DNA of 59,860 nt, from positions 1 through 59,860 of the forward strand of contig NZ_CAJNOB010000005.1 of NCBI RefSeq assembly GCF_905250085.1, given 5' to 3'. A program made the translations under genes and the position numbers. This DNA is from Candidatus Methylacidithermus pantelleriae. GTDB lineage: Bacteria; Verrucomicrobiota; Verrucomicrobiia; Methylacidiphilales; Methylacidiphilaceae. A model generated the notes under the pieces. That model made no database searches, had not been told where the DNA came from, and saw only the letters and a list, made by a program, of their open reading frames with translations. Positions 1-59,860 of this stretch are shown piece by piece (position 1 is the stretch's first letter; each line of letters opens with the position of its first letter).

Positions 1-58
1 TAGCCACTCCCTCTTGTCGGAGTTCTTGGACTCTCTTTTGGAAAGCAAAAGCTTCCTC

Positions 59-424
59 CTATTGGAGAAGAGTTGCGATCTTTTGCGCTGCATCTCGAGC
101 AATGAGGTGAATGAGACCCACGTTCCCCCCGGGACGGGCCATAAGAGAGAGGACTCCTTTGGTTCCGGCGGCGTAGACAAAAATTTGGGTACCGGTTCCC
201 ACCACCGAAGCTTCGCTAAACTGGCCTCCTCCCAGCGTGTCACAGATCCGTTTTCCCAAGCCGAGAGCTGTGGCCACCATGGCTGCCACACGAGTTGGAT
301 CACCGCCACTTAAGGAATGCGCGATAGAAAGGCCATCCGAAGTGGCCACGATGGCACCGGTTACCTCCGGTAAAGCACTGCGAATCTCGTTGAGAATTTC
401 GTTCAGTTCATCAGCTAATGCCAT
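59..424 (-). CDS. Roadblock/LC7 domain protein (MglB-like)
   Basis: A 121-residue single-domain protein of the roadblock/LC7 fold, the family of MglB and other partners of small bacterial GTPases. The sequence shows an amphipathic N-terminal helix, a central strand pair around SDGLSIAHS, and a C-terminal strand plus helix. Length fits a stand-alone roadblock domain and there is no membrane segment. It is the last gene of a minus-strand set that starts with a DUF4388 protein and a Ras-like GTPase, 193 bp downstream of the GTPase. In known pairs the roadblock dimer binds the GTPase and regulates nucleotide hydrolysis or exchange; that role here is inferred from neighbourhood and fold. The specific process (polarity, motility or signalling) cannot be read from the sequence. 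Confidence 0.85.
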   Translation of the reverse strand: MALADELNEILNEIRSALPEVTGAIVATSDGLSIAHSLSGGDPTRVAAMVATALGLGKRICDTLGGGQFSEASVVGTGTQIFVYAAGTKGVLSLMARPGGNVGLIHLIARDAAQKIATLLQ

Positions 425-617
425 GACTACTAACTCCTTTCTTTTCCGGGATACAAACGACCAGAACTAAAACCGCGTTACACTCCTGCTAGGAAAGAAA
501 CACCTTCCAAGCTTTTCCTTCTGAGGCGTGTCTTCTTTCTCATTTTCTGTCAATGCTTTTCGAGCCGTCACCCAACGTGGGGGGCTAACAGTAGTCAGTT
601 TTGAAACCTTTTGGCAA

Positions 618-1145
618 CTAGCTTTTGCAAAGCTTTTCCAAAAGGCGCTGCAGCAGAGCCCAGGAGCTGGGGGCCACCCGAGCATCTAGCCCCAGAACCT
701 GGTCCTCTTCCAGTTGAAAATAGCCCGCGACTTCGGGCGGTCGCCACACCCGAGGAAGATCCTGATGCGTCACTCCCACGACAAACGGCAAGGGAAGCCG
801 GGAGAGGATAAAATCGTGGATTTTTCGTGCTTGCGAAAATTGTCCCGGATGTTTCCCGGAAACCAATAGGATAAGACCACAGGCTCCCTCGCAGAGCACT
901 TCCCACATGTAAACGAAGCGCTCTTGACCGGGAGTCCCATAGAGATGAATGAGAGCTTCTTCCGTCTGAATGGTCCCGAAATCCAGGGCCACGGTTGTCG
1001 TGGGTTTGATGGATCCATCCGTGCATAGGGCTTCGGTATCAACAACCTCCGTTTGGCTCAGGGTACGGATAAACGTCGTCTTTCCAGCACCGAACGGTCC
1101 GGAGACGAGGATTTTGATGGGTAGGGTATTAACCGATGTTTTCAT
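618..1145 (-). CDS. Ras-like small GTPase (MglA/COG2229 type)
   Basis: A 175-residue cytoplasmic small GTPase. The P-loop GPFGAGKT lies at residues 16-23. A threonine-rich switch I (PTTTVALDFG, 48-57) and the switch II motif GTPGQERF (70-77) follow. The guanine-specificity motif is THQD (126-129) in place of canonical NKxD, a variant I recall from this bacterial family. The start is taken at the ATG whose ATGA overlaps the stop of the upstream DUF4388 gene, which implies translational coupling; an upstream in-frame start at 1193 would overlap that gene by about 50 bp. The downstream roadblock gene is the probable regulator. Family knowledge supports a nucleotide-switched role; the downstream effector is unknown. 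Confidence 0.85.
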   Translation of the reverse strand: MKTSVNTLPIKILVSGPFGAGKTTFIRTLSQTEVVDTEALCTDGSIKPTTTVALDFGTIQTEEALIHLYGTPGQERFVYMWEVLCEGACGLILLVSGKHPGQFSQARKIHDFILSRLPLPFVVGVTHQDLPRVWRPPEVAGYFQLEEDQVLGLDARVAPSSWALLQRLLEKLCKS

Positions 1146-1879
1146 ACATTGCACCAGCGCCGGGTCAGGGCCGCGATAAGACGCCCGATCCATCCTTTTT
1201 TGCGGCCAATAGACGCATGGGGCCGCGTTCTGGGTTGTGCCGCGTCCGGTTGATTTGGCCTTGAGGGCGCGTGGGGGAGAACGCCCTGTTCCGGTTGGAT
1301 CTTGTGCGCTTTCTTTTCGAACTGGCGGTAAGGGATGATAAGACCGAGTGCCCGAAGTTTAAAGAGTTGAAAAAGGACTTCTTGAAGGTCTAGTCCCAGC
1401 GCCTTTTGAATCTGGGATCCGGAAGCTCCCGCCTGCAAAAGCGGGTAGACTTTGCACCAGAAGTCAAATAAATCGTCTTCGAGCCAAGCTTCTGCGTCTT
1501 CGTTGACTACAAAGACCGTGTCGGGATGGGGCAAGTGGTCGACAAAGGGATCAGGTTCGGAAAGGGCTGCGAGGCATGAACCGGCAAGCCGCTCCACCGG
1601 CAAGTCAAACTCAGCTGGCTCGCGCGGTAAGGGGACGCGCTCGTAAGAAAACTCGGCGCTTTCCTCCAAGGCGATTTCCATCATGTACTGGCGAAGAGCA
1701 GGGGTATTTTCCACGGGTCGCCCCCCAACGGTCATGCCCACCAGGGTGCCATTACGGATTCGGAGTTCGTAGGTCAGGCGACACCGAGGGTGGTAAACTT
1801 TGAGGATGCCCGAATCCTTCGCAACTAATGCGATAACATCGGGAAAAGAAAGGTCTTTAAAAGTCCCAAAAATGGCCAT
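1142..1879 (-). CDS. DUF4388 (PATAN-like) domain protein
   Basis: A 245-residue protein with no signal peptide or membrane segment. The first about 100 residues have the DUF4388 pattern: MAIFGTFKDLSFPDVIALVA, then an SGILKV strand, a GTLVGM strand and an acidic AEFSYE segment. The middle (about 125-190) is a helical, winged-helix-like stretch with ALGLIIPYR. The C-terminal 55 residues are basic and proline-rich and look disordered. It is the first gene of the GTPase operon and its stop codon overlaps the GTPase start. DUF4388 proteins are commonly found with roadblock proteins and small GTPases, so an adaptor or effector role is likely but not shown. Confidence 0.75.
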   Translation of the reverse strand: MAIFGTFKDLSFPDVIALVAKDSGILKVYHPRCRLTYELRIRNGTLVGMTVGGRPVENTPALRQYMMEIALEESAEFSYERVPLPREPAEFDLPVERLAGSCLAALSEPDPFVDHLPHPDTVFVVNEDAEAWLEDDLFDFWCKVYPLLQAGASGSQIQKALGLDLQEVLFQLFKLRALGLIIPYRQFEKKAHKIQPEQGVLPHAPSRPNQPDAAQPRTRPHASIGRKKGWIGRLIAALTRRWCNV

Positions 1880-2032
1880 TCGGGTCGACCCTCATGGTTA
1901 ATGCGATAAAGTATCCTCGAGAAGACCGAAAATTTACGCAAAAGCAAGAAAAAAACTCGTTTTTTCTCTTGTCGAGAGGAAGTAAGCGAAAAAGGGATGA
2001 AGTGGCATAAATCCTGCTAAGCCGGAAGTACG

Positions 2033-2425
2033 ATGTTCCCCAACGGTGCCTCAGTGATTGTACTGGAATGTATTGTGCCGGCTCATGAGGCGCCCCATCT
2101 TGGGAAGATGCTTGAGTCATTGCCTAACGTGGAGGTCTTTCTTACGCGGGTTCGCGTTTGGCCGGGGATGAACCGAAAGTCGTTGCATAACCGCTGGGAA
2201 CAGAGAGATGGGGACTTTAGCACGATGACGAAGCTTGAGGTCGTGTCAGCAAGCGAAAAAGTGGAAGAAATTGTGCAGCTGGTCCGCCGGCATCTTGGCC
2301 GGAGGAAAAAACTCAAGCAAGAAATCCTTCTGCGATTCGTTCAAGGGGTTTACCCCATTGGCTCGTCCGATGAGCCCCAGCAGAGGGACGGGGCTGGGCG
2401 TCGCCAGCTAGCCCAAGTCGAATAG
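2033..2425 (+). CDS. P-II-like small protein
   Basis: A 130-residue protein whose first about 95 residues follow the ferredoxin-like P-II outline: a first strand (VIVLECIVP), a helix (HLGKMLESLP), a strand (VEVFLTRVRVW), a loop, a strand (TKLEVVSAS) and a helix (EKVEEIVQLVRRHLG). The loop between strands 2 and 3 is short and lacks the tyrosine modified in GlnB/GlnK. The arginine-rich tail after residue 100 looks disordered. P-II proteins sense 2-oxoglutarate and adenine nucleotides; this divergent form more likely belongs to the P-II-like group. It stands alone, divergent from the GTPase operon. The assignment rests on pattern only. Confidence 0.5.
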   Translation: MFPNGASVIVLECIVPAHEAPHLGKMLESLPNVEVFLTRVRVWPGMNRKSLHNRWEQRDGDFSTMTKLEVVSASEKVEEIVQLVRRHLGRRKKLKQEILLRFVQGVYPIGSSDEPQQRDGAGRRQLAQVE

Positions 2426-2737
2426 CGCCCGGCTTTTTCCCCAATTGACCTTGTGGGGGAAGATTCTCCTATCAAGCCAAAGTGAACCATGGGCTTGTTT
2501 GGGTTGGGAGCGTGGCGGGATCAGGAAGAGAAGGGCTTGATTTGCCTTGCCGCCGGGAACGAAGTTCTCCTTTGCAAACTTGTTAGCATTTGCTAGCGCC
2601 TGGCCGGTTGGCTAACTTGATAGCACGAAAGACCGCGCCGCCTGTGCTTTTTTTCTTGGCTATCTCACCCGGAGTAGCGGGGGAGTAGGTGCACGGGAGG
2701 GGTCTTGTTGTATCAACTTCCACAGGAGGATGATTCT
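2426..2737 (+). other. Intergenic stretch, nothing recognised
   Basis: About 310 bp between the P-II-like gene and the aminopeptidase-like gene. No RNA gene, repeat or convincing terminator was seen. It ends with the AGGAGGA ribosome-binding site (2724-2730) of the next gene. Confidence 0.5.
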
Positions 2738-3877
2738 ATGGGTTCGTCGACGTATCCCCCATTTGATCTTGGCAGGCTTTTGCGCACCGTTTTCGATCCC
2801 CAGCCGGGCGAGCGACTGGCACTCCTCATCGATCTTCCCGAACCACAAGACCTTCCAAAGCTTCCTTTCCTCAATCATCCTGCGCTTGTCCCGCAGCGCT
2901 ATGGCTACGAGGTTTTCTATCTTGGCTTACACAACGGCCTTTTGAAAGAGTTTGGACTTTCTGGCGGACAATTGTATGCGTACCGCACCACTGGCGGAAG
3001 TAATTTAGACCTTCCCGAGGATGCCTACGATTTGGAAGGGCGTCGTTACTGGTTTGATGAACACATCTATCCCTCGTACGATATTTTTCTTTGTTTCTCT
3101 AGCTTCTCCGCAACGGCACCCCTGACCGCTAAAGCCAAACAGTTTGGGTTCCGGGGAGCAACCTTACATGGACTCAACCAGATCATCCTAGAGACAGGGC
3201 TTTCGGCGGATTATGAGGAAGTAAGTCGCAGTACGGAAAAATTGCGCAAAGGATTAACTTGCGCGGACGTTTTTACATTAGAGTTCCGAGTGGGTGACCA
3301 GGTGTTTCTCCTTTCCCTTGCGACCTCCGGGCAAGAGGCACAGAAAAGCCATGGGATCTGTCGTGGAAAGCATCCTGATGTGGTCAATCTTCCCGCGGGA
3401 GAGGTCTACTTTGTTCCGACAGGAGCTCAGGGTGAATTTCCCATTCGGCTGGAGGACGGAACGGTAGCTGTTGCACGGGCGGAAGGGGGAAGGGTAGTAG
3501 AATTTTCGCTTCTGCGAGGGGATAGACAAGGGGTCGATCTTTTAAACGAGAAGATCCGTGTTGACGCGGCTGCCGGGGTGATCGGGGAATTGGGTTTTGG
3601 AACGCAGCCATATCCGCCTTCGGGTAGGGACATCCAGGATGAGAAGATTCTTGGCACGATCCACCTTGCCCTGGGAAGGAACGATCACTTGGGCGGCGAG
3701 GTTTCTCCGGAAAAGTTCCGGATCAAAAGAAACGCAACCCATGACGATATTCTCTACGCGCCATTTAAGACCCCGGAAATCGACCTTCTCCAGGTCGTGA
3801 TGGAGCGGCAGGGCCAGAAAACCGTACTTCTTACCCACTACTCCCCGGCACCGTATCTTTTGTCGCTTCTGGCTTAG
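2738..3877 (+). CDS. M29-like metal-dependent aminopeptidase
   Basis: A 379-residue cytoplasmic protein resembling the C-terminal metal-binding half of M29 aminopeptidases (AmpS, aminopeptidase T). Likely metal ligands are present in order: Glu in GELGFGT, Glu in DEKILGT, His in GTIHLALG, and His plus Asp in HDDILY. The family releases N-terminal amino acids using two divalent metal ions. The N-terminal half is more divergent than in well-known members. The start is the ATG at 2738, 7 bp after a strong AGGAGGA; a TTG at 2705 is less likely. The methyltransferase gene follows after 9 bp, so the two are probably co-transcribed. Substrate is unknown. Confidence 0.7.
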   Translation: MGSSTYPPFDLGRLLRTVFDPQPGERLALLIDLPEPQDLPKLPFLNHPALVPQRYGYEVFYLGLHNGLLKEFGLSGGQLYAYRTTGGSNLDLPEDAYDLEGRRYWFDEHIYPSYDIFLCFSSFSATAPLTAKAKQFGFRGATLHGLNQIILETGLSADYEEVSRSTEKLRKGLTCADVFTLEFRVGDQVFLLSLATSGQEAQKSHGICRGKHPDVVNLPAGEVYFVPTGAQGEFPIRLEDGTVAVARAEGGRVVEFSLLRGDRQGVDLLNEKIRVDAAAGVIGELGFGTQPYPPSGRDIQDEKILGTIHLALGRNDHLGGEVSPEKFRIKRNATHDDILYAPFKTPEIDLLQVVMERQGQKTVLLTHYSPAPYLLSLLA

Positions 3878-3886
3878 CCTTTTGGC

Positions 3887-4633
3887 ATGGAAGAATTCTA
3901 CGAAACTCAGCTGGCCCTGGGGCAGTATCTCCTTTTTCATTACGGTCCGCCGTCTTTGCAGCTGCCGTATCCCTTTGGTCCCAGGGATTCGCTCGATTTT
4001 CCTGCACGTTGTGTCCGAGAGGTCGTCGCCGAGCTTCCCCTTTCTGAAAATGCCCGAGGATGTGACGTAGGTTGCGCGGTGGGTAGGAGTGCCTTTGAGC
4101 TCGGTCGATTCTGCCGGGAAGTAGTGGCGCTGGATCGTTCTCGCGTTTTTATCGAAGCTGCGTGCCGGTTGCAGGAAGAAGGCAAACTGGAGGCGCCTAT
4201 CCTTGTAGAAGGGGATCAAACGGAAAAGGTAGAGTTTTGCGTTCCTCCCGAGCTCGATCGGCAACGGGTTCGATTTGTTTGCGGCGACGCTCTGGAGCTT
4301 CTTCCTCGGCTGGGCCAGTTCGATCTGGTTGTAGCATGGAATCTCTTGGATCGCGTGCAAGACCCGGGTCTCCTTTTGGTTCAGCTGGAGAGGGCCGTGG
4401 AGCCGGGGGGATGGCTTGCGCTTTCTTCTCCCTACACCTGGCTTTGCACCTATACGCCGAAGGAAAAATGGTTAGTACCCGGATTTGGGGAGCTTCAAAA
4501 AAGGCTGGGGGTTTCGCTTGAGCTTGTCCAAAGAAAGGATCTTCCCTTTCTTCTACGAGAACACGTAAGAAAATATCAGTGGTGCGTTGCCGAGGTGACC
4601 GTTTGGCATAAGCCGAAAGGGGCACCTCGTTGA
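3887..4633 (+). CDS. Ovothiol-type 4-mercaptohistidine N1-methyltransferase
   Basis: A 248-residue SAM-dependent methyltransferase. The pattern matches the C-terminal methyltransferase domain of OvoA, which N-methylates 4-mercaptohistidine to ovothiol A: YETQLALGQYLLFHYG near the N-terminus, SAM motif I DVGCAVGRSAFELG (60-73), AWNLLDRVQDP, SPYTW near residue 180, then FLLREHVRKYQW. Here it is a free-standing protein with no sulfoxide-synthase half. No sulfoxide synthase gene was seen in the window. It directly follows the M29-like peptidase and precedes a c-type cytochrome lipoprotein. The family call is fairly firm; whether the cell makes ovothiol is an inference that needs an ovoA-like partner elsewhere. 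Confidence 0.8.
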   Translation: MEEFYETQLALGQYLLFHYGPPSLQLPYPFGPRDSLDFPARCVREVVAELPLSENARGCDVGCAVGRSAFELGRFCREVVALDRSRVFIEAACRLQEEGKLEAPILVEGDQTEKVEFCVPPELDRQRVRFVCGDALELLPRLGQFDLVVAWNLLDRVQDPGLLLVQLERAVEPGGWLALSSPYTWLCTYTPKEKWLVPGFGELQKRLGVSLELVQRKDLPFLLREHVRKYQWCVAEVTVWHKPKGAPR

Positions 4634-4739
4634 AAAAGGCGCCAAGGGCGGAGAGAAAAAGAAAACTCTTTCTTTTTTGAGAAGCTTTTTAGAGGCAGGC
4701 TTTTTTGGCGAACCCAGTAGTCCTTGGTTGGGCTTTCCC

Positions 4740-5423
4740 ATGGCAGTTTCCCCTAAGCGTGTCTTACAAAAAGGCACCGGGGCCTTTCGGTGTCGGTGGG
4801 TAGCGGTTTTCCTTTTTTCTTTGATCTTTGGGGGATGCTCGGCTCCGGAAGACCCAGCAGTTATCCGCAGGCGCTTCCGTGAGAACGAGGAAAAACTTCA
4901 AGGACTGGCCGAGCGTGTTCATCAATTGGAGAAACGAATCCTTGCTTTGGAAGCTACTCAGTATCGCCCGGGTTTTGGAGAGCTTATGGATGGGATCTAT
5001 CAGCATCACCAAAGACTGTGGGAAGCCGGTTCCACGGGACAATGGGAGCGTGCCTCGTTCGAACTGGCGGAGATACGGGAGTGGCTGGAGGAGCTTGAAA
5101 AACTCTATCCGCGCTATCCGAAGTTGCCCAAGGCAACCGAAGAGATGGTTAAAGAAACTCTCCTTGGCCCATTAAACAGCGTGGAGCTTGCCGTCAAAGA
5201 GAAGAATGCCGTTCAGTTTGCCGCAGGCTACCAGGAACTCTGCGGAGCCTGCACATCGTGTCACGGTGCTGCGGGTTTATCCTACCTTGTGATTGCCGCC
5301 CCACCCACCACTCCCCCCGGCCAAGAGAGAAAGCTGTCTCCCCCAAAAGAGGAGCCGGTGGCTCCCGCTATCCCAGTACATCCGGGCGAAGACGCCGAGG
5401 AAGGACGACCCGGGGATCCCTGA
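4740..5423 (+). CDS. Cytochrome c'-like lipoprotein with one CxxCH
   Basis: A 227-residue predicted lipoprotein. Basic residues and a hydrophobic stretch (VAVFLFSLIF) lead to the lipobox FGGC with Cys33, so it should be anchored on the outer side of a membrane. Residues 45-170 are helical and charged, starting with a coiled-coil-like segment (LAERVHQLEKRI). One haem-binding motif, CTSCH, lies at 171-175 near the end of the helical region, the arrangement of cytochrome c' and c556 proteins. The last 50 residues are rich in proline and acidic residues. The start at 4740 is preferred because the signal sequence then has normal length; an in-frame start at 4677 would add 21 residues. Electron partner unknown. 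Confidence 0.7.
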   Translation: MAVSPKRVLQKGTGAFRCRWVAVFLFSLIFGGCSAPEDPAVIRRRFRENEEKLQGLAERVHQLEKRILALEATQYRPGFGELMDGIYQHHQRLWEAGSTGQWERASFELAEIREWLEELEKLYPRYPKLPKATEEMVKETLLGPLNSVELAVKEKNAVQFAAGYQELCGACTSCHGAAGLSYLVIAAPPTTPPGQERKLSPPKEEPVAPAIPVHPGEDAEEGRPGDP

Positions 5424-5494
5424 ATTGTACAACCTTTGCAAGACGCAAGAAAAGCTTCCAGGCAAGTGGCGCCCAAAACGCCCGTGGCAGAAGT

Positions 5495-7048
5495 TCACTC
5501 CTCCGTGGAGGTTTCTCCGTTGGAATCGTCCTCAGCCAGTGGCACCGGATGGATCCAGCTCCGGCCGTCCTGAGCAATGAGCACTTCGGCTGCTTCCGGG
5601 CCCCAGCTTCCTGCCTGGTAGTTGGGGAAATCGATCGGAGGAGCAGCTTCCCATGCTTCCAGGATCGGCGTCACGATGCTCCAGACGATTTCCACCTGGT
5701 CCTGTCGCATGAAAAGGGTTGCATCCCCTTCCATCACATCGAGCAGCAAGGTTTCGTAGGCCTCTGGCGGTTGGGTCCGGAAAGCCTCCCGATAGTCAAA
5801 GCGTAAATCCACAGGCGCTAGACGAGTTGTGAGTCCCGGCTGTTTGGCTTGGAAACGGACAAAGATGGCTTCTTGCGGCTGGATTTGAATCGCAATCCGG
5901 TTGGGTTGCCAGGCTAGCGCCAGCTCCGAAGGGAAAGCGTTGTGGGGCACAGGCCGGAACTGGATCACGACTTCGGAAGCCCGAACGGCCAATCGCTTAC
6001 CGGTTCGCATGTAAAAGGGAACGTCTTGCCAGCGCCAGTTGTCGACGAAAAGCTTCAAAGCCACGTAGGTTTCAGTGTTGGAGTCTGGTGCGATCCCCGG
6101 TTCGGCGCGGTAAGCGGGAACCTTCTCTCCCCGGATCCACCCGCTTCCATACTGACCCCTGACCGCAAAACGATGAACCTCTTTGGCTGCAATGGGACGA
6201 ACGGCTCGGAGCACATCGATTTTCTTATTCCGGATCTCGTCGGCATCAAATGAAACGGGAGGTTCCATCGCGACCAAGGATAGAATTTGCATGAGATGGT
6301 TGGGAATCATATCGCGGAGGGCCCCCGCCTTTTCATAGTACGCGCCACGATGTTCCACGCCGAGCTGTTCCGCAACCGTGATTTGGACATGATCGATGTA
6401 GTGACGATTCCAAATCGGCTCAAAAAGGGCGTTAGCAAAGCGGAACACAAGGATGTTCTGTACCGTGTCTTTTCCAAGATAATGATCGATCCGGTAGATC
6501 TGAGACTCCTCAAAAATCTTCCGGAGCATGTTGTTTAAATAGCGAGCCGACTCCAGGTCGTGCCCATAGGGCTTTTCAACCACTATCCTGGCTCGCTGCC
6601 GATCGGAGGCCAGGCAGGCAGCTCCCAACCCTAAGGCGATTGGTTCGACCACTGAAGGGGGTACAGCTAAGTAAAAGATGCGATTGGCCCTCACATCTCC
6701 CCAGTCTTTTTCGATCTGTTCCAGGCGTTCCCGGAGAGCGTTGTAGGTTTGAGGATCCGCAAAATCCCCGGGCAAGAATTCCAAGTGGCGTGTCAGTTCC
6801 GTCCACACGTCCTCTTGAATCCCTTTTCGCCGCGAAAACCGTTCGACGCCGTCTCGCAAGCGTGCACGAAGGTCCTCTGTGGAAAAATGTTTTTTGTCGA
6901 GTCCTACCACAGCAAACCGGTCGGGTAGCTGATCATCAAGAGCGAGGTTGTAGAGGGCAGGGTAAAGCTTGCGCCACGTGAGATCTCCCCCAATCCCGAA
7001 AATCACCATGATGGTCGGGTCTGGACGAGCTGAACTTTCCCTGGGCAT
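5495..7048 (-). CDS. zwf: Glucose-6-phosphate 1-dehydrogenase
   Basis: Oxidises glucose 6-phosphate to 6-phosphogluconolactone with NAD(P)+, the entry step of the oxidative pentose phosphate pathway, in the cytoplasm. With the ATG at 7048 the protein has 517 residues, the normal size; the frame is open further upstream to 7231 but that extension does not look like the family. The Rossmann motif reads [11 protein letters not shown] from residue 18, where most members have GASGDLT. The coenzyme-site motif EKPYGHD and the catalytic motif [13 protein letters not shown] with its histidine are intact. It is convergent with the upstream lipoprotein gene and divergent from the deacetylase gene. No gnd or pgl gene lies next to it. 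Confidence 0.95.
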
Positions 7049-7173
7049 TCGCCGATTTTCGTCCTGTAGGAATTTTTTTAACTGTAATATCCCTTGCCGG
7101 AAGTCCAGGGTCAAGAGCCCGCCTTTTTTGTTTCTCCCTAGATGGAGAGGTCTTTTTCCTTTTGTTCGAAGGA

Positions 7174-7947
7174 ATGATTGAGCGGAACGAGTGTCTTGGA
7201 GGTTGTCGCAGTCTTTGGGTAGGATTTGCACGGTTGGTGATGACCTTTCGTGCTCCCTATCTCATGCCGTGGCTCATTCGGGCCAAAAAGCGGCGTTTTC
7301 CGGAAATTCTCTGGGAAGGAAAAACGCGCCAACGCCTTGTGGCTTTGACGTTTGACGATGGGCCCAGTCGTTTTACAGCTGCCTTGCTGAAGCTTCTTGA
7401 GGCGGAAGGTGTGCGGGCAACGTTTTTTGTGCTTGGGAGTCGCGTGAGCCTTTATCCAAAGCCGGTCTTGGAGGCCCACCGAAAAGGCCACCAGATCGGT
7501 CTCCACGGATACTGGCATCGCAAGTTTACGCGACTGTCCGATTCAGCACTTTGCGCGGATCTCCAAATGTGCCAAAAAGTGCTCACAGAGCTTTTGGAAC
7601 CTACGGGTGCCGTTTGGTACTTTCGACCGCCTCATGGGGCGTGTGATCGAAGGGTCGTTCGATTGGCGCAACAACAAGGTTTACGAGTTGTGCTATGCTC
7701 GATCCTTCCTGGCCAACAGCTTCTTCCGAGGGGATGGAAGGAAGAGCCGTGGGTGGTCCAACGGCGTGTACTGAGGGAGCTTTGTCCGGGGGCGATTATA
7801 GCTCTCCACGATGGGGAATCTTCAGGTAGTCGGGAACTCGTATTTGATGCCGCTAGCGTGGTGGAAACCACGGCCCTTTTGATCCAATCCATTAAGGCGC
7901 TCGATTACCGGTTTGTTACGGTGGAGGAGATGGACGCGATTACGTAG
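7174..7947 (+). CDS. Polysaccharide deacetylase (NodB homology domain)
   Basis: A 257-residue carbohydrate esterase family 4 protein. The NodB motifs are all present: TFDDGPS with Asp61 and Asp62, the metal-binding pair H111 and H115 (HGYWH), FRPPHG, and LHDG near the C-terminus. Such enzymes remove N-acetyl groups from peptidoglycan, chitin-like oligomers or exopolysaccharide. There is no cleavable signal peptide; a weakly hydrophobic N-terminus may act as an anchor. The ATG at 7174 has a poorly spaced ribosome site; a TTG at 7162 with GGAGAGG 11 bp upstream is a real alternative. It is divergent from zwf. The exact polymer substrate cannot be told from the sequence. Confidence 0.88.
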
Positions 7948-8124
7948 GGAAAAGGCCTCCGTTGTGGGGAGAGGTTTTCTCTTGTGTAAGTCTTTGGCGC
8001 CGGCAGAAGCTACAAGAGCTGGCTACTCGGAGAGAGCTTTGGAAAAGACCCATCCGGACCGACGGGCTACCAGGATGAAACGAAACAGGAAACGAAAGAC
8101 GCTAACTGGAAGCGAGGTGTTTCT

Positions 8125-8562
8125 ATGCTTGATGTCATCGGCCTTCACCATGTAACTCTCCTCGTCAGAGACCTGGAACGCGCTCGCGTGTTTTATGAGG
8201 ACTCCTTAGGGCTCACGCCCATTCCAAGGCCTTCTTTTCCATTTCCGGGGGCTTGGTATGGGCTAGGAGAGGAGTCTCTCCACTTGATTGTCGACCCTTC
8301 CCAGGTTCCATCTAAGCGCCAGGTGTTAACCTCGCGGAGTGCTCACGTAGCGATCCGCGTGCGTAGCTTCTCTCAAGCTCTCTTTTGGCTTGCAGAACGG
8401 GGGTTTTCGCCTGACTCTCCTGACCCCGAGCGAAAGATTCTGGTGATTCGAGATAGTATTGCAGGTTTTCCTCAGATTTTTCTTCAGGATCCCGATGGCA
8501 ATATTCTGGAGCTAAACGCAGAAAAGGTTGACGAGCCGGGTAGCATTTCGCGCGGATCCTAG
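8125..8562 (+). CDS. VOC/glyoxalase-fold protein
   Basis: A 145-residue protein with a two-module vicinal-oxygen-chelate fold. The first module starts LHHVTLLVRDLERARVFYEDSLGL and the second starts AHVAIRVRSFSQALFWL. Metal-ligand candidates are His8/His9, the His in SAHVAI, and the Glu in the terminal ILELN motif. The typical FLQDPDGNILEL ending is present. Family members include glyoxalase I, dioxygenases and antibiotic-resistance proteins; nothing here picks one of them. It follows the deacetylase gene after about 180 bp without a strong link. Confidence 0.85.
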   Translation: MLDVIGLHHVTLLVRDLERARVFYEDSLGLTPIPRPSFPFPGAWYGLGEESLHLIVDPSQVPSKRQVLTSRSAHVAIRVRSFSQALFWLAERGFSPDSPDPERKILVIRDSIAGFPQIFLQDPDGNILELNAEKVDEPGSISRGS

Positions 8563-8728
8563 CGCGGGCCACGAAAGGTTCGACGCTTACCTGGAGGCGG
8601 CTTTTTGCCTTTCCCGGTAGCGGAGGTATTGCGAACCGTGCTCAAGGACCGGGGTTCCGCAGGTCCGGTCCGGCCTGGCAGGCCAGCGAAAAGACAAGAA
8701 TCACTGTATGTTCAATAGGATATTGCGA

Positions 8729-8817
8729 GGACAGGTGCCGGAGTGGTTGAACGGGGCGGTCTTGAAAATCGCTAGGCGGGACCTCCCGCCTCGTGGGTTC
8801 GAATCCCACCCTGTCCG
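8729..8817 (+). tRNA. tRNA-Ser (UGA)
   Basis: An 89-nt tRNA with the long variable arm of serine tRNAs. The acceptor GGACAGG pairs with CCTGTCC at 8810-8816. The anticodon TGA lies at 8763-8765 within loop CTTGAAA, and the T-loop is GGTTCGAATCC. No encoded CCA follows. Confidence 0.95.
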
Positions 8818-9722
8818 CGAAGCGTCCTGTAGAACGGGCCGAGCGTACGGAAGGGACAAGCCCAAGTAAAGCTCTCCCAATGGCGTTTTTCCGAGCCTTG
8901 GCTGCAAGCTCGGCCTTTTGTGAGATCCATTCTTCCCTGAAAGCAAGGGAGCAATAGGCCTTGAAGTATGGCGTGGGGTTACGTTACCTCGGGTTTATGG
9001 CACGAACCGGAGCTTGCCTTTGTTGGTCGAGCTTTGGCAGCAAAAAACCTGCAAAGCGAAGGAAGGCTTTGGCCAGGCTCGCCTAGAACTTGCCTTCCGT
9101 AGGGTCATGAACTTGTGCCCCAAGCCGCAAGCCTGTTCTGGCGCCCAGGCCGGTGGCCGGGCGTGAAATTTTGTGTCTCCATGAGGAATGACCCAAAGCG
9201 ATAGCCCGATAGGCGGCCACCCGTGATAGGGAGGGTGCAAGATTTTCCCCTGCGGAACCGTTTCACGACGCGTCGGGCGCGTTTGGTGCCTTTGGCCTGT
9301 GGGATTGCTGCCGTTTGCGCCACGCTCGTACGATAAAGCGACGGATCATGCAGCCCCACGACCCGAAAGCGCGGGTTTTCGGACAGGTCAGATCCCGTGG
9401 TTCCCGTGCCGCGTTCTTGGAGTAAGCTTCTGGCGAGGTTCTCTTTTGGTTGAAAAGAAGTAAAGAGGTATGCGGTGTGACGAGAGGAAAAAAAACTTTT
9501 TAGGGTATTCCCAAAGGAAGGCTAGCTCGCTTCGGGGAGTGTAATGGAGAAGCTCTTTTTTCTTTTCCTCCGGAAAAAAGGAAAGGCGTTTTTTTCTATT
9601 GGCTACAAGCCCGCCCTTTGTTCTCTTTCGTGGGGTAGACAACCCGCGGCGGAAGTCCCCAGGCTTTCTTGTAGAGCGCAGAGATGATTGGCCCTCCCCG
9701 TGCTTCCAACGTCAGGCGTTGT
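8818..9722. other. Intergenic stretch beside decayed IS605 element
   Basis: About 900 bp with only short, overlapping open frames on both strands and no recognisable protein. The part next to 9723 may include the non-coding 3-prime region that normally follows tnpB, which would hold the guide RNA scaffold. No element end could be fixed by eye. Confidence 0.4.
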
Positions 9723-10732
9723 TTACAGCCGTCCTTGGCGAAGCTGCGGCCTCAAACCAATCCTGGCAATCTTCCGACTTGCGTTCACATCACTGTGTGC
9801 CCGGAGAACACGGTGAGGACACATTGAAACGATGTCCCGAGCGTTTTTCCGGACTTTCACAACACAACTAGCTCTGCCTGGTGGAGGCCAGATCGACGTA
9901 GTCGACAAAGGATGACGGCAGCTGCCGCCATGCCCAGAGGTGCCAACGGGCGCACACGTGCTGGCGGGCCTTCCTCCGGTTGCGAATGTTCCTGCAGTCT
10001 TCCGTCACGATCCTAGCGATCCCACCTCGATGGGGGCCTGGACGATGTTTCCACCCGTTTCGGGGTTGATGTGCCGAACGCGCCGCATCTTTTTGCCGGA
10101 GACTTGCTGGAGCTTTTGTCTCGCGCTGTGGCTCCCGTTGGGCGGAAAACGACGACGCAGGGCAAGGGAGCAAGTCCGGCTTGTCGCGCAACTTTTCCGC
10201 CGCCAAAGGTTTTCTTCCCTGTCCTTATGGCGGCGAGGTTCTTTTGCCCGAGAGCCATGCCCCGCGTAAGGCCGCATGCCAGAGCATGGCGATTTTTTGT
10301 TTTAACGATGAGCTTCCGATACCACATCCTGTCGCAGACGCAGCGGGACGCTCCTGCATCCATCGATCGTGTAAGGTGAGACGGTCTCACCCTCCATGGT
10401 GTACGTGCGCTTGTCGAAGTGCACGCTGGCGTGGTCGAACGGGATGGCCGGAACGGGCGCGTCCTTCCTGATACATCCCGATGTCTTCTTTTGCCCTGTA
10501 GGCGTTGCACACCGTAAAAATGGCCTTGTAGCACATCTGGGCGCCCAACGGCGTAGCCGAAGTGCGGCGTGGGGTAGGTACGCTCCTCCAGGGTCACCCT
10601 ATCCCAGACAGAATGCTTGCGCGTGACGGGGACGGGCCGGTTGCAAGCGTCGGCGTAGGCCGAGCAGAGTGCAGTAAGCGATCTTGGTTGCTCTGCCATA
10701 CTATCGCGTTGGATCGACGCCGTCCCCATCAT
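9723..10732 (-). pseudogene. tnpB: Decayed tnpB (IS200/IS605 RNA-guided nuclease)
   Basis: Pieces of TnpB follow one another on the minus strand but in different frames. The N-terminal part reads ALCSAYADACNRPVPV and, after a frame change near 10545, GAQMCYKAIFTVCNAYRA. Then come GMALGQKNLAA, SARQKLQQVSGKKMRRVRH in another frame, IARIVTEDCRNIRNRR in a third, and a C-terminal zinc-ribbon remnant ending AHSDVNASRKIARIG. At least three frameshifts are needed to join them. The first RuvC aspartate (normally GVDLG) is alanine here, codon 10253-10255, so the nuclease site is lost as well. The glutamate (TED) and final aspartate (HSD) remain. The tnpA remnant lies just upstream in the same orientation. 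Confidence 0.85.
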
Positions 10733-10777
10733 AGTTCATCGCCTTCCGGTGACATGCCAAGAACCCTCGGAGGGAGA

Positions 10778-11149
10778 GCGGACGGTCTTAGTGCTCATAT
10801 TGTTCGCCGTGGCAACGTAGTACCACGGAGGCTACAGCTTGCCACCGGATAACCGCTTCTTCCGTTCAAAGAAACGATGGAACCGCCGGCTCGCCGTGAC
10901 GCCTTTGAGCACCTTAACGGCATTGACCACGGCGACGGCGGCCTGGATGCGAACAAACAGGTCAACGTCATCTGGTTGGATCTCCTGGGAGATCATCGGC
11001 TAGCCACGTTCAGTGCACATCGTATCCAGTATTGCTCCCGTTGGCGTAGCCGCGGCTCCGGTCAACACGTCGCACCAATCCTTTGGACACCAGATCCCTT
11101 GCTAGACCGTTGGATCGACGCCATTGCGGTTGGTGACCATCTCGATCAT
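10778..11149 (-). pseudogene. tnpA: Decayed tnpA (IS200-type Y1 transposase)
   Basis: A single frame on the minus strand can be read through three in-frame stops (TAG at 11102-11104, 11000-11002 and 10832-10834). It gives the IS200 Y1 transposase pattern: WCPKDWCDVLTG, then AILDTMCTERG, MISQEIQP, VKVLKGVTA, and PPWYYVAT with the tyrosine retained. The HUH motif, normally PDHVHLF, reads PDDVDLF, so both metal-binding histidines are changed to aspartate. Family knowledge: the enzyme nicks and joins single-stranded element ends through the tyrosine. With three stops and no HUH pair this copy cannot be active. It lies about 45 bp upstream of the tnpB remnant, the standard IS605 layout. Confidence 0.85.
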
Positions 11150-11363
11150 TTGCAACCTTCTACACCGCATGGTGCACCCTGGACGCACCCGCCATTCCTC
11201 CCCCCTCGATTTCAATCGCAAGGTTCTTTGCGGAGGATCGAGAAACGAAGGAAGAGAAAAGAGGGAAGCAAAAGGGAAAAGATTTTGTCGTGCAAAAGAT
11301 CTTCCATGGGTCTCTGATTTTCCTCGATCATCGCTTGGAAACCGAGAGTCCGGCCCGAACGGT

Positions 11364-11410
11364 TTAAAAAAAGCCTGCCCTCTCCTTGCGTTGGGTCGGA
11401 GAGGGCAGGC
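11364..11410 (-). terminator. Rho-independent terminator of formate dehydrogenase
   Basis: A perfect 13-bp inverted repeat, GCCTGCCCTCTCC at 11373-11385 and its complement at 11398-11410, with a 12-nt loop. On the minus strand it is followed by a run of seven T. It lies 60 bp after the stop of the formate dehydrogenase gene. Confidence 0.92.
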
Positions 11411-11469
11411 CAAAACTGCGGAGGAACCGGCGGGGATGATCCCGCGATGGTCGGCCACCGGCGTTGACG

Positions 11470-12621
11470 TTACACCTTGTAGGAGTGTGCCCCTACACCG
11501 GCAAGTTTTCCCTCGTGAACGACCAGGTACTCGTTTCGAATTGGCCGCCCTTCCAACCAGCATTCCAGGATCTCTCGAACCCCAGCGGCGTAGCGCCCCT
11601 GTGCTGAGAGAGTTGACCCCGAAATGTGAGGAGTCATTGCGTGGTTGGGCATCCATCGCCATGGGTGGTTCATCGGCGGGGGTTGTGGGAACCAGACGTC
11701 ACCCGCATATCCGGCAAGCTGGCCGGTCTCTAGCGCTTTGACAATCGCATCCCGATCGCAGATGCGGGCACGAGCAGTATTGACGATGTAGGACCCTCGT
11801 TTCATTTTGCTGATCAATTTTTCATTGAAGAGGTTTTCCGTACCCGCATGCAAGGGACAGTGAATGGAGATCACGTCGCACACTCGTACAAGCGACTCGA
11901 CGTCCGGGTGGAATTGAACTCCAAGCTCTTCTTCCACTTCCTTCGGGAGCCGGTGCTGATCCGTATAGTGGAGTTTTACGTCAAAAGGCTTAAGCCTTTT
12001 GAGGACGGAACGCCCGATCCGGCCTGCGCCTACCACGCCAACGTCCATTCCTTCCAAGTCGTAGGAACGCGAAACACAATCCGCAATATTCCAGCCTCCG
12101 TTGACCACCCACTTGTAGGAGGGAATATAATTGCGGACCAGAGTGAGGATCATCATGACCGCGTGTTCCGCCACGCTGATGCTATTGCACCAGGTAATTT
12201 CGGCCACGGTGATCCCCGCTTCCATGGCCGCTTTGAGATCGTAGTGATCCGACCCAATCCCAGCGGTAATCGCGAGCTTGAGTTTTTTGGCCTTGGCAAT
12301 GCGTTCTTTCGTCAGGTAGGCAGGCCAGAAAGGCTGGGAAATCACCACGTCGGCGTCTGGGAGCTCCCGTTCGAACACAGAATCGGGACCATCCTTATCA
12401 GATGTGACCACGAGTGTGTGGCCGCGTTCCTCCAGGAATCGGCGCAATCCTAGTTCACCCGATACACTGCCCAAGAGCTCCCCGGGCTTAAAGTCAATGG
12501 CCTTAGGGGTGGGCGTTGGAAACCCATCCGGGTATCGCTCGATCTTGGGAATGGAGTCTCGAGCATAGGTGATGGGATACCCTTCTACCGGGTCGGGATA
12601 GAGAACACAGAGTACTTTCAT
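11470..12621 (-). CDS. fdh: NAD-dependent formate dehydrogenase
   Basis: A 383-residue D-2-hydroxyacid-dehydrogenase-fold enzyme that oxidises formate to CO2 with reduction of NAD+. Residue numbering matches the well-studied Pseudomonas enzyme: Ile122, Asn146, the nucleotide motif GAGRIG (198-203), Asp221 (which favours NAD over NADP), Cys255, Arg284, Asp308, Gln313 and His332. The family signature QPPPMNHPWRWMPNH is intact. It is translated from ATG after an AGGAGG ribosome site and is followed by a strong terminator, so it forms a single-gene unit. In a methylotroph it would complete C1 oxidation and supply NADH. No subunits of a molybdenum or tungsten formate dehydrogenase are nearby, and this type needs no metal. 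Confidence 0.96.
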   Translation of the reverse strand: MKVLCVLYPDPVEGYPITYARDSIPKIERYPDGFPTPTPKAIDFKPGELLGSVSGELGLRRFLEERGHTLVVTSDKDGPDSVFERELPDADVVISQPFWPAYLTKERIAKAKKLKLAITAGIGSDHYDLKAAMEAGITVAEITWCNSISVAEHAVMMILTLVRNYIPSYKWVVNGGWNIADCVSRSYDLEGMDVGVVGAGRIGRSVLKRLKPFDVKLHYTDQHRLPKEVEEELGVQFHPDVESLVRVCDVISIHCPLHAGTENLFNEKLISKMKRGSYIVNTARARICDRDAIVKALETGQLAGYAGDVWFPQPPPMNHPWRWMPNHAMTPHISGSTLSAQGRYAAGVREILECWLEGRPIRNEYLVVHEGKLAGVGAHSYKV

Positions 12622-13129
12622 ATCTTGCCTCCTTTTGAGCTGGTTTTTTTTCTCTTTTCCTTTCGTTAGCGGACCAGCTAAGAGCGCTTGCGATTTCCTT
12701 TTTCTGCTGGTCCCTGCCTTTTCCTTTGTCGTTGTAAAAAGGATACCCTCGTTCGGTTGGATCTCAAAAACGGGCTACCATAACCTTTTTCCAAGGACGA
12801 CGTCGGCGATCTGTATGGAATGCATCCTTTACTCTTAGGCATCTAAACATGTCAATAGAAAAATGTTTTTGTTCTCCTCGGGACCGAACTTGGAAGTTTT
12901 TTCCTTCCGGGAACAGGTTCGTTAGCTCAATGGGGAAAAAATGCCTTCGGGCTGGCCAACGAGAGATGGCAAGCGTTTCCCCCAAAAGGGAAAGAATCTT
13001 TTGCCAGAAAAGGATAGGGCCAGGGTTGACTTCGGGCCCGCTCCGGGAAAAGGTCGTTGACAGCTGCCGCACGGCCTTTCCATTATAACGATAGGTGTAG
13101 CGAACTGGACCACGATTTTAAGCTCGCAT
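12622..13129. other. Intergenic stretch with fdh leader and tRNA-Gly promoter
   Basis: About 500 bp without a supported gene. The left edge holds the ribosome site and probably the promoter of the minus-strand formate dehydrogenase gene. The right edge holds the promoter candidate for tRNA-Gly. No structured RNA was recognised between them. Confidence 0.5.
13057..13089 (+). promoter_or_regulatory. Candidate sigma-70 promoter of tRNA-Gly
   Basis: TTGACA at 13057-13062 is a consensus -35 box. Possible -10 boxes are CATTAT at 13081-13086 (18-bp spacer) or TATAAC at 13084-13089 (21-bp spacer). The tRNA begins 40 bp further on. Confidence 0.4.
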
Positions 13130-13200
13130 GCGGGTGTAGTTCAATGGTAGAACGGGGGCTTCCCAAGCCTCAAACGAGGGTTCGATTCCCTTCACCCGCT
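13130..13200 (+). tRNA. tRNA-Gly (CCC)
   Basis: A 71-nt tRNA. Acceptor GCGGGTG pairs with CACCCGC at 13193-13199. The anticodon loop TTCCCAA gives CCC and the T-loop is GGTTCGATTCC. No encoded CCA. Confidence 0.95.
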
Positions 13201-13960
13201 TCCGCTTTTTCCGTCACAGGGATGGTCGTTCCCCAGGATACCGTTGTGGGGAGAACGGACGGCGGCTCTTTTCTTGAGCGGATGCTGGACAGAAGAACAA
13301 AGCAGACAGCTGCAACGGCCACCGGAGTGATCGCTTACGCGGATCCCACCGAGGTGAAGTGGTTTCGCTTTTGGGTTCCGTTTGAAAAGAAAAAAAACCG
13401 CTTAGCGGAAGAAGATAGCCTTTCTTTTCAGCAAAAAGGAAAAAACCTGCTGCCAGTAGATCCGGCAGCGGCTCGGGTTCGACTCGTGCGGTCTTTTGGA
13501 ACGCAACAACAGCGTGGGATTGGCTCTTCCCTTGCGAAGAAAATGTTAGGCGGGGCACGAGGAGGCAGGACATCGTTCCGCGAAAAAAGTGCGTTTTGGG
13601 CACGACTCCTCAGCCTGAATAGTAAGAAGATGGCTACATTGCAAAGCTTGTGATGGTTGCTTGAGGCTGCGGATGGGTGTTCGGAGGGATCCTGTGGGCG
13701 ACGGAGAGAAGCTTCCGGATTAAAGAAGAGGGGCCATCGGGTCGGGGATCGGTAAGGTAGGCTCTTTCAAAAAAGGAAAAAGAAGGAACATGAGATTCAA
13801 AAGGGGTCCTTTTCCAAGTCCTTTAGATAGAAAGGATTGCCGTTTCTTACCACGGATTCGCGCACTATTGGGGCCTAACTCTTACTAATGAAAGGTTTTT
13901 CTTGTCTACTGCTGCAAACTTGCTACGTTTTTCTTTGGTAATACCGAAAAGGAGGTGGCC
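13201..13960. other. Intergenic stretch, no supported gene
   Basis: About 760 bp. A long open frame crosses the tRNA and continues here, but it shows no family pattern and no ribosome site, so it is not called. Only the promoter and ribosome site of the small membrane peptide at the right end are expected. Confidence 0.45.
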
Positions 13961-14125
13961 ATGATCGCTGATCTTCTGTCTCGCCCTTGGATTGCGGGTC
14001 TTCCCACGTGGCTGGAGCCATCCAAAGGGGCACCTTCCGCGTACTTCTGGGTACCTGCGATTACGCTGGTAGCGGGGTTCGTCGTGTTTTTTGTGATCCG
14101 GAATATCGCAAAAAAGAACGAATAA
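13961..14125 (+). CDS. 54-residue single-pass membrane peptide
   Basis: A short gene with a strong ribosome site (AAGGAGGT, 8 bp before the ATG). The product starts MIADLLSRPWIAGLP, has a glycine/proline-containing amphipathic segment to residue 28, one membrane helix at about residues 30-47 (FWVPAITLVAGFVVFFVI), and a basic end RNIAKKNE. The orientation is probably C-terminus inside by the positive-inside rule. A likely terminator follows 90 bp later, so the peptide is its own transcription unit. I do not recognise a family. Such peptides can be subunits of respiratory complexes or membrane-stress peptides; nothing here decides. Confidence 0.6.
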   Translation: MIADLLSRPWIAGLPTWLEPSKGAPSAYFWVPAITLVAGFVVFFVIRNIAKKNE

Positions 14126-14214
14126 GTGGTTTGGGCGTATTAGTCTGTGTTGAGCTCGGGAGTTTCTCCTGCTGCGAGCGCAGGGCGGCAGGAGCCTAGA
14201 AGTAGCGGTCTTTG

Positions 14215-14277
14215 AAACCCCCCTTGCTGGGACTGCCGGACCAGTTGGCAGCCAGTCAAAAGGGGGTTTTCTTTTTT
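14215..14277 (+). terminator. Probable terminator after the small membrane gene
   Basis: AAACCCCC at 14215-14222 pairs with GGGGGTTT at 14262-14269, enclosing an inner CTGCC/GGCAG hairpin. It is followed by TTTTCTTTTTT. It also argues against a start at 14276 for the next gene, because that codon lies in the T-tract. Confidence 0.65.
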
Positions 14278-14317
14278 GAATTGCCTTTACCTGACGCTTT
14301 TCCTAGTTTTCCGACGC

Positions 14318-15013
14318 GTGAGATTTGCATGCGGTGCGGCTCTTCGCTGGTCGGTTTTCCTTTTGGTGTTACTGGGGTTTTTTGGGTTGGAAGGCGTTTG
14401 GGCGGGAGACTTTCAGAGCACAGTTGAACAAGCAGCGGCGATCATTCGCAGGTTCAAGGATCTTCCTGAGGATGGCATTCCAGAGGCGGTCTTCCGCGAC
14501 GCTAAGGGTCTGGCGGTCCTTCAGGTGGTAAAGGCGGGGTTTCTTTTCAGTGGCCGAGGGGGGGAGGGGCTAGTAGTCGCCCGTACGGCACAAGGATGGT
14601 CGGGCCCTTCGGCCATTGTACTGGGGGGAATCGGGTATGGATTTCAAGTGGGAGTACAGGTGACTGAGTTTGTCTTTGTTCTCAATACCCCGGAAGCTGT
14701 TAAGGCTTTTGCTCAAAAGACCAACTTCACGCTCGGAGGAGATATCAGTGCTTCGGCCGGCCCGGTCGGGCGAACGGCCGAAGGCGGGGTAATGCCGCTG
14801 GCTGCCATCTATACCTATAGCCGGAGCCAGGGGATCTTCGGTGGGCTGTCCGTGGAAGGAGCAGTCGTGGCAGCAGCGCCTAAGACGAACGAAGCGTATT
14901 ACGGGCGGCCAGTGACGCCCGCGCAAATTCTCTACGGGGATGTTCCACCCCCTCCGGGGGCACGCGTTCTTTTGGATGCTTTAGAAGCTCCCTACCGGCA
15001 GCCGAGCTCCTAG
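14318..15013 (+). CDS. SYLF (Ysc84/DUF500) domain exported protein
   Basis: A 231-residue protein with an N-terminal signal sequence (basic residues, then SVFLLVLLGFFGLEGVWAG) and a SYLF domain over most of the rest. Recognisable parts are the early helix with AAAIIRRF, AKGLAVLQVVKAGFLFSGRGGEGLVVAR, a glycine-rich GGIGYGFQVGVQ segment, and SRSQGIFGGLSVEGAVV. SYLF domains bind phosphoinositides or other lipids in eukaryotes; bacterial members are exported and little studied. The GTG at 14318 is chosen because the in-frame TTG at 14276 sits in a terminator tail. It is followed by an L,D-transpeptidase and a bactofilin, pointing to an envelope role, which is inference. Confidence 0.82.
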   Translation: MRFACGAALRWSVFLLVLLGFFGLEGVWAGDFQSTVEQAAAIIRRFKDLPEDGIPEAVFRDAKGLAVLQVVKAGFLFSGRGGEGLVVARTAQGWSGPSAIVLGGIGYGFQVGVQVTEFVFVLNTPEAVKAFAQKTNFTLGGDISASAGPVGRTAEGGVMPLAAIYTYSRSQGIFGGLSVEGAVVAAAPKTNEAYYGRPVTPAQILYGDVPPPPGARVLLDALEAPYRQPSS

Positions 15014-15247
15014 GAAAGGTTTTCTTTGGGTGGGGACTGGCGGCTTTTGCTCACCCGGTAGGCAAGAGCCCTGGGAAAAGCGGCCATCAACCGGCCGGTG
15101 AGGATTTGGGCCGGCACGCTGTGCGTTACAAAGCGAGGAGCTTGGTAAAAGAGCCATCCGAGAGGAGTTCACGGGAATAGACTGCCAGTTGGAAAAAGTG
15201 CGAAAGCTTCACTTTTTGGTTGAGTTTCTTCTTTTTTTACCAAAACT

Positions 15248-15958
15248 ATGAAAACCATGTGGGCTTCGATCCGTTTCTTGGCCAGGGCGGGTGTACTGGT
15301 TGGCGTGGTCGTGTTGTTCGGGGGCTGTGCTGGGCGCGGACCTTCTCCCATGTATGTCGCCCGGATTAGTATCCATGATCAAGCCATGCAGATCGAAAAG
15401 GATGGAAAGCCCATCAAGCGTTTTCCGGTTTCCACATCGCGCTTTGGCATCGGAGACGAGCCGCGCAGCTTTCGAACTCCGCTTGGCCGGTTTATCGTCG
15501 CCGAGAAAATTGGAGATGGAGTTCCCGTGGGGGGGAAATTTTATCATCGGCGGTTTACAGGGGAGGTGGTCAACGTAGCATTGTGCCGCAGGCAGGATTA
15601 CCAGCCTCGTACGGATAGTATCCTAACACGGATTTTACGGCTCAAAGGCTTGGAGCCCCATAATCGCAATGCCTACCGGCGGGGGATCTATATCCATGGA
15701 ACCAACGAAGAGCAGTTAGTTGGGCAGCCGTCCAGCTACGGATGCATTCGGATGCGCAACTACGATATTCTGGACGTCTACAATATGCTTCCGGTAGGGA
15801 GCGAGGTCATTATTCAAAAAGAACCGCTGCCGTCCTCCTACCCCCCGTCGGCGGAGCAGGTGATGGCAGCGGTGTCGGCAACCGGGAAGCCTGTGGCAGC
15901 CGCTTCTTCTCCCAGTGTTCGGCGGGCCCGTCCGATCGGCGAAGACTCAACGCCGTAA
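15248..15958 (+). CDS. L,D-transpeptidase (YkuD) lipoprotein
   Basis: A 236-residue predicted lipoprotein with a hydrophobic leader and lipobox FGGC (Cys27). The YkuD catalytic motif is complete: HGTNEE beginning at His150, and SSYGCIRM with the nucleophile Cys166. The domain covers about residues 36-190; the last 40 residues are alanine, proline and serine rich and look like a linker. L,D-transpeptidases make 3-3 crosslinks in peptidoglycan or attach proteins to it, acting outside the inner membrane. It lies between the SYLF protein and the bactofilin, so a role in cell-wall shaping is plausible. Which reaction it performs cannot be read from the sequence. Confidence 0.92.
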   Translation: MKTMWASIRFLARAGVLVGVVVLFGGCAGRGPSPMYVARISIHDQAMQIEKDGKPIKRFPVSTSRFGIGDEPRSFRTPLGRFIVAEKIGDGVPVGGKFYHRRFTGEVVNVALCRRQDYQPRTDSILTRILRLKGLEPHNRNAYRRGIYIHGTNEEQLVGQPSSYGCIRMRNYDILDVYNMLPVGSEVIIQKEPLPSSYPPSAEQVMAAVSATGKPVAAASSPSVRRARPIGEDSTP

Positions 15959-16090
15959 AACCGAAAGGGCTGGTACACCCCTTTTTGGGGCGGGTTCAAG
16001 GTCACCCCTCTTCGCCTTTTTGGAAGGCAGATGGTTCTCCTTTGATTCGAGTCTTGCGTCACCCGTCGCTTGTAGTGTAAGGGCAAAAGC

Positions 16091-16582
16091 ATGAGTGTCT
16101 TCCAAAGTCAGGGGTTTTCTGAGCGAAAGCCTTCTGGCTCTGCGTCTCGAGTGACCGTCCTCACGAAGGACACAGAATTTTGTGGAAGCGTGGCTTTTAC
16201 GGGGGAGTTGGAACTCAATGGCAAGGTTGAGGGGGAGCTTCTTTCGGAGGATGGTCGGCTTGTGGTCGGAGAGTCGGGTATTGTTCAAGCCCAGATCCGG
16301 GCCCGGGAGGTGGTGATTGCGGGAACGGTCTGCGGGAATGTGGTGGCAACTGAACGGGTGCAACTGCAGCGGACTGGGAAACTCTACGGGGACGTCTCCA
16401 GTCCCATACTGGTCGTAGAGGAGGGCGCACTTTTTGTGGGCCGTTCCGAACCACCCCCAGAGAAACGTGGAGAGGCGCCTCACGTGCGGTCCCTTTTCCG
16501 GTTGATCACCCCGAAGAACAAAGAGAAAAGAGAAGTTGGCTCGCCTTCGGTGGGTACAACCGAACCGGAGCGCCCATCCTAG
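16091..16582 (+). CDS. Bactofilin
   Basis: A 163-residue polymer-forming cytoskeletal protein. The central part (about 25-120) is a right-handed beta-helix with short periodic turns, for example FCGSVAFTGELELNGKVEG, LVVGESGIVQAQIRAREVVI, VCGNVVA and KLYGDVSSPILVVEEGALF. The first 25 and last 40 residues are charged and disordered, as in other bactofilins. Bactofilins assemble without nucleotides on the inner face of the membrane and often recruit peptidoglycan enzymes. The gene starts 133 bp after the L,D-transpeptidase and may share its transcript. Confidence 0.92.
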   Translation: MSVFQSQGFSERKPSGSASRVTVLTKDTEFCGSVAFTGELELNGKVEGELLSEDGRLVVGESGIVQAQIRAREVVIAGTVCGNVVATERVQLQRTGKLYGDVSSPILVVEEGALFVGRSEPPPEKRGEAPHVRSLFRLITPKNKEKREVGSPSVGTTEPERPS

Positions 16583-16589
16583 CCGATCC

Positions 16590-19433
16590 CTACCCAGGCT
16601 TGGCTCGGTTGAGGAGTTTCCGAAAAACGTAGGGAAGAATCCCTCCGTGACGGAAATATTCTACCTCGGTGGTCCCTTCGAGGCATGCCCGAAGAGGAAC
16701 CACTCGAATGGTCCCATCGGGAGCGTGAATGTGGAGCTCGAGGGGGGCTCGCGGTTGTGGGTGAGGTTCGATACCCACGATCGAAAAAACTTCTTTTCCC
16801 GTAAGACCCAGTGTGGGGAGACGAAAACCTCCCTCAAGGGTGCAGGGAAGCACTCCCATGCCGACCAGATTGGAACGATGGATCCGTTCGAAACTTTCCG
16901 CAACGATCGCTCGGACTCCCAGTAAGCGCGTACCTTTTGCCGCCCAATCACGCGAACTACCCGCACCGTATTCTTTTCCCGCAAAAATCACCAGGGGGAT
17001 CCCTTCCTCGCGATAGCGGCAAGCCGCCTCAAAGATACTCATCCGCTGTCCTGAGGGCTGGTGTTCCGTCCATCCCCCCTCAAGTTCGGGTGTCATAAGG
17101 TTCCGAAGTCGGACATTGGCAAAGGTGCCGCGAACCATGACTTCATGGTTCCCTCTCCTGGCCCCGTAGGAATTAAAATCCTTTGGCTCAACCCCCTTCT
17201 GGAGAAGGTACTGCCCTGCCGGGGAATCTTTTCGGATGGAGCCTGCTGGGGAAATGTGATCCGTGGTAATCGAGTCGCCGAGAATCGCAAGGGCTCGGGC
17301 TCCTAGGATATCGGTTACCGGTTCCGGTTCCGGGGATAACCCGCGGAAAAAGGGAGGTTCTGCAATGTAGGTACTTTCCTCTCTCCAGGGAAAAAGAGGA
17401 CCAGTGGGACCCTGCAGTTCCTTCCATGCTGGGCTTGCCTCCTCCCATCTGTCATACACCGCGCGAAAAAGCTCGGCATCCCAAGCAGCCGCAAGGGCCT
17501 GCCACAACTCCTCTTGGGAGGGCCAGATGTCACGGAGGTAAACGGGTTCGCCCGCCGGGGTGAAACCAATCGGTTCTTCCAAAAGGTTACAGTCGATCCG
17601 ACCGGCGAGCGCAAAGGCAACGACCAGGGGAGGGGAACATAAAAAATTGGCTCGAACGGCGGGATGAATCCGCGCTTCAAAGTTTCGATTACCAGAAAGG
17701 ACCGAGGCCACTACGAGCTTTTGTTCCGCGACAAGTTGTTCCAAGCAGGGGTCGAGGGGTCCACTATTGCCGATGCAGGTGGTGCATCCAAACCCTACAA
17801 CATAGAATCCGAGCCGTTCCAAATAGGGCATAAGGCCAGCTTTCTTCAAGTAAAGGGGTACCGCTCGGGATCCAGGGGCAAGGGAAGTTTTGACATACGG
17901 AGCAACCTGTAAACCCCGCTCCACGGCGTGCTTCGCTACAAGCCCGGCGGCTACCATGACAGAGGGGTTAGAAGTATTGGTGCAACTAGTGATGGCGGCA
18001 ATGACCACCGATCCATGCCCGATGTGGATCTCACGGGGAAAAAGGCATTCCTGTGAAACGGAAAGAGCCACAGGATGATCGTCGGCCATTTCTACTTCGC
18101 TGGGTTCAAGAACAGGGTTGGCTGGCTCGGTTGGCTCTCCTGGTGGCTCGCTCTGGCTTCTTCCGAAAGGAAACCGTGCAGAAGCTGCTCCAGCATCGAT
18201 TCCATATCCCCCTTCCGCAACAGGAGCTTGTAAAAGCTTCTGCCACCTTTCCTTGAGTCGTGCTAGGGGAATCCGATCCTGAGGACGGCGGGGACCGGCC
18301 ACGCTGGGTTCCACGCTCCCGAGATCCACTTCGAGGACGTCGGTGTAGAAAGTCCGATGCTCCCAATCGGGGATACCCCATACTCCCTGAGCTTGGCAGT
18401 AGGAGGCCACCGACGCCACCCAGTCTCTGGGTCTCCCCGTAGCAACCAAGTATTCAGCAACCCGCTGGTCGGGCGGAAAATAGGCGATGGTAGCACCGTA
18501 CTCCGGAGCCATGTTGGCAATGGTGGCCCGGTCGGGAACGGAGAGGGCCGTAGCACCGGGTCCAAAAAATTCGACAAAACTCCCCACAACACCATAACGG
18601 CGAAGCCGCTCTGTGAGGTGCAAGACCAGATCCGTAGCGGTTACTCCCAAGGGGAGCTCTCCGCGAAGATAAACACCAATGACTCTGGGAAATGTAACCC
18701 ACAAAGGTTCCCCCAGCATGGAAGCCTCCGCTTCAATCCCTCCCACTCCCCAGCCAAGCACGCCAAGGCCGTTAATCATGGTCGTGTGAGAATCGGTCCC
18801 AACCAGCGTATCAAAAAAGGTAATCCGTCCTTGAGGCGTCTCTCTTTCACATACCAGCTTGGCGAGATACTCCAGATTGACCTGATGAACAATGCCAACC
18901 CCCGGGGGAATGACTCGAAGCCCTCGAAACGCTTCTCCACTCCACTTGAGAAATTGGTAACGCTCGTGATTCCTCTCGATTTCCCGTTCCATGTTTTTTT
19001 GCAAGGCCTCGGGAGATCCGAAGAAATCCACCTGGACAGAATGGTCAATGACGAGATCGACTGGCACAACGGGTTCCACTTGCAAAGGATCTCCCCCTTG
19101 CCGAGCCAGTTCCGATCGCAGCGCAGCTAGGTCCACCAGAAGCGGAACCCCGGTAAAATCCTGCAACAGTACCCGCGAGACAAAAAAAGGAATGTCGGTA
19201 GTGGGAGGACTGTCCGGTTTCCATTGGGTCCAGATCCCCACGCGCTCTATTCCGACGGCAGGGTGATCCCAATGACGTGCTACCGATTCCAAAAGCACGC
19301 GTAAAGAGATCGGTAGTTGACGGACCGGAAGGCCAGCCTCGGTCAGGCGAGCAAGGGAACAGTACCGCCAGGTTTGTCCGTTAGGAGCAGGGATCTCTTC
19401 CCATAGATGGGGCAAAACCGTTGAAAGGCTCAT
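16590..19433 (-). CDS. acnA: Aconitate hydratase
   Basis: Interconverts citrate and isocitrate in the TCA cycle using a [4Fe-4S] cluster. The 946-residue product has the AcnA layout: N-terminal domains with GTDSHTTMINGLGVLGWGVGG, cluster cysteines in AITSCTNTSNP and GCTTCIGNSG, and the C-terminal swivel domain with GDSITTDHISPAGSI, YGARRGNHEVM and AGKEYGAGSSRDWAAKG. It is about 50 residues longer than E. coli AcnA, mainly through a proline- and glutamate-rich insert after AEGGYGIDAG, just before the first cluster cysteine region. The ATG at 19433 lacks a clear ribosome site; the frame is open to 19502. It is the only gene of its group going to the left of accB. Confidence 0.96.
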   Translation of the reverse strand: MSLSTVLPHLWEEIPAPNGQTWRYCSLARLTEAGLPVRQLPISLRVLLESVARHWDHPAVGIERVGIWTQWKPDSPPTTDIPFFVSRVLLQDFTGVPLLVDLAALRSELARQGGDPLQVEPVVPVDLVIDHSVQVDFFGSPEALQKNMEREIERNHERYQFLKWSGEAFRGLRVIPPGVGIVHQVNLEYLAKLVCERETPQGRITFFDTLVGTDSHTTMINGLGVLGWGVGGIEAEASMLGEPLWVTFPRVIGVYLRGELPLGVTATDLVLHLTERLRRYGVVGSFVEFFGPGATALSVPDRATIANMAPEYGATIAYFPPDQRVAEYLVATGRPRDWVASVASYCQAQGVWGIPDWEHRTFYTDVLEVDLGSVEPSVAGPRRPQDRIPLARLKERWQKLLQAPVAEGGYGIDAGAASARFPFGRSQSEPPGEPTEPANPVLEPSEVEMADDHPVALSVSQECLFPREIHIGHGSVVIAAITSCTNTSNPSVMVAAGLVAKHAVERGLQVAPYVKTSLAPGSRAVPLYLKKAGLMPYLERLGFYVVGFGCTTCIGNSGPLDPCLEQLVAEQKLVVASVLSGNRNFEARIHPAVRANFLCSPPLVVAFALAGRIDCNLLEEPIGFTPAGEPVYLRDIWPSQEELWQALAAAWDAELFRAVYDRWEEASPAWKELQGPTGPLFPWREESTYIAEPPFFRGLSPEPEPVTDILGARALAILGDSITTDHISPAGSIRKDSPAGQYLLQKGVEPKDFNSYGARRGNHEVMVRGTFANVRLRNLMTPELEGGWTEHQPSGQRMSIFEAACRYREEGIPLVIFAGKEYGAGSSRDWAAKGTRLLGVRAIVAESFERIHRSNLVGMGVLPCTLEGGFRLPTLGLTGKEVFSIVGIEPHPQPRAPLELHIHAPDGTIRVVPLRACLEGTTEVEYFRHGGILPYVFRKLLNRAKPG

Positions 19434-19937
19434 GAAACGTGTAACGAAGATGAGAGCTTTCAGGCGCGTTGGCAACCGGCAAATCGTCCTTCTGCCTGGC
19501 ACGCTTTGCGCTTCACCCCTGGTGAGGGAGGGATTTTTGGTGAGTCGATGGGAACTGCAACTCGCAGAACTGGTGCTCCCGACTAAGCGTGTTCCACGAT
19601 GGCACGACAGGCGTACAGAAAAAATCCTTTGGCGCCGATCCTACCGCCGGAGAGTGCGGCAGCTCTTACGCCGTGCGTGTCTCGTTGGGGAACGTTTTTG
19701 CTAAAAAGCGCGGGCTTTCACAAGCTTTCCAGGGGAAGCACCTGCAGGGAAACTTCCTCACCCAAGATAATGGGCGAAAGCCTTTCTCAAAAGGTGGTCG
19801 GCAGGGGTTTCCAGTCGAATGAGAACCAGCTACGGGTTACAGGAGCCGCGACCAGAAACCAGGATTTTGCTCAAAAGCCCCTGGCTAGCGGCCTCCTCCC
19901 TGCCTTTCCGTGGCATCAGCCACAATCGGGGAGCTAT
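19434..19937. other. Intergenic stretch upstream of acnA
   Basis: About 500 bp between the acnA start and the accB end. Open frames here show no family pattern. It should carry the acnA promoter, but no convincing -35/-10 pair on the minus strand was picked out. Confidence 0.45.
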
Positions 19938-20369
19938 TCAAGGCTTTGAGAGCTTTTTTCGAACGCGGAAAAGGGGCCGGTTAAAATCAACCGGCTGCCC
20001 ATTTTCCACCAGCACCTCCGTGATCACGCCCCGAACGCCGGCTTTGATTTCATTCATGACTTTCATTGCTTCGATGATACAGACCACTGTGTTCTCCGTT
20101 ACTTCTTGCCCTACCTCTACAAAGGGAGGGGCGCCGGGAGATGGGGCTCGGTAAAAGGTACCAACCATCGGGGATCGGATCTCTTCAAACTCTTCCGCCG
20201 GCGGTCCTGCGGTGGTTGGAGGACCGGTGGGAACTGTGGGTTTCTCTTCCAAGACCCTGGGCTCTGCCTTTTTGAGTCGGACTTTAAATCCTTCCTCTTC
20301 AATTTCGATCTCTGCCAGGTCATGCTCCTCCATGAGCCGCACTAACTCCATAATGGTCTGCCAATCCAT
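19938..20369 (-). CDS. accB: Biotin carboxyl carrier protein of acetyl-CoA carboxylase
   Basis: A 143-residue carrier subunit for the first step of fatty-acid synthesis. The biotinyl domain spans about residues 62-140. The biotin-attachment motif EAMKVMNEI has Lys103, and the lead-in SPMVGTFYRAPSPGAPPFVEVG is typical. The N-terminal 35 residues form the usual charged helix (IMELVRLMEEHDLAEIEIEE), joined by a proline/threonine linker. In many bacteria accC follows accB, sometimes with efp before; here neither is adjacent, so biotin carboxylase must lie elsewhere. Upstream is holB after about 140 bp. Confidence 0.95.
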   Translation of the reverse strand: MDWQTIMELVRLMEEHDLAEIEIEEEGFKVRLKKAEPRVLEEKPTVPTGPPTTAGPPAEEFEEIRSPMVGTFYRAPSPGAPPFVEVGQEVTENTVVCIIEAMKVMNEIKAGVRGVITEVLVENGQPVDFNRPLFRVRKKLSKP

Positions 20370-20510
20370 GATCCGAAATTTCCTTTCTTGCTCTGGTATT
20401 TCGCTGCCGCCCTTTCGTAAGAAGCGGGGGGTTCGCTTTCTCTGTATCGAACGGTTGCCGCGGAGCCCTTTTTTTGGGTCGGGGAACCGGCAACGGGATG
20501 GACAATTTCC

Positions 20511-21410
20511 CTACCGGGCCTCTAGCTTCTCCCCACTCCTAAGCTTCTCAAAAAGCAAGCGCTCTTCCTCCCAAAGCAGGCAAGCTGCCTCGACTGCAAA
20601 AACCGGATCCAGTCCCTGTTCCATCGCCCGGTGAGCCGCTTCGAACCCCCGCAACATCCCCAAAACTTCCGCCCATTGGGGCTTCTCCCAAGCACGTTCT
20701 CGATAGGCCCGCCTCCAGTAGCTTTCTTCCAACAAGGAAAGCAGCGCACGTTGTTTTCTGCGGGTTTCTCGCTCGACAAGGCTCGCCTCTTCCTCCTTTT
20801 CTGCTTCCTCCTCTCCTACCATTTCCCTGGCTTCCTCCTTCACCTTTTCCCACTGATTCGACCAAAGGGAAACCCTGTGATACGCTCGCAATGCTCCTGT
20901 GTAGGGGCTTTCCCACCACTGGCGAATCCATTCGGGTTCCTCCTCGGGCAGGAGCTGGCCTCCTTTGCATTGCACCCGGATACATCGAGAAAGGATCGTT
21001 GGCAAGAGAAGTTCGGGTTCTGTCGTAGTCAAAAGAACGATCACATTGGCGGGTGGTTCCTCGAGCATCTTAAGGAAAGCGTTTGCTGCTTCTGCGTTTC
21101 CCACGCACATTCGCTCCGCTTCCGCGATCCAAGCCACTTTGTAGGCGGCTCTCAAGGGAGCCAATAGGAGCATCCGGACCAATTCCCGGATCTGGTCCAC
21201 GCGAATGCGTCGAGTCTTGGAAACCGGGGAGACAGGAAAAAAATCGGGGTGTCCCGTAGCATCACCTTCCAGAACCTCGCTTGCCACCTCAAGGGCCAGC
21301 GAGCGAAGCCCCTGAGGGTCCTTGCCAGAAAACAGATAGGCGTGAGCAAGCCGGCCAGCAGACCGGGCGGCCCGGATCCGCTCCAGCACCTCAGCGTAGG
21401 CAAAAGGCAT
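20511..21410 (-). CDS. holB: DNA polymerase III delta-prime subunit
   Basis: A clamp-loader subunit of about 300 residues with the AAA+ fold. Family features: AHAYLFSGKDPQGLRSLALEVA in place of an intact Walker A, HPDFFPV, IRVDQIRELVRMLLLAP, KVAWIAEAERM, ANAFLKMLEEPPANVIVLLTT, and the SRC arginine-finger motif in ILSRCIRVQ. The delta-prime subunit does not hydrolyse ATP, which agrees with the degenerate P-loop. The four zinc cysteines of E. coli HolB are absent. The ATG at 21410 overlaps the tmk end by 20 bp; an in-frame ATG at 21440 would overlap by 50. Coupling of tmk and holB is common in bacteria. Confidence 0.9.
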   Translation of the reverse strand: MPFAYAEVLERIRAARSAGRLAHAYLFSGKDPQGLRSLALEVASEVLEGDATGHPDFFPVSPVSKTRRIRVDQIRELVRMLLLAPLRAAYKVAWIAEAERMCVGNAEAANAFLKMLEEPPANVIVLLTTTEPELLLPTILSRCIRVQCKGGQLLPEEEPEWIRQWWESPYTGALRAYHRVSLWSNQWEKVKEEAREMVGEEEAEKEEEASLVERETRRKQRALLSLLEESYWRRAYRERAWEKPQWAEVLGMLRGFEAAHRAMEQGLDPVFAVEAACLLWEEERLLFEKLRSGEKLEAR

Positions 21411-22035
21411 CGCAAACCACCTCCCAGATCTTTTGGCCAAGTTCCTCGGGAGATCCGTGGGCCTCCACCACGCGGATTCGCTCGGGTTCCTCTCGGGCGA
21501 GCGTTAGATAACCCTTTCGAATCTCTTCCAGATGGCCGGCAAACTCCTCTTCCATCTGGTCATTGCCGTGATCCTTCCGGGCGATCAGCCTTTTGCGAAG
21601 CTCAGAAATGGGCAAGTCCAGCACTAGCGTCAGCGACGGCAGAAGTCCTTGGGTAGCCCAACGGTTCACCATGTTTACTTCAGACCAGGGTAATCCCCGC
21701 ACAGTACCCTGGTAAACCAAGCTCGATTCCGAGAAACGGTCGGTGACAACCCAGGCACCTCTTTCCAAAGCGGGACGGATCACTTCTTCGACAAGCTGGG
21801 CGCGCGCCGCAGCAAACAGGAGAAGTTCAGCCCTCGCAACGATGGTTTTTGCTACCGGCGTGTGACGAAAGAGTTCCCGCACAGCTTCTCCCAGGAGGGT
21901 TCCCCCGGGTTCCCGCACCACCACAACCGAAAAGCCAAGCCCACGCAGTCGTTTCTCCAGTTGCTGGATTTGCGTGGATTTGCCGCAAGCTTCGGGACCT
22001 TCCAAAGCGATAAACCGGACCCGGTCATGACACAT
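21391..22035 (-). CDS. tmk: Thymidylate kinase
   Basis: A 214-residue kinase that phosphorylates dTMP to dTDP. The P-loop reads EGPEACGKST (12-21), with Pro and Cys where most members have Gly and Gly. The DR motif is TDRFSESSLVYQG and the LID region follows RLIARKDHGNDQMEEEF. VREPGGTLLGEAVRELF matches the family dTMP-binding segment. It overlaps holB and lies 317 bp downstream of cysS. Confidence 0.95.
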   Translation of the reverse strand: MCHDRVRFIALEGPEACGKSTQIQQLEKRLRGLGFSVVVVREPGGTLLGEAVRELFRHTPVAKTIVARAELLLFAAARAQLVEEVIRPALERGAWVVTDRFSESSLVYQGTVRGLPWSEVNMVNRWATQGLLPSLTLVLDLPISELRKRLIARKDHGNDQMEEEFAGHLEEIRKGYLTLAREEPERIRVVEAHGSPEELGQKIWEVVCDAFCLR

Positions 22036-22352
22036 GATCGGAAACCCCTTTGTCGTCTAGACAGTGTCCTCACCTACGGAATCGCGCCAACCCATGGGTT
22101 AGCCGTTTCCGGCGAGAACCTCCGCCTTTGTTCGCGAAAAGCCGGGAAGCCAAAAGGAAAATTCCTCACCCCTATAACTCCTCGGCTCTCTTTTAGTTAA
22201 CTGTTCTCATTCCCAAAAGGAAAGGATCTTTCTTCCGCGCCCACTTTGTCTGCCGCGTGGAAAAGCGTAGCGTGAGAAAAACTTCGCCTAACCCGGAAGA
22301 TGCAGATGTGCCTCGATTGGCTCCTCGCCCTTGGTTCTAGAAAACTCAGAGA
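22036..22352. other. Intergenic stretch between cysS and tmk
   Basis: About 317 bp, no gene supported. No hairpin with a T-run was recognised. Confidence 0.45.
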
Positions 22353-23753
22353 TTAGGACCCAGATTTTCCCCTTCGTACTTCCTGCCCCTTGGGCGTGTC
22401 CCGAACCACCCATCCCATCTCGGCCAGCCGATTCCGCAAAAGATCGCTCGTCGACCAATCTTTCCGCGCGCGAGCCTGGGCCCGCTCCTCTAGAATCGCT
22501 TGGACTTGCGGAGGAATCCATTCCTGTGGCTTTCCTAGACCTAATACCGAATCCAGCTTTTCCCAAATAGCCGGGATCGCCGGCAGTAGGCCCTTTTCGT
22601 CCATGATCCGATTGGTCACCCGGATAAAGTCAAAAAGATGTCCTACCGCCTCCGGGACATTCAAGTCATCGGCCAGCGCTCGCTCAAAACGTTCGAGGAA
22701 CCCCTTTCCGAGTTCGTCTTTGTTTTCGGGCAGGAAGTGATCCGGTTCCAACGCCTCCCACCGGCGGATCCAGTCGTCGATGCGGTCCATGCTCGAGCGC
22801 GCCGCTTCCATAGCTTCCCACGAAAATTGGAGCGTCTGCCGGTAGTGGGTTGTGGCCAAAAGCGCGTAGCGTAAGTGGCGGCCTTCGTACCCGCGCGCGA
22901 GGACGTCATGAACCGTGTAAAGATTTCCTAGGGACTTGGACATTTTTTGCCCTTCGACCATGACATGGGCACAGTGGCACCAGAAACGCACAAAGGGGAC
23001 ACCGGTCGCGCTTTCGCTTTGTGCAATTTCATTTTCATGGTGAGGAAAAATGAGATCGATCCCCCCACAATGGATATCCAGCCGCGGCCCCAGGTATTTC
23101 ATACTCATAGCAGAGCACTCGATATGCCATCCGGGCCTTCCCTTGCCCCAAGGAGATTCCCAGTACACGTCGCCATCTTCCGGTTTCCAGGCTTTCCAGA
23201 GGACAAAATCACCTAAACCCTCCTTATGGTACTCGTCCTGAGCAACCCGAGCACCCGGTTTCAAGCCGGAAAAGTCCAGTCGCGCAAGCTGTCCGTACGC
23301 GGGGAAGGACCGGATGCGAAAATAGACCGAGCCATCTGCACCGATATAGGCGTGTCCTTTTTGGAGAAGTTTCGCAATTAGCTCAATCATTTCGGGAATA
23401 TGATCGGTGGCCCGGGGCTGGTATTCCGGGGTCTCCATTCGTAAAAGGGCCATGTCTTTCCGAAACGCTTCGATATAAAAATCGGTCAATTCTCGCAGGT
23501 TCTTACCTGATTCCCGGGCTTCCCGGATGGTTTTATCGTCCACATCAGTAAAGTTCATGACATGGCAAACCCGGAACCCAAAGTACCGAAGGGTTCGCCG
23601 AAGAAGATCTGAAAAAAGAAACGCCCGGAAATTGCCGATATGGGCATAGTGATACACGGTAGGACCGCAGCTGTACATGCGGACCAGTCCGGGCTCCAGA
23701 GGCTCAAAACGTTCCTTTTTCCTTGTCCGGGTGTTATAGAGCCAGAGTTCCAT
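22353..23753 (-). CDS. cysS: Cysteine--tRNA ligase
   Basis: A 466-residue class I aminoacyl-tRNA synthetase that charges tRNA-Cys. The HIGH motif is HIGN at 38-41 in [12 protein letters not shown]. The KMSKS motif is QKMSKSLGN near residue 270. Zinc ligands are Cys29 (YSCGPTVY), the cysteine of IECSAMS, and the histidine of FPHHENE. The DALR-type C-terminal helical domain ends with a basic tail. Length is normal for bacteria. It is the first clear gene of the tmk-holB-accB direction, but the 317-bp gap leaves operon membership open. Confidence 0.97.
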
Positions 23754-23950
23754 GGAACAAACTTCTTAGCGAAGGACTTCCTTCCCTTGTTCTCCCCACA
23801 AATGCTAGCTCCTTTTTTTCCGGCCCCCGTTGGGCACTATCCTCTTACGCTAGGACCACTTTCAAAAAAGGTGTTCACCAATGAGCTCTTTGTCGAACCA
23901 ACTCAAGCTCAATTGATATCGAGCTCCCTATTTTTGGCCAAAACCAGATC

Positions 23951-24739
23951 CTATGGTTTCCCAGCTTTTCCTTGCGATTCCTTGCGAGTTCGCTCCAGTA
24001 CAAGAGAAGCAAAACGCTCCATGCGATCCCAGTGGGTTCCCGCCCAATACACTTTGGAGCACCCGGGACAAAGCCGAAACTCTTTGTAATGGTTTCGTAC
24101 GCGCGGAGGGACCTGGCTCCAGCATTCTGGCGGCAAGCTCTCTCGTGCGAACGAAACAAGGAGGCTATTGCAAACCAGGCAGCGACTTCCCGGGCGCGCC
24201 GCGCTCTCCAAAGAGAACTTTTGGATCACTTCTACCGCTTGATCCCCGGGGTAGCGCTGACGCACCCAATAGCCGTATTGCACGCAGGACCGTTTAAGAA
24301 GCTCTGGGTCCCGGGTGAGAAGCCATCGTTTTTCTTCACAACTTTTGCGGGCCAGTTCCTCATCCTCCGCCTGGGGCAAATACAGGGTATCAAATCCCAA
24401 AAGCCGCATGTGGCGAGCCAATCGGCCGAGATTCACATCCACCACGAACCGCGGCTCTTCCAGGGGAGGAGGCGAAACCTTCGAAAGAGAGGAAATCTCC
24501 CACTGCCAAAATTGGGGAAAAGCACTGACTCGATCCCCCGCCTGGACTAAGTAATGAAAGTCAACCGGATTCCCATTTACCAGAATCAAGGCAATCTCTG
24601 GATGGGGTACTCCCAGGCTCTCGAGGCTATCCTTAACCGTGGAACGGCCGGTTACCGGACGCTCCAAAAGACGTTGCCGCAAACGGGCAGGTAAAAAGTC
24701 ATTAAGAGGGCCATAAAGACGGAATGTCGCTGTGTTCAT
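23951..24739 (-). CDS. Mut7-C RNase-domain protein with ubiquitin-like N-terminus
   Basis: A 262-residue protein. Residues 1-85 are ubiquitin-like (Mut7-C ubiquitin): TATFRLYGPLNDFLP, STVKDSLESLGVPHPEIALILVNG and a GDRVSAFPQF turn. The rest is a Mut7-C PIN-like RNase domain: FVVDVNLGRLARHMRLLGFDTLY with acidic residues, LLTRDPELL, then a zinc ribbon with CLVCNSLL and CPGCSKVYW. Family members are predicted RNases or tRNA-related factors; none of the bacterial two-domain form is well characterised to my knowledge. The ATG at 24739 has GGGAGAG upstream; the frame extends to 24895 without family similarity. It shares direction with cysS, 198 bp apart. Confidence 0.87.
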   Translation of the reverse strand: MNTATFRLYGPLNDFLPARLRQRLLERPVTGRSTVKDSLESLGVPHPEIALILVNGNPVDFHYLVQAGDRVSAFPQFWQWEISSLSKVSPPPLEEPRFVVDVNLGRLARHMRLLGFDTLYLPQAEDEELARKSCEEKRWLLTRDPELLKRSCVQYGYWVRQRYPGDQAVEVIQKFSLESAARPGSRCLVCNSLLVSFARESLPPECWSQVPPRVRNHYKEFRLCPGCSKVYWAGTHWDRMERFASLVLERTRKESQGKAGKP

Positions 24740-26674
24740 CCATCGATCTCTCCCGTTGCCTTCTAGGTTCCAGAGGGACCACGCTTCGGCGTAGCGTGAT
24801 CGATCCCTTTGGGGCTTTTTTTCTTTTAAGAATACTCGGCGGAGCCAGAGAATAAAAGGCGACAGTCGCTCTTCGACCTTCTGGATTAGGCTCAAAAAAA
24901 GGTCAGCCGGAGGCGGCAGGAGCTTCCAGCAAAGAACAAAACCTTCGAAGGACGTTTACAGTCAGAGGTCCCAGAGGCTCTTCTTTCAAAGGACGATTTT
25001 CCCAGGCGGCCGATGTGTCATGGCCGAAAAAGGCGCAACCGGGTGGTCTTGCGGGGCTGAGTGCCAAGGATCAACCCGCTCCCTCCAAAAATGAAGGACA
25101 ACGGAACGGGTGGGAAGCGTTACCGTCGTTGCTTGACAAATCGCCGACATCCTAATTGGTGATGGTTTCTTCTTTGGTAAGAGGAGCTTTGGAACGTAAG
25201 AAGCCCGTAGGGCGACGGTCGCGTACAGGTTGCGCAAAAATCGACCGGAGCCCCGTTTCCATGAAGTCTTTGAGCGCGAACGGATCACGTTTTTGCTCGA
25301 TCCACCGTATTCGTCGTTTTGGCGGCTGGCTCGAAGTCGCATTGCTTGGCAGAAGTTTGTGACTGAACGACCCTCTTTTGCCTGCCCCCCAATTTCCCCG
25401 TTTTATGTCAAAATGTATGAATTCATTTGTTTTTGGCACGTTCCGAAAAACCCTCATGGCTTCTGGGCAGTAGGGCCGAAAACGTTACCGGCACACAAAA
25501 AAGGAGCCTTACCCTACATTGTCCATTACGGATCCCGCCGAAAGGCGGCGAGGGCTGCTCGGACGCGGTGTCCGCTTGCTTGAGAAGACTTCGGACTTTG
25601 GGCCCGGCGGGCGGGGTAGGTAGTGCCGATGGGACAGAAGGAACTGCCCTTAGAGGTTGGCCACCAAGGAAGTTCTATGCGGATGCGAGCGAAAAATCCA
25701 GAGGCGAAGGCTTGGTTGCGGACTGGACGCCCGTTTCCTTGGGCCAGGAGGGCGGAAGCATGTTGCTTAGGCAATCCCTTTGTCTCAGCCTCATTGTAGG
25801 GGGATCCTAGCTTCTTTTTTGGGAATCCTTCTTCGGAGGAGAGGCGGAGTCTTTGCGGCGGTTGCGGAACAAACCGATGGGGCCAGCGAACGTGGAAAGG
25901 GAAGGCTTGTGGAAAACGCTCGAGCGAACCCCACTGAAGAGGAAATTGCAACACGCGAAGTATCTTTTTCGCATTGGTGTCGCTTTGCTGGGACTGCCAT
26001 ACTCCCCGCGACGAACGGGGAGAGCCGGTGCCCGATAAATGGCACTAAGCGGACGTTGTCCCTGGGTGACTGTCGAAAACGCAAGGCGCCTCGCGCGGAA
26101 TGCCCGGCGATTTCGGGGTTGCCAAAGGAGGTGGGGCCAGGCGGACATGGTCCATTTTTGGGGACCGGGATGACACCGGCCGGTAACTATGCGCGGCCGT
26201 CGATGCTTCGGTGTCGGTTGAACCATGCGGATGCGCTGGTCGTTACGCTCTATTTGTAAGGGCTTAGGAGCACGGAGCGATCTCCGCACGCTTCTCCCTT
26301 CGGAGGTTCGCGATTGGGAGGAGGAAACCCCGTCGATCGTTGGTTCCTAAAGGCATGGAGGTGCGAGGCTGGCTGGGTCCGAAGAGGGCGTAGCAATGAT
26401 ATCCACCTTCCCGAAGGGACGCGGGCCTGCCGCCCATGTGTCGCAGGCAACTGAAGTGGCCGGTGCGGTAGCCGTAAAAAGGTCGTTACCGGCGGATGGC
26501 GCTGTTTTCGCCCATTTCGACGCCTTTTCCTAGAGCCTACGACCGCTGCCGTCGCCTTCCTGCAGAGGGCTCCTTTCCATGGAGCGCAAGGCGGCTATTC
26601 ATTTTTGCCAAATGTCGTCGAGAGGCCGCAACTGGCGTGTGTAAAGGGAGCTATGCTCCACAAGCAGTCCTGCG
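24740..26674. other. Gene-poor stretch, probably decayed sequence
   Basis: About 1.9 kb with short overlapping open frames on both strands. None shows a family pattern together with a ribosome site. Some plus-strand translation around 25.6-26.3 kb looks faintly like the 3-prime region of transposon genes, but I could not align it to a definite protein. Apart from the leader of the minus-strand Mut7-C gene, no function is assigned. Confidence 0.4.
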
Positions 26675-27325
26675 ATGATGAAAAGACACTTTCATCTATC
26701 CTGCCAAGTAGCGCCGTTTCGGAACGCGGCTAACAACGTGCTCAATAAGGGCGATGGAGCCACAACTTTTCTCTTTCCCCACCCTCGAGATCCAGTAGCC
26801 TTTGGGAGAGGGGCCTTAGGATTGGGCTTGGAGACGCTGGCGGGAAAAGTTATCGTGAACCTTGAGACATTGTTCCCAACGCTACTGCCGAAAGCGGTTG
26901 CGTGGGCGGAGAGAGTGGCCGCGGATGCAGCAGCCAAGGGGCGTCCTCTTTCAGAATGCGAGCTTCAGATTGCGAGCATGGTCGGAGTTCGCTGTCCTGA
27001 GCGGATCCGCCTTTGCGTTTTGCCTCAACTTCCTGTCCCGGAGGATCCTCAGCTTGCAGAAGCGGCTCAGCAACTGGGATTGCCTCACCCCAACATGAGG
27101 GGCTTGACTTTGGGCTATTCCATCCTGGTGCGTGAGGGACACTTGTCGACCAGGCTTTTGTCGCACGAGTGTCGGCACGTTTACCAGTACGAGCAGGCTG
27201 GAGGCATTGCTAGCTTCTTGCCGCAGTACCTCCAATCGGTCCTTCGCGATGGCTATTATAACTCATCTTTCGAGAAAGACGCCCGGGCTCACGAAATGGA
27301 GAATGCGTGCCCGCAATTGCAGTGA
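26675..27325 (+). CDS. HExxH putative zinc-binding protein
   Basis: A 216-residue protein without signal peptide. Its clearest feature is SHECRHVYQYEQAGGIASFLPQYL near residues 163-186: an HExxH zinc-protease-like motif followed by a glutamine/tyrosine helix, then EKDAR further on, whose glutamate could be a third ligand. An earlier part (LPVPEDPQLAEAAQQLG and GLTLGYSILVR) recalls a group of uncharacterised bacterial proteins with the same HExxH layout. The N-terminal 60 residues are less certain and the start could be internal, since the ATG pair at 26675-26680 has no good ribosome site. It stands alone between two gene-poor stretches. Peptidase activity is only a suggestion. Confidence 0.6.
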   Translation: MMKRHFHLSCQVAPFRNAANNVLNKGDGATTFLFPHPRDPVAFGRGALGLGLETLAGKVIVNLETLFPTLLPKAVAWAERVAADAAAKGRPLSECELQIASMVGVRCPERIRLCVLPQLPVPEDPQLAEAAQQLGLPHPNMRGLTLGYSILVREGHLSTRLLSHECRHVYQYEQAGGIASFLPQYLQSVLRDGYYNSSFEKDARAHEMENACPQLQ

Positions 27326-27878
27326 AAACTTTTTCCCTGCGTGTGAGATTTCTGCTCGCCTTGACGGTAGGAGAATGACCAAACACTCCACTAAAGAGAT
27401 CTCCAAAATCGTTCACCACCTCTGGATGCTACGCTAAATCTTGCTCACACCCACGGGTGCTCTTTGGCAGGGTCCCTTTCGCAGATCTCCACCAATCTTA
27501 ACACATTGCTTTGGTGGCTCGACCCGCTGTCGGTCTTTCCTCTCTCGTCTCGGTACGCCATGTTCGGTAGGACGTAAAAAGTCTATTGCGTTCTAGCAAG
27601 TTCCTTTCTCCCTCAAAACCAAAGAAATGAGGAAAGAGGGTGGCAGGTAATGGGGTAATCACCTTTTGTTTATTCCCAGGCAAAGTGGTCTTTATCGACT
27701 CGCTTAAAGTCCTTCACACCATGCGATCGGACTCCCAGAGGTCGCTCCAGCATTAGATCAGCTAACCGTTTGCCGTAAAGAAAGATTACACCTTGAGGTC
27801 GATGCAAACGAAGTCTACCGCTTGAGCCGAGAATGTCGATGTTGTCACGAACGCCCCCTTGCTTCCACCAAGACCTAC
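27326..27878. other. Intergenic stretch, nothing recognised
   Basis: About 550 bp between the HExxH gene and the insertion-sequence remnant. Only short frames, with no family pattern and no structured RNA seen. Confidence 0.4.
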
Positions 27879-28148
27879 CCGATCTTCTGCACCATTTTGA
27901 GGATTCTTTCGGCGTATGAAGGACTTATGCAAAATCCTGTAGGACGTACCATGCAAAGACAATGTGAATAACTTTTATGTGCATGAGCATTATGTTCTTG
28001 CCATATTGTAGGCATGTACGTGCAGGAGGTAGGGACCTGCCAGAGGGGCAAAGTCTACCGATCCGTTCTTGTCCGGGAGTCGTATCGGGTGGGCAAGCAG
28101 GTCAAGACGAGGATCCTGTGCAATCTGACCCGAATGCCGGTGGAGGTC
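27879..28148 (+). mobile_element. IS1634-like element remnant (left end)
   Basis: 270 bp that match 58832-59101 in the same orientation with 12 substitutions by my count and no gaps. It includes the left flank of the element and the first about 45 codons of the transposase frame, from ATG 28014: TCQRGKVYRS, ESYRVGKQVKTRILCNLTRM. Right after GGAGGTC at 28148 the similarity stops, so the rest of the element has been deleted or replaced. Confidence 0.85.
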
Positions 28149-29105
28149 CAGCTACCAAGCCCCTACAAACGCTTGCATCTTCGGGTCGCCCCACGCACCA
28201 ACCTCGCCTGTAGTGTTTAGTTTGGACATCGACGCGATCAAGACCAAGCGGATGCTGGTTCACAACACTATCAACCCCTCATCGGCGCTTCTCCCAAGTG
28301 TTGTTGCCCCGGAGCGATGTGATCGTCTGTAACCGATTACAACCAAATAGATCGACAATGTGGTTTTCAAGAAATGCGGGGTTAGTCGAAACAATACGAT
28401 CAAGAAGCTCGGCTCGAAGCCCTGCTTGAGCCGCCGCGTAATCCGTCTCCACCATCTTTTGCGGCGTTAGAGCGCGCTAGGCCGTCGACAACGCTAATGG
28501 CGTAAGTTCTTGGGCTTGCTTATTGGAGTAAAATTCAGGAAAAGCTGGGACAGTCAGGAGAAAAGCTTGATCAAGCCGTGCGGGTGGGTTCAAACCAAGT
28601 GTTTTGCCTGACAGGAGTTATAACTCACCGCCTTCGGTCGCGGGTTTCAATAAAAGCAGCCTTCGTTAGATAGAATTTCGCCCAGTGTAAACGGGTGGAG
28701 AGAAGACGCTGGCTCCTACTAGGCAAAAGCTCCTCGCGTTTCCCTTAGCTCAAGCCCAAATCGGGCACCAATCTTTGGTTTTCGGCTCACGGAACAAAAG
28801 GGTCTGGCCTTTGGCGGCAATTTCAACTAACGGGGAGGATCAACGATGGGTAATCCGGTATTCTTTCTCCCCCTTGTGGAGCGAGGGGCTAGCTTGCCTT
28901 GAAGGTTGTCCACTCCTCCATTGCCAGCTCCCCAAAAAAATAGGATTGCAGGGTATCCTTATACGTTCTATGCGAAAAGCCTGTCGCGTGAGGGGACTGG
29001 GGCGTATAGGAGCTTCTGACAACGTGTCATCCGCTTCTAGGCTGGGGTGAGGATCGGAGGTGGAGCACATTTCTCCACAGCTTCTACCGTGGGCTCCTTT
29101 ATGCC
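28149..29105. other. Gene-poor stretch after the IS remnant
   Basis: About 950 bp with no supported gene. Short frames only. I see no second half of the IS1634-like transposase here. Confidence 0.4.
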
Positions 29106-29408
29106 TTATGGGGGTGAATCTTCTGCCCTATTCTTCGTCCTGGCTATCCTGAAAACCGCACCACCCGATCGATCGACGAGAATGGGAACGGTACGGTTCT
29201 CCGGTAAAGCAGACAGAGTCGCCCCAACCTGGCCCTTGACTGCTCCACCAATCGGGTCTTCGTACAGGTACACCGATTTGTCTCCAATCTGGCCAGTGTA
29301 GGATCGTGTGACTGGGTCCCGGTAGAGGGAGGCCGATTCTCCCCTGTCCGTACGAAGGATTGCCGTCCATTTGTCGATGATGTCCAGCCAGTACGATAGT
29401 ATTTTCAT
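29106..29408 (-). CDS. Possible 100-residue repeat protein
   Basis: An open frame with ATG about 6 bp after a G-rich ribosome-like site (CGGGGGC). The product begins MKILSYWLDIIDKW and contains two related units: SLYRDPVTRSYTGQIGDKS and YLYEDPIGGAVKGQVG, sharing the pattern LY-D/E-DP-8-GQ-G. The repeat within a long uninterrupted frame is the main reason to consider it real. There is no signal peptide or membrane segment, no family is recognised and no neighbour helps. It may also be a chance frame in decayed DNA. Confidence 0.4.
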   Translation of the reverse strand: MKILSYWLDIIDKWTAILRTDRGESASLYRDPVTRSYTGQIGDKSVYLYEDPIGGAVKGQVGATLSALPENRTVPILVDRSGGAVFRIARTKNRAEDSPP

Positions 29409-29939
29409 TTTTTGCCCCCGATTGACAGTGTGTTGATCGTATTACTTGTACAACGTGACAGAAAAACGCGGCCTTGTCAAAGCCCCGATTGACACGATGT
29501 TGACCCGAGCCGGCGAGCCATCACAAGAGGAATCGCTTTCTAAGCCTCTGTCGGGTAGGGAAGGAGAGACAACCAAAACGTCACCCGTCACCCCTAGCGC
29601 GAGTTCCGGTGGGTGGTGGGCGGGTCAAGCCTCTAAATTCCCCTTTGTACCGTGGTACGCTAGCCCTCTTGGCGTCCTACGGTTCCACATTCCCAAAAAA
29701 AACCCCAAACATCCGGCTCCATTGGTAGCTTCCTGCCAGTCTTGCCCACACCGTGCAAGACAGCACCCCCACCGCACCAAACCCAAGGGGAAGCCATCCT
29801 CGCCGCTTGCTTTATTCTCCCTTCATTGCCACTTTTGATACGCACCTGCTCGCGTTTTTTACGTATTCATCGTGACTCATCGCCTCAAGGGATCAAGTTA
29901 TCCCTTTGTCCCGTAGGAACTTAGATCTTTTTCTCTGGG
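29409..29939. other. Intergenic stretch before tRNA-Arg
   Basis: About 530 bp downstream (on the minus strand) of tRNA-Arg. No supported gene and no clear terminator. Confidence 0.4.
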
Positions 29940-30013
29940 TACGCCCGGGGAGATTCGAACTCCCGACCCGCGGATTAGAAATCCGCTGCTCTAACCATCT
30001 GAGCTACGGGCGC
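29940..30013 (-). tRNA. tRNA-Arg (UCU)
   Basis: A 74-nt tRNA on the minus strand. Acceptor GCGCCCG pairs with CGGGCGT (a G-U at the end pair). The anticodon loop TTTCTAA gives TCT. T-loop AGTTCGAATCT. No encoded CCA. Confidence 0.93.
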
Positions 30014-32117
30014 AAGGACAAGAGCGAGACTCTCCTTGCCGGAAGAAATCGGTCGCAGTCGTAAGGGAGAAGATGCGCCCAGAACGGAAGCCTGTAAACG
30101 TAAGATAGCCTGAAAGGGAAAATCGCTTTCTCGCCTAGGGAAATGGAAAAGCCTCGGATGGCTCGATTCGTACCCATGGGCAAGAAACAAAAACAAACCA
30201 GACCAGAACGTTTCTGCCATTGGTTCATCCGTGGCATAAGGATCGGTGTGCATGCCCCAGACGGGTCTCTACCGAAAGCCCACCACGCTACCTTTGCAGC
30301 TAAAGGTATCACAGAGAACGGCTTAAAAGAAAGTCTTTTCGGCTTTCGCAGGTTGGTAAACGAAATTTTTGACGAGGATCCCAAGCCGTTGCAGGTAGCG
30401 TTTGCAGCGAAGGATGGGCATCCGGGATCTCGAGTCTTGTTTTGCATAGAGGGAGGAGAGCCGGTTGAACCGGGAAGCTCTAAAGCACCCCAGGGCTATC
30501 GGAAGGGCCTGGGCCAAACGAGGTAAAGCTCCACGCTTATCCGCCGTCTTCCCCAAAAACCGCTCGCTTTGGCTGATCGGGCTGACTTTGGGTGAGGGAA
30601 TGGGGGAGCGTGGGCTCCGGTACGTTAACGGGAGAGTAGAGTGGCCGAGGCGGAAAGATTGAGCAGGAAGGGAAAGCGCGGTGGTCCGTGCCAACAAGGT
30701 GTTGTGTCCGAATGCTTAGACGATGGAGCAAAGTGGCTAGTCCGGTCAAAGCTGGGAGTCAGGTCGGGGTGGCGCGCCAGCAGGCCTCCAGACCCATAGA
30801 AACACTTTGGGGTACGCCGGCACTAGAAGAAGGTCAGTACTGATGGAAACTTGCAGGAGGAACGTACCCAGCAAGAGGGACAGATCCGAAGGTGGGAGAT
30901 TCTAAAGACCAACCTCTTATAGCGCAGAGTTTCTTTTGGAAGAGCTTTGAGCCACGACAGGCGATTGGGCGGGGAGCCGCTAGAGGCAGCCTTCGGCCCG
31001 CCAAAGAGCTCTTGGAAAGTGCACCCGCTCGATCTTGGTGGCCTGGACCCGATTACGAAATCCCATCTGGATCTCTTTCGTAGCCCACTACCTCACTGCC
31101 TGCCTCCGAGCCGAGTGGATTCTTTCAAGGCTTCTCCGGAAGGGTTCCAAAGATGGTTTGCCGCCGCCTGGGTATCCACCTAGCCGGGCTCATCTCCAAG
31201 CGCAACCCCCTTCGCCCCGGAGTAACTGAAATACTCAAGGAACGAAAGAAAGTTGTTAAAGGAGCTAGGCCTCCTTCCTCTATTTTCCAACGCGCCCGAG
31301 TGCATCAGGCTAGGTCGGATGAAAACCTGACTGATTTTATTGCCCTTTCTTGCTTTTGAATACTTGGAAGCCTAGCTAGCCTTGGACACCTGCCAGGCTC
31401 ATGGCAAGCTGCATGCGAGGGAAGAGCTTTCCCAAGCTCAACTCTGGAAGGGGATAGATGTTCATGGCAAAGCTTACCTGCACAATGGGTCAAGCGGAAG
31501 CCCATAGGGGTCGGGCGCAGGATGGATACCTGCTTGGCAACAACGCTCATTTTTTTTGACTGTAAAAGGGTCCCGTTCCCCACTATCCTGCGACTCCATC
31601 GTTCCGATCCGGTGGGTTTGTGCAAAGCGGAAGTGCCTTTTGTGGTAAGCTGCTAGATGAACAAAACGGGCCGGCGGGTAACGTCAACCGATGTAACGTT
31701 TATATTTTGCAACTGAGTGATTGGAGTTTTTGTGAGTATGACTGACAGTCTAACGGGCCTACTTTTCCAGGTGGTGACAGTCAGGCAATGAAAACCTCCT
31801 CTAAGAAAAGCGAATGGGTCTGGGAAAAGTTCGCGCTTTTGGCGCTGAAACACTCTCGGTTTTTTCGAGTTTCACAATTTTTTATTTCGGCTAAGAAAAA
31901 AATGCTTTGAATGATGGCAATTCTTGGCGAAGATCGGAAAAGCAGCGCGGAGTTCCGTGGGGGTTGGAAAAGGAGGCGACAGCGGATGTAAGGGAGCGAC
32001 CGGTGGGTAATGGGAGGGATGGAGTCTCAAAATGGTTTCACCCGAAAGAATAGCCGAACGAGAATCTTGAAAAGTCGGAGAACTGGCATGGGATTCTGGC
32101 GGATCGACTGAGGCACG
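30014..32117. other. Gene-poor stretch between tRNA-Arg and pckA
   Basis: About 2.1 kb. Several frames of 100-150 codons exist on both strands (for example around 30.0-30.5 kb) but they overlap each other and match no family pattern I know. It should hold the pckA promoter near the right end. Taken with the stretches to the left, this is the least coding-dense part of the window. Confidence 0.4.
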
Positions 32118-33701
32118 ATGCAACTGGAAGTACTTGGTCTTAAAGATCTCAGTGTGGTCTACGCGAATCTTTCGGCTCCAGCTCTTTGTGAGGACGCAAT
32201 CCGGCGCCAGGAAGGACGATTAACTTCGTCGGGAGCGTTTGTGTTTTATACGGGGAAACGCACAGGGCGAAGTCCTAAGGATCGATTTTTCGTACTCGAG
32301 CCTGAATCGGAGAAAGAAATTGCCTGGGGGAAGTGGAACCAGCCTGTAGAAGAGAAGGTGTTTGAGGCCGTTTGGAATCGGGCATGTGTGTATCTTAAAG
32401 GCAAGGAAGTTTACGTCCAAGAGCTTTCGGTGGGGTCTGAGGGATTATATCGTTTACCAGTTTGTATCATTACAGAAAGGGCGGTTCATTCATGGTTTGC
32501 TCGGATCATGTTTCGAAAAGAGCCGGTAGAAAACGAAAGTGTATTCAAAGATTCTCCGTATGTGGTTTTGCATGTTCCTGGGTTAGAGCTCGATCCTGCA
32601 AAGGATGCGACAAGGTCCGAGGCTTTCATTGGTATTCACCTGGGGAAAAGGAGAGTTCTGATTGCCGGTACGGGTTATTCGGGAGAAATGAAAAAGTCAG
32701 TTTTTAGTGTAATGAATTACTTGTTGCCTCAAAAGGATGTTCTTTCGATGCATTGCGCCGCTAACTGTGGGGATTCGGGTCAGGATGCAGCGCTATTTTT
32801 TGGCCTTTCTGGGACGGGCAAGACGAGTTTATCAGCTGATTCATCCCGATGGTTGGTTGGAGACGATGAACACGGATGGGGAAAGACGGGGATTTTTAAC
32901 CTTGAGGGAGGATGTTACGCGAAGCTCCTTGGGCTTTCAGAGAAGCGAGAGCCCGAGATTTTCCGGGCCGTTCAGCGATTTGGTGCCCTGTTGGAAAATG
33001 TAACGATGGAACCGCAGGATCGGATCGTCTCTTTTGAGGATGCTTCCCTCACGGAAAACACTAGGGGAAGTTATCCCCTGGAGTTTTTTGGGAGGGTGGC
33101 CAACGGGGCCAAAGCAGGGCATGCGAAGCATATCTTTTTTCTTTCCTGTGACGCGTTTGGGGTTCTTCCTCCGGTTGCCAAGTTGGAACCCCTGCAGGCC
33201 CTTTACTATTTTTTGACGGGATACACCGCCAACGTTGGGCAGACGGAAGTCGAGCTTCGCGAACCGAAAGCCGTCTTTAGTCCCTGTTTTGGTGCTCCCT
33301 TTATGCCGCTGGCCCCTTATCGATACGCCGAACTTCTCCAACGGTGGATACAGCAGCAGCGAGTGAGGGTTTGGCTAGTGAATACGGGCTGGGTTACTGG
33401 CCCAGTCGGAACCGGTTACCGGATTCCGATTGAGCACACGCGAAGCCTTGTAGCGCGGATTTTGGACGGAACGTTGGAGCAAGTTCCGATGGAGCGGTGT
33501 CGCACTTTTGGCTGGGAGTTGCCAACCCGTTGTCCAGGGGTTCCGGATGCACTTCTCAACCCAAGGAGGAGTTGGCCGGACCCCTTGCGCTATCGGGAGA
33601 AGGTTCAAGAGCTTGTCCATTTATTCCATAGGTTTGTAGATGACGGAGGAGTGGACATGCCCTCGGCAATCCGAAAGGCGGGTCCTGTCACCGGGGAATA
33701 A
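32118..33701 (+). CDS. pckA: Phosphoenolpyruvate carboxykinase (ATP)
   Basis: Converts oxaloacetate and ATP to phosphoenolpyruvate, CO2 and ADP, the first committed step of gluconeogenesis. The 527-residue product has the ATP-type signatures: RSPKDRF near residue 54, the P-loop GLSGTGKTSLSAD, the metal-binding GDDEHGWG, GIFNLEGGCYAK, and TGYTANVGQTE. The GTP-type enzyme has different motifs, so the ATP form is firm. It is a single-gene unit with long non-coding flanks. In a C1-assimilating organism it could also serve anaplerotic balancing. Confidence 0.97.
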   Translation: MQLEVLGLKDLSVVYANLSAPALCEDAIRRQEGRLTSSGAFVFYTGKRTGRSPKDRFFVLEPESEKEIAWGKWNQPVEEKVFEAVWNRACVYLKGKEVYVQELSVGSEGLYRLPVCIITERAVHSWFARIMFRKEPVENESVFKDSPYVVLHVPGLELDPAKDATRSEAFIGIHLGKRRVLIAGTGYSGEMKKSVFSVMNYLLPQKDVLSMHCAANCGDSGQDAALFFGLSGTGKTSLSADSSRWLVGDDEHGWGKTGIFNLEGGCYAKLLGLSEKREPEIFRAVQRFGALLENVTMEPQDRIVSFEDASLTENTRGSYPLEFFGRVANGAKAGHAKHIFFLSCDAFGVLPPVAKLEPLQALYYFLTGYTANVGQTEVELREPKAVFSPCFGAPFMPLAPYRYAELLQRWIQQQRVRVWLVNTGWVTGPVGTGYRIPIEHTRSLVARILDGTLEQVPMERCRTFGWELPTRCPGVPDALLNPRRSWPDPLRYREKVQELVHLFHRFVDDGGVDMPSAIRKAGPVTGE

Positions 33702-34467
33702 GAGAAGGCAAAAACTGCGTCTGTGAGTGGCGAGCGCCTTTCCGAGAGGTTCCGTTCCGAGCTTCTAGGGAGAGAAAGTGTATCGGGGTGTTCCCGAGTT
33801 TGACGAGGCTTCCCTACTGGGCACCGGGGGGCGAAGGGGTGGGAGCAACGACATTCAAAGGGGTGGGACCGTTGGGCGTTACCCTGGATAGTTTCCTGCA
33901 AGACGAAAAAGGGAGAAAACGGCACGCTTCCTGGCGATTGCGCTGGAGTGGCTCGACCCGCCGGAAGCTATTCCCGCAAAAAAGCGTGCTCGGGACTTCT
34001 TAGAGAATCGGGTTCAAAAAGCCGTTTCGCGCAAAGATGCACTCGCTAGGCTCGCGAAACGAGAGGAAACAAGTTTGCCACGGCATGCCGGTGCAGGGAT
34101 CCCTTGGCTTGCTCCTGCTCCGGGTGTTGGTGTGGGCGAAATGGTTCGAAACGTGCAAACAAGCGCTTGACTCGTTTGGCTTCCGGCTAGCCTTACTCCG
34201 TAAGCCAAGTGGAACGAATAGGGTGGGAGGCGACGCTTTGGCCTTTTGCTCTCATGACAAGAGAGGAAGTTTTCTCTGGTTATTCGGAAAACAAGGCGAG
34301 AAACCATGGCTACCCGGGGGGAGGGTTTGGGTTTTCTTCCCTCGTGTTAGCCAGGGGCAAAAGATGGCTTCGGAAGAGGCTAGGAAAAAACATTCGCTAG
34401 GAGTTTCCTGTTTGAAGGGGAGTAGAATACGTTTTCTTTGTTCAAAAGCACGGCATAAGAAGAATCC
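33702..34467. other. Intergenic stretch between pckA and mlaE
   Basis: About 765 bp. One frame (33922-34170) has coding-like composition (RFLAIALEWLDPPEAIP and following) but no start codon, so it may be a gene fragment. A second frame (34037-34471) runs into mlaE without a family match. Neither is called. Confidence 0.4.
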
Positions 34468-35253
34468 ATGATGAGATTTTTGCGTCGTCTGGGAGCCCGT
34501 TTTCTCTCCTTGCTGAGAAGTGGGGGTCAGATTGGGTTTCTTTTTCTCGACGTGTTGCGTTGTATCGTCCGGTACGGCGTGCGCTGGCGCATTTTGGGTC
34601 ACCAGCTTCTCGTGATCGGGGCGCGCTCCCAACCCATTGTGCTCATCACAGGGGCTTTTACTGGCGCTGTCTTTGCTGCCCAAACCCAGTTCCATTTCAG
34701 CAAGCTTGGCATTAGCTCGGGCACAGGCCCGGTCGTTTCCTTGGCCATGCTCCGGGAACTGGGGCCAGTCTTATGTGCTCTAATGGTTTCGGGACGGGTG
34801 GGCTCGGCGATGGCTGCGGAGATTTCCACCATGAAGATCACCGAACAAATTGACGCTCTGCGCGCGCTTGCAGTTTACCCGACGGACTATCTTGTCGTTC
34901 CTCGTTTTCTGGGGATGCTGATCTCCATGCCGATTTTGGTCGCTTTAACCAGCGGGGTTGGAATTCTCTGTGGATACCTGGTGGCCGTGCCGTTGTTAGG
35001 GGTAGAGGGGGTCTATTATTGGAATCACACTCTGCGATATACGGAGCTGCAAGACGTATGGATGGGGGAAATTAAAGCGCTTTTTTTTGGTCTCATTATC
35101 GCTCTCATGAGTTGTCACCGGGGTCTTCAAGCTATGGGAGGGGCCGAGGGAGTGGGAAGAGCCACCACGGAGGCAATGGTTTTTTCTTCTCTCGCAGTTC
35201 TTATTTCTAATTTCTTTTTTAGCTTCTTAATGAATATTTTGTTTTCGTACTAG
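34468..35253 (+). CDS. mlaE: MlaE-type ABC transporter permease
   Basis: A 261-residue inner-membrane permease of the phospholipid transport system that moves lipids between inner and outer membranes. After an N-terminal amphipathic helix there are about five hydrophobic segments. Family motifs: ITGAFTGAVFAAQTQFHF, LRELGPVLCALMVSGRVGSAMAAEISTMKITEQIDAL, ALAVYPTDYLVVPRFLG, then SCHRGLQAMGGAEGVGRATTEA. mlaF follows after 11 bp and mlaD after that, giving the core E-F-D order. mlaB and mlaC are not seen here, as in many non-proteobacteria. Confidence 0.94.
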   Translation: MMRFLRRLGARFLSLLRSGGQIGFLFLDVLRCIVRYGVRWRILGHQLLVIGARSQPIVLITGAFTGAVFAAQTQFHFSKLGISSGTGPVVSLAMLRELGPVLCALMVSGRVGSAMAAEISTMKITEQIDALRALAVYPTDYLVVPRFLGMLISMPILVALTSGVGILCGYLVAVPLLGVEGVYYWNHTLRYTELQDVWMGEIKALFFGLIIALMSCHRGLQAMGGAEGVGRATTEAMVFSSLAVLISNFFFSFLMNILFSY

Positions 35254-35264
35254 CGAGGTTATCC

Positions 35265-36008
35265 ATGGTGCGACTCATCGGCGTGAGGAAATCCTTCGGA
35301 CGCCAGCCCGTGCTGCGGGGAGTCGACCTGGAAGTGGAGGCTGGGGAACGACTGGTCATTATTGGGCGTAGTGGCGGGGGAAAAAGCGTACTTCTCAAGC
35401 TCATTCTAGGGCTAATAAAACCGGACGCGGGGCAAATTTGGCACGGGGAGACGGAAATCTCGATCCTTTCGGAGGAAAGGCTCATGCCCTTGCGAAAAAC
35501 GATGGGGATGGTTTTTCAAAACGGCGCGCTCTTTGATTCGATGACCGTGGGAGAAAATGTGGCCTTTCCGTTGCAGGAACATACCCGGTTGCCTCGAGCT
35601 GAGATCTGGCGGATGGTACGGGAGGCCCTCGAGCAAGTTGGGCTAGCAGGACAGGAGCACAAAATGCCTGAGGAACTAAGCGGGGGAATGCGAAAACGAG
35701 CCGCGCTAGCGCGGGCGATTATCGCTCGTCCCCAACTCATTCTTTATGACGAGCCCACGGCAGGCTTGGATCCGATCGCGGCCGACAGCATCGACCGGCT
35801 CATTTGTTGCCTCAATCGAAAGTATGGAATGACTTCCATTGTGGTCACGCACGATATCCCGAGTGCCTTTCGGATTGGGGATCGGATTGCGTTCTTATAT
35901 GAGGGGACGATTCGCTGTGTTTTGCCGCCCGAGAAAATTCGATCCCATCCGGACCCGGAGCTACGCCGTTTCATCGAAGGGATTTCGGAGGAAGAGGAGC
36001 TTGGCTAA
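35265..36008 (+). CDS. mlaF: MlaF-type ABC transporter ATPase
   Basis: A 247-residue ATP-binding subunit that powers the MlaE permease. Walker A is GRSGGGKS, the Q-loop lies in GMVFQNGALFDSMTV, the signature motif is LSGGMRKRAALARAI, and Walker B is LILYDEPTAGLDP. The H-loop histidine is in VVTHDI. The arrangement GMRKR after the signature serine-glycine pair is characteristic of the Mla/Mce ATPases. It is preceded by mlaE and followed by mlaD 2 bp later, so the three are surely one operon. Confidence 0.95.
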   Translation: MVRLIGVRKSFGRQPVLRGVDLEVEAGERLVIIGRSGGGKSVLLKLILGLIKPDAGQIWHGETEISILSEERLMPLRKTMGMVFQNGALFDSMTVGENVAFPLQEHTRLPRAEIWRMVREALEQVGLAGQEHKMPEELSGGMRKRAALARAIIARPQLILYDEPTAGLDPIAADSIDRLICCLNRKYGMTSIVVTHDIPSAFRIGDRIAFLYEGTIRCVLPPEKIRSHPDPELRRFIEGISEEEELG

Positions 36009-36010
36009 CT

Positions 36011-36805
36011 ATGGTAGGAAGTAATGTTCCCCGCCAGGAGCTCTTGGAGATTCGGGTGGGAGCTTTTCTTTTGGCCGGTCTTTTAGTGGTGGGGTGTCTG
36101 GTCGTAGCCTTTGGGCGTTTTGGCGAGCGGTTTGAGCCCACGTACACGATCACGGTCGAGTTTCCCAATGCGTACGGGCTTTTGAAAGGGGCTCCGGTCA
36201 CTTTTGCCGGGGCTCCTGTGGGGCGGGTGGCTTCGGCACCTCGACAGATCAACGAAGGAAGGGCCGTAGAAGTTGACCTTAGGATCTATTCCCGGGCCAA
36301 GATTCGAAAGGATGCCGAGTTTCGAATTGTAGAGGTGGGCATGCTGGGGGATCGCGCCGTGGAGGTGACGCCTAAGGGTGACCAGGCTCCTTTTCTCCAG
36401 AACGGGGACCGGGTTCAGGGAGTTGCCTCTGCGCGGGTGTCAGATCTTGCAGCCAGTGCCAAGCCAGTCATTCAAAATCTCGAAGCCAGTTCACAAGAGA
36501 TCCGGGAACTGTTGCTCAAGGTGAATGAGAAGCTTCTGACGGACGATACGACCCGTGATCTTAAGGAAACCCTGCGGCACCTTCGTTCTGCTACCGCCCG
36601 GCTCGATACAATTCTTGCGCAGGCCCAGCGAGGGAAGGGGTCTTTGGGCCGGCTGCTGAATGATCCAAGGCTGGCAGAGGACTTAAGCGCCTTTGTTTAC
36701 AACTTGCGAAAACGCGGAATCCTTTTTTATACGGATGTTGCGGGAAGAGAAGCGGAAAAGAAAAAGGACTCTAACCCATCGTTGCAATTTCGTAAAGGAC
36801 ACTGA
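36011..36805 (+). CDS. mlaD: MlaD-type MCE-domain lipid-binding protein
   Basis: A 264-residue protein anchored by one N-terminal membrane helix (AFLLAGLLVVGCLVVAF, about residues 17-33). The MCE domain follows at about 43-125 (YTITVEFPNAYGLLKGAPVTFAGAPVGRV, VEVDLRIYS, EFRIVEVGMLGDRAVEV). The last 120 residues are helical with LEASSQEIRELLLKV and an ending of basic and acidic residues. In the Mla complex a hexamer of this protein forms the periplasmic ring that passes phospholipid to or from MlaE. It lies 2 bp after mlaF. Confidence 0.93.
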   Translation: MVGSNVPRQELLEIRVGAFLLAGLLVVGCLVVAFGRFGERFEPTYTITVEFPNAYGLLKGAPVTFAGAPVGRVASAPRQINEGRAVEVDLRIYSRAKIRKDAEFRIVEVGMLGDRAVEVTPKGDQAPFLQNGDRVQGVASARVSDLAASAKPVIQNLEASSQEIRELLLKVNEKLLTDDTTRDLKETLRHLRSATARLDTILAQAQRGKGSLGRLLNDPRLAEDLSAFVYNLRKRGILFYTDVAGREAEKKKDSNPSLQFRKGH

Positions 36806-36822
36806 TTTTAGAAAAAGGGGGT

Positions 36823-37560
36823 GTGTCGCTGGAGAAAACTTTGGCAGCCTGGGAAGGAAATACTGTGCCAAGGAACGTTGTTGACGCCATCCTCGTAGCG
36901 GCAGGGCAAAGCCGGAGGATGGGGTTTGACAAGCTCTTTACCCCGAGGAAAGGGAAAACTCTCCTGGAGATCTGCTTGCGTCGTGTCCTATCCTTTTCTG
37001 CGCTGGGGCGGTTGGCGCTCGTCATTCCCGCCGAGCGGTTTTCCCAAGCAGCCGCACTTGCGTCCCGGCTTGGGATCGAGCAAAAGACGTGTATCGTTCC
37101 TGGAGGGCGTCGCCGGCAGGATTCGGTTTACGCGGGACTCAACGCCTTGTCGGAGGGCTCCCCATTTGTCATGGTGCATGATGCAGCTCGTCCCTTGGTG
37201 ACGTGCGAGTTGATTGAGCGGGTCTGGAGAGTGGCCCTGGAGGTGGGAGCTGCAGCCTGCGGGTTGCCCAGCCGCGATACAGTGAAAGAAGCGGAAAGCG
37301 GGCAAAACTGGGTACGACGGACTTTGGATCGATCGTTGCTCTGGTTGATCCAGACCCCGCAGATCTTCCGGAGGGAAATCTTGCAAAAAGCCTACGAGGC
37401 GCTCATGAGGGACACGGTAGAAGTGACCGACGATGCGGCCGCTGTTGAGCGGGTCGGCTATCGGGTCCAGCTGGTTCCCTACGAGGGGTGGAATTTTAAA
37501 GTAACCTCCCCACCTGACTGGGAACTTGTTTGGTCTCTTTTGGAAAGAGGAGACGGGTAG
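36823..37560 (+). CDS. ispD: 2-C-methyl-D-erythritol 4-phosphate cytidylyltransferase
   Basis: Transfers CMP from CTP to MEP in the non-mevalonate isoprenoid pathway. The 245-residue product has the nucleotide motif ILVAAGQSRRMGFDKLF, the substrate-site motif GGRRRQDSVYAGL, VMVHDAARPLV, QTPQIFRREIL, VTDDAAAVE, and the C-terminal GWNFKVTSPPD. The GTG at 36823 is used; translation could also begin at GTG 36865 closer to the conserved region. It starts 17 bp after mlaD and is probably in the same transcript, an unusual partner. ispF is not next to it. Confidence 0.95.
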   Translation: MSLEKTLAAWEGNTVPRNVVDAILVAAGQSRRMGFDKLFTPRKGKTLLEICLRRVLSFSALGRLALVIPAERFSQAAALASRLGIEQKTCIVPGGRRRQDSVYAGLNALSEGSPFVMVHDAARPLVTCELIERVWRVALEVGAAACGLPSRDTVKEAESGQNWVRRTLDRSLLWLIQTPQIFRREILQKAYEALMRDTVEVTDDAAAVERVGYRVQLVPYEGWNFKVTSPPDWELVWSLLERGDG

Positions 37561-37805
37561 GAAGATCCCCGCCGTTCTGCCTCAAAGTTTTACCTATCGA
37601 ACCTCTCGATGGAGGGTATGACGCCGGAGAAAGGGATTATACTTTTTGAGTTCCAGTCTTGGCTGTTGGCCGGTTACCTTCTTTTTCGTGGTGAAGTACC
37701 TCGAGGGAGGTTTCCCCAAGGCCCGCGCCTCCGTGCATTCGAGAATCACTTGCTCCCGCGCCATAGCTGCCCTTCGACGTATAACGAAAGGAGATACTCG
37801 TCTCG

Positions 37806-38777
37806 ATGTCAAGCAAACAAGCCAACGAGGTCAAGCTTTTGGGGGACTCTCGCGGCGAGGTGACTCCCAAGTCGCTCCTTGCTGAGCGTTGGGATGCGGG
37901 AGCAAAGCACGCGCTTTTAAGGGAAGAAAAGCGTCTGGGTCGCTTGTTCCACGATCTTCCAAAGCTTTCCGAGAGCGAGCGCGTTCATCGGCTGCGGACG
38001 GGTAGCAAACGCCTCCGAGCCTATCTCCAAATGATTCGTCCTTTCTTGCCTAAGACGGAGTATGGCCGGATCGATGCCGCTCTGAAAAAAGCTGCACGTG
38101 ACCTTTCGAGCCAACGAGATGAACGGGTCATCATCCAAACGCTACGGGAAGTTCTCCCAGATTTGCCCAAACCATATCGTCCGGTTCTGGGCCGGCTTTG
38201 TGCTTCCTGGGATCGAAACGAAAGGGCACGAACCGGCAAGGATCCCTTCCTGGGGAACGGGGGATGTACATCGCTCCAAGAGCCAGAGAACGTGCTCCGT
38301 GAATGTACCGCCGTTATTCTCCGGCATCCTACGTTTCGGAGTGGTTTTCCCACAAAACTCCTTTTAGGAGTTGTAGCCACCTATCGGCGAGCCAGGAAAC
38401 GCATGCGCCAAGCCGCAAAAAAAGGGGAGTCTCGGTCGTTTCATGCTTGGCGCAAGTATTGCAAGTATCTCTTTTACCAGCTCGAGCTTCTTTTGCGGTG
38501 GAGGCGGTGCCCGCGTCTTGAACGGTTGAGAAAAGAAGTTCGCTGGCTGGAGCAGACCCTGGGCAAATTGCACGATTATGTGATCCTACGGGAGAGACTC
38601 CTGGAGTGTCCTTGGCGGAGCTGTAGAAGGGCACGGAAACAATTGCAAAAACGGATCGAAGACTTGGGAGAGCGGTGCTTGGCTCGAGCACGAAAGGTTT
38701 TCCACGTTTCCTCCCAATCTTTTGGTGTCGAACTGGCTCGGGAGCTTCTGAGACCAGGTGTTCCCCCGGGTGGTTGA
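37806..38777 (+). CDS. CHAD domain protein
   Basis: A 323-residue, very basic, all-helical protein. Conserved CHAD features include [21 protein letters not shown] near residue 60, [11 protein letters not shown] near 98, and [18 protein letters not shown] in the C-terminal half, each with histidine, arginine and lysine spaced along helix faces. CHAD domains bind inorganic polyphosphate. No CYTH domain is fused or adjacent. It has no signal peptide and is therefore cytoplasmic. The stop codon lies 50 bp from the end of the convergent namZ-like gene. Confidence 0.88.
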
Positions 38778-38827
38778 TTCGGGCTTGGAGGGAAAAGCCG
38801 TCGAGTCCAGGATGGCGGGCGTCGCAA

Positions 38828-40072
38828 TTACTGTTGGAGTGCCAGTTCCTTCTCGCTTTGGCCCGGGTGTTCCGGATAGAGAAGAAAACGAGCGCGCTCC
38901 TTACGAAAGGTAGCAACCCCAGGTGCCCATTTCCGAACCAGTTCCGAAGGCCGACTGTGGTGAGCTAACCATGCTCGGATCGAGCTACTCCCATACTCCT
39001 TGTACAAGAGGTTGATCTGCGAAGGCCGGCTGCGAGAAAGCACCTGGCCACATACATTGGCTTCCGAGAGGAGGTAGACGGCAAGCTCGCACAGGTTGGC
39101 CCGAGTCTTGGGATGAATCGTAAGAAAGATCGCCTTCCCTCCACGGACCGGCCGCACGGAGGCCTGAATTCTTCCCGGATCCCAGGAATTTAACTGGGCC
39201 GCTAACCGGTGGGGATCCATATGGCGGACGAGAAAATACTGGAAGGGTTCTTTCGTTCCAATCCCCACGTCAACCCCGCAAAGTTCTCCTACCAGGCCTG
39301 TAACCACGTAGTAAGCAGGGCTTCGAGGATAGGGGATGTTGGGCGAGGTCCGGATCCAACGTAAGCCCGTGTCTTCCCAGGTCATGTCCCGGGACCAACC
39401 TTCCATTGGAATGACGGAGAGCCGACACGGTGGCTGGACCCATCCCTTGGCATTGGCCATTTTTGCGATCTCTCCAGCCGTCATTCCATGGACATATGGG
39501 ACAGGAACTGGGCTGACAAAAGAAGTCCACCGCGCTTCCACTAGGGGTCCTTCGACCCTTTCTCCCCCCAGCGGGTTTGGCCGATCCAGCACCACAAATT
39601 CAATCCCGTTTTCGCCCGCCGCTTTCATTGCTTCCAGCATCGTGCTTAGATAGGTGTAGCTACGGCATCCAATGTCTTGGACATCGAAGACCAGAGCATC
39701 CAACCCCCGCAGCATTTCGGAAGTCGGCCGGTTGATGCGACCGTAGAGCGAGTAGACGCGTAGGCCTGTCAGGGGGTCCCGGGTCTGCCCAACGCTTTTC
39801 CCGGCAGGAGCCGTGCCCAAAATTCCATGTTCCGGAGCAAAGAGGCAAACCAGGTGAACTCCTGGTGCCCGTTGAAGGATGACTCGAGTGGGTCGCCCTT
39901 GAGCATCGACCCCGGTTTGATTGGTGATAAGCCCGATCCGTTTGCCCCGCAGAGGCCTAAAACCGTGCTGGCGGAGGACATCAATTCCCAAAAGAACCTT
40001 CCCCCACGCCATCGTTTCGATCCCAGTCCACGCAAGCAATGCCCAAACGTAGAAGAATCGTCTCCCCTTCAT
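38828..40072 (-). CDS. DUF1343/NamZ-type exo-N-acetylmuramidase
   Basis: A 414-residue exported protein (hydrophobic leader FYVWALLAWTGIETMAWG). The DUF1343 pattern is clear: GKRIGLITNQTGVDAQGRPT, LVCLFAPEHGILGTAPAGKSVG, DPLTGLRVYSLYG, DALVFDVQDIGCRSYTYLSTM, FVVLDRPNPLGGERVEGP, and PVPYVHGMTAGEIAKM. In characterised members (NamZ) the enzyme cuts N-acetylmuramic acid from the non-reducing ends of peptidoglycan fragments. The start at 40072 gives a normal signal peptide; the frame is open to 40156. It is convergent with the CHAD gene. Wall recycling is the likely role. Confidence 0.9.
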   Translation of the reverse strand: MKGRRFFYVWALLAWTGIETMAWGKVLLGIDVLRQHGFRPLRGKRIGLITNQTGVDAQGRPTRVILQRAPGVHLVCLFAPEHGILGTAPAGKSVGQTRDPLTGLRVYSLYGRINRPTSEMLRGLDALVFDVQDIGCRSYTYLSTMLEAMKAAGENGIEFVVLDRPNPLGGERVEGPLVEARWTSFVSPVPVPYVHGMTAGEIAKMANAKGWVQPPCRLSVIPMEGWSRDMTWEDTGLRWIRTSPNIPYPRSPAYYVVTGLVGELCGVDVGIGTKEPFQYFLVRHMDPHRLAAQLNSWDPGRIQASVRPVRGGKAIFLTIHPKTRANLCELAVYLLSEANVCGQVLSRSRPSQINLLYKEYGSSSIRAWLAHHSRPSELVRKWAPGVATFRKERARFLLYPEHPGQSEKELALQQ

Positions 40073-40579
40073 GGATGCATCACTCCGGTTTCTTGGGCCC
40101 GATTTTTGCCCTTCTGCCAAAAGGGAATCAAGCCCGCCAATGAGAAGCTTTTCCAAATAGGGTTGGAGTGGAAGAGCGCTTTTGGGACACTAGCGCCTGT
40201 GCTGGAGCCAAGAAACGTGGGAGGGAGTATTGGTGGGAAAAAAGAAAAAAGAATAGCAAATGCAGTCTTGCGCTCTTGCCTCGGGAAAAAGTGGATCACC
40301 AGGCCAAAAAGGTATCCCGCAAGGAAAGCCCGATTTGCTTGCGGGAAGCTAGTCTTCTATGTCAATCCCCTAGCTCATGCAGGAGCTCTTTGGCATTGTA
40401 AAGGACTTTTTTTCTCCTTTACCACGGGGTTTGAGGAAAGATGACCCGTACAGGGAAGTTGCCTAGGGCACATTAGGGGCCAGAAGGAGCCGGAAAAAGG
40501 CCTCTTGCGAATGAGCGGGTAGTCTTTGGCTGAGGAACGGTTTTGCGCTAGCCTTGCCTGGGATCTTTAGGATAGGAGG
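40073..40579. other. Divergent intergenic stretch namZ-fumC
   Basis: About 500 bp between the divergent namZ-like and fumC genes, expected to carry both promoters. AGGATAGGAGG just before 40580 is the fumC ribosome site. No gene or structured RNA recognised. Confidence 0.5.
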
Positions 40580-42016
40580 ATGGACATGACGGAAGAAGGA
40601 ACGCCCATAGGATGCCGGGTAGAAAAGGACACACTTGGGCCGGTTCCAGTACCGGCGGACCGCTACTATGGCGCGCAGACAGCGAGGGCTCTCCATTTTT
40701 TTGACATTGGGGAAGAAAAAGTTCCAGCCGAATTTGTGCGGGCGCTAGGACTGGTCAAAAAAGCGGCAGCCATCGCCAACTACCGCCTAGGGCTTCTTTC
40801 GCAGCAAACGATGGAGTGGATTGTTGCGGCGGCCGAGGAGGTGCTTAAGGGCAAGCTCGATGATCACTTTCCCCTTCACATTTGGCAGAGCGGAAGCGGA
40901 ACACAGACCAATATGAATTGTAATGAAGTGATCGCCAACCGGGCGATTGAACTCGCTGGTGGTGTTCTGGGCAGCAAGACTCCAGTCCATCCGAACGATC
41001 ATGTGAATCTTTCCCAATCTTCCAACGATGTGATCCCGACAGCGCTCCACGTGGCTCTTGCCTGCGGTCTGGTCGAAAGACTCTTCCCCGAGCTAGAAGC
41101 GCTTGTGGGAACCTTGGAGAAACTGGGTAGCGATTTTGGGGGGATTATCAAAATTGGCCGGACTCACTTGATGGATGCCCTTCCCATTAGCTTGGGGTAC
41201 GAACTCTTGGGGTATGCAGCGCAGCTACGGGTGGGTTGGAACGCGGTACGTCACGGCCTAGAAGGTCTTTACTCACTTCCCATTGGCGGGACAGCGGTAG
41301 GAACGGGTTTTAACGCTCCCCCAAAGTTTGGCCAACTGGTGGTGGAGCATCTAAGGGAGTGTACGGGCTTGCCTTTTGAGGTGGCGACCAACCGCGCATC
41401 GTTAATTGCTGGACATGAGCCTCTTTTGGTAGTCAGTTCGGCGTTTCGAACTTTGGCCGCTAGTTTGTGGAAGGTGGCCAACGATATTCGTTGGATGGCT
41501 TCCGGTCCGCGGTGCGGGTTGGCGGAAATAACGATACCAGAAAACGAACCTGGCTCTTCCATGATGCCGGGCAAAGTGAATCCTACACAGTGCGAGGCGC
41601 TTATTATGGTGGCTTTGCAGGTGATCGGAAACGACCTGACGATCGGTGTTGCGGGTGCTCAGGGAAATTTCGAATTAAACACTTGCAAGCCTCTCCTCAT
41701 CCACTGCCTCCTGGGATCCTTGCGCCTTCTGGTGGATGGGTGTCGCAGTTTCCGGCTTCATTGTCTTACCGGGCTAGCCCCCAACCGGGAGAGGTTGCGC
41801 CAGTTGGTAAACCAGTCCCTCATGCTTGTGACGGCCCTGGTCCCGAAACTGGGATACGATCGCGCCGCGGAAATCGCTCTTTTGGCTCACCGGCAAGGGA
41901 TCAGCCTTCGGGAGGCAGCATTGCGAACCGGCTATTTGACAGAAACGGAATTTGATGCGCTGGTGCGTCCCGAAAGGATGGTGGGTCCATGGGAATCCGA
42001 AAAGGAGAATCTCTAG
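40580..42016 (+). CDS. fumC: Fumarate hydratase, class II
   Basis: Reversibly hydrates fumarate to malate in the TCA cycle without an iron-sulfur cluster. The 478-residue product has the superfamily signature GSSMMPGKVNP, the substrate-site motifs SGSGTQTNMNCNEVIANRA and HPNDHVNLSQSSND, and KIGRTHLMDALPISLG with the catalytic-site histidine. Aspartase and adenylosuccinate lyase share the fold, but TGFNAPPKFG and the overall pattern fit FumC. The start codon follows a good AGGAGG. The stop is 2 bp before the redoxin start, so the two genes are co-transcribed. Confidence 0.96.
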   Translation: MDMTEEGTPIGCRVEKDTLGPVPVPADRYYGAQTARALHFFDIGEEKVPAEFVRALGLVKKAAAIANYRLGLLSQQTMEWIVAAAEEVLKGKLDDHFPLHIWQSGSGTQTNMNCNEVIANRAIELAGGVLGSKTPVHPNDHVNLSQSSNDVIPTALHVALACGLVERLFPELEALVGTLEKLGSDFGGIIKIGRTHLMDALPISLGYELLGYAAQLRVGWNAVRHGLEGLYSLPIGGTAVGTGFNAPPKFGQLVVEHLRECTGLPFEVATNRASLIAGHEPLLVVSSAFRTLAASLWKVANDIRWMASGPRCGLAEITIPENEPGSSMMPGKVNPTQCEALIMVALQVIGNDLTIGVAGAQGNFELNTCKPLLIHCLLGSLRLLVDGCRSFRLHCLTGLAPNRERLRQLVNQSLMLVTALVPKLGYDRAAEIALLAHRQGISLREAALRTGYLTETEFDALVRPERMVGPWESEKENL

Positions 42017-42018
42017 AT

Positions 42019-42672
42019 ATGGAGTGCGGGCCTAGTCGTGTCCAGGTTTCCCATCGGCGCTTGTTTGGGTTCAGTCTATTGGTCATGACCCTTTTGCCGT
42101 GGCTGGCAAGCGCAAGGGGAGAAGCCCTCGTTGGAAAGCCGGCGCCCGAGTTTTCCCTCAGGGATTATCAGGGGAAAACGCACCGGCTTTCGGATTACCG
42201 GGGAAGATGGGTCGTTTTGGAGTGGATCAATGTGGAATGCCCGTTTGTGGGGAAACATTATAGAAGTGGAAACCTTCCCAGGCTTCAAAAGAAGTACCGG
42301 GCCAAAGGGGTGGTATGGCTGGCCATTTGTTCCTCGGCTCCGGGAAAGCCAGGCTACATGACACCGGTGCAGGCGGAGACGGTGTTACGGAGGATGGGCT
42401 TTGGCGGGGACGCTTACCTTCTGGATCCTGATGGAACAACCGGGAGGGCTTATGGAGCAAGGACAACGCCTCATCTTTTTCTCATTAACCCGGAGGGAAA
42501 GCTTCTCTACGCTGGTGCAATTGATGATATTGCCTCGGTCGATGTGGGGGATATTGCCCGTGCCCATAACTATATCGAGGAAGCGTTGGAGGCGGCGCTA
42601 GCGGGCCGGCCAGTTCCTCATCCGACCAGTGTGCCCTACGGGTGTTCAGTGAAATATGCGGAGCTTCCCTGA
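42019..42672 (+). CDS. Exported redoxin (AhpC/TSA-like) protein
   Basis: A 217-residue thioredoxin-fold protein with an N-terminal signal sequence (LFGFSLLVMTLLPWLASARG). The redoxin part begins VGKPAPEFSLRDYQGKTHRLSDYRGRWVVLEW. The active-site region is NVECPFVGKHY, a single cysteine where thioredoxins have CxxC. Further cysteines are in AICSSAP and the ending PYGCSVKY, the last one typical of this group of exported redoxins. A peroxidase or thiol-reductase role outside the cytoplasm is likely but undefined. The start at 42019 sits 2 bp after fumC and has a GGAGA upstream. Confidence 0.85.
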   Translation: MECGPSRVQVSHRRLFGFSLLVMTLLPWLASARGEALVGKPAPEFSLRDYQGKTHRLSDYRGRWVVLEWINVECPFVGKHYRSGNLPRLQKKYRAKGVVWLAICSSAPGKPGYMTPVQAETVLRRMGFGGDAYLLDPDGTTGRAYGARTTPHLFLINPEGKLLYAGAIDDIASVDVGDIARAHNYIEEALEAALAGRPVPHPTSVPYGCSVKYAELP

Positions 42673-42705
42673 TGGGAGCGCCAAAGAATAACCAGAGGAA
42701 CGAGG

Positions 42706-43215
42706 ATGAATCCTAGTGAGGGATTGGGGAGGGGTTTTTCTGCCCTATGGATTCCACTGGAAGAGGCTTCTGATTTTCGGGAACGACTGCGCGGCCAAGG
42801 GGTACGAGTGGTCGCCACCAATGGATGCTTTGATCTTTTTCATCCAGGTCATCTCCACTGTTTGGAAAGGGCTCGCACCCTCGGAGATTTTCTTTGGGTG
42901 GGGGTCAATAGCGATCGTTCGGTCCGAGAGCTGAAAGGACCCGGGCGTCCCATCTGGGGCGAAGAGACTCGCATAAGAGTTCTGCGCGCCCTTCGCGTGA
43001 TTGATGCGGTCACCCTTTTTGATTCGACGACTGCGGAAGGTTTCCTTGAGGAGATCTGTCCTGAGGTTTACGTAAAAGGAGCCGATTATAACTGGGAGAC
43101 TCTCAACCGCCACGAGCGAGATGTGCTTGAGCGGTTGGGTACGAAGGTGTTCTTTATTGAGCGTGTCCCCGGGTACTCGACAACCGAGCTTCTGGGGTCG
43201 CTTGATTCCGGATAG
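42706..43215 (+). CDS. rfaE2: D-glycero-beta-D-manno-heptose 1-phosphate adenylyltransferase
   Basis: A 169-residue nucleotidyltransferase, the stand-alone version of the HldE C-terminal domain. It activates heptose 1-phosphate with ATP to give ADP-heptose for lipopolysaccharide core or S-layer glycans. The HxGH motif is HPGH at 46-49 in NGCFDLFHPGHLHCLERA. VGVNSDRSVRELKGPGRP and VYVKGADYN are also conserved. The kinase domain (HldE N-terminal part) is not fused here. It implies a Gram-negative envelope with heptose. Confidence 0.93.
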   Translation: MNPSEGLGRGFSALWIPLEEASDFRERLRGQGVRVVATNGCFDLFHPGHLHCLERARTLGDFLWVGVNSDRSVRELKGPGRPIWGEETRIRVLRALRVIDAVTLFDSTTAEGFLEEICPEVYVKGADYNWETLNRHERDVLERLGTKVFFIERVPGYSTTELLGSLDSG

Positions 43216-43239
43216 GCGTGGGGATGAAAAAGGTTTTCT

Positions 43240-43836
43240 ATGGGACGGTACCGGCTGGCGGTCTTAGGCTCGGGAAAGGGGAGTAACTTTGTGGCGATTG
43301 CCCGGGCGATTGCGGAAGGCCGGTTAGATGCAGAGATTGCGCTTGTGGTTTCGGACCGGCCGGAGGCAGGAATTCTGGAGGAGGCGCGGCGGCGCGGGAT
43401 AGCCACCTGCGTTCTTCCCCCGAGTCGGTTTCATAGCCGCTTGGATCCAGAGGTCGAGGAAGAACTTGCGAGAATGTTAAAAGAAAAAAGGGTGGATCTT
43501 GTAGTTTTGGCCGGATTTATGCGGATTCTGAAATCTCCGCTGTTAACAGCCTTCCCCAACCGGATCGTTAATATCCATCCCTCTCTTCTTCCTGCCTTCA
43601 AAGGGCGGGATGCCTGGCGCCAGGCATGGGAGGCAAAGGTGCCGGTCACCGGATGTACTGTTCACTGGGTGACGGCGGAGCTCGATGCAGGTCCGATCCT
43701 CGGGCAAAGGGAGGTCCCTGTGCTGCCAGAGGATACGCCAGAAACCCTGCATGCCCGGATTCAAGAGGCCGAGCACGAGCTTTATCCGGAAGTGCTGCAA
43801 AGGATTTTGGAACAATGGACAAGGGAGAAGACGTAA
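43240..43836 (+). CDS. purN: Phosphoribosylglycinamide formyltransferase
   Basis: A 198-residue enzyme that formylates GAR with 10-formyl-tetrahydrofolate in purine synthesis. The N-terminal GSGKGSNF (10-17) binds the phosphate. Catalytic residues are Asn111, His113 (NIHPSLLPAFKG) and Asp149 (ELDAGPI). It links to the C1-folate pool. The xseA start lies 22 bp inside its end, a coupling shared by the two genes. Confidence 0.96.
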   Translation: MGRYRLAVLGSGKGSNFVAIARAIAEGRLDAEIALVVSDRPEAGILEEARRRGIATCVLPPSRFHSRLDPEVEEELARMLKEKRVDLVVLAGFMRILKSPLLTAFPNRIVNIHPSLLPAFKGRDAWRQAWEAKVPVTGCTVHWVTAELDAGPILGQREVPVLPEDTPETLHARIQEAEHELYPEVLQRILEQWTREKT

Positions 43837-45173
43837 AGCTGTGGGATCTGTGGCAGGTCCCAGAGGGAGGGAGCGCGCCCGCGGAGCCTCCTCCGAGACC
43901 TTGGACTGTGAGCGAGCTCACCAAGCGAATCCGCTGGGTGCTTGAAGAAAAATTCCCGGAGGTCTGGGTGTGTGGTGAGATTTCTAACTTTCGGGCAGCG
44001 CCTTCGGGGCATGTGTATTTTACCCTCAAAGATTCCGAGGCAGTACTCTCTTGCGTTCTTTTCCGGGAAGAATCCTCTCGGATCACCTTCGCGGTGGCCG
44101 ACGGGCAGGAAGTCATAGCCCGGGGTCGGGTCACGGTGTACGACGCTCGAGGCCAGTACCAGTTAGTGGTTCGTGACCTTCAACCCAGAGGCAGTGGGAG
44201 TTTGTACCAGAAGTTCGAAGCGATGAAACGAAGGCTTGCCGCAGAGGGGCTTTTTGACCTGGCCCGAAAACGCTCCTTGCCGATCTTTCCCGAGCGGATT
44301 GGGCTTGTGACTTCACTGGCAGGTGCCGTCGTGCAGGATTTTTTGCGTATCTTGCGCCGGCGGGCCCCGGGGATCCGCGTCGAGATTCGCGATGTTCGAG
44401 TCCAAGGAGCCACTGCTGCCGAAGAGATTGCGTCGGCGATCCGGGCGTTTGGAGAGGAGGGACGGGTGGATGTGGTGGTGATCGCTCGGGGGGGAGGAAG
44501 TATCGAAGACCTGTGGGCTTTTAACGAGGAAGTCGTTGCTCGGGCCTTGGCAGCCTGCCCGATTCCTACCGTTTCTGCGATAGGGCATGAGACTGACTTC
44601 ACCATTGCGGATTTTGTGGCTGACCTTCGGGCTCCAACTCCCAGTGCGGCTGCGGAAATGATCTGCCGCGACTGGGCTCAATGGGAGGAAGTGATCACGG
44701 GCTACGAGCACCGGCTTCATCAATCAGTCGCCCGCCAGCTGCGGTTTTGGACGGAGAAGGTAGAGCGTTTCCGATCCCATTATGCATTCCGGGAGCCACG
44801 ACAGGTGCTTGAGCGTCTTTGTCAGAGGCTCGACGAGAAGATGTGGGCTTTGACGGGTGCTGCGGAGCGAAATCTCCAGGAACGCGTGCGCCGGCTAGAG
44901 ATTCTGCAGGAGCGATGGCAATGGAATCTTCCCAAGCGGAGGATGGAACAGATCCGTGAACAGCTGCAATTTCTGGGCGAAAAGCTCGCTGCTTTGGGAC
45001 CACAGGGGACCCTAAAACGAGGCTACGCCCTGGTTTGGGACCTGGAGGGGCGAATTGTTCGGGAAGCGGATGCAAAGCTTTTGGGGAAGCGGGTCTTCAT
45101 TGATGTTTTCCGTGGCCGGCTCAAGGCAAGGGTCGAAGAGGTAGAAGAGGGCTTGCCCATAAGATCACCCTAG
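43815..45173 (+). CDS. xseA: Exodeoxyribonuclease VII large subunit
   Basis: A 452-residue subunit of a nuclease that degrades single-stranded DNA to oligonucleotides. The N-terminal OB-fold reads WTVSELTKRIRWVLEEKFPEVWVCGEISN, SGHVYFTLKD. The catalytic-domain motifs are SLAGAVVQDFLRILRRRAPG, VVVIARGGGSIEDLWAFN, ALAACPIPTVSAIGHETDFTI and RAPTPSAAAEM. The C-terminal helical part with long charged helices ends RGYALVW. The ATG at 43815 overlaps purN by 22 bp; the frame is open back to 43626. The small subunit gene xseB is not adjacent. Confidence 0.95.
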   Translation: MDKGEDVKLWDLWQVPEGGSAPAEPPPRPWTVSELTKRIRWVLEEKFPEVWVCGEISNFRAAPSGHVYFTLKDSEAVLSCVLFREESSRITFAVADGQEVIARGRVTVYDARGQYQLVVRDLQPRGSGSLYQKFEAMKRRLAAEGLFDLARKRSLPIFPERIGLVTSLAGAVVQDFLRILRRRAPGIRVEIRDVRVQGATAAEEIASAIRAFGEEGRVDVVVIARGGGSIEDLWAFNEEVVARALAACPIPTVSAIGHETDFTIADFVADLRAPTPSAAAEMICRDWAQWEEVITGYEHRLHQSVARQLRFWTEKVERFRSHYAFREPRQVLERLCQRLDEKMWALTGAAERNLQERVRRLEILQERWQWNLPKRRMEQIREQLQFLGEKLAALGPQGTLKRGYALVWDLEGRIVREADAKLLGKRVFIDVFRGRLKARVEEVEEGLPIRSP

Positions 45174-45230
45174 CGGCTTTTTTTTGGGGAAAACGGCGAA
45201 AGCTGGACTCGTGCAGGGCTGGGATCCCTC

Positions 45231-45259
45231 TTGACACAAACTTGATTTTTGCTCAATTG
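45231..45259 (+). promoter_or_regulatory. Candidate promoter of tRNA-Thr/tuf
   Basis: A consensus -35 box TTGACA at 45231-45236, with an A/T-rich stretch 17 bp later that only weakly fits a -10 box (TCAATT/CAATTG). It lies 130 bp upstream of tRNA-Thr. The -35 box is firm, the -10 box is not. Confidence 0.3.
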
Positions 45260-45361
45260 AGGGGTTCCTTCATAGTAAAAAAAGGGATGGCACGGCCTCC
45301 GGCGACCCGCTTGTTGGGCAAGCCGGACAAGTAAAGATTGGTTGATCTATGCATATGGATC

Positions 45362-45434
<73 letters not shown>

Positions 45435-45497
45435 GGGAGAAAGGCGATGGATCAGTCGCTGGGAATGGGTAGGAAAACCAAAGAGTAAGGAGTGTTC

Positions 45498-46682
45498 ATG
45501 GCGAAGGAAGCGTTTGTCCGAACGAAACCCCACGTGAATGTGGGAACGATTGGTCATGTGGACCATGGAAAGACCACTTTAACGGCTGCTATTACGCAAA
45601 TTTTGGCCAAAAAGGGTCTGGCGGAGCGCAAGACGTATGACCAGATTGATAACGCTCCGGAGGAACGGGAGCGTGGGATTACCATCAATACGACCCACGT
45701 GGAATACGAGACGGAACGCCGACACTATGCCCATGTGGACTGTCCGGGCCATGCGGACTACATCAAGAATATGATCACCGGAGCTGCTCAGATGGATGGA
45801 GCCATTTTGGTGGTCAGCGCCGCGGATGGCCCGATGCCTCAGACGCGGGAACATGTGCTTTTGGCGCGCCAGGTGGGGGTTCCGGCCCTGGTTGTATTTC
45901 TTAACAAAGTCGATATGGTGGATGACAAGGAGCTTTTGGACCTGGTCGAGCTTGAGGTCCGGGATCTTCTCTCCCAGTACGGGTTTCCCGGAGACAAGGT
46001 ACCGGTGATTCGGGGAAGTGCCTTGAAGGCACTGGAAGGCGATCCGGAGGAGGAAAAGAACATTATGGCCCTTCTTGAGGCCATTGATAGTTACATCCCG
46101 ATCCCCGAACGGCCGAAGGATATGGCCTTTCTCATGCCGATTGAGGACGTGTTCAACATCGAGGGGCGGGGCACGGTGGTTACCGGCCGGGTGGAACGAG
46201 GCACGTTGAAGAGAATGGAAGAGGTGGAAGTGGTTGGCCTGCGACCCACGATCAAAACCGTTGTTACGGATATCGAGATGTTTCGCAAAAGCTTGGACCA
46301 GGCGGAAGCTGGCGACAATGTGGGTTTGCTTTTGCGAGGCGTCAAAAAGACGGATGTGGAGCGAGGGCAGGTAGTTGCTAAACCGGGAAGCATTACCCCC
46401 CATACCCGGTTTCGGGCCCAAGTGTACGTTTTGACCAAAGAGGAGGGAGGTCGGCACACGCCTTTCTTTAGCGGGTATCGGCCCCAGTTCTACATTCGGA
46501 CCACCGATGTGACGGGGACTGTGAAGCTAAAGGAAGGAGTTGAAATGGTGATGCCAGGCGACAATGTTGAATTGGAAGTGGAACTGATTAGTCCTGTCGC
46601 GTTGGAAAAGGGAATGCAGTTTGCCATCCGCGAGGGGGGAAAAACGGTCGGCGCTGGGCGGGTAACGGAGATTTTAGAATAA
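45498..46682 (+). CDS. tuf: Elongation factor Tu
   Basis: Delivers aminoacyl-tRNA to the ribosome with GTP. The 394-residue product carries GHVDHGKT in the P-loop, the switch II motif [14 protein letters not shown] for guanine specificity and the C-terminal domain pattern RTTDVTGT. The start is the ATG at 45498, 5 bp after an AAGGAG; an in-frame GTG at 45492 is inside the ribosome site. It lies between tRNA-Thr and tRNA-Trp, as in several phyla where tuf heads the secE-nusG-rplK block. No fusA or second tuf is in the window. Confidence 0.98.
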
Positions 46683-46708
46683 AAGTTGGCTCGTTAGAGA
46701 GGTTTTCT

Positions 46709-46780
46709 AGGGCAGTAGCTCAATGGTAGAGTAGCGGTCTCCAAAACCGTTGGTTGGGGGTTCGAGTCCCTCCTGCCCTG
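46709..46780 (+). tRNA. tRNA-Trp (CCA)
   Basis: A 72-nt tRNA. Acceptor AGGGCAG pairs with CTGCCCT at 46773-46779. The anticodon loop CTCCAAA gives CCA. T-loop GGTTCGAGTCC. It lies between tuf and secE, 11 bp from the secE start. Confidence 0.95.
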
Positions 46781-46791
46781 CAGGCGTTGCT

Positions 46792-47103
46792 ATGGCGACT
46801 TCTCAGTCAGCTCTCTTAGATTGGATAACCTATGGGTTGCTAGCGGTTGCCGTTGGGGGAATTGGGTGGCTCCTATACCGGGATCGGAAGAAGATCCGGG
46901 TCTTTTTGGAAGAGACGTGGGTGGAGCTGAAAAAGTGTTCTTGGCCTTGGGATCCGGCCGAGAAAGGGCCCAAGAAGTTTCGTGAACTCATTGATTCGAC
47001 GGTAGTTGTGGTGATTTCTTCCATTCTTCTAGCCTCGATTGTGACGAGCATTGACTTTCTTTTGGCAAAGGTGGTGGGCTTTTTGACCAGGCTCCGGGTA
47101 TAA
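46792..47103 (+). CDS. secE: Preprotein translocase subunit SecE
   Basis: A 103-residue membrane subunit of the SecYEG channel. It has a first hydrophobic segment (ITYGLLAVAVGGIGWLLY), an amphipathic conserved segment ETWVELKKCSWPWDPAEKG (the usual ELKKVxWP pattern), and a second membrane helix (STVVVVISSILLASIVTSIDFLL). Some bacteria have only one membrane helix in SecE; here there are two. The ATG at 46792 begins right after tRNA-Trp. nusG follows after 90 bp. Confidence 0.94.
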   Translation: MATSQSALLDWITYGLLAVAVGGIGWLLYRDRKKIRVFLEETWVELKKCSWPWDPAEKGPKKFRELIDSTVVVVISSILLASIVTSIDFLLAKVVGFLTRLRV

Positions 47104-47193
47104 GAGAAATCTATCCCAAGGTAAGAGTGCACACTTGGGGGGGCAGGTTTCTTCCTCCCCTCGGGGCTTACTGCAGCGGGTGCAAAGGAAGGG

Positions 47194-47832
47194 ATGATGA
47201 TTGAGGTAAATGACAAGGAGAGGGCTTCGGTGGCCCAACAATCGCCGCAGGAGACCCGTTTGGGGACCGCTTCAACGACGGCGGAGCAGCAATGGTACAG
47301 TTTGCATGTTCTTTCTGGGCAGGAGGCCAAGGTAAAAAAAAGCATTGAGCAGCGTGCCAAGATTGAGGAGATGGGTGATCTCATTGGGCAGGTCGTCATC
47401 CCTGTGGAGCGCGTGTCAGAAATTCGCCGTGGGAAAAAGGTGGAGGCGGAGAGAAAACTTTTCCCCGGCTACGTCTTTGTCCAAATGAAACTCAGGGACG
47501 AAAAGAACAAGATTATTGAAAAGACGTGGTATTTTATTCGTGAAACGCCGGGAGTGATTGGTTTTGCTGACGGCGACAATCCTCTTCCAATGCCTCCTGA
47601 CCAGGTTGAGGCATTGTTGCGCCAGGTGCGGGAAGGCGAAGAGAAGGTGATCCCCAAGGTGGCATTTGCGGTGGGCGATCGAGTTCGGGTTGGCGATGGA
47701 CCCTTCCTAAATTCGGAAGGGGTGATTGAGGAGATCGACCCGGAGAAGGGAAAATTACGGGTTTCGGTGAGTATCTTTGGTCGTTCCACCCCGGTTGATC
47801 TTGAGTATTGGCAGGTAGAGAAAATTACTTGA
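47194..47832 (+). CDS. nusG: Transcription termination/antitermination factor NusG
   Basis: A 212-residue factor that binds RNA polymerase and couples it with Rho or the ribosome. After a 30-residue variable N-terminus comes the NGN domain (QQWYSLHVLSGQEAKVKKSIEQR, VVIPVERVSEIRRGKKVEAERKLFPGYVFVQM). The KOW domain near the end reads FAVGDRVRVGDGPFLNSEGVIEEIDPEKGKLRV. The ATG pair at 47194 and 47197 follows AAGGAAGGG. Confidence 0.97.
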   Translation: MMIEVNDKERASVAQQSPQETRLGTASTTAEQQWYSLHVLSGQEAKVKKSIEQRAKIEEMGDLIGQVVIPVERVSEIRRGKKVEAERKLFPGYVFVQMKLRDEKNKIIEKTWYFIRETPGVIGFADGDNPLPMPPDQVEALLRQVREGEEKVIPKVAFAVGDRVRVGDGPFLNSEGVIEEIDPEKGKLRVSVSIFGRSTPVDLEYWQVEKIT

Positions 47833-47919
47833 TTTGCGGGTAAATTCAGGCGATACTAAGTTTTTTGCTTGCTCCAACTCCAGAGCTCCTAGGCCAAGCG
47901 AACTTGGCGGAATGTCCTT

Positions 47920-48345
47920 ATGGCTAAGGAAGTGAAAGCGGTGGTTCGTCTCCAGATCCCGGCAGGGCAGGCTAACCCTGCTCCTCCGGTGGGCCCTGCG
48001 CTGGGCCAGCACGGCGTGAACATCATGGCTTTCTGCAAGGAGTTTAACGCGGCCACCCAGAAGGAAGCGGGGAATATTCTGCCGGTGGTGATTACGATCT
48101 ATAAGGACAAGACCTTTTCCTTTATTACGAAATCACCCCCGGCGTCGGCGCTTTTGAAAAAAGCCGCCAATATAGCCAGTGGTTCCAAGGAGCCCAATCG
48201 GGTCAAGGTAGGGCAGGTGACACGGGCACAAGTGAAAGAAATCGCTCGGATCAAGCAAAAGGATCTCAATTGTGATTCGGAGGAGGCAGCCATCCGGATG
48301 ATTGCTGGAACGGCCCGCAGCATGGGGATTGAAATTGTTGGGTAG
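47920..48345 (+). CDS. rplK: 50S ribosomal protein L11
   Basis: A 141-residue protein of the ribosomal GTPase-associated centre. The N-terminal motif [33 protein letters not shown] and the C-terminal rRNA-binding domain ([37 protein letters not shown]) are intact. It is followed by rplA after 36 bp. Confidence 0.98.
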
Positions 48346-48381
48346 AGGAAAGAAAAAGGGTCGTGGGAGAGAAACGGGCGT

Positions 48382-49083
48382 ATGGCGGTAGCTCATAGCA
48401 AGAGGTACCAAGAGGCGTCCCGGCTGGTTGAGCCGGGTAAGGTTTATGATCTGGCCGAGGCGATCCGGATTTTGAAAGCGATGCCCCCGGCGCGTTTTGA
48501 TCAGTCCGTGGAACTGGCCATGAAGTTAGGGGTCGATCCCAAGCAAAGCGACCAGATGGTTCGAGGGGCCGTGACCCTTCCCCATGGGACAGGGAAGAAA
48601 GTTCGAATCTTGGTCTTTGCCAAAGGGGAGGCAGCTGAACGAGCCCGGAAGGCGGGTGCCGATTATGTGGGCCTGGAGGACTTGGTCCGGAAGATCACCG
48701 AGGGGTTTCTGGATTTTGATGTGGCGATCGCTACACCGGAAGCGATGACGGAGGTCCGCAAGCTGGGAAAGATTTTGGGTCCTCGAGGACTTATGCCGAA
48801 TCCGAAAACGGGAACTGTAACGGACAATGTGGAAAGGGCGATCGCCGAGTGCCGTGCGGGTCGGGTAGAGTTTAAGCTCGATAAAAACGGTAACATTCAT
48901 CTTTTGGTTGGGAAAATCTCCTTCGCGGAATCCGCCTTGCAAGAAAATGTTCGGGCGGCGGTTGAGGCAGTAGTGCGTGCCCGCCCGGCCAGTGCGAAAG
49001 GGCGATACATTGAGAGCGCCGCGTTATCCCTCACGTTTTCGCCATCGGTACGGATTGATGCGGCAAGTTTGGTCAAACATTGA
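48382..49083 (+). CDS. rplA: 50S ribosomal protein L1
   Basis: A 233-residue protein of the L1 stalk. Family patterns include [54 protein letters not shown] and [22 protein letters not shown]. In many bacteria L1 binds its own mRNA to repress the rplK-rplA unit. No such hairpin was checked here. Confidence 0.98.
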
Positions 49084-49197
49084 GGAAGTGATTCTTTTGT
49101 CCTCAAAGCGGGTTAGTAGGAAAGCCCAAAAGGCAGGAGTCAAAACCAATGGCAGCTTTTTTGCTAGATCCACGGGAGGTTGGGTAGCGGGAAGAGC

Positions 49198-49752
49198 ATG
49201 AGAGAGGAAAAGCGTTTCCTGGTCGAGGAAATCCGGCAACGGATCCGGGGGTCCTCCTATCTAATCTTCTGTGACTTTACTGGCCTGGATGTGGGGGCTC
49301 TCTCTGAGTTACGGCGGCGGCTCAAGCAGGCTGGCAGTCGTTCGTGTGTGGTCAAAAATACCCTGTTGCAGCTGGCGCTGGAGGCTGAGGGATGGGGGTC
49401 CGCGAATGGCTTTCTTACAGGCCCAACCATGGTGGTTGCTGGGAATGACGATGCGATCTCGGCTGCGAAGGTTTTGGCAAGTTTTGCGACGGAATTTCAA
49501 AAGCCGCGGATTAAGGGCGGGTTTCTGGAGCGAGCTTCCTTGGACGGATCGCAGTGGGAAGCGTTGGCGGCGCTGCCGCCCAGGGAGGTTCTTTTGGCAC
49601 GATTCCTTGGGGTTCTTTCGGCACCGGCCAGTCGCATGCTTTCTCTCCTAATCGCGCCGGCGAGCGGCCTAGCAAGGCTGTTAGGAGAGAAAGCGAAAAA
49701 GGAGGCTGGGCACCGAAACGCGGAGGAACCGACAGGGGAAAAAGGGAGTTAA
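49198..49752 (+). CDS. rplJ: 50S ribosomal protein L10
   Basis: A 184-residue stalk base that carries L7/L12 dimers. Family pattern: REEKRFLVEEIRQRIRGSSYLIFCDFTGLDVGALSELRRRLKQAG, CVVKNTLLQLALE, LTGPTMVVAGNDDA, LPPREVLLARFLGVLSAPAS, then a charged C-terminal helix that binds L7/L12. The ATG at 49198 has GGGAAG close by; the frame can also be read from a TTG at 49180. The 114-bp spacer after rplA may carry the L10 autoregulatory leader. Confidence 0.96.
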   Translation: MREEKRFLVEEIRQRIRGSSYLIFCDFTGLDVGALSELRRRLKQAGSRSCVVKNTLLQLALEAEGWGSANGFLTGPTMVVAGNDDAISAAKVLASFATEFQKPRIKGGFLERASLDGSQWEALAALPPREVLLARFLGVLSAPASRMLSLLIAPASGLARLLGEKAKKEAGHRNAEEPTGEKGS

Positions 49753-49884
49753 GATGGCAAGGAGGAAGCTGGTGTTGCGTGCACAAGGGATGGGGGAGAG
49801 ACCGAGATAGGATTTTCTTTCCAGTGAGAGAAGGCTGCATGAAGTCGAAACGGGAAAAACGACGGTGAAAGGAGGTCGGAAACG

Positions 49885-50280
49885 ATGGCGGATCTAGACG
49901 CAATAGTGGAACAGCTGAGTCAGTTGACCGTTCTTGAGGTTTCGGAGCTGACGAAGAAACTCGAGGCCCGTTGGGGGGTGACTGCCGCCGCTCCCGTGGC
50001 GGTGGCCGGTGTAGCCGGTGTACCGGTGGCCGGCGAGGCAGCTCCCGCTCCCAAGGAAGAGGCCAAGACGACGTTTGACGTCATTCTCAAGGAGGTTGGG
50101 CCCAATAAAATTGCGGTCATTAAAGAGGTTCGTGCCGCAGTAAGCGGGCTAGGCCTTGCAGAGGCCAAGGCTCTCGTAGAAAGCGCTCCGAAGCCGATCA
50201 AACAGGGGGTAACGAAAGAGGAAGCGGAAGCCATCCGGAAAAAGATTGAAGCGGTCGGAGCCAAGGTGGAGATCCAGTAA
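49885..50280 (+). CDS. rplL: 50S ribosomal protein L7/L12
   Basis: A 131-residue stalk protein. It has an N-terminal dimerisation helix ([24 protein letters not shown]), an alanine/valine/glycine-rich hinge (about 38-60), and the C-terminal domain with [45 protein letters not shown]. It is preceded by a GGAGG-type ribosome site (AAAGGAGGTCGG). It lies 132 bp downstream of rplJ. Confidence 0.97.
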
Positions 50281-50390
50281 CCAGTGGCCCGATTGACTGG
50301 ATCTAGCGAAGCTTTTTCGTGTTCCCCTTGCCTCGGTCGGCCCCGGGGAAGGGGAGGTGATATGCTGCAGGCCCTCGAAGGAGGCATCCT

Positions 50391-53300
50391 ATGACGACGA
50401 CGGTAAAAGATATTCCTCGGAGGGATTTTGGCAGGATTCGGGAAGCGATTCCGGTGCCTAACCTCATTGAGCATCAGATTCGTTCCTATGAGGATTTTTT
50501 GCAGTTGGATGTACCTTCCCATCTAAGAAAAAATGAGGGTCTACACGGGGTTTTTCAGGAAGTTTTTCCTATTGAAAGTTATGATGGGAAGGCAAGACTA
50601 GAATATGTCTCCTATACTATTGAAAATCCCAAGTTCAGTTATCTCGACTGCATTCGAGAGGGACAAACGTACGCCGCTCCCCTGTATGTGACGTTTCGAC
50701 TGGTTCACGAAGCTGGGGTGAAAGAAGAGAAGGTCTATATGGGGGAACTCCCGATGATGACGCCCCAGGGAAGTTTTGTTATTAACGGGGCCGAGCGTGT
50801 GATTGTTAGTCAGTTACATCGCTCTCCGGGAATTTGTTTTGAATCTTCGGTTTTGACGAATGGTCGCATGGTTTTTGCTTATCGAGTTATCCCGGACCGG
50901 GGGACCTGGTTGGAGGTTGGCTTGGACGCTTTGGATCTTATCTATGTTCATTTGGATCGCCGGAAGAAGCGGAGGAAATTTTTGATTACTACCTTGCTGC
51001 GAGCGTTGGCGGCCATTCCTGCCACGGGTTCCAAGGAGGGGAGCCGGTTGCTTGGATCCGGTACGGATGAGGATATTCTTAAGCTTTTCTATCGGCTCGA
51101 AGAGTGGGATGTCTCGCGTGAGGTGAGCGAGGAGAAGCTCGCGAACCGGGTTCTTGTACACGATATTCCCGACCCAGCTGTCCCGGAAAGCTTTCTTGCT
51201 CGTGCATTTCAGCCGCTGACAAGGAATCTTTTGCGGCAGATGGCAGAGCGGGGGTTACGCCGTGTTAAGGTTGTCAACATTTCGGAGGATGAATGTATCG
51301 TAAAGTGTCTCAAGAAAGATCCGGCGAAGGATCCAGAGGAGGCACTGAAGGAAATTTACCGGAGACTCCGGCCGGGAGATCCTCCTACCGTTTCGAACGC
51401 CAAGATTTTGATCCGCCGTCTCTTTTTTGATCCCAAACGGTATGACCTTAGCCGGGTGGGCCGGTACAAGTTGAATCAGAAACTGGGCATCTCCGTCGAT
51501 CCTGAGGTTCGAACGCTTACGGCGGAGGATATCGTCGCGGCGACCCGGTATCTTTTGGGTCTTCGAAAGGGGGAGGGGAGCACCGATGATATTGACCACT
51601 TAGGCAGTCGGCGCGTGCGGACGGTGGGAGAACTGGTGGCCAACCAGTGTCGGGTTGGGCTTGCGCGGACCGAGCGGTTGGTGAAGGAGCGAATGACGCT
51701 TTTTGATGTCAACACCGAGGCGATGACGCCCCAAAAGTTGATTAATCCTAAGGCTCTGTCAGCTACGATTCGGGACTTCTTTGCTCGGAGTCAATTATCC
51801 CAGCTTATGGATCATACCAATCCGCTTTCCGAGTTGACCCATAAGCGCAGGCTATCGGCTTTGGGGCCCGGAGGGCTTTCGAGGGAAAGGGCAGGTTTTG
51901 AGGTGCGAGACGTCCATCCGTCTCACTATGGAAGGATTTGCCCAATTGAAACACCGGAAGGGCCGAACATTGGGCTCATTGCTTCCATGTCCTGTTATGC
52001 CCGGGTGAACGAGTACGGCTTTTTGGAGACACCGTATCGGAAAGTGGTGGACGGCCGGGTGACCGACGAGATTGTGTATCTGACCGCGGATGAGGAGGAA
52101 AAATACGTCGTCGCTATGGCCAATTCTCTTTTGGATGAAGAAGGCCGGTTCCTCGAGAAAAAGGTTTCGGCACGTGTGAAGGGTGAGTTCCGAGAGGTGG
52201 ATCCTAGTTTGGTCCATTTTATGGATGTCTCGCCAAAACAACTCGTTTCGGTCGCCGCAAGTCTTATCCCATTTTTGGAGCATGACGATGCAAACCGTGC
52301 TCTTATGGGGTCAAACATGCAGAGGCAGGCAGTGCCTTTGATCACGACTGAGGCTCCTACGGTAGGGACTGGGATGGAGGCGAAGGTCGCTCGTGATACG
52401 CAAGCAGTCGTGCTTAGCGAGATGGATGGCAAGGTTGCGTACGTTGACGGTGGAAAGATTATCCTTACGAAGGACGGGAAGCTTCCTGAAAGTAGGCGCA
52501 AGTGGAAGCATAACCCCCGAGATGGAATGTGCATCTATGAGCTCAAGAAGTTTATGCGCTCCAATTCTGGGACGTGCATCAATCAAAAACCAATTGTGCG
52601 CAAAGGGGATTTGGTATCGAAGGGCCAGGTCATTGCGGATGGACCGTGCACGGCAAGGGGGGAATTGGCGTTAGGGAGGAACCTTTTGGTGGCATTTATG
52701 CCATGGAATGGGTATAACTTTGAGGACGCGATTCTTGTTTCGGAGCGATTGATCAAGGAGGACGTCTTTACAAGCATTCATATTGATGAGTTTGAGATTA
52801 CGGCCCGAGACACCAAGCTTGGTCCGGAGGAGATTACTCGGGACATTCCCAATGTGGGGGACGAAGCGCTCAAGAATCTAGGTCCCGATGGCGTTGTCCG
52901 CGTCGGAGCCGAGGTCAAGCCGGGCGACATTTTGGTGGGGAAAATTACTCCCAAAACGGAGACGGAGCTCGCTCCGGAGGAGCGGCTTCTTCGGGCCATT
53001 TTTGGTGACAAGGCGGCGGATGTCAAAGACTCTTCCCTGCGCGTGCCTAGTGGCACGTATGGAATAGTAATGGACGTCAAGGTTTCGTCTGGGAATGCAC
53101 GGGTTCAAAAGGTGAAATTAACTCCCTCGGAAGCAAAACAGAAAATTAAGGAGATTGAAGAGCGTTACGCACAAAAGGAAACGGATCTTCGCGAGCAGCT
53201 CACTCAAGCTCTTTCGAATATCCTTCTTAATGAAAAGATTCCTTTGGATGTTGTGAATGCTGAGACAGGTGAGATTATCATCCCAGCCAATCGGAAGATC

Positions 53301-54338
53301 ACCAAGACGCTTTTGCGCAAACTAGCTGAGGTGTATGATCATATCGAGATCGACCCAAGTCCGGTACGAAACAAGATTATGGAAATTATTAATGCCTTTG
53401 AGTCCAAATTCGAGCAACTCCGAAACGAGAAAGAGCTAGAACTGGATCAAGTCGAAAGCGGGGATGAGATTGAGCCGGGGATTATTAAGCAGGTCAAGGT
53501 GTACATTGCAAGCAAGCGTAAGCTTTCGGTGGGAGACAAGATGGCGGGCCGGCATGGGAATAAGGGTGTCGTTGCGAAGATTGTTGCCGAGGAGGACATG
53601 CCCTTTCTGCCGGATGGCACGCCCGTTGACATTGTGCTGAACCCCCTTGGGGTACCGTCTCGCATGAACGTGGGGCAGGTGCTGGAGACGCACCTGGGGA
53701 TTGCGGCGGAAAAACTTGGTTTTAAGGTTGCCAGTCCGGTATTTGATGGAGTGAAAGAGGATCAGATTCGTGCTTTTTTGAAAGAAGCCGGGCTGGATGA
53801 GGATGGAAAAACAGTTTTGTACGATGGGCGGACAGGTGAGCCGTTTGATCAGCGAGTCGTGGTGGGGATTATCTACATGATGAAGCTCCATCATATGGTG
53901 GCGGATAAGATTCACGCTCGGGCAGTTGGCCCTTACTCTTTAGTCACCCAACAGCCCTTGGGTGGAAAGGCTCAATATGGGGGACAACGCTTTGGAGAGA
54001 TGGAAGTGTGGGCGATGGAAGCGTATGGCGCGGGTTATACGTTGCAGGAGTTATTGACGGTGAAATCCGACGATGTTTCCGGAAGAACACGGATTTATGA
54101 GGCCATTGTCAAAGGGGAAAACTACCTTGATCCGGGCACTCCTGAATCGTTTAACGTGCTGGTCAAGGAGCTTCAGGGATTGTGCCTGGACGTTAAGGTA
54201 GGGCCGAGGTCGGGGGTGCTGGACGGTGCTGGTGGAAGCACCCGATCCCTGGCCGAGGCGGAGTCCCGGGTCAATGGAAGGAAAACCTGGCCGGTGGAGA
54301 CGACTCCGTCTTCGGAGGGTGACGGAGAGGCAAGCTAA
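50391..54338 (+). CDS. rpoB: RNA polymerase beta subunit
   Basis: A 1315-residue catalytic subunit. Recognisable parts include [30 protein letters not shown], the rifampicin-binding region [15 protein letters not shown] and [12 protein letters not shown] near residues 463-500, [10 protein letters not shown] near 1052 in the active-centre cleft, and the C-terminal anchor [24 protein letters not shown]. The usual rifampicin-contact residues are unchanged, so resistance from this gene is not expected. A 26-residue serine/glycine-rich tail ends the protein. Start follows GGAGG. rpoC begins 85 bp downstream. Confidence 0.99.
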
Positions 54339-54422
54339 GGAAGTCGGGCCCAAGCTCGATTGGGAAAAGAAGGTGCTAGCGGTGGGATGAAGCAAGGATT
54401 GTAGGGGGAGAGCAAGAGAGCC

Positions 54423-57400
54423 ATGAGCAAGGAAACGACCATTGCAAGAGAAATTCTGGGTTTGGAGCGTTCGGTAGGGTTTGACCAGGTCCGGATTGCC
54501 ATTGCGTCTCCTGAGATGATTGAGAGTTGGAGCCGGGGAGAGGTCAAAAATCCGGAGACCATCAACTACCGTACCTTTAAACCGGAGAAGGGTGGACTCT
54601 TTTGCGAGAGAATCTTTGGCCCGACCAAGGATTGGGAGTGTGCGTGCGGAAAATACAAGCGGATCAAGTACAAGGGTGTCGTTTGTGATCGTTGTGGAGT
54701 GGAGGTGACCCTGTCCCGGGTACGGCGGGAAAGGATGGGCCATATTAAGCTTGCCGTTCCGGTAGCGCACATTTGGTTTCTCAAATGCATGCCCAGCCGG
54801 CTGGGTCTTATGATGGACATGACCGCTCGTGATTTGGAGCGAGTGGTGTACTACGAGGATTATTTGGTGGTCGACCCTGGCTCCACGCCGCTTAAGCCCA
54901 AGCAGCTTCTGTCAGAACAAGAATATCGGGAAGCAATCGAAGAATATGGCCCGAGCGCGTTTGTTGCCAAGATGGGGGCAGAGGCGATTCGGGACGTTCT
55001 CAAAAAGGTCGACCTTCACGAGCTTGCGACGCAACTTTCGGAAGCTTTGGCCAATACCAAAAGCAAGCAATTGCGCAAGAAAATCGCCAAGCGCCTCAAA
55101 TTGGTTCAAGGATTTATCCAATCCGGGACTCGCCCGGAATGGATGATCCTGGAAGTGCTTCCGGTCATTCCGCCTGATCTGCGCCCGCTCGTTCCCCTGG
55201 AGGGTGGGAGATTTGCTACTTCGGACTTAAATGATCTGTATCGGCGGGTGATCAATCGCAATAATCGCTTGCGGACGCTATTGCAGCTTAAGACCCCGGA
55301 AGTCATCATCCGAAACGAAAAGCGAATGCTGCAGGAGGCAGTAGATGCTCTTTTGGACAACGGGCGTCACGGCCGTCCTGTGACGGGAGCGGGGAACCGG
55401 CCGCTTAAGTCGCTTTCGGATATGCTCAAGGGGAAAACCGGGCGGTTCCGGCTCAATCTTCTGGGCAAGAGGGTCGATTATAGCGGGCGGTCTGTGATTG
55501 TGATTGGTCCGGAACTGAAGCTTCACCAGTGCGGGTTACCCAAGAAGATGGCTCTGGTGCTTTTTGAACCATTTATCATCCGTCGGCTTCGCGAGCTGGG
55601 CCATGTTCATACGGTCCGCAGCGCCAAAAAGATGATCGAGCGCCAGGAGTCGATCGTGTGGGATATTCTGGAGGAAGTCACCAAAGGGCACCCGGTACTG
55701 CTCAACCGCGCTCCCACACTTCACCGGCTTTCGATTCAGGCTTTTGAGCCCGTGCTGATTGAAGGCGATGCCATTCGCATTCATCCCCTGGTGTGCACCG
55801 CATACAACGCCGACTTTGATGGCGACCAGATGGCGGTTCACGTTCCCATATCGATTGAATCCCTTTTGGAAGCCCATCTTTTGATGCTAGCTCCCAACAA
55901 TCTTTTTTCGCCGTCGAGCGGGAAGCCGATTACAACCCCTACGCAAGATATTACCCTTGGATGTTACTATCTTACGTTGCCTCCAAGGAAATCGGTTCTC
56001 GCTCAGAAGAAGGAGAGTCGGTTGCTTCTCTTTGAGAGTCCCGACGAGGTTCTTTTTGCTCATGCTGATGGAATTATTAAAACCCATGAATGGGTGCTTC
56101 TGAAAAATCCCGATTACGGGAAAGATACGATATTCGGAGAAAAGGACAAAAAGCTTATTCAAACGACGGCTGGTCGGGTGTTGTTTAACCAAATCTGGCC
56201 ACCGGAACTGGGGTTCTACAACCGGACTGCAGGAAAGAAACAACTCGGAGAACTCATTGTTCGGTGCTACCAAATCGCCGGGCATGAAAAGACTGTCGCC
56301 TGCCTGGACGCGCTGAAGCAGCTGGGATTCCGGGAGGCTAGCAAGGCAGGAATTTCCATCGGGATTGATGATATGATCATACCGGCGGAGAAGGAAAAAG
56401 TGATCAAGCGGGCATATGAACGGGTGGCCGTAGTCGAGAAGCAGTATCGGGCGGGGGCGATCACCGATGGCGAAAGGTATAACAAGATTATTGATATCTG
56501 GACACAGGCGACGGAGGAAATTTCAAGCGTGATGTTCCGGACCCTGGAGGCAAACTTGGACCGGACGGAGTACAACCCACTCTTTCTCATGGTGGATTCC
56601 GGGGCCCGGGGTAACCGGCAACAGGTGCGGCAGCTTGCGGGAATCCGTGGGCTTATGGCCAAACCATCCGGGGATATTATCGAGCGGCCGATCATTTCCA
56701 ATTTCCGTGAAGGATTGTCCGTTCTTGAGTATTTCATTAGCACCCATGGAGCGAGAAAGGGGTTAGCGGATACGGCGCTTAAGACCGCAGATGCGGGTTA
56801 CATGACGCGGAAGCTGCACGATGTGGCTCAGGACGTGATCGTGCTCGAGGAAGATTGTGGCACAATCGCGGGCATTTGGGTGAAGGCGGTATATGAGGGG
56901 GATGAAGAGATTATTAAGCTCTCGGATCGGATTGTGGGTCGGGTGTCTTGCGAGGAAATTGTGGATCCGGTGAGCCGGAAGGTAATTGTGAGCGTGAACG
57001 AACTCATCGATGAAAAGAAGGCGCTTGCGATTGAACGGCTCGGGATCGAACAAGTGCGCATCCGCTCGGTGCTGACTTGTGAGACCAAGGGTGGGGTGTG
57101 TGCACGGTGCTACGGGCTCAATCTGGCGACTGGGCAGATGGCCAAGGTGGGTGAATCGGTGGGAGTCATTGCCGCCCAATCCATTGGAGAGCCCGGAACC
57201 CAGTTGACGATGCGGACGTTCCATATTGGCGGGACGGCTTCCCAGGTGTTCAAGCAGCCGCAGATCCGAGCCAAAAACGACGGGTTGGTGCAGTACATTG
57301 ACCTGCGTGTCGTGCAGTCGGTGGAAGGGCATTTCATTGTTTTGAATAAAAACGGGTTTGTTGCCATCGTGGATGCAAGTGGGCGAGAGCTTGAGCGACA

Positions 57401-58562
57401 CGCGGTGGTCGTCGGGGCCTTCATCTCGGTTGCGGACGGCGCTCCTGTGAAAAAAGGGCAGGTTTTTGTGCAATGGGATCCCTATAACATCCCCATTCTG
57501 ACGGAGAAAAGTGGGATTGTGGAGTTCCGCGACATCAAGGAAGGGGAGACGATGAAGCGGGAGCTCAACGAAGTTACAAAACAGGTGGAGACTGTCATCA
57601 TTGAACACAAGCATGACCTACATCCCCAGATTGTCATTTTAGATGAGAAAACGGGTGAGGTTTTAGCGTCGTATAGTATCCCCGCGGGCGCGCATATTGA
57701 AGTCAAAGAGGGGGAGAAGGTCGAAGCTGGGAAACGATTGGCGAAAACACCCAGGAAAGTGGTAAAGACGAAAGATATTACGGGTGGGCTCCCACGGGTA
57801 GCGGAGCTTTTTGAAGCCAGGAGACCGAAGGACGCCGCGGAAATTGCGCGTATTGATGGGATTGTGGAGGATGGAGGGATTGTCAGGGGCCGCCGGCGTC
57901 TCTTGATTCGAGATCCGGAGACAGGTCAGGAGGAGGAACACCTGATCCCTCTGTCGAAACACCTCATCGTCTTTAAGGGGGATCGAGTAAAAAAGGGTCA
58001 ACAGCTAACGGAAGGACCGGTGGCCCCGCAAGAGATTTTGGACGTTTGTGGGCCCTACGAGTTGCAAGAGTATCTTCTCAATGAGGTGCAGGAGGTCTAC
58101 CGGCTCCAAGGGGTCGAGATTAACGACAAGCACATCGAAATTATTATCCGGCAAATGCTGCGGAAGGTGAAGATTCTGGATGCTGGGGATACGTCGTTTC
58201 TGTGGGGTGAGCTGGTGGATCGACTCGAGTTTGAGCGGGAGAACCGGGAAGTAGAGGCCAAGGGGGGCAAGCCAGCGGAAGCGGTGCCGGTCCTCTTGGG
58301 AATCACCAAGGCATCGCTGGAAACGGATAGCTTTATTGCCGCCGCAAGTTTTCAGGATACGACGCGGGTGCTCACGGAGGCTGCAACCTTGGGCCGGGTC
58401 GATTACCTTAAGGGCTTTAAGGAAAATATTATCCTCGGAAACTTGATTCCTGCGGGTACGGGGTTTCGGAAGTATCGAAACTTGCGACTTGTGGAGGTGG
58501 GCCAGCCCTCGAAGACGGAAGGCGGGGAAGTATTGGAGGCAGGAACTGCAGCTGCGCTGTAA
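54423..58562 (+). CDS. rpoC: RNA polymerase beta-prime subunit
   Basis: A 1379-residue catalytic subunit, complete. The N-terminal zinc site has Cys73, Cys75, Cys88 and Cys91. The magnesium-binding motif [12 protein letters not shown] has Asp464, Asp466 and Asp468. The second zinc site lies in [17 protein letters not shown], followed by the trigger-loop region [24 protein letters not shown]. The C-terminal part carries [12 protein letters not shown]-type and [28 protein letters not shown] patterns. It closes the ribosomal/RNA polymerase block; no rpsL follows within the 1.3 kb left in the window. Confidence 0.99.
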
Positions 58563-58831
58563 GGGGTCTGCCGTTTTTGGAGAGGAGTTGCCTGGCTCGT
58601 CTCGTCGATCTATGGCAGCTGGTGGGAGGCCGTGGTCTCCTAGCCCCAGGTAGGCCCGGGCCGATGCCTATGGGGCAAGATCTCTAGTCCTTGGATTGAC
58701 CTAATCTAAGGTCAGGACGGGAAGAACGGGTTACTATTCCATGTTTCTTTTGTCCCCAGGAGGAGGAAGAGGCGGCAGAGCAGAACGATGTCGCGAGGAT
58801 TGATGGCCACTGCGTCAGGCGTTCTAGTTAG
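58563..58831. other. Intergenic stretch between rpoC and IS element
   Basis: About 270 bp. TGACCT and AGGTCA at about 58697-58714 form a short inverted repeat without a T-run, too weak to call a terminator. The insertion sequence begins at about 58832. Confidence 0.45.
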
Positions 58832-59860
58832 CCGATCTTCCGCATCATTTTGAGGATTCTTTCGGCGTATGAAGGACTTATGCAAAATGCTGTAGGACGT
58901 TCCATGCAACTACAATGTGAATAACTTTTATGTCCATGAGCATTATGTTCTTGCCATATTGTAGGCAAGTACGTGCAGGAGGTACGGACTTGTCAGAGGG
59001 GCAAAGTCTACCGATCCCTTCTTGTCCGGGAGTCGTATCGGGTGGGCAAGCAGGTCAAGACGAGGATCCTGTGCAATCTGACCCGAATGCCGGTGGAGGT
59101 CAAGCAGGCGGTCCGAGCTGCTGGTGCAGGGGAAGAAGCTTGTGCCTGTGGACGGATTGGAAGGGCAGGAAGCTCTGGATTACGGAGGAATCGCGGTTCT
59201 GGAGGCGGCCTGGCAGCGATTGGGACTTGATTCGGTTCTTGCCGGAGTGGGTTCGGAGCGGAAACGGCGGCTTTTGAAGGCGATGATCTTCGGCCGGATT
59301 CTTTTCCCCTCCTCCAAGCTTGGGCTTCGGGAGCAAGCCCGCGGAACGCTCCTGGCCAAGGTGTGCGGGTTGGAGGAAAAGGACCTGGAAGAGGACGATC
59401 TCTCCCGGGCGATGGATGGGCTTAACGGCGTTTGGAGCGGAATCGAGGAAGAAGCTTTACCGGGAAGCCCAGCCCGAAGGCACAAGCTGGGTGCTCTACG
59501 AGCTTTCGAGCGTCTACTTTGAGGGGGACGGCCCTGAGGGATTGGCGCAGTACGGCTACAGCCGGGATCACCGGCAGGACCGACCTCAGGTGCTTCTGGC
59601 GGTGGCGACCGACTCTCGGGGGATCCCGATCCATGTGGAGGTCCTACGGGGGAACCGGGCGGACAGCACGACGCTCACGGGGCTTTTGGTGACTCTCCGA
59701 CGCCGACTGGGGATCCGGGAGGCGGTCTTTGTCTTCGATGGCGGGATGAAGAGCCGCTGGAACCTGGAGATGTTCAGTGGGATGGAGCTTGAGTACGTGA
59801 CCCGTTCCCCTGCGACCCAGCTCCAGGAGATCCTTCGGCGACTTCCCCGGGACCGGCAGC
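58832..59860 (+). mobile_element. IS1634-like insertion sequence, cut by window end
   Basis: The first 270 bp repeat those at 27879-28148 in the same orientation, which places the left end near 58832 (CCGATCTT). The element continues to the window end and carries a transposase of IS1634/IS4-like pattern. Its right end and target-site duplication are outside the window. Confidence 0.8.
58973..59860 (+). pseudogene. IS1634-like transposase, frameshifted and incomplete
   Basis: Three adjacent frames join into one IS1634/DDE transposase. Frame one (from 58973) has TCQRGKVYRS and KTRILCNLTRM. Frame two (from about 59117) has LVQGKKLVPVDGLEGQEALDYGG and KAMIFGRILFPSSKLG. Frame three (from about 59450) has LYREAQPEGTSWVLYELSS, AQYGYSRDHRQDRPQ, AVATDSRGIPIHVEVLRGN and FVFDGGMK, including probable catalytic aspartates. 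Single-base changes near 59117 and 59450 break the reading frame. The ATG of the older copy (28014) is AAG here, so a GTG would be needed. Inactive unless frameshifting occurs; the gene also runs off the window. Confidence 0.8.

Follow-up and report, generated by a model that had tools for sequence, protein, structure and literature searches.

We describe here a free-standing methyltransferase of the OvoA C-terminal family that is paired with an uncharacterised metalloenzyme encoded just upstream of it, both genes lying in the window, by which we mean the whole stretch of 59,860 nucleotides that was analysed. What is new is this pairing, which is never found alongside OvoA in the phylum sample; the methyltransferase alone would merely add one more unremarkable enzyme to a known family. 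That the two genes serve the same pathway is close to certain. The best explanation of what they do, as far as their sequences can tell, is a route that leads to a methylated thio- or selenohistidine without OvoA and for which the partner would supply the substrate, a reading that we put forward tentatively and to which we would give slightly less than even confidence.

The methyltransferase gene occupies positions 3887-4633 of the forward strand as an unbroken open reading frame of 248 residues, with an ATG at 3887 and a stop codon that ends at 4633. Its product matches TIGR04345 (ovoA_Cterm), the putative 4-mercaptohistidine N1-methyltransferase domain of OvoA, over all 242 positions at 172.5-173.6 bits, a narrow pass of the cut-off of 170. 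All 14 control genomes match this profile at a loose E, and just one of them does so above the cut-off; a loose match alone would be weak evidence. By sequence, the best solved relatives are OvsM (9bxh, E 1.8e-47), OvoA (8khq, 3.2e-37) and OvoM (9bxl, 5.7e-33), the names OvsM and OvoM being those of the PDB entries and titles. The predicted model (pLDDT 96) superposes on OvsM with SAM at Z 32.8 and an rmsd of 1.4 over 231 residues (43% identity), on OvoM at Z 32.6, the two being tied by Z, and on OvoA 8khq at Z 31.5 (36% identity), after which the matches fall to the carnosine N-methyltransferase CARNMT1 at Z 21.8. Residues common to OvoM, OvsM and most OvoA domains are kept at Y5, Y14, Y19, N152, L153, R156 and T190, and likewise at W195, R224, R228, K229, Q231 and W240; the OvoA domains themselves keep R228 in 7 of 12 and K229 and Q231 in 8 of 12 each. 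Profile, nearest solved structures and predicted model together describe an OvoM/OvsM-like, free-standing N-methyltransferase of the 5-thiohistidine type, and the first-pass annotation is confirmed where it saw a free-standing enzyme of the OvoA C-terminal family with no sulfoxide synthase nearby. Its similarity to the solved enzymes makes 5-thio- or 5-selenohistidine its probable substrate.

Sulfoxide synthases carry a PF03781 domain, which was found in one OvoA of the present data set and is expected in OvsA as well. The whole-genome search for an OvoA- or EgtB-like sulfoxide synthase, suggested when the gene was first annotated, was run on the assembly of the window (2.46 Mb, 99.91% complete) and came back empty: neither TIGR04344 nor PF03781 gave a match at E 0.001. 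Both searches work, because both profiles match in some of the control genomes (PF03781 in 4 of 14, TIGR04344 in 3 of 14). TIGR04344 is also above its cut-off in none of the 40 genomes of the same family and order, the window genome included, where weak matches occur in 15 and reach 55 bits at best. Within the limits of the assembly, this excludes a sulfoxide synthase at another place in the genome, be it OvoA, EgtB or OvsA, and tests for a bifunctional OvoA (with its sulfoxide synthase module either fused or encoded anywhere else) and for the OvsA/OvsM ovoselenol pathway (OvsA as partner) both failed. The ergothioneine route through EgtB and EgtD was ruled out likewise, there being no match to EgtD (TIGR03438) in the whole assembly at E 0.001 and none to PF03781. 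An ovothiol-type product is still compatible with this absence, provided that the thiohistidine comes from the partner.

The evidence that ties the two genes together comes from their distribution. In a phylum sample of 240 genomes, the window genome included and 90% completeness requested, we scored the methyltransferase by TIGR04345 at E 1e-25, OvoA by TIGR04344 at E 1e-40 and the partner by profile A1. The methyltransferase is present in 47 genomes, OvoA in 12, and the partner strongly in 35 and weakly in 2. The 35 methyltransferase genomes that are without OvoA (47 minus 12) are exactly the 35 strong-partner genomes, and the partner occurs in none of the 12 OvoA genomes. The first-pass annotation allowed for a partner encoded elsewhere; no sulfoxide synthase was found in the assembly, and the likely partner lies next door and occurs in 35 of 35 OvoA-less methyltransferase genomes of the sample. 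The two weak matches (G182 and G236, E 6e-44 and 4e-41) are sister-family proteins and were not counted among the 35; in G208 the strong match is accompanied by another, weak one. Fisher's test gives p 3.6e-32 for the partner against any methyltransferase, a value inflated by kinship, and p 6.9e-43 against the OvoA-less methyltransferase, where the 12 OvoA genomes count as non-carriers, the grouping is post hoc and kinship inflates p again. Twenty of the 35 pairs lie within 200 bases of each other, 6 within 2.5 kb, 3 farther apart on one contig and 6 on separate contigs; since 15 are thus non-adjacent (9 on the same contig, 0.4 to 17 kb apart), adjacency alone cannot explain the link. The pattern also varies within families: the window genome has both genes and four g2 genomes of its family (f1) have neither, and family f11 likewise includes genomes with both and genomes with neither. 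Methylacidimicrobium has the pair, and its sister genus g2, probably Methylacidiphilum, lacks it.

In a second phylum, that of G280 (244 genomes), the link is weaker, and this counts against the best explanation. Only three genomes there have the partner: G280 with a canonical methyltransferase, G331 with a divergent one at 132.6 bits, below the cut-off, and G347 with no methyltransferase match at 1e-20. A divergent free-standing methyltransferase-like protein occurs in G311 and G396, from which the partner is absent, and weak partial methyltransferase matches of 90-98 bits occur in G313, G314, G333 and G512.

The gene loci tell a similar story. Relatives of the partner at E 1e-3 were found in 520 stretches of the genome collection, and the best 80 of these 520 were analysed as loci; their labels are mostly Verrucomicrobiota, with some Planctomycetes and others, and some may be mis-binned. 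Cultured carriers of the pair include Brevifollis gellanilyticus (L117) and Methylacidimicrobium tartarophylax (L048). The pair is adjacent in relatives as well; the methyltransferase lies directly downstream of the partner in 52 of the best 80 loci and 3.4 kb away in 1, and the two reading frames meet in a 4-base overlap (NTGA) in 13 of the 80. All of the other 27 partner genomes have a TIGR04345 match elsewhere, 23 above the cut-off and 4 under it; 26 of these methyltransferases are full-length or nearly so, and the match in G276 (93 bits, partial, in a 379-aa frame) is unconvincing, which leaves 26 of 27. Distances between partners and between methyltransferases correlate at r 0.54 across 80 genomes (that of the window and those of 79 loci), compared with 0.17 for the best of 1000 shuffles, and at r 0.45 when only the 26 non-adjacent pairs are taken.

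The partner itself, placed at 2738-3877 of the forward strand, is a protein of 379 residues separated from the methyltransferase by a spacer of 9 bases (3878-3886). Its reading frame is open from a TTG at 2705, and alignment points to 2738 as the likely start. The first-pass annotation had called this upstream gene a peptidase; the gene is there, but the name does not hold. Against the Pfam M29 profile PF02073 the protein scores 18.5-18.6 bits, below the cut-off of 27, and among 18 members of the partner family the profile matches only the window protein at E 0.1. Neither NCBIfam, Pfam nor PADLOC names it, and sequence searches with the partner and with a sister protein found no relative among solved structures. 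Its predicted model (pLDDT 94) has its best fold match in NicX (7cn3, 7cup) at Z 27.0, with an rmsd of 3.5 over 306 aligned residues and 13% identity, followed by the M29 aminopeptidases AmpT, AmpS and PepS (Z 18.4-19.7) and the crocagin proteins CgnE (Z 13.6) and CgnB (Z 11.7). There is no sequence match between NicX and the partner at E 1, and hhalign gave no link, the partner alignment being too little diverse. The family is strongly conserved, 80 of its proteins averaging 65% identity in all pairwise comparisons.

Six putative metal-ligand letters, spread over 3401-3748, were located by alignment to M29, with codons counted from 2738: E222 (3401-3403), E284 (3587-3589), E302 (3641-3643), H309 (3662-3664), H335 (3740-3742) and D337 (3746-3748), the last three of them read directly in the sequence and all six invariant in 48 of 48 aligned proteins. 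They align with the M29 metal ligands E250, E316, E340, H345, H376 and D378 of AmpT, the letters having been checked in the alignment. This alignment was bridged by a sister family at 28-32% identity (L178 973-2112, L179 5353-6426 and L180 6418-7491), whose members score 30.1, 26.3 and 20.3 bits on Pfam M29 against the cut-off of 27. Of the three genomes that carry it, G182 and G236 have no TIGR04345 match at 1e-25. Of the M29 catalytic motif EEHYHD (PMC7023490), the partner keeps E, E, H, H and D and has no counterpart of the catalytic Tyr. The Fe(II) ligands of NicX, according to PMC7910607, are His265, Ser302, His318 and Asp320, of which the partner keeps two, as H335 and D337, with E284 at the place of His265 and H309 at that of Ser302. 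On the predicted model it passes as a NicX fold, but a plain NicX is ruled out by the two missing ligands, and an ordinary M29 peptidase by the Pfam score and the missing Tyr. From the model, we describe the partner as an M29/NicX-fold metalloenzyme whose metal site resembles that of the peptidases but lacks their Tyr; neither family name fits it. Because the M29 letters (E, E, H, H, D) are kept and not the NicX set, the putative ligands do not point to an oxygenase, which counts against the best explanation.

A partner with such a site might instead act on imported material. In this alternative a thiohistidine conjugate or peptide would be taken up and hydrolysed by the M29-type partner, and the freed 5-thiohistidine would then be methylated. 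All of the M29 metal-ligand letters are indeed kept, but the Tyr on which M29 catalysis depends is missing, the fold is nearer to NicX and the score lies under the M29 cut-off. Neighbouring genes speak to both sides as well. Genes of a polar amino-acid ABC importer lie 3' of the methyltransferase in 6 of the 80 loci (L049, L052, L060, L074, L083 and L086), with a binding protein and a permease in all six and an ATPase in at least five, one representative per cluster having been typed; importer genes also follow the methyltransferase in L183, and an importer permease and ATPase precede it in L238. An importer beside the methyltransferase could mean uptake rather than synthesis, yet among the 8 proteins scanned beside the window pair no importer gene was recognised. 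In 5 of the 80 loci (L095, L110, L119, L121 and L122, with L121 typed) a TPMT-family methyltransferase follows directly. Taken together, the importer and TPMT neighbours favour an amino-acid-like, perhaps thiol, metabolite and would leave room for uptake. We consider salvage of this kind unlikely, and it is nevertheless the strongest of the alternatives.

Other features of the neighbourhood are recorded for completeness. Just 3' of the methyltransferase, 4677-5423 of the forward strand encodes a protein with one CxxCH haem-binding motif; it has no Pfam or NCBIfam match, and no relative of it occurs in 25 relative loci with the methyltransferase. At 59-1879 of the reverse strand, a Roadblock/LC7 protein, a small GTPase-like protein and an unknown 245-aa protein stand in a row, which we take to be reminiscent of bacterial polarity modules. 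Scans of the locus for promoters and terminators gave no more than shuffled sequence. A phage setting was ruled out, pattern scans of viral contigs having found no relatives, as was a defence setting, since the PADLOC mad2 match (51 bits, residues 44-186) covers the general methyltransferase domain.

A second alternative, which we judge less likely again, holds that the pair makes some other amino-acid-derived metabolite, the methyltransferase having changed its substrate. It rests on positions 226 and 232 (codons 4562-4564 and 4580-4582, span 4562-4582, forward strand), where alignment to the solved enzymes shows His and Trp in the window enzyme against Thr and His in OvoM, OvsM and the solved OvoA; a test for Thr226 plus His232 failed, and this departure from all three solved enzymes is also a point against the best explanation. 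Among 93 distinct free-standing methyltransferases, a set chosen as lying outside OvoA genomes and not by presence of the partner, position 232 is W in 59, Y in 16, L in 14, F in 2, C in 1 and a gap in 1, and never His; position 226 is His in 86 and Thr in 6, and position 16 is mostly hydrophobic rather than Glu or Asp. However, most of the residues common to OvoA, OvoM and OvsM are kept, and changes like H226/W232 also occur in methyltransferases of OvoA genomes (W232 in L181 and L182, REH with Y232 in L183) and in the OvoA-fused domain L229 (REH); Thr226 and His232 may not be essential. Conversely, the free-standing enzymes of the partner genomes G278, G280 and G300 are of the RETxRKxQH type and fall with OvoA and OvoM in the tree (98/93); OvoA was not found in the examined stretches of these genomes and may lie elsewhere in them, a weak point of the case for interchange with OvoA. 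In all three partner genomes with such an enzyme (L237, L238 and L239), an ADP-ribosylglycohydrolase family gene lies beside it.

The family tree bears on the same question. From 176 methyltransferase matches, 142 were kept after repeat OvoA-locus searches, identical rows and pieces under 200 aa had been dropped, and two unrooted trees were made from this set, one of 73 rows by random thinning and one of 53 hand-picked rows. Methyltransferases linked to the partner and those linked to OvoA intermingle in the trees, a pattern in favour of one class of substrate for both. The suggestion in the first-pass annotation of a different thiol-histidine substrate thus finds some footing in H226 and W232 and little in the tree. 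The OvoA fusion L229 is basal to the partner-linked rows in the 73-row tree (support 83) and is not fixed in the 53-row tree; neither it nor L183 is placed by the trees as nested inside the partner-linked rows. On the 53-row tree an AU test (p 0.0004) rejects a partner-linked clade that excludes L181, L182, L183 and L229 together, a group that was named after the first tree had been seen. L243, a true OvoA (602 bits on TIGR04344 and 246 on TIGR04345), has a methyltransferase domain of the REH type that groups with the partner-linked rows against OvoA/OvsM (100/98), its exact branch not being fixed.

In some genomes OvoA coexists with a second methyltransferase. G194 and G259 have OvoA, no partner and a second free-standing methyltransferase, which nests with four partner-linked sequences (99/92); G254 also has OvoA, no partner and a second such enzyme (L183), whose exact branch is not fixed by the tree. 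Among the 12 OvoA genomes, G160, G194, G254 and G259 have an OvoA methyltransferase domain with changes at P182, E225, K229 and Q231, and that of G254 is also without N152, L153 and R156. Loss of function in these four domains is a possibility suggested by their residues, but they may work, because they still score 276-315 bits on TIGR04345. G160 counts against the best explanation, as its OvoA methyltransferase domain is changed and yet no second methyltransferase was found in that genome at 1e-25. Its OvoA (L245) is read in two open frames of 561 and 428 aa that overlap in the profile, a split gene or a frameshift. In the lineage of G194 and G259, OvoA appears to occupy the partner's place next to a methyltransferase of the partner-linked kind, and because these partner-less genomes carry a methyltransferase nested among partner-linked ones, OvoA and the partner look interchangeable as suppliers. 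Both kinds of methyltransferase occur with both suppliers, as expected if the two kinds act on one substrate or on very similar ones.

A selenium product, with the methyltransferase acting as an OvsM and 5-selenohistidine made by the partner or by some unseen gene, is improbable: OvsM is the best solved relative by sequence, has the highest identity by fold (43% against 33-36%) and on both unrooted trees separates the OvoA/OvoM rows from the partner-linked ones by its position between them, but OvoM equals it by Z and the PF03781 protein expected of OvsA is absent from the genome.

We return to the reading in which the partner and the methyltransferase form one OvoA-independent pathway. In a first step, the partner would supply 5-thiohistidine or an analogue instead of the sulfoxide synthase of OvoA, in the simplest form by a metal-dependent placing of sulfur on histidine; in a second, as the family of the methyltransferase suggests, a methyl group of SAM would be transferred to the imidazole ring, either of 5-thiohistidine or of the corresponding selenium compound, to yield the antioxidant ovothiol A or something close to it. 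We infer the substrate, the product and the partner's taking of OvoA's place, and its chemistry is the least certain part of the explanation; that it supplies the substrate in place of OvoA is a proposition on which we lean marginally to the doubtful side. More doubtful still is the general form of the claim, that an M29/NicX-fold metalloenzyme unrelated to sulfoxide synthases provides a second, OvoA-independent synthesis of 5-thiohistidine (or 5-selenohistidine) in many Verrucomicrobiota and some other PVC bacteria, with ovothiol-type metabolites in many supposed non-producers.

Ovothiol A is made by three enzyme activities, of which OvoA provides the carbon-sulfur step, as set out in PMC12631010, and the carbon-sulfur step of ergothioneine has been invented more than once, according to PMC9516567. 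If the partner replaces OvoA, the same would hold for ovothiol, whose carbon-sulfur step would have been invented at least twice, and ovothiol-type metabolites would occur in many bacteria that OvoA-based genome surveys call non-producers. Among the literature matches listed, with most subscription papers outside the scope, we found neither such a gene pair nor ovothiol without OvoA, and none that links ovothiol with Methylacidiphilum.

Several known systems resemble parts of this pair. The partner is like the M29 aminopeptidases AmpT, AmpS and PepS in fold and in its metal-ligand letters and differs from them in lacking the catalytic Tyr and in scoring under the Pfam cut-off. With NicX, a non-heme Fe(II) dioxygenase of 2,5-dihydroxypyridine, it shares the fold and the last two ligands, His-x-Asp, whereas Glu284 and His309 and the want of any sequence match set it apart. 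The methyltransferase resembles the C-terminal domain of OvoA, the bifunctional ovothiol synthase (8khq), but comes without a sulfoxide synthase module and with a partner gene of another fold. It is closest to OvsM of Marinimicrobium koreense and OvoM of Sulfuricurvum (PDB 9bxh-9bxn), free-standing seleno- or thiohistidine N-methyltransferases with which it shares family, size, free-standing form, fold and most of the conserved residues; in contrast to them, it has H226 and W232 in place of Thr and His, and its genome has no PF03781 or TIGR04344 gene. A precedent for the pair as a whole is MES, the metallopterin ergothioneine synthase, described in PMC9516567 as having been found through histidine methyltransferases that lack a sulfurizing enzyme and are co-encoded with an unrelated enzyme. 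MES makes another product, belongs to another enzyme family and was tested, whereas the window pair is known from sequence; in both cases a histidine methyltransferase without a known sulfurizing enzyme is co-encoded with an unrelated one.
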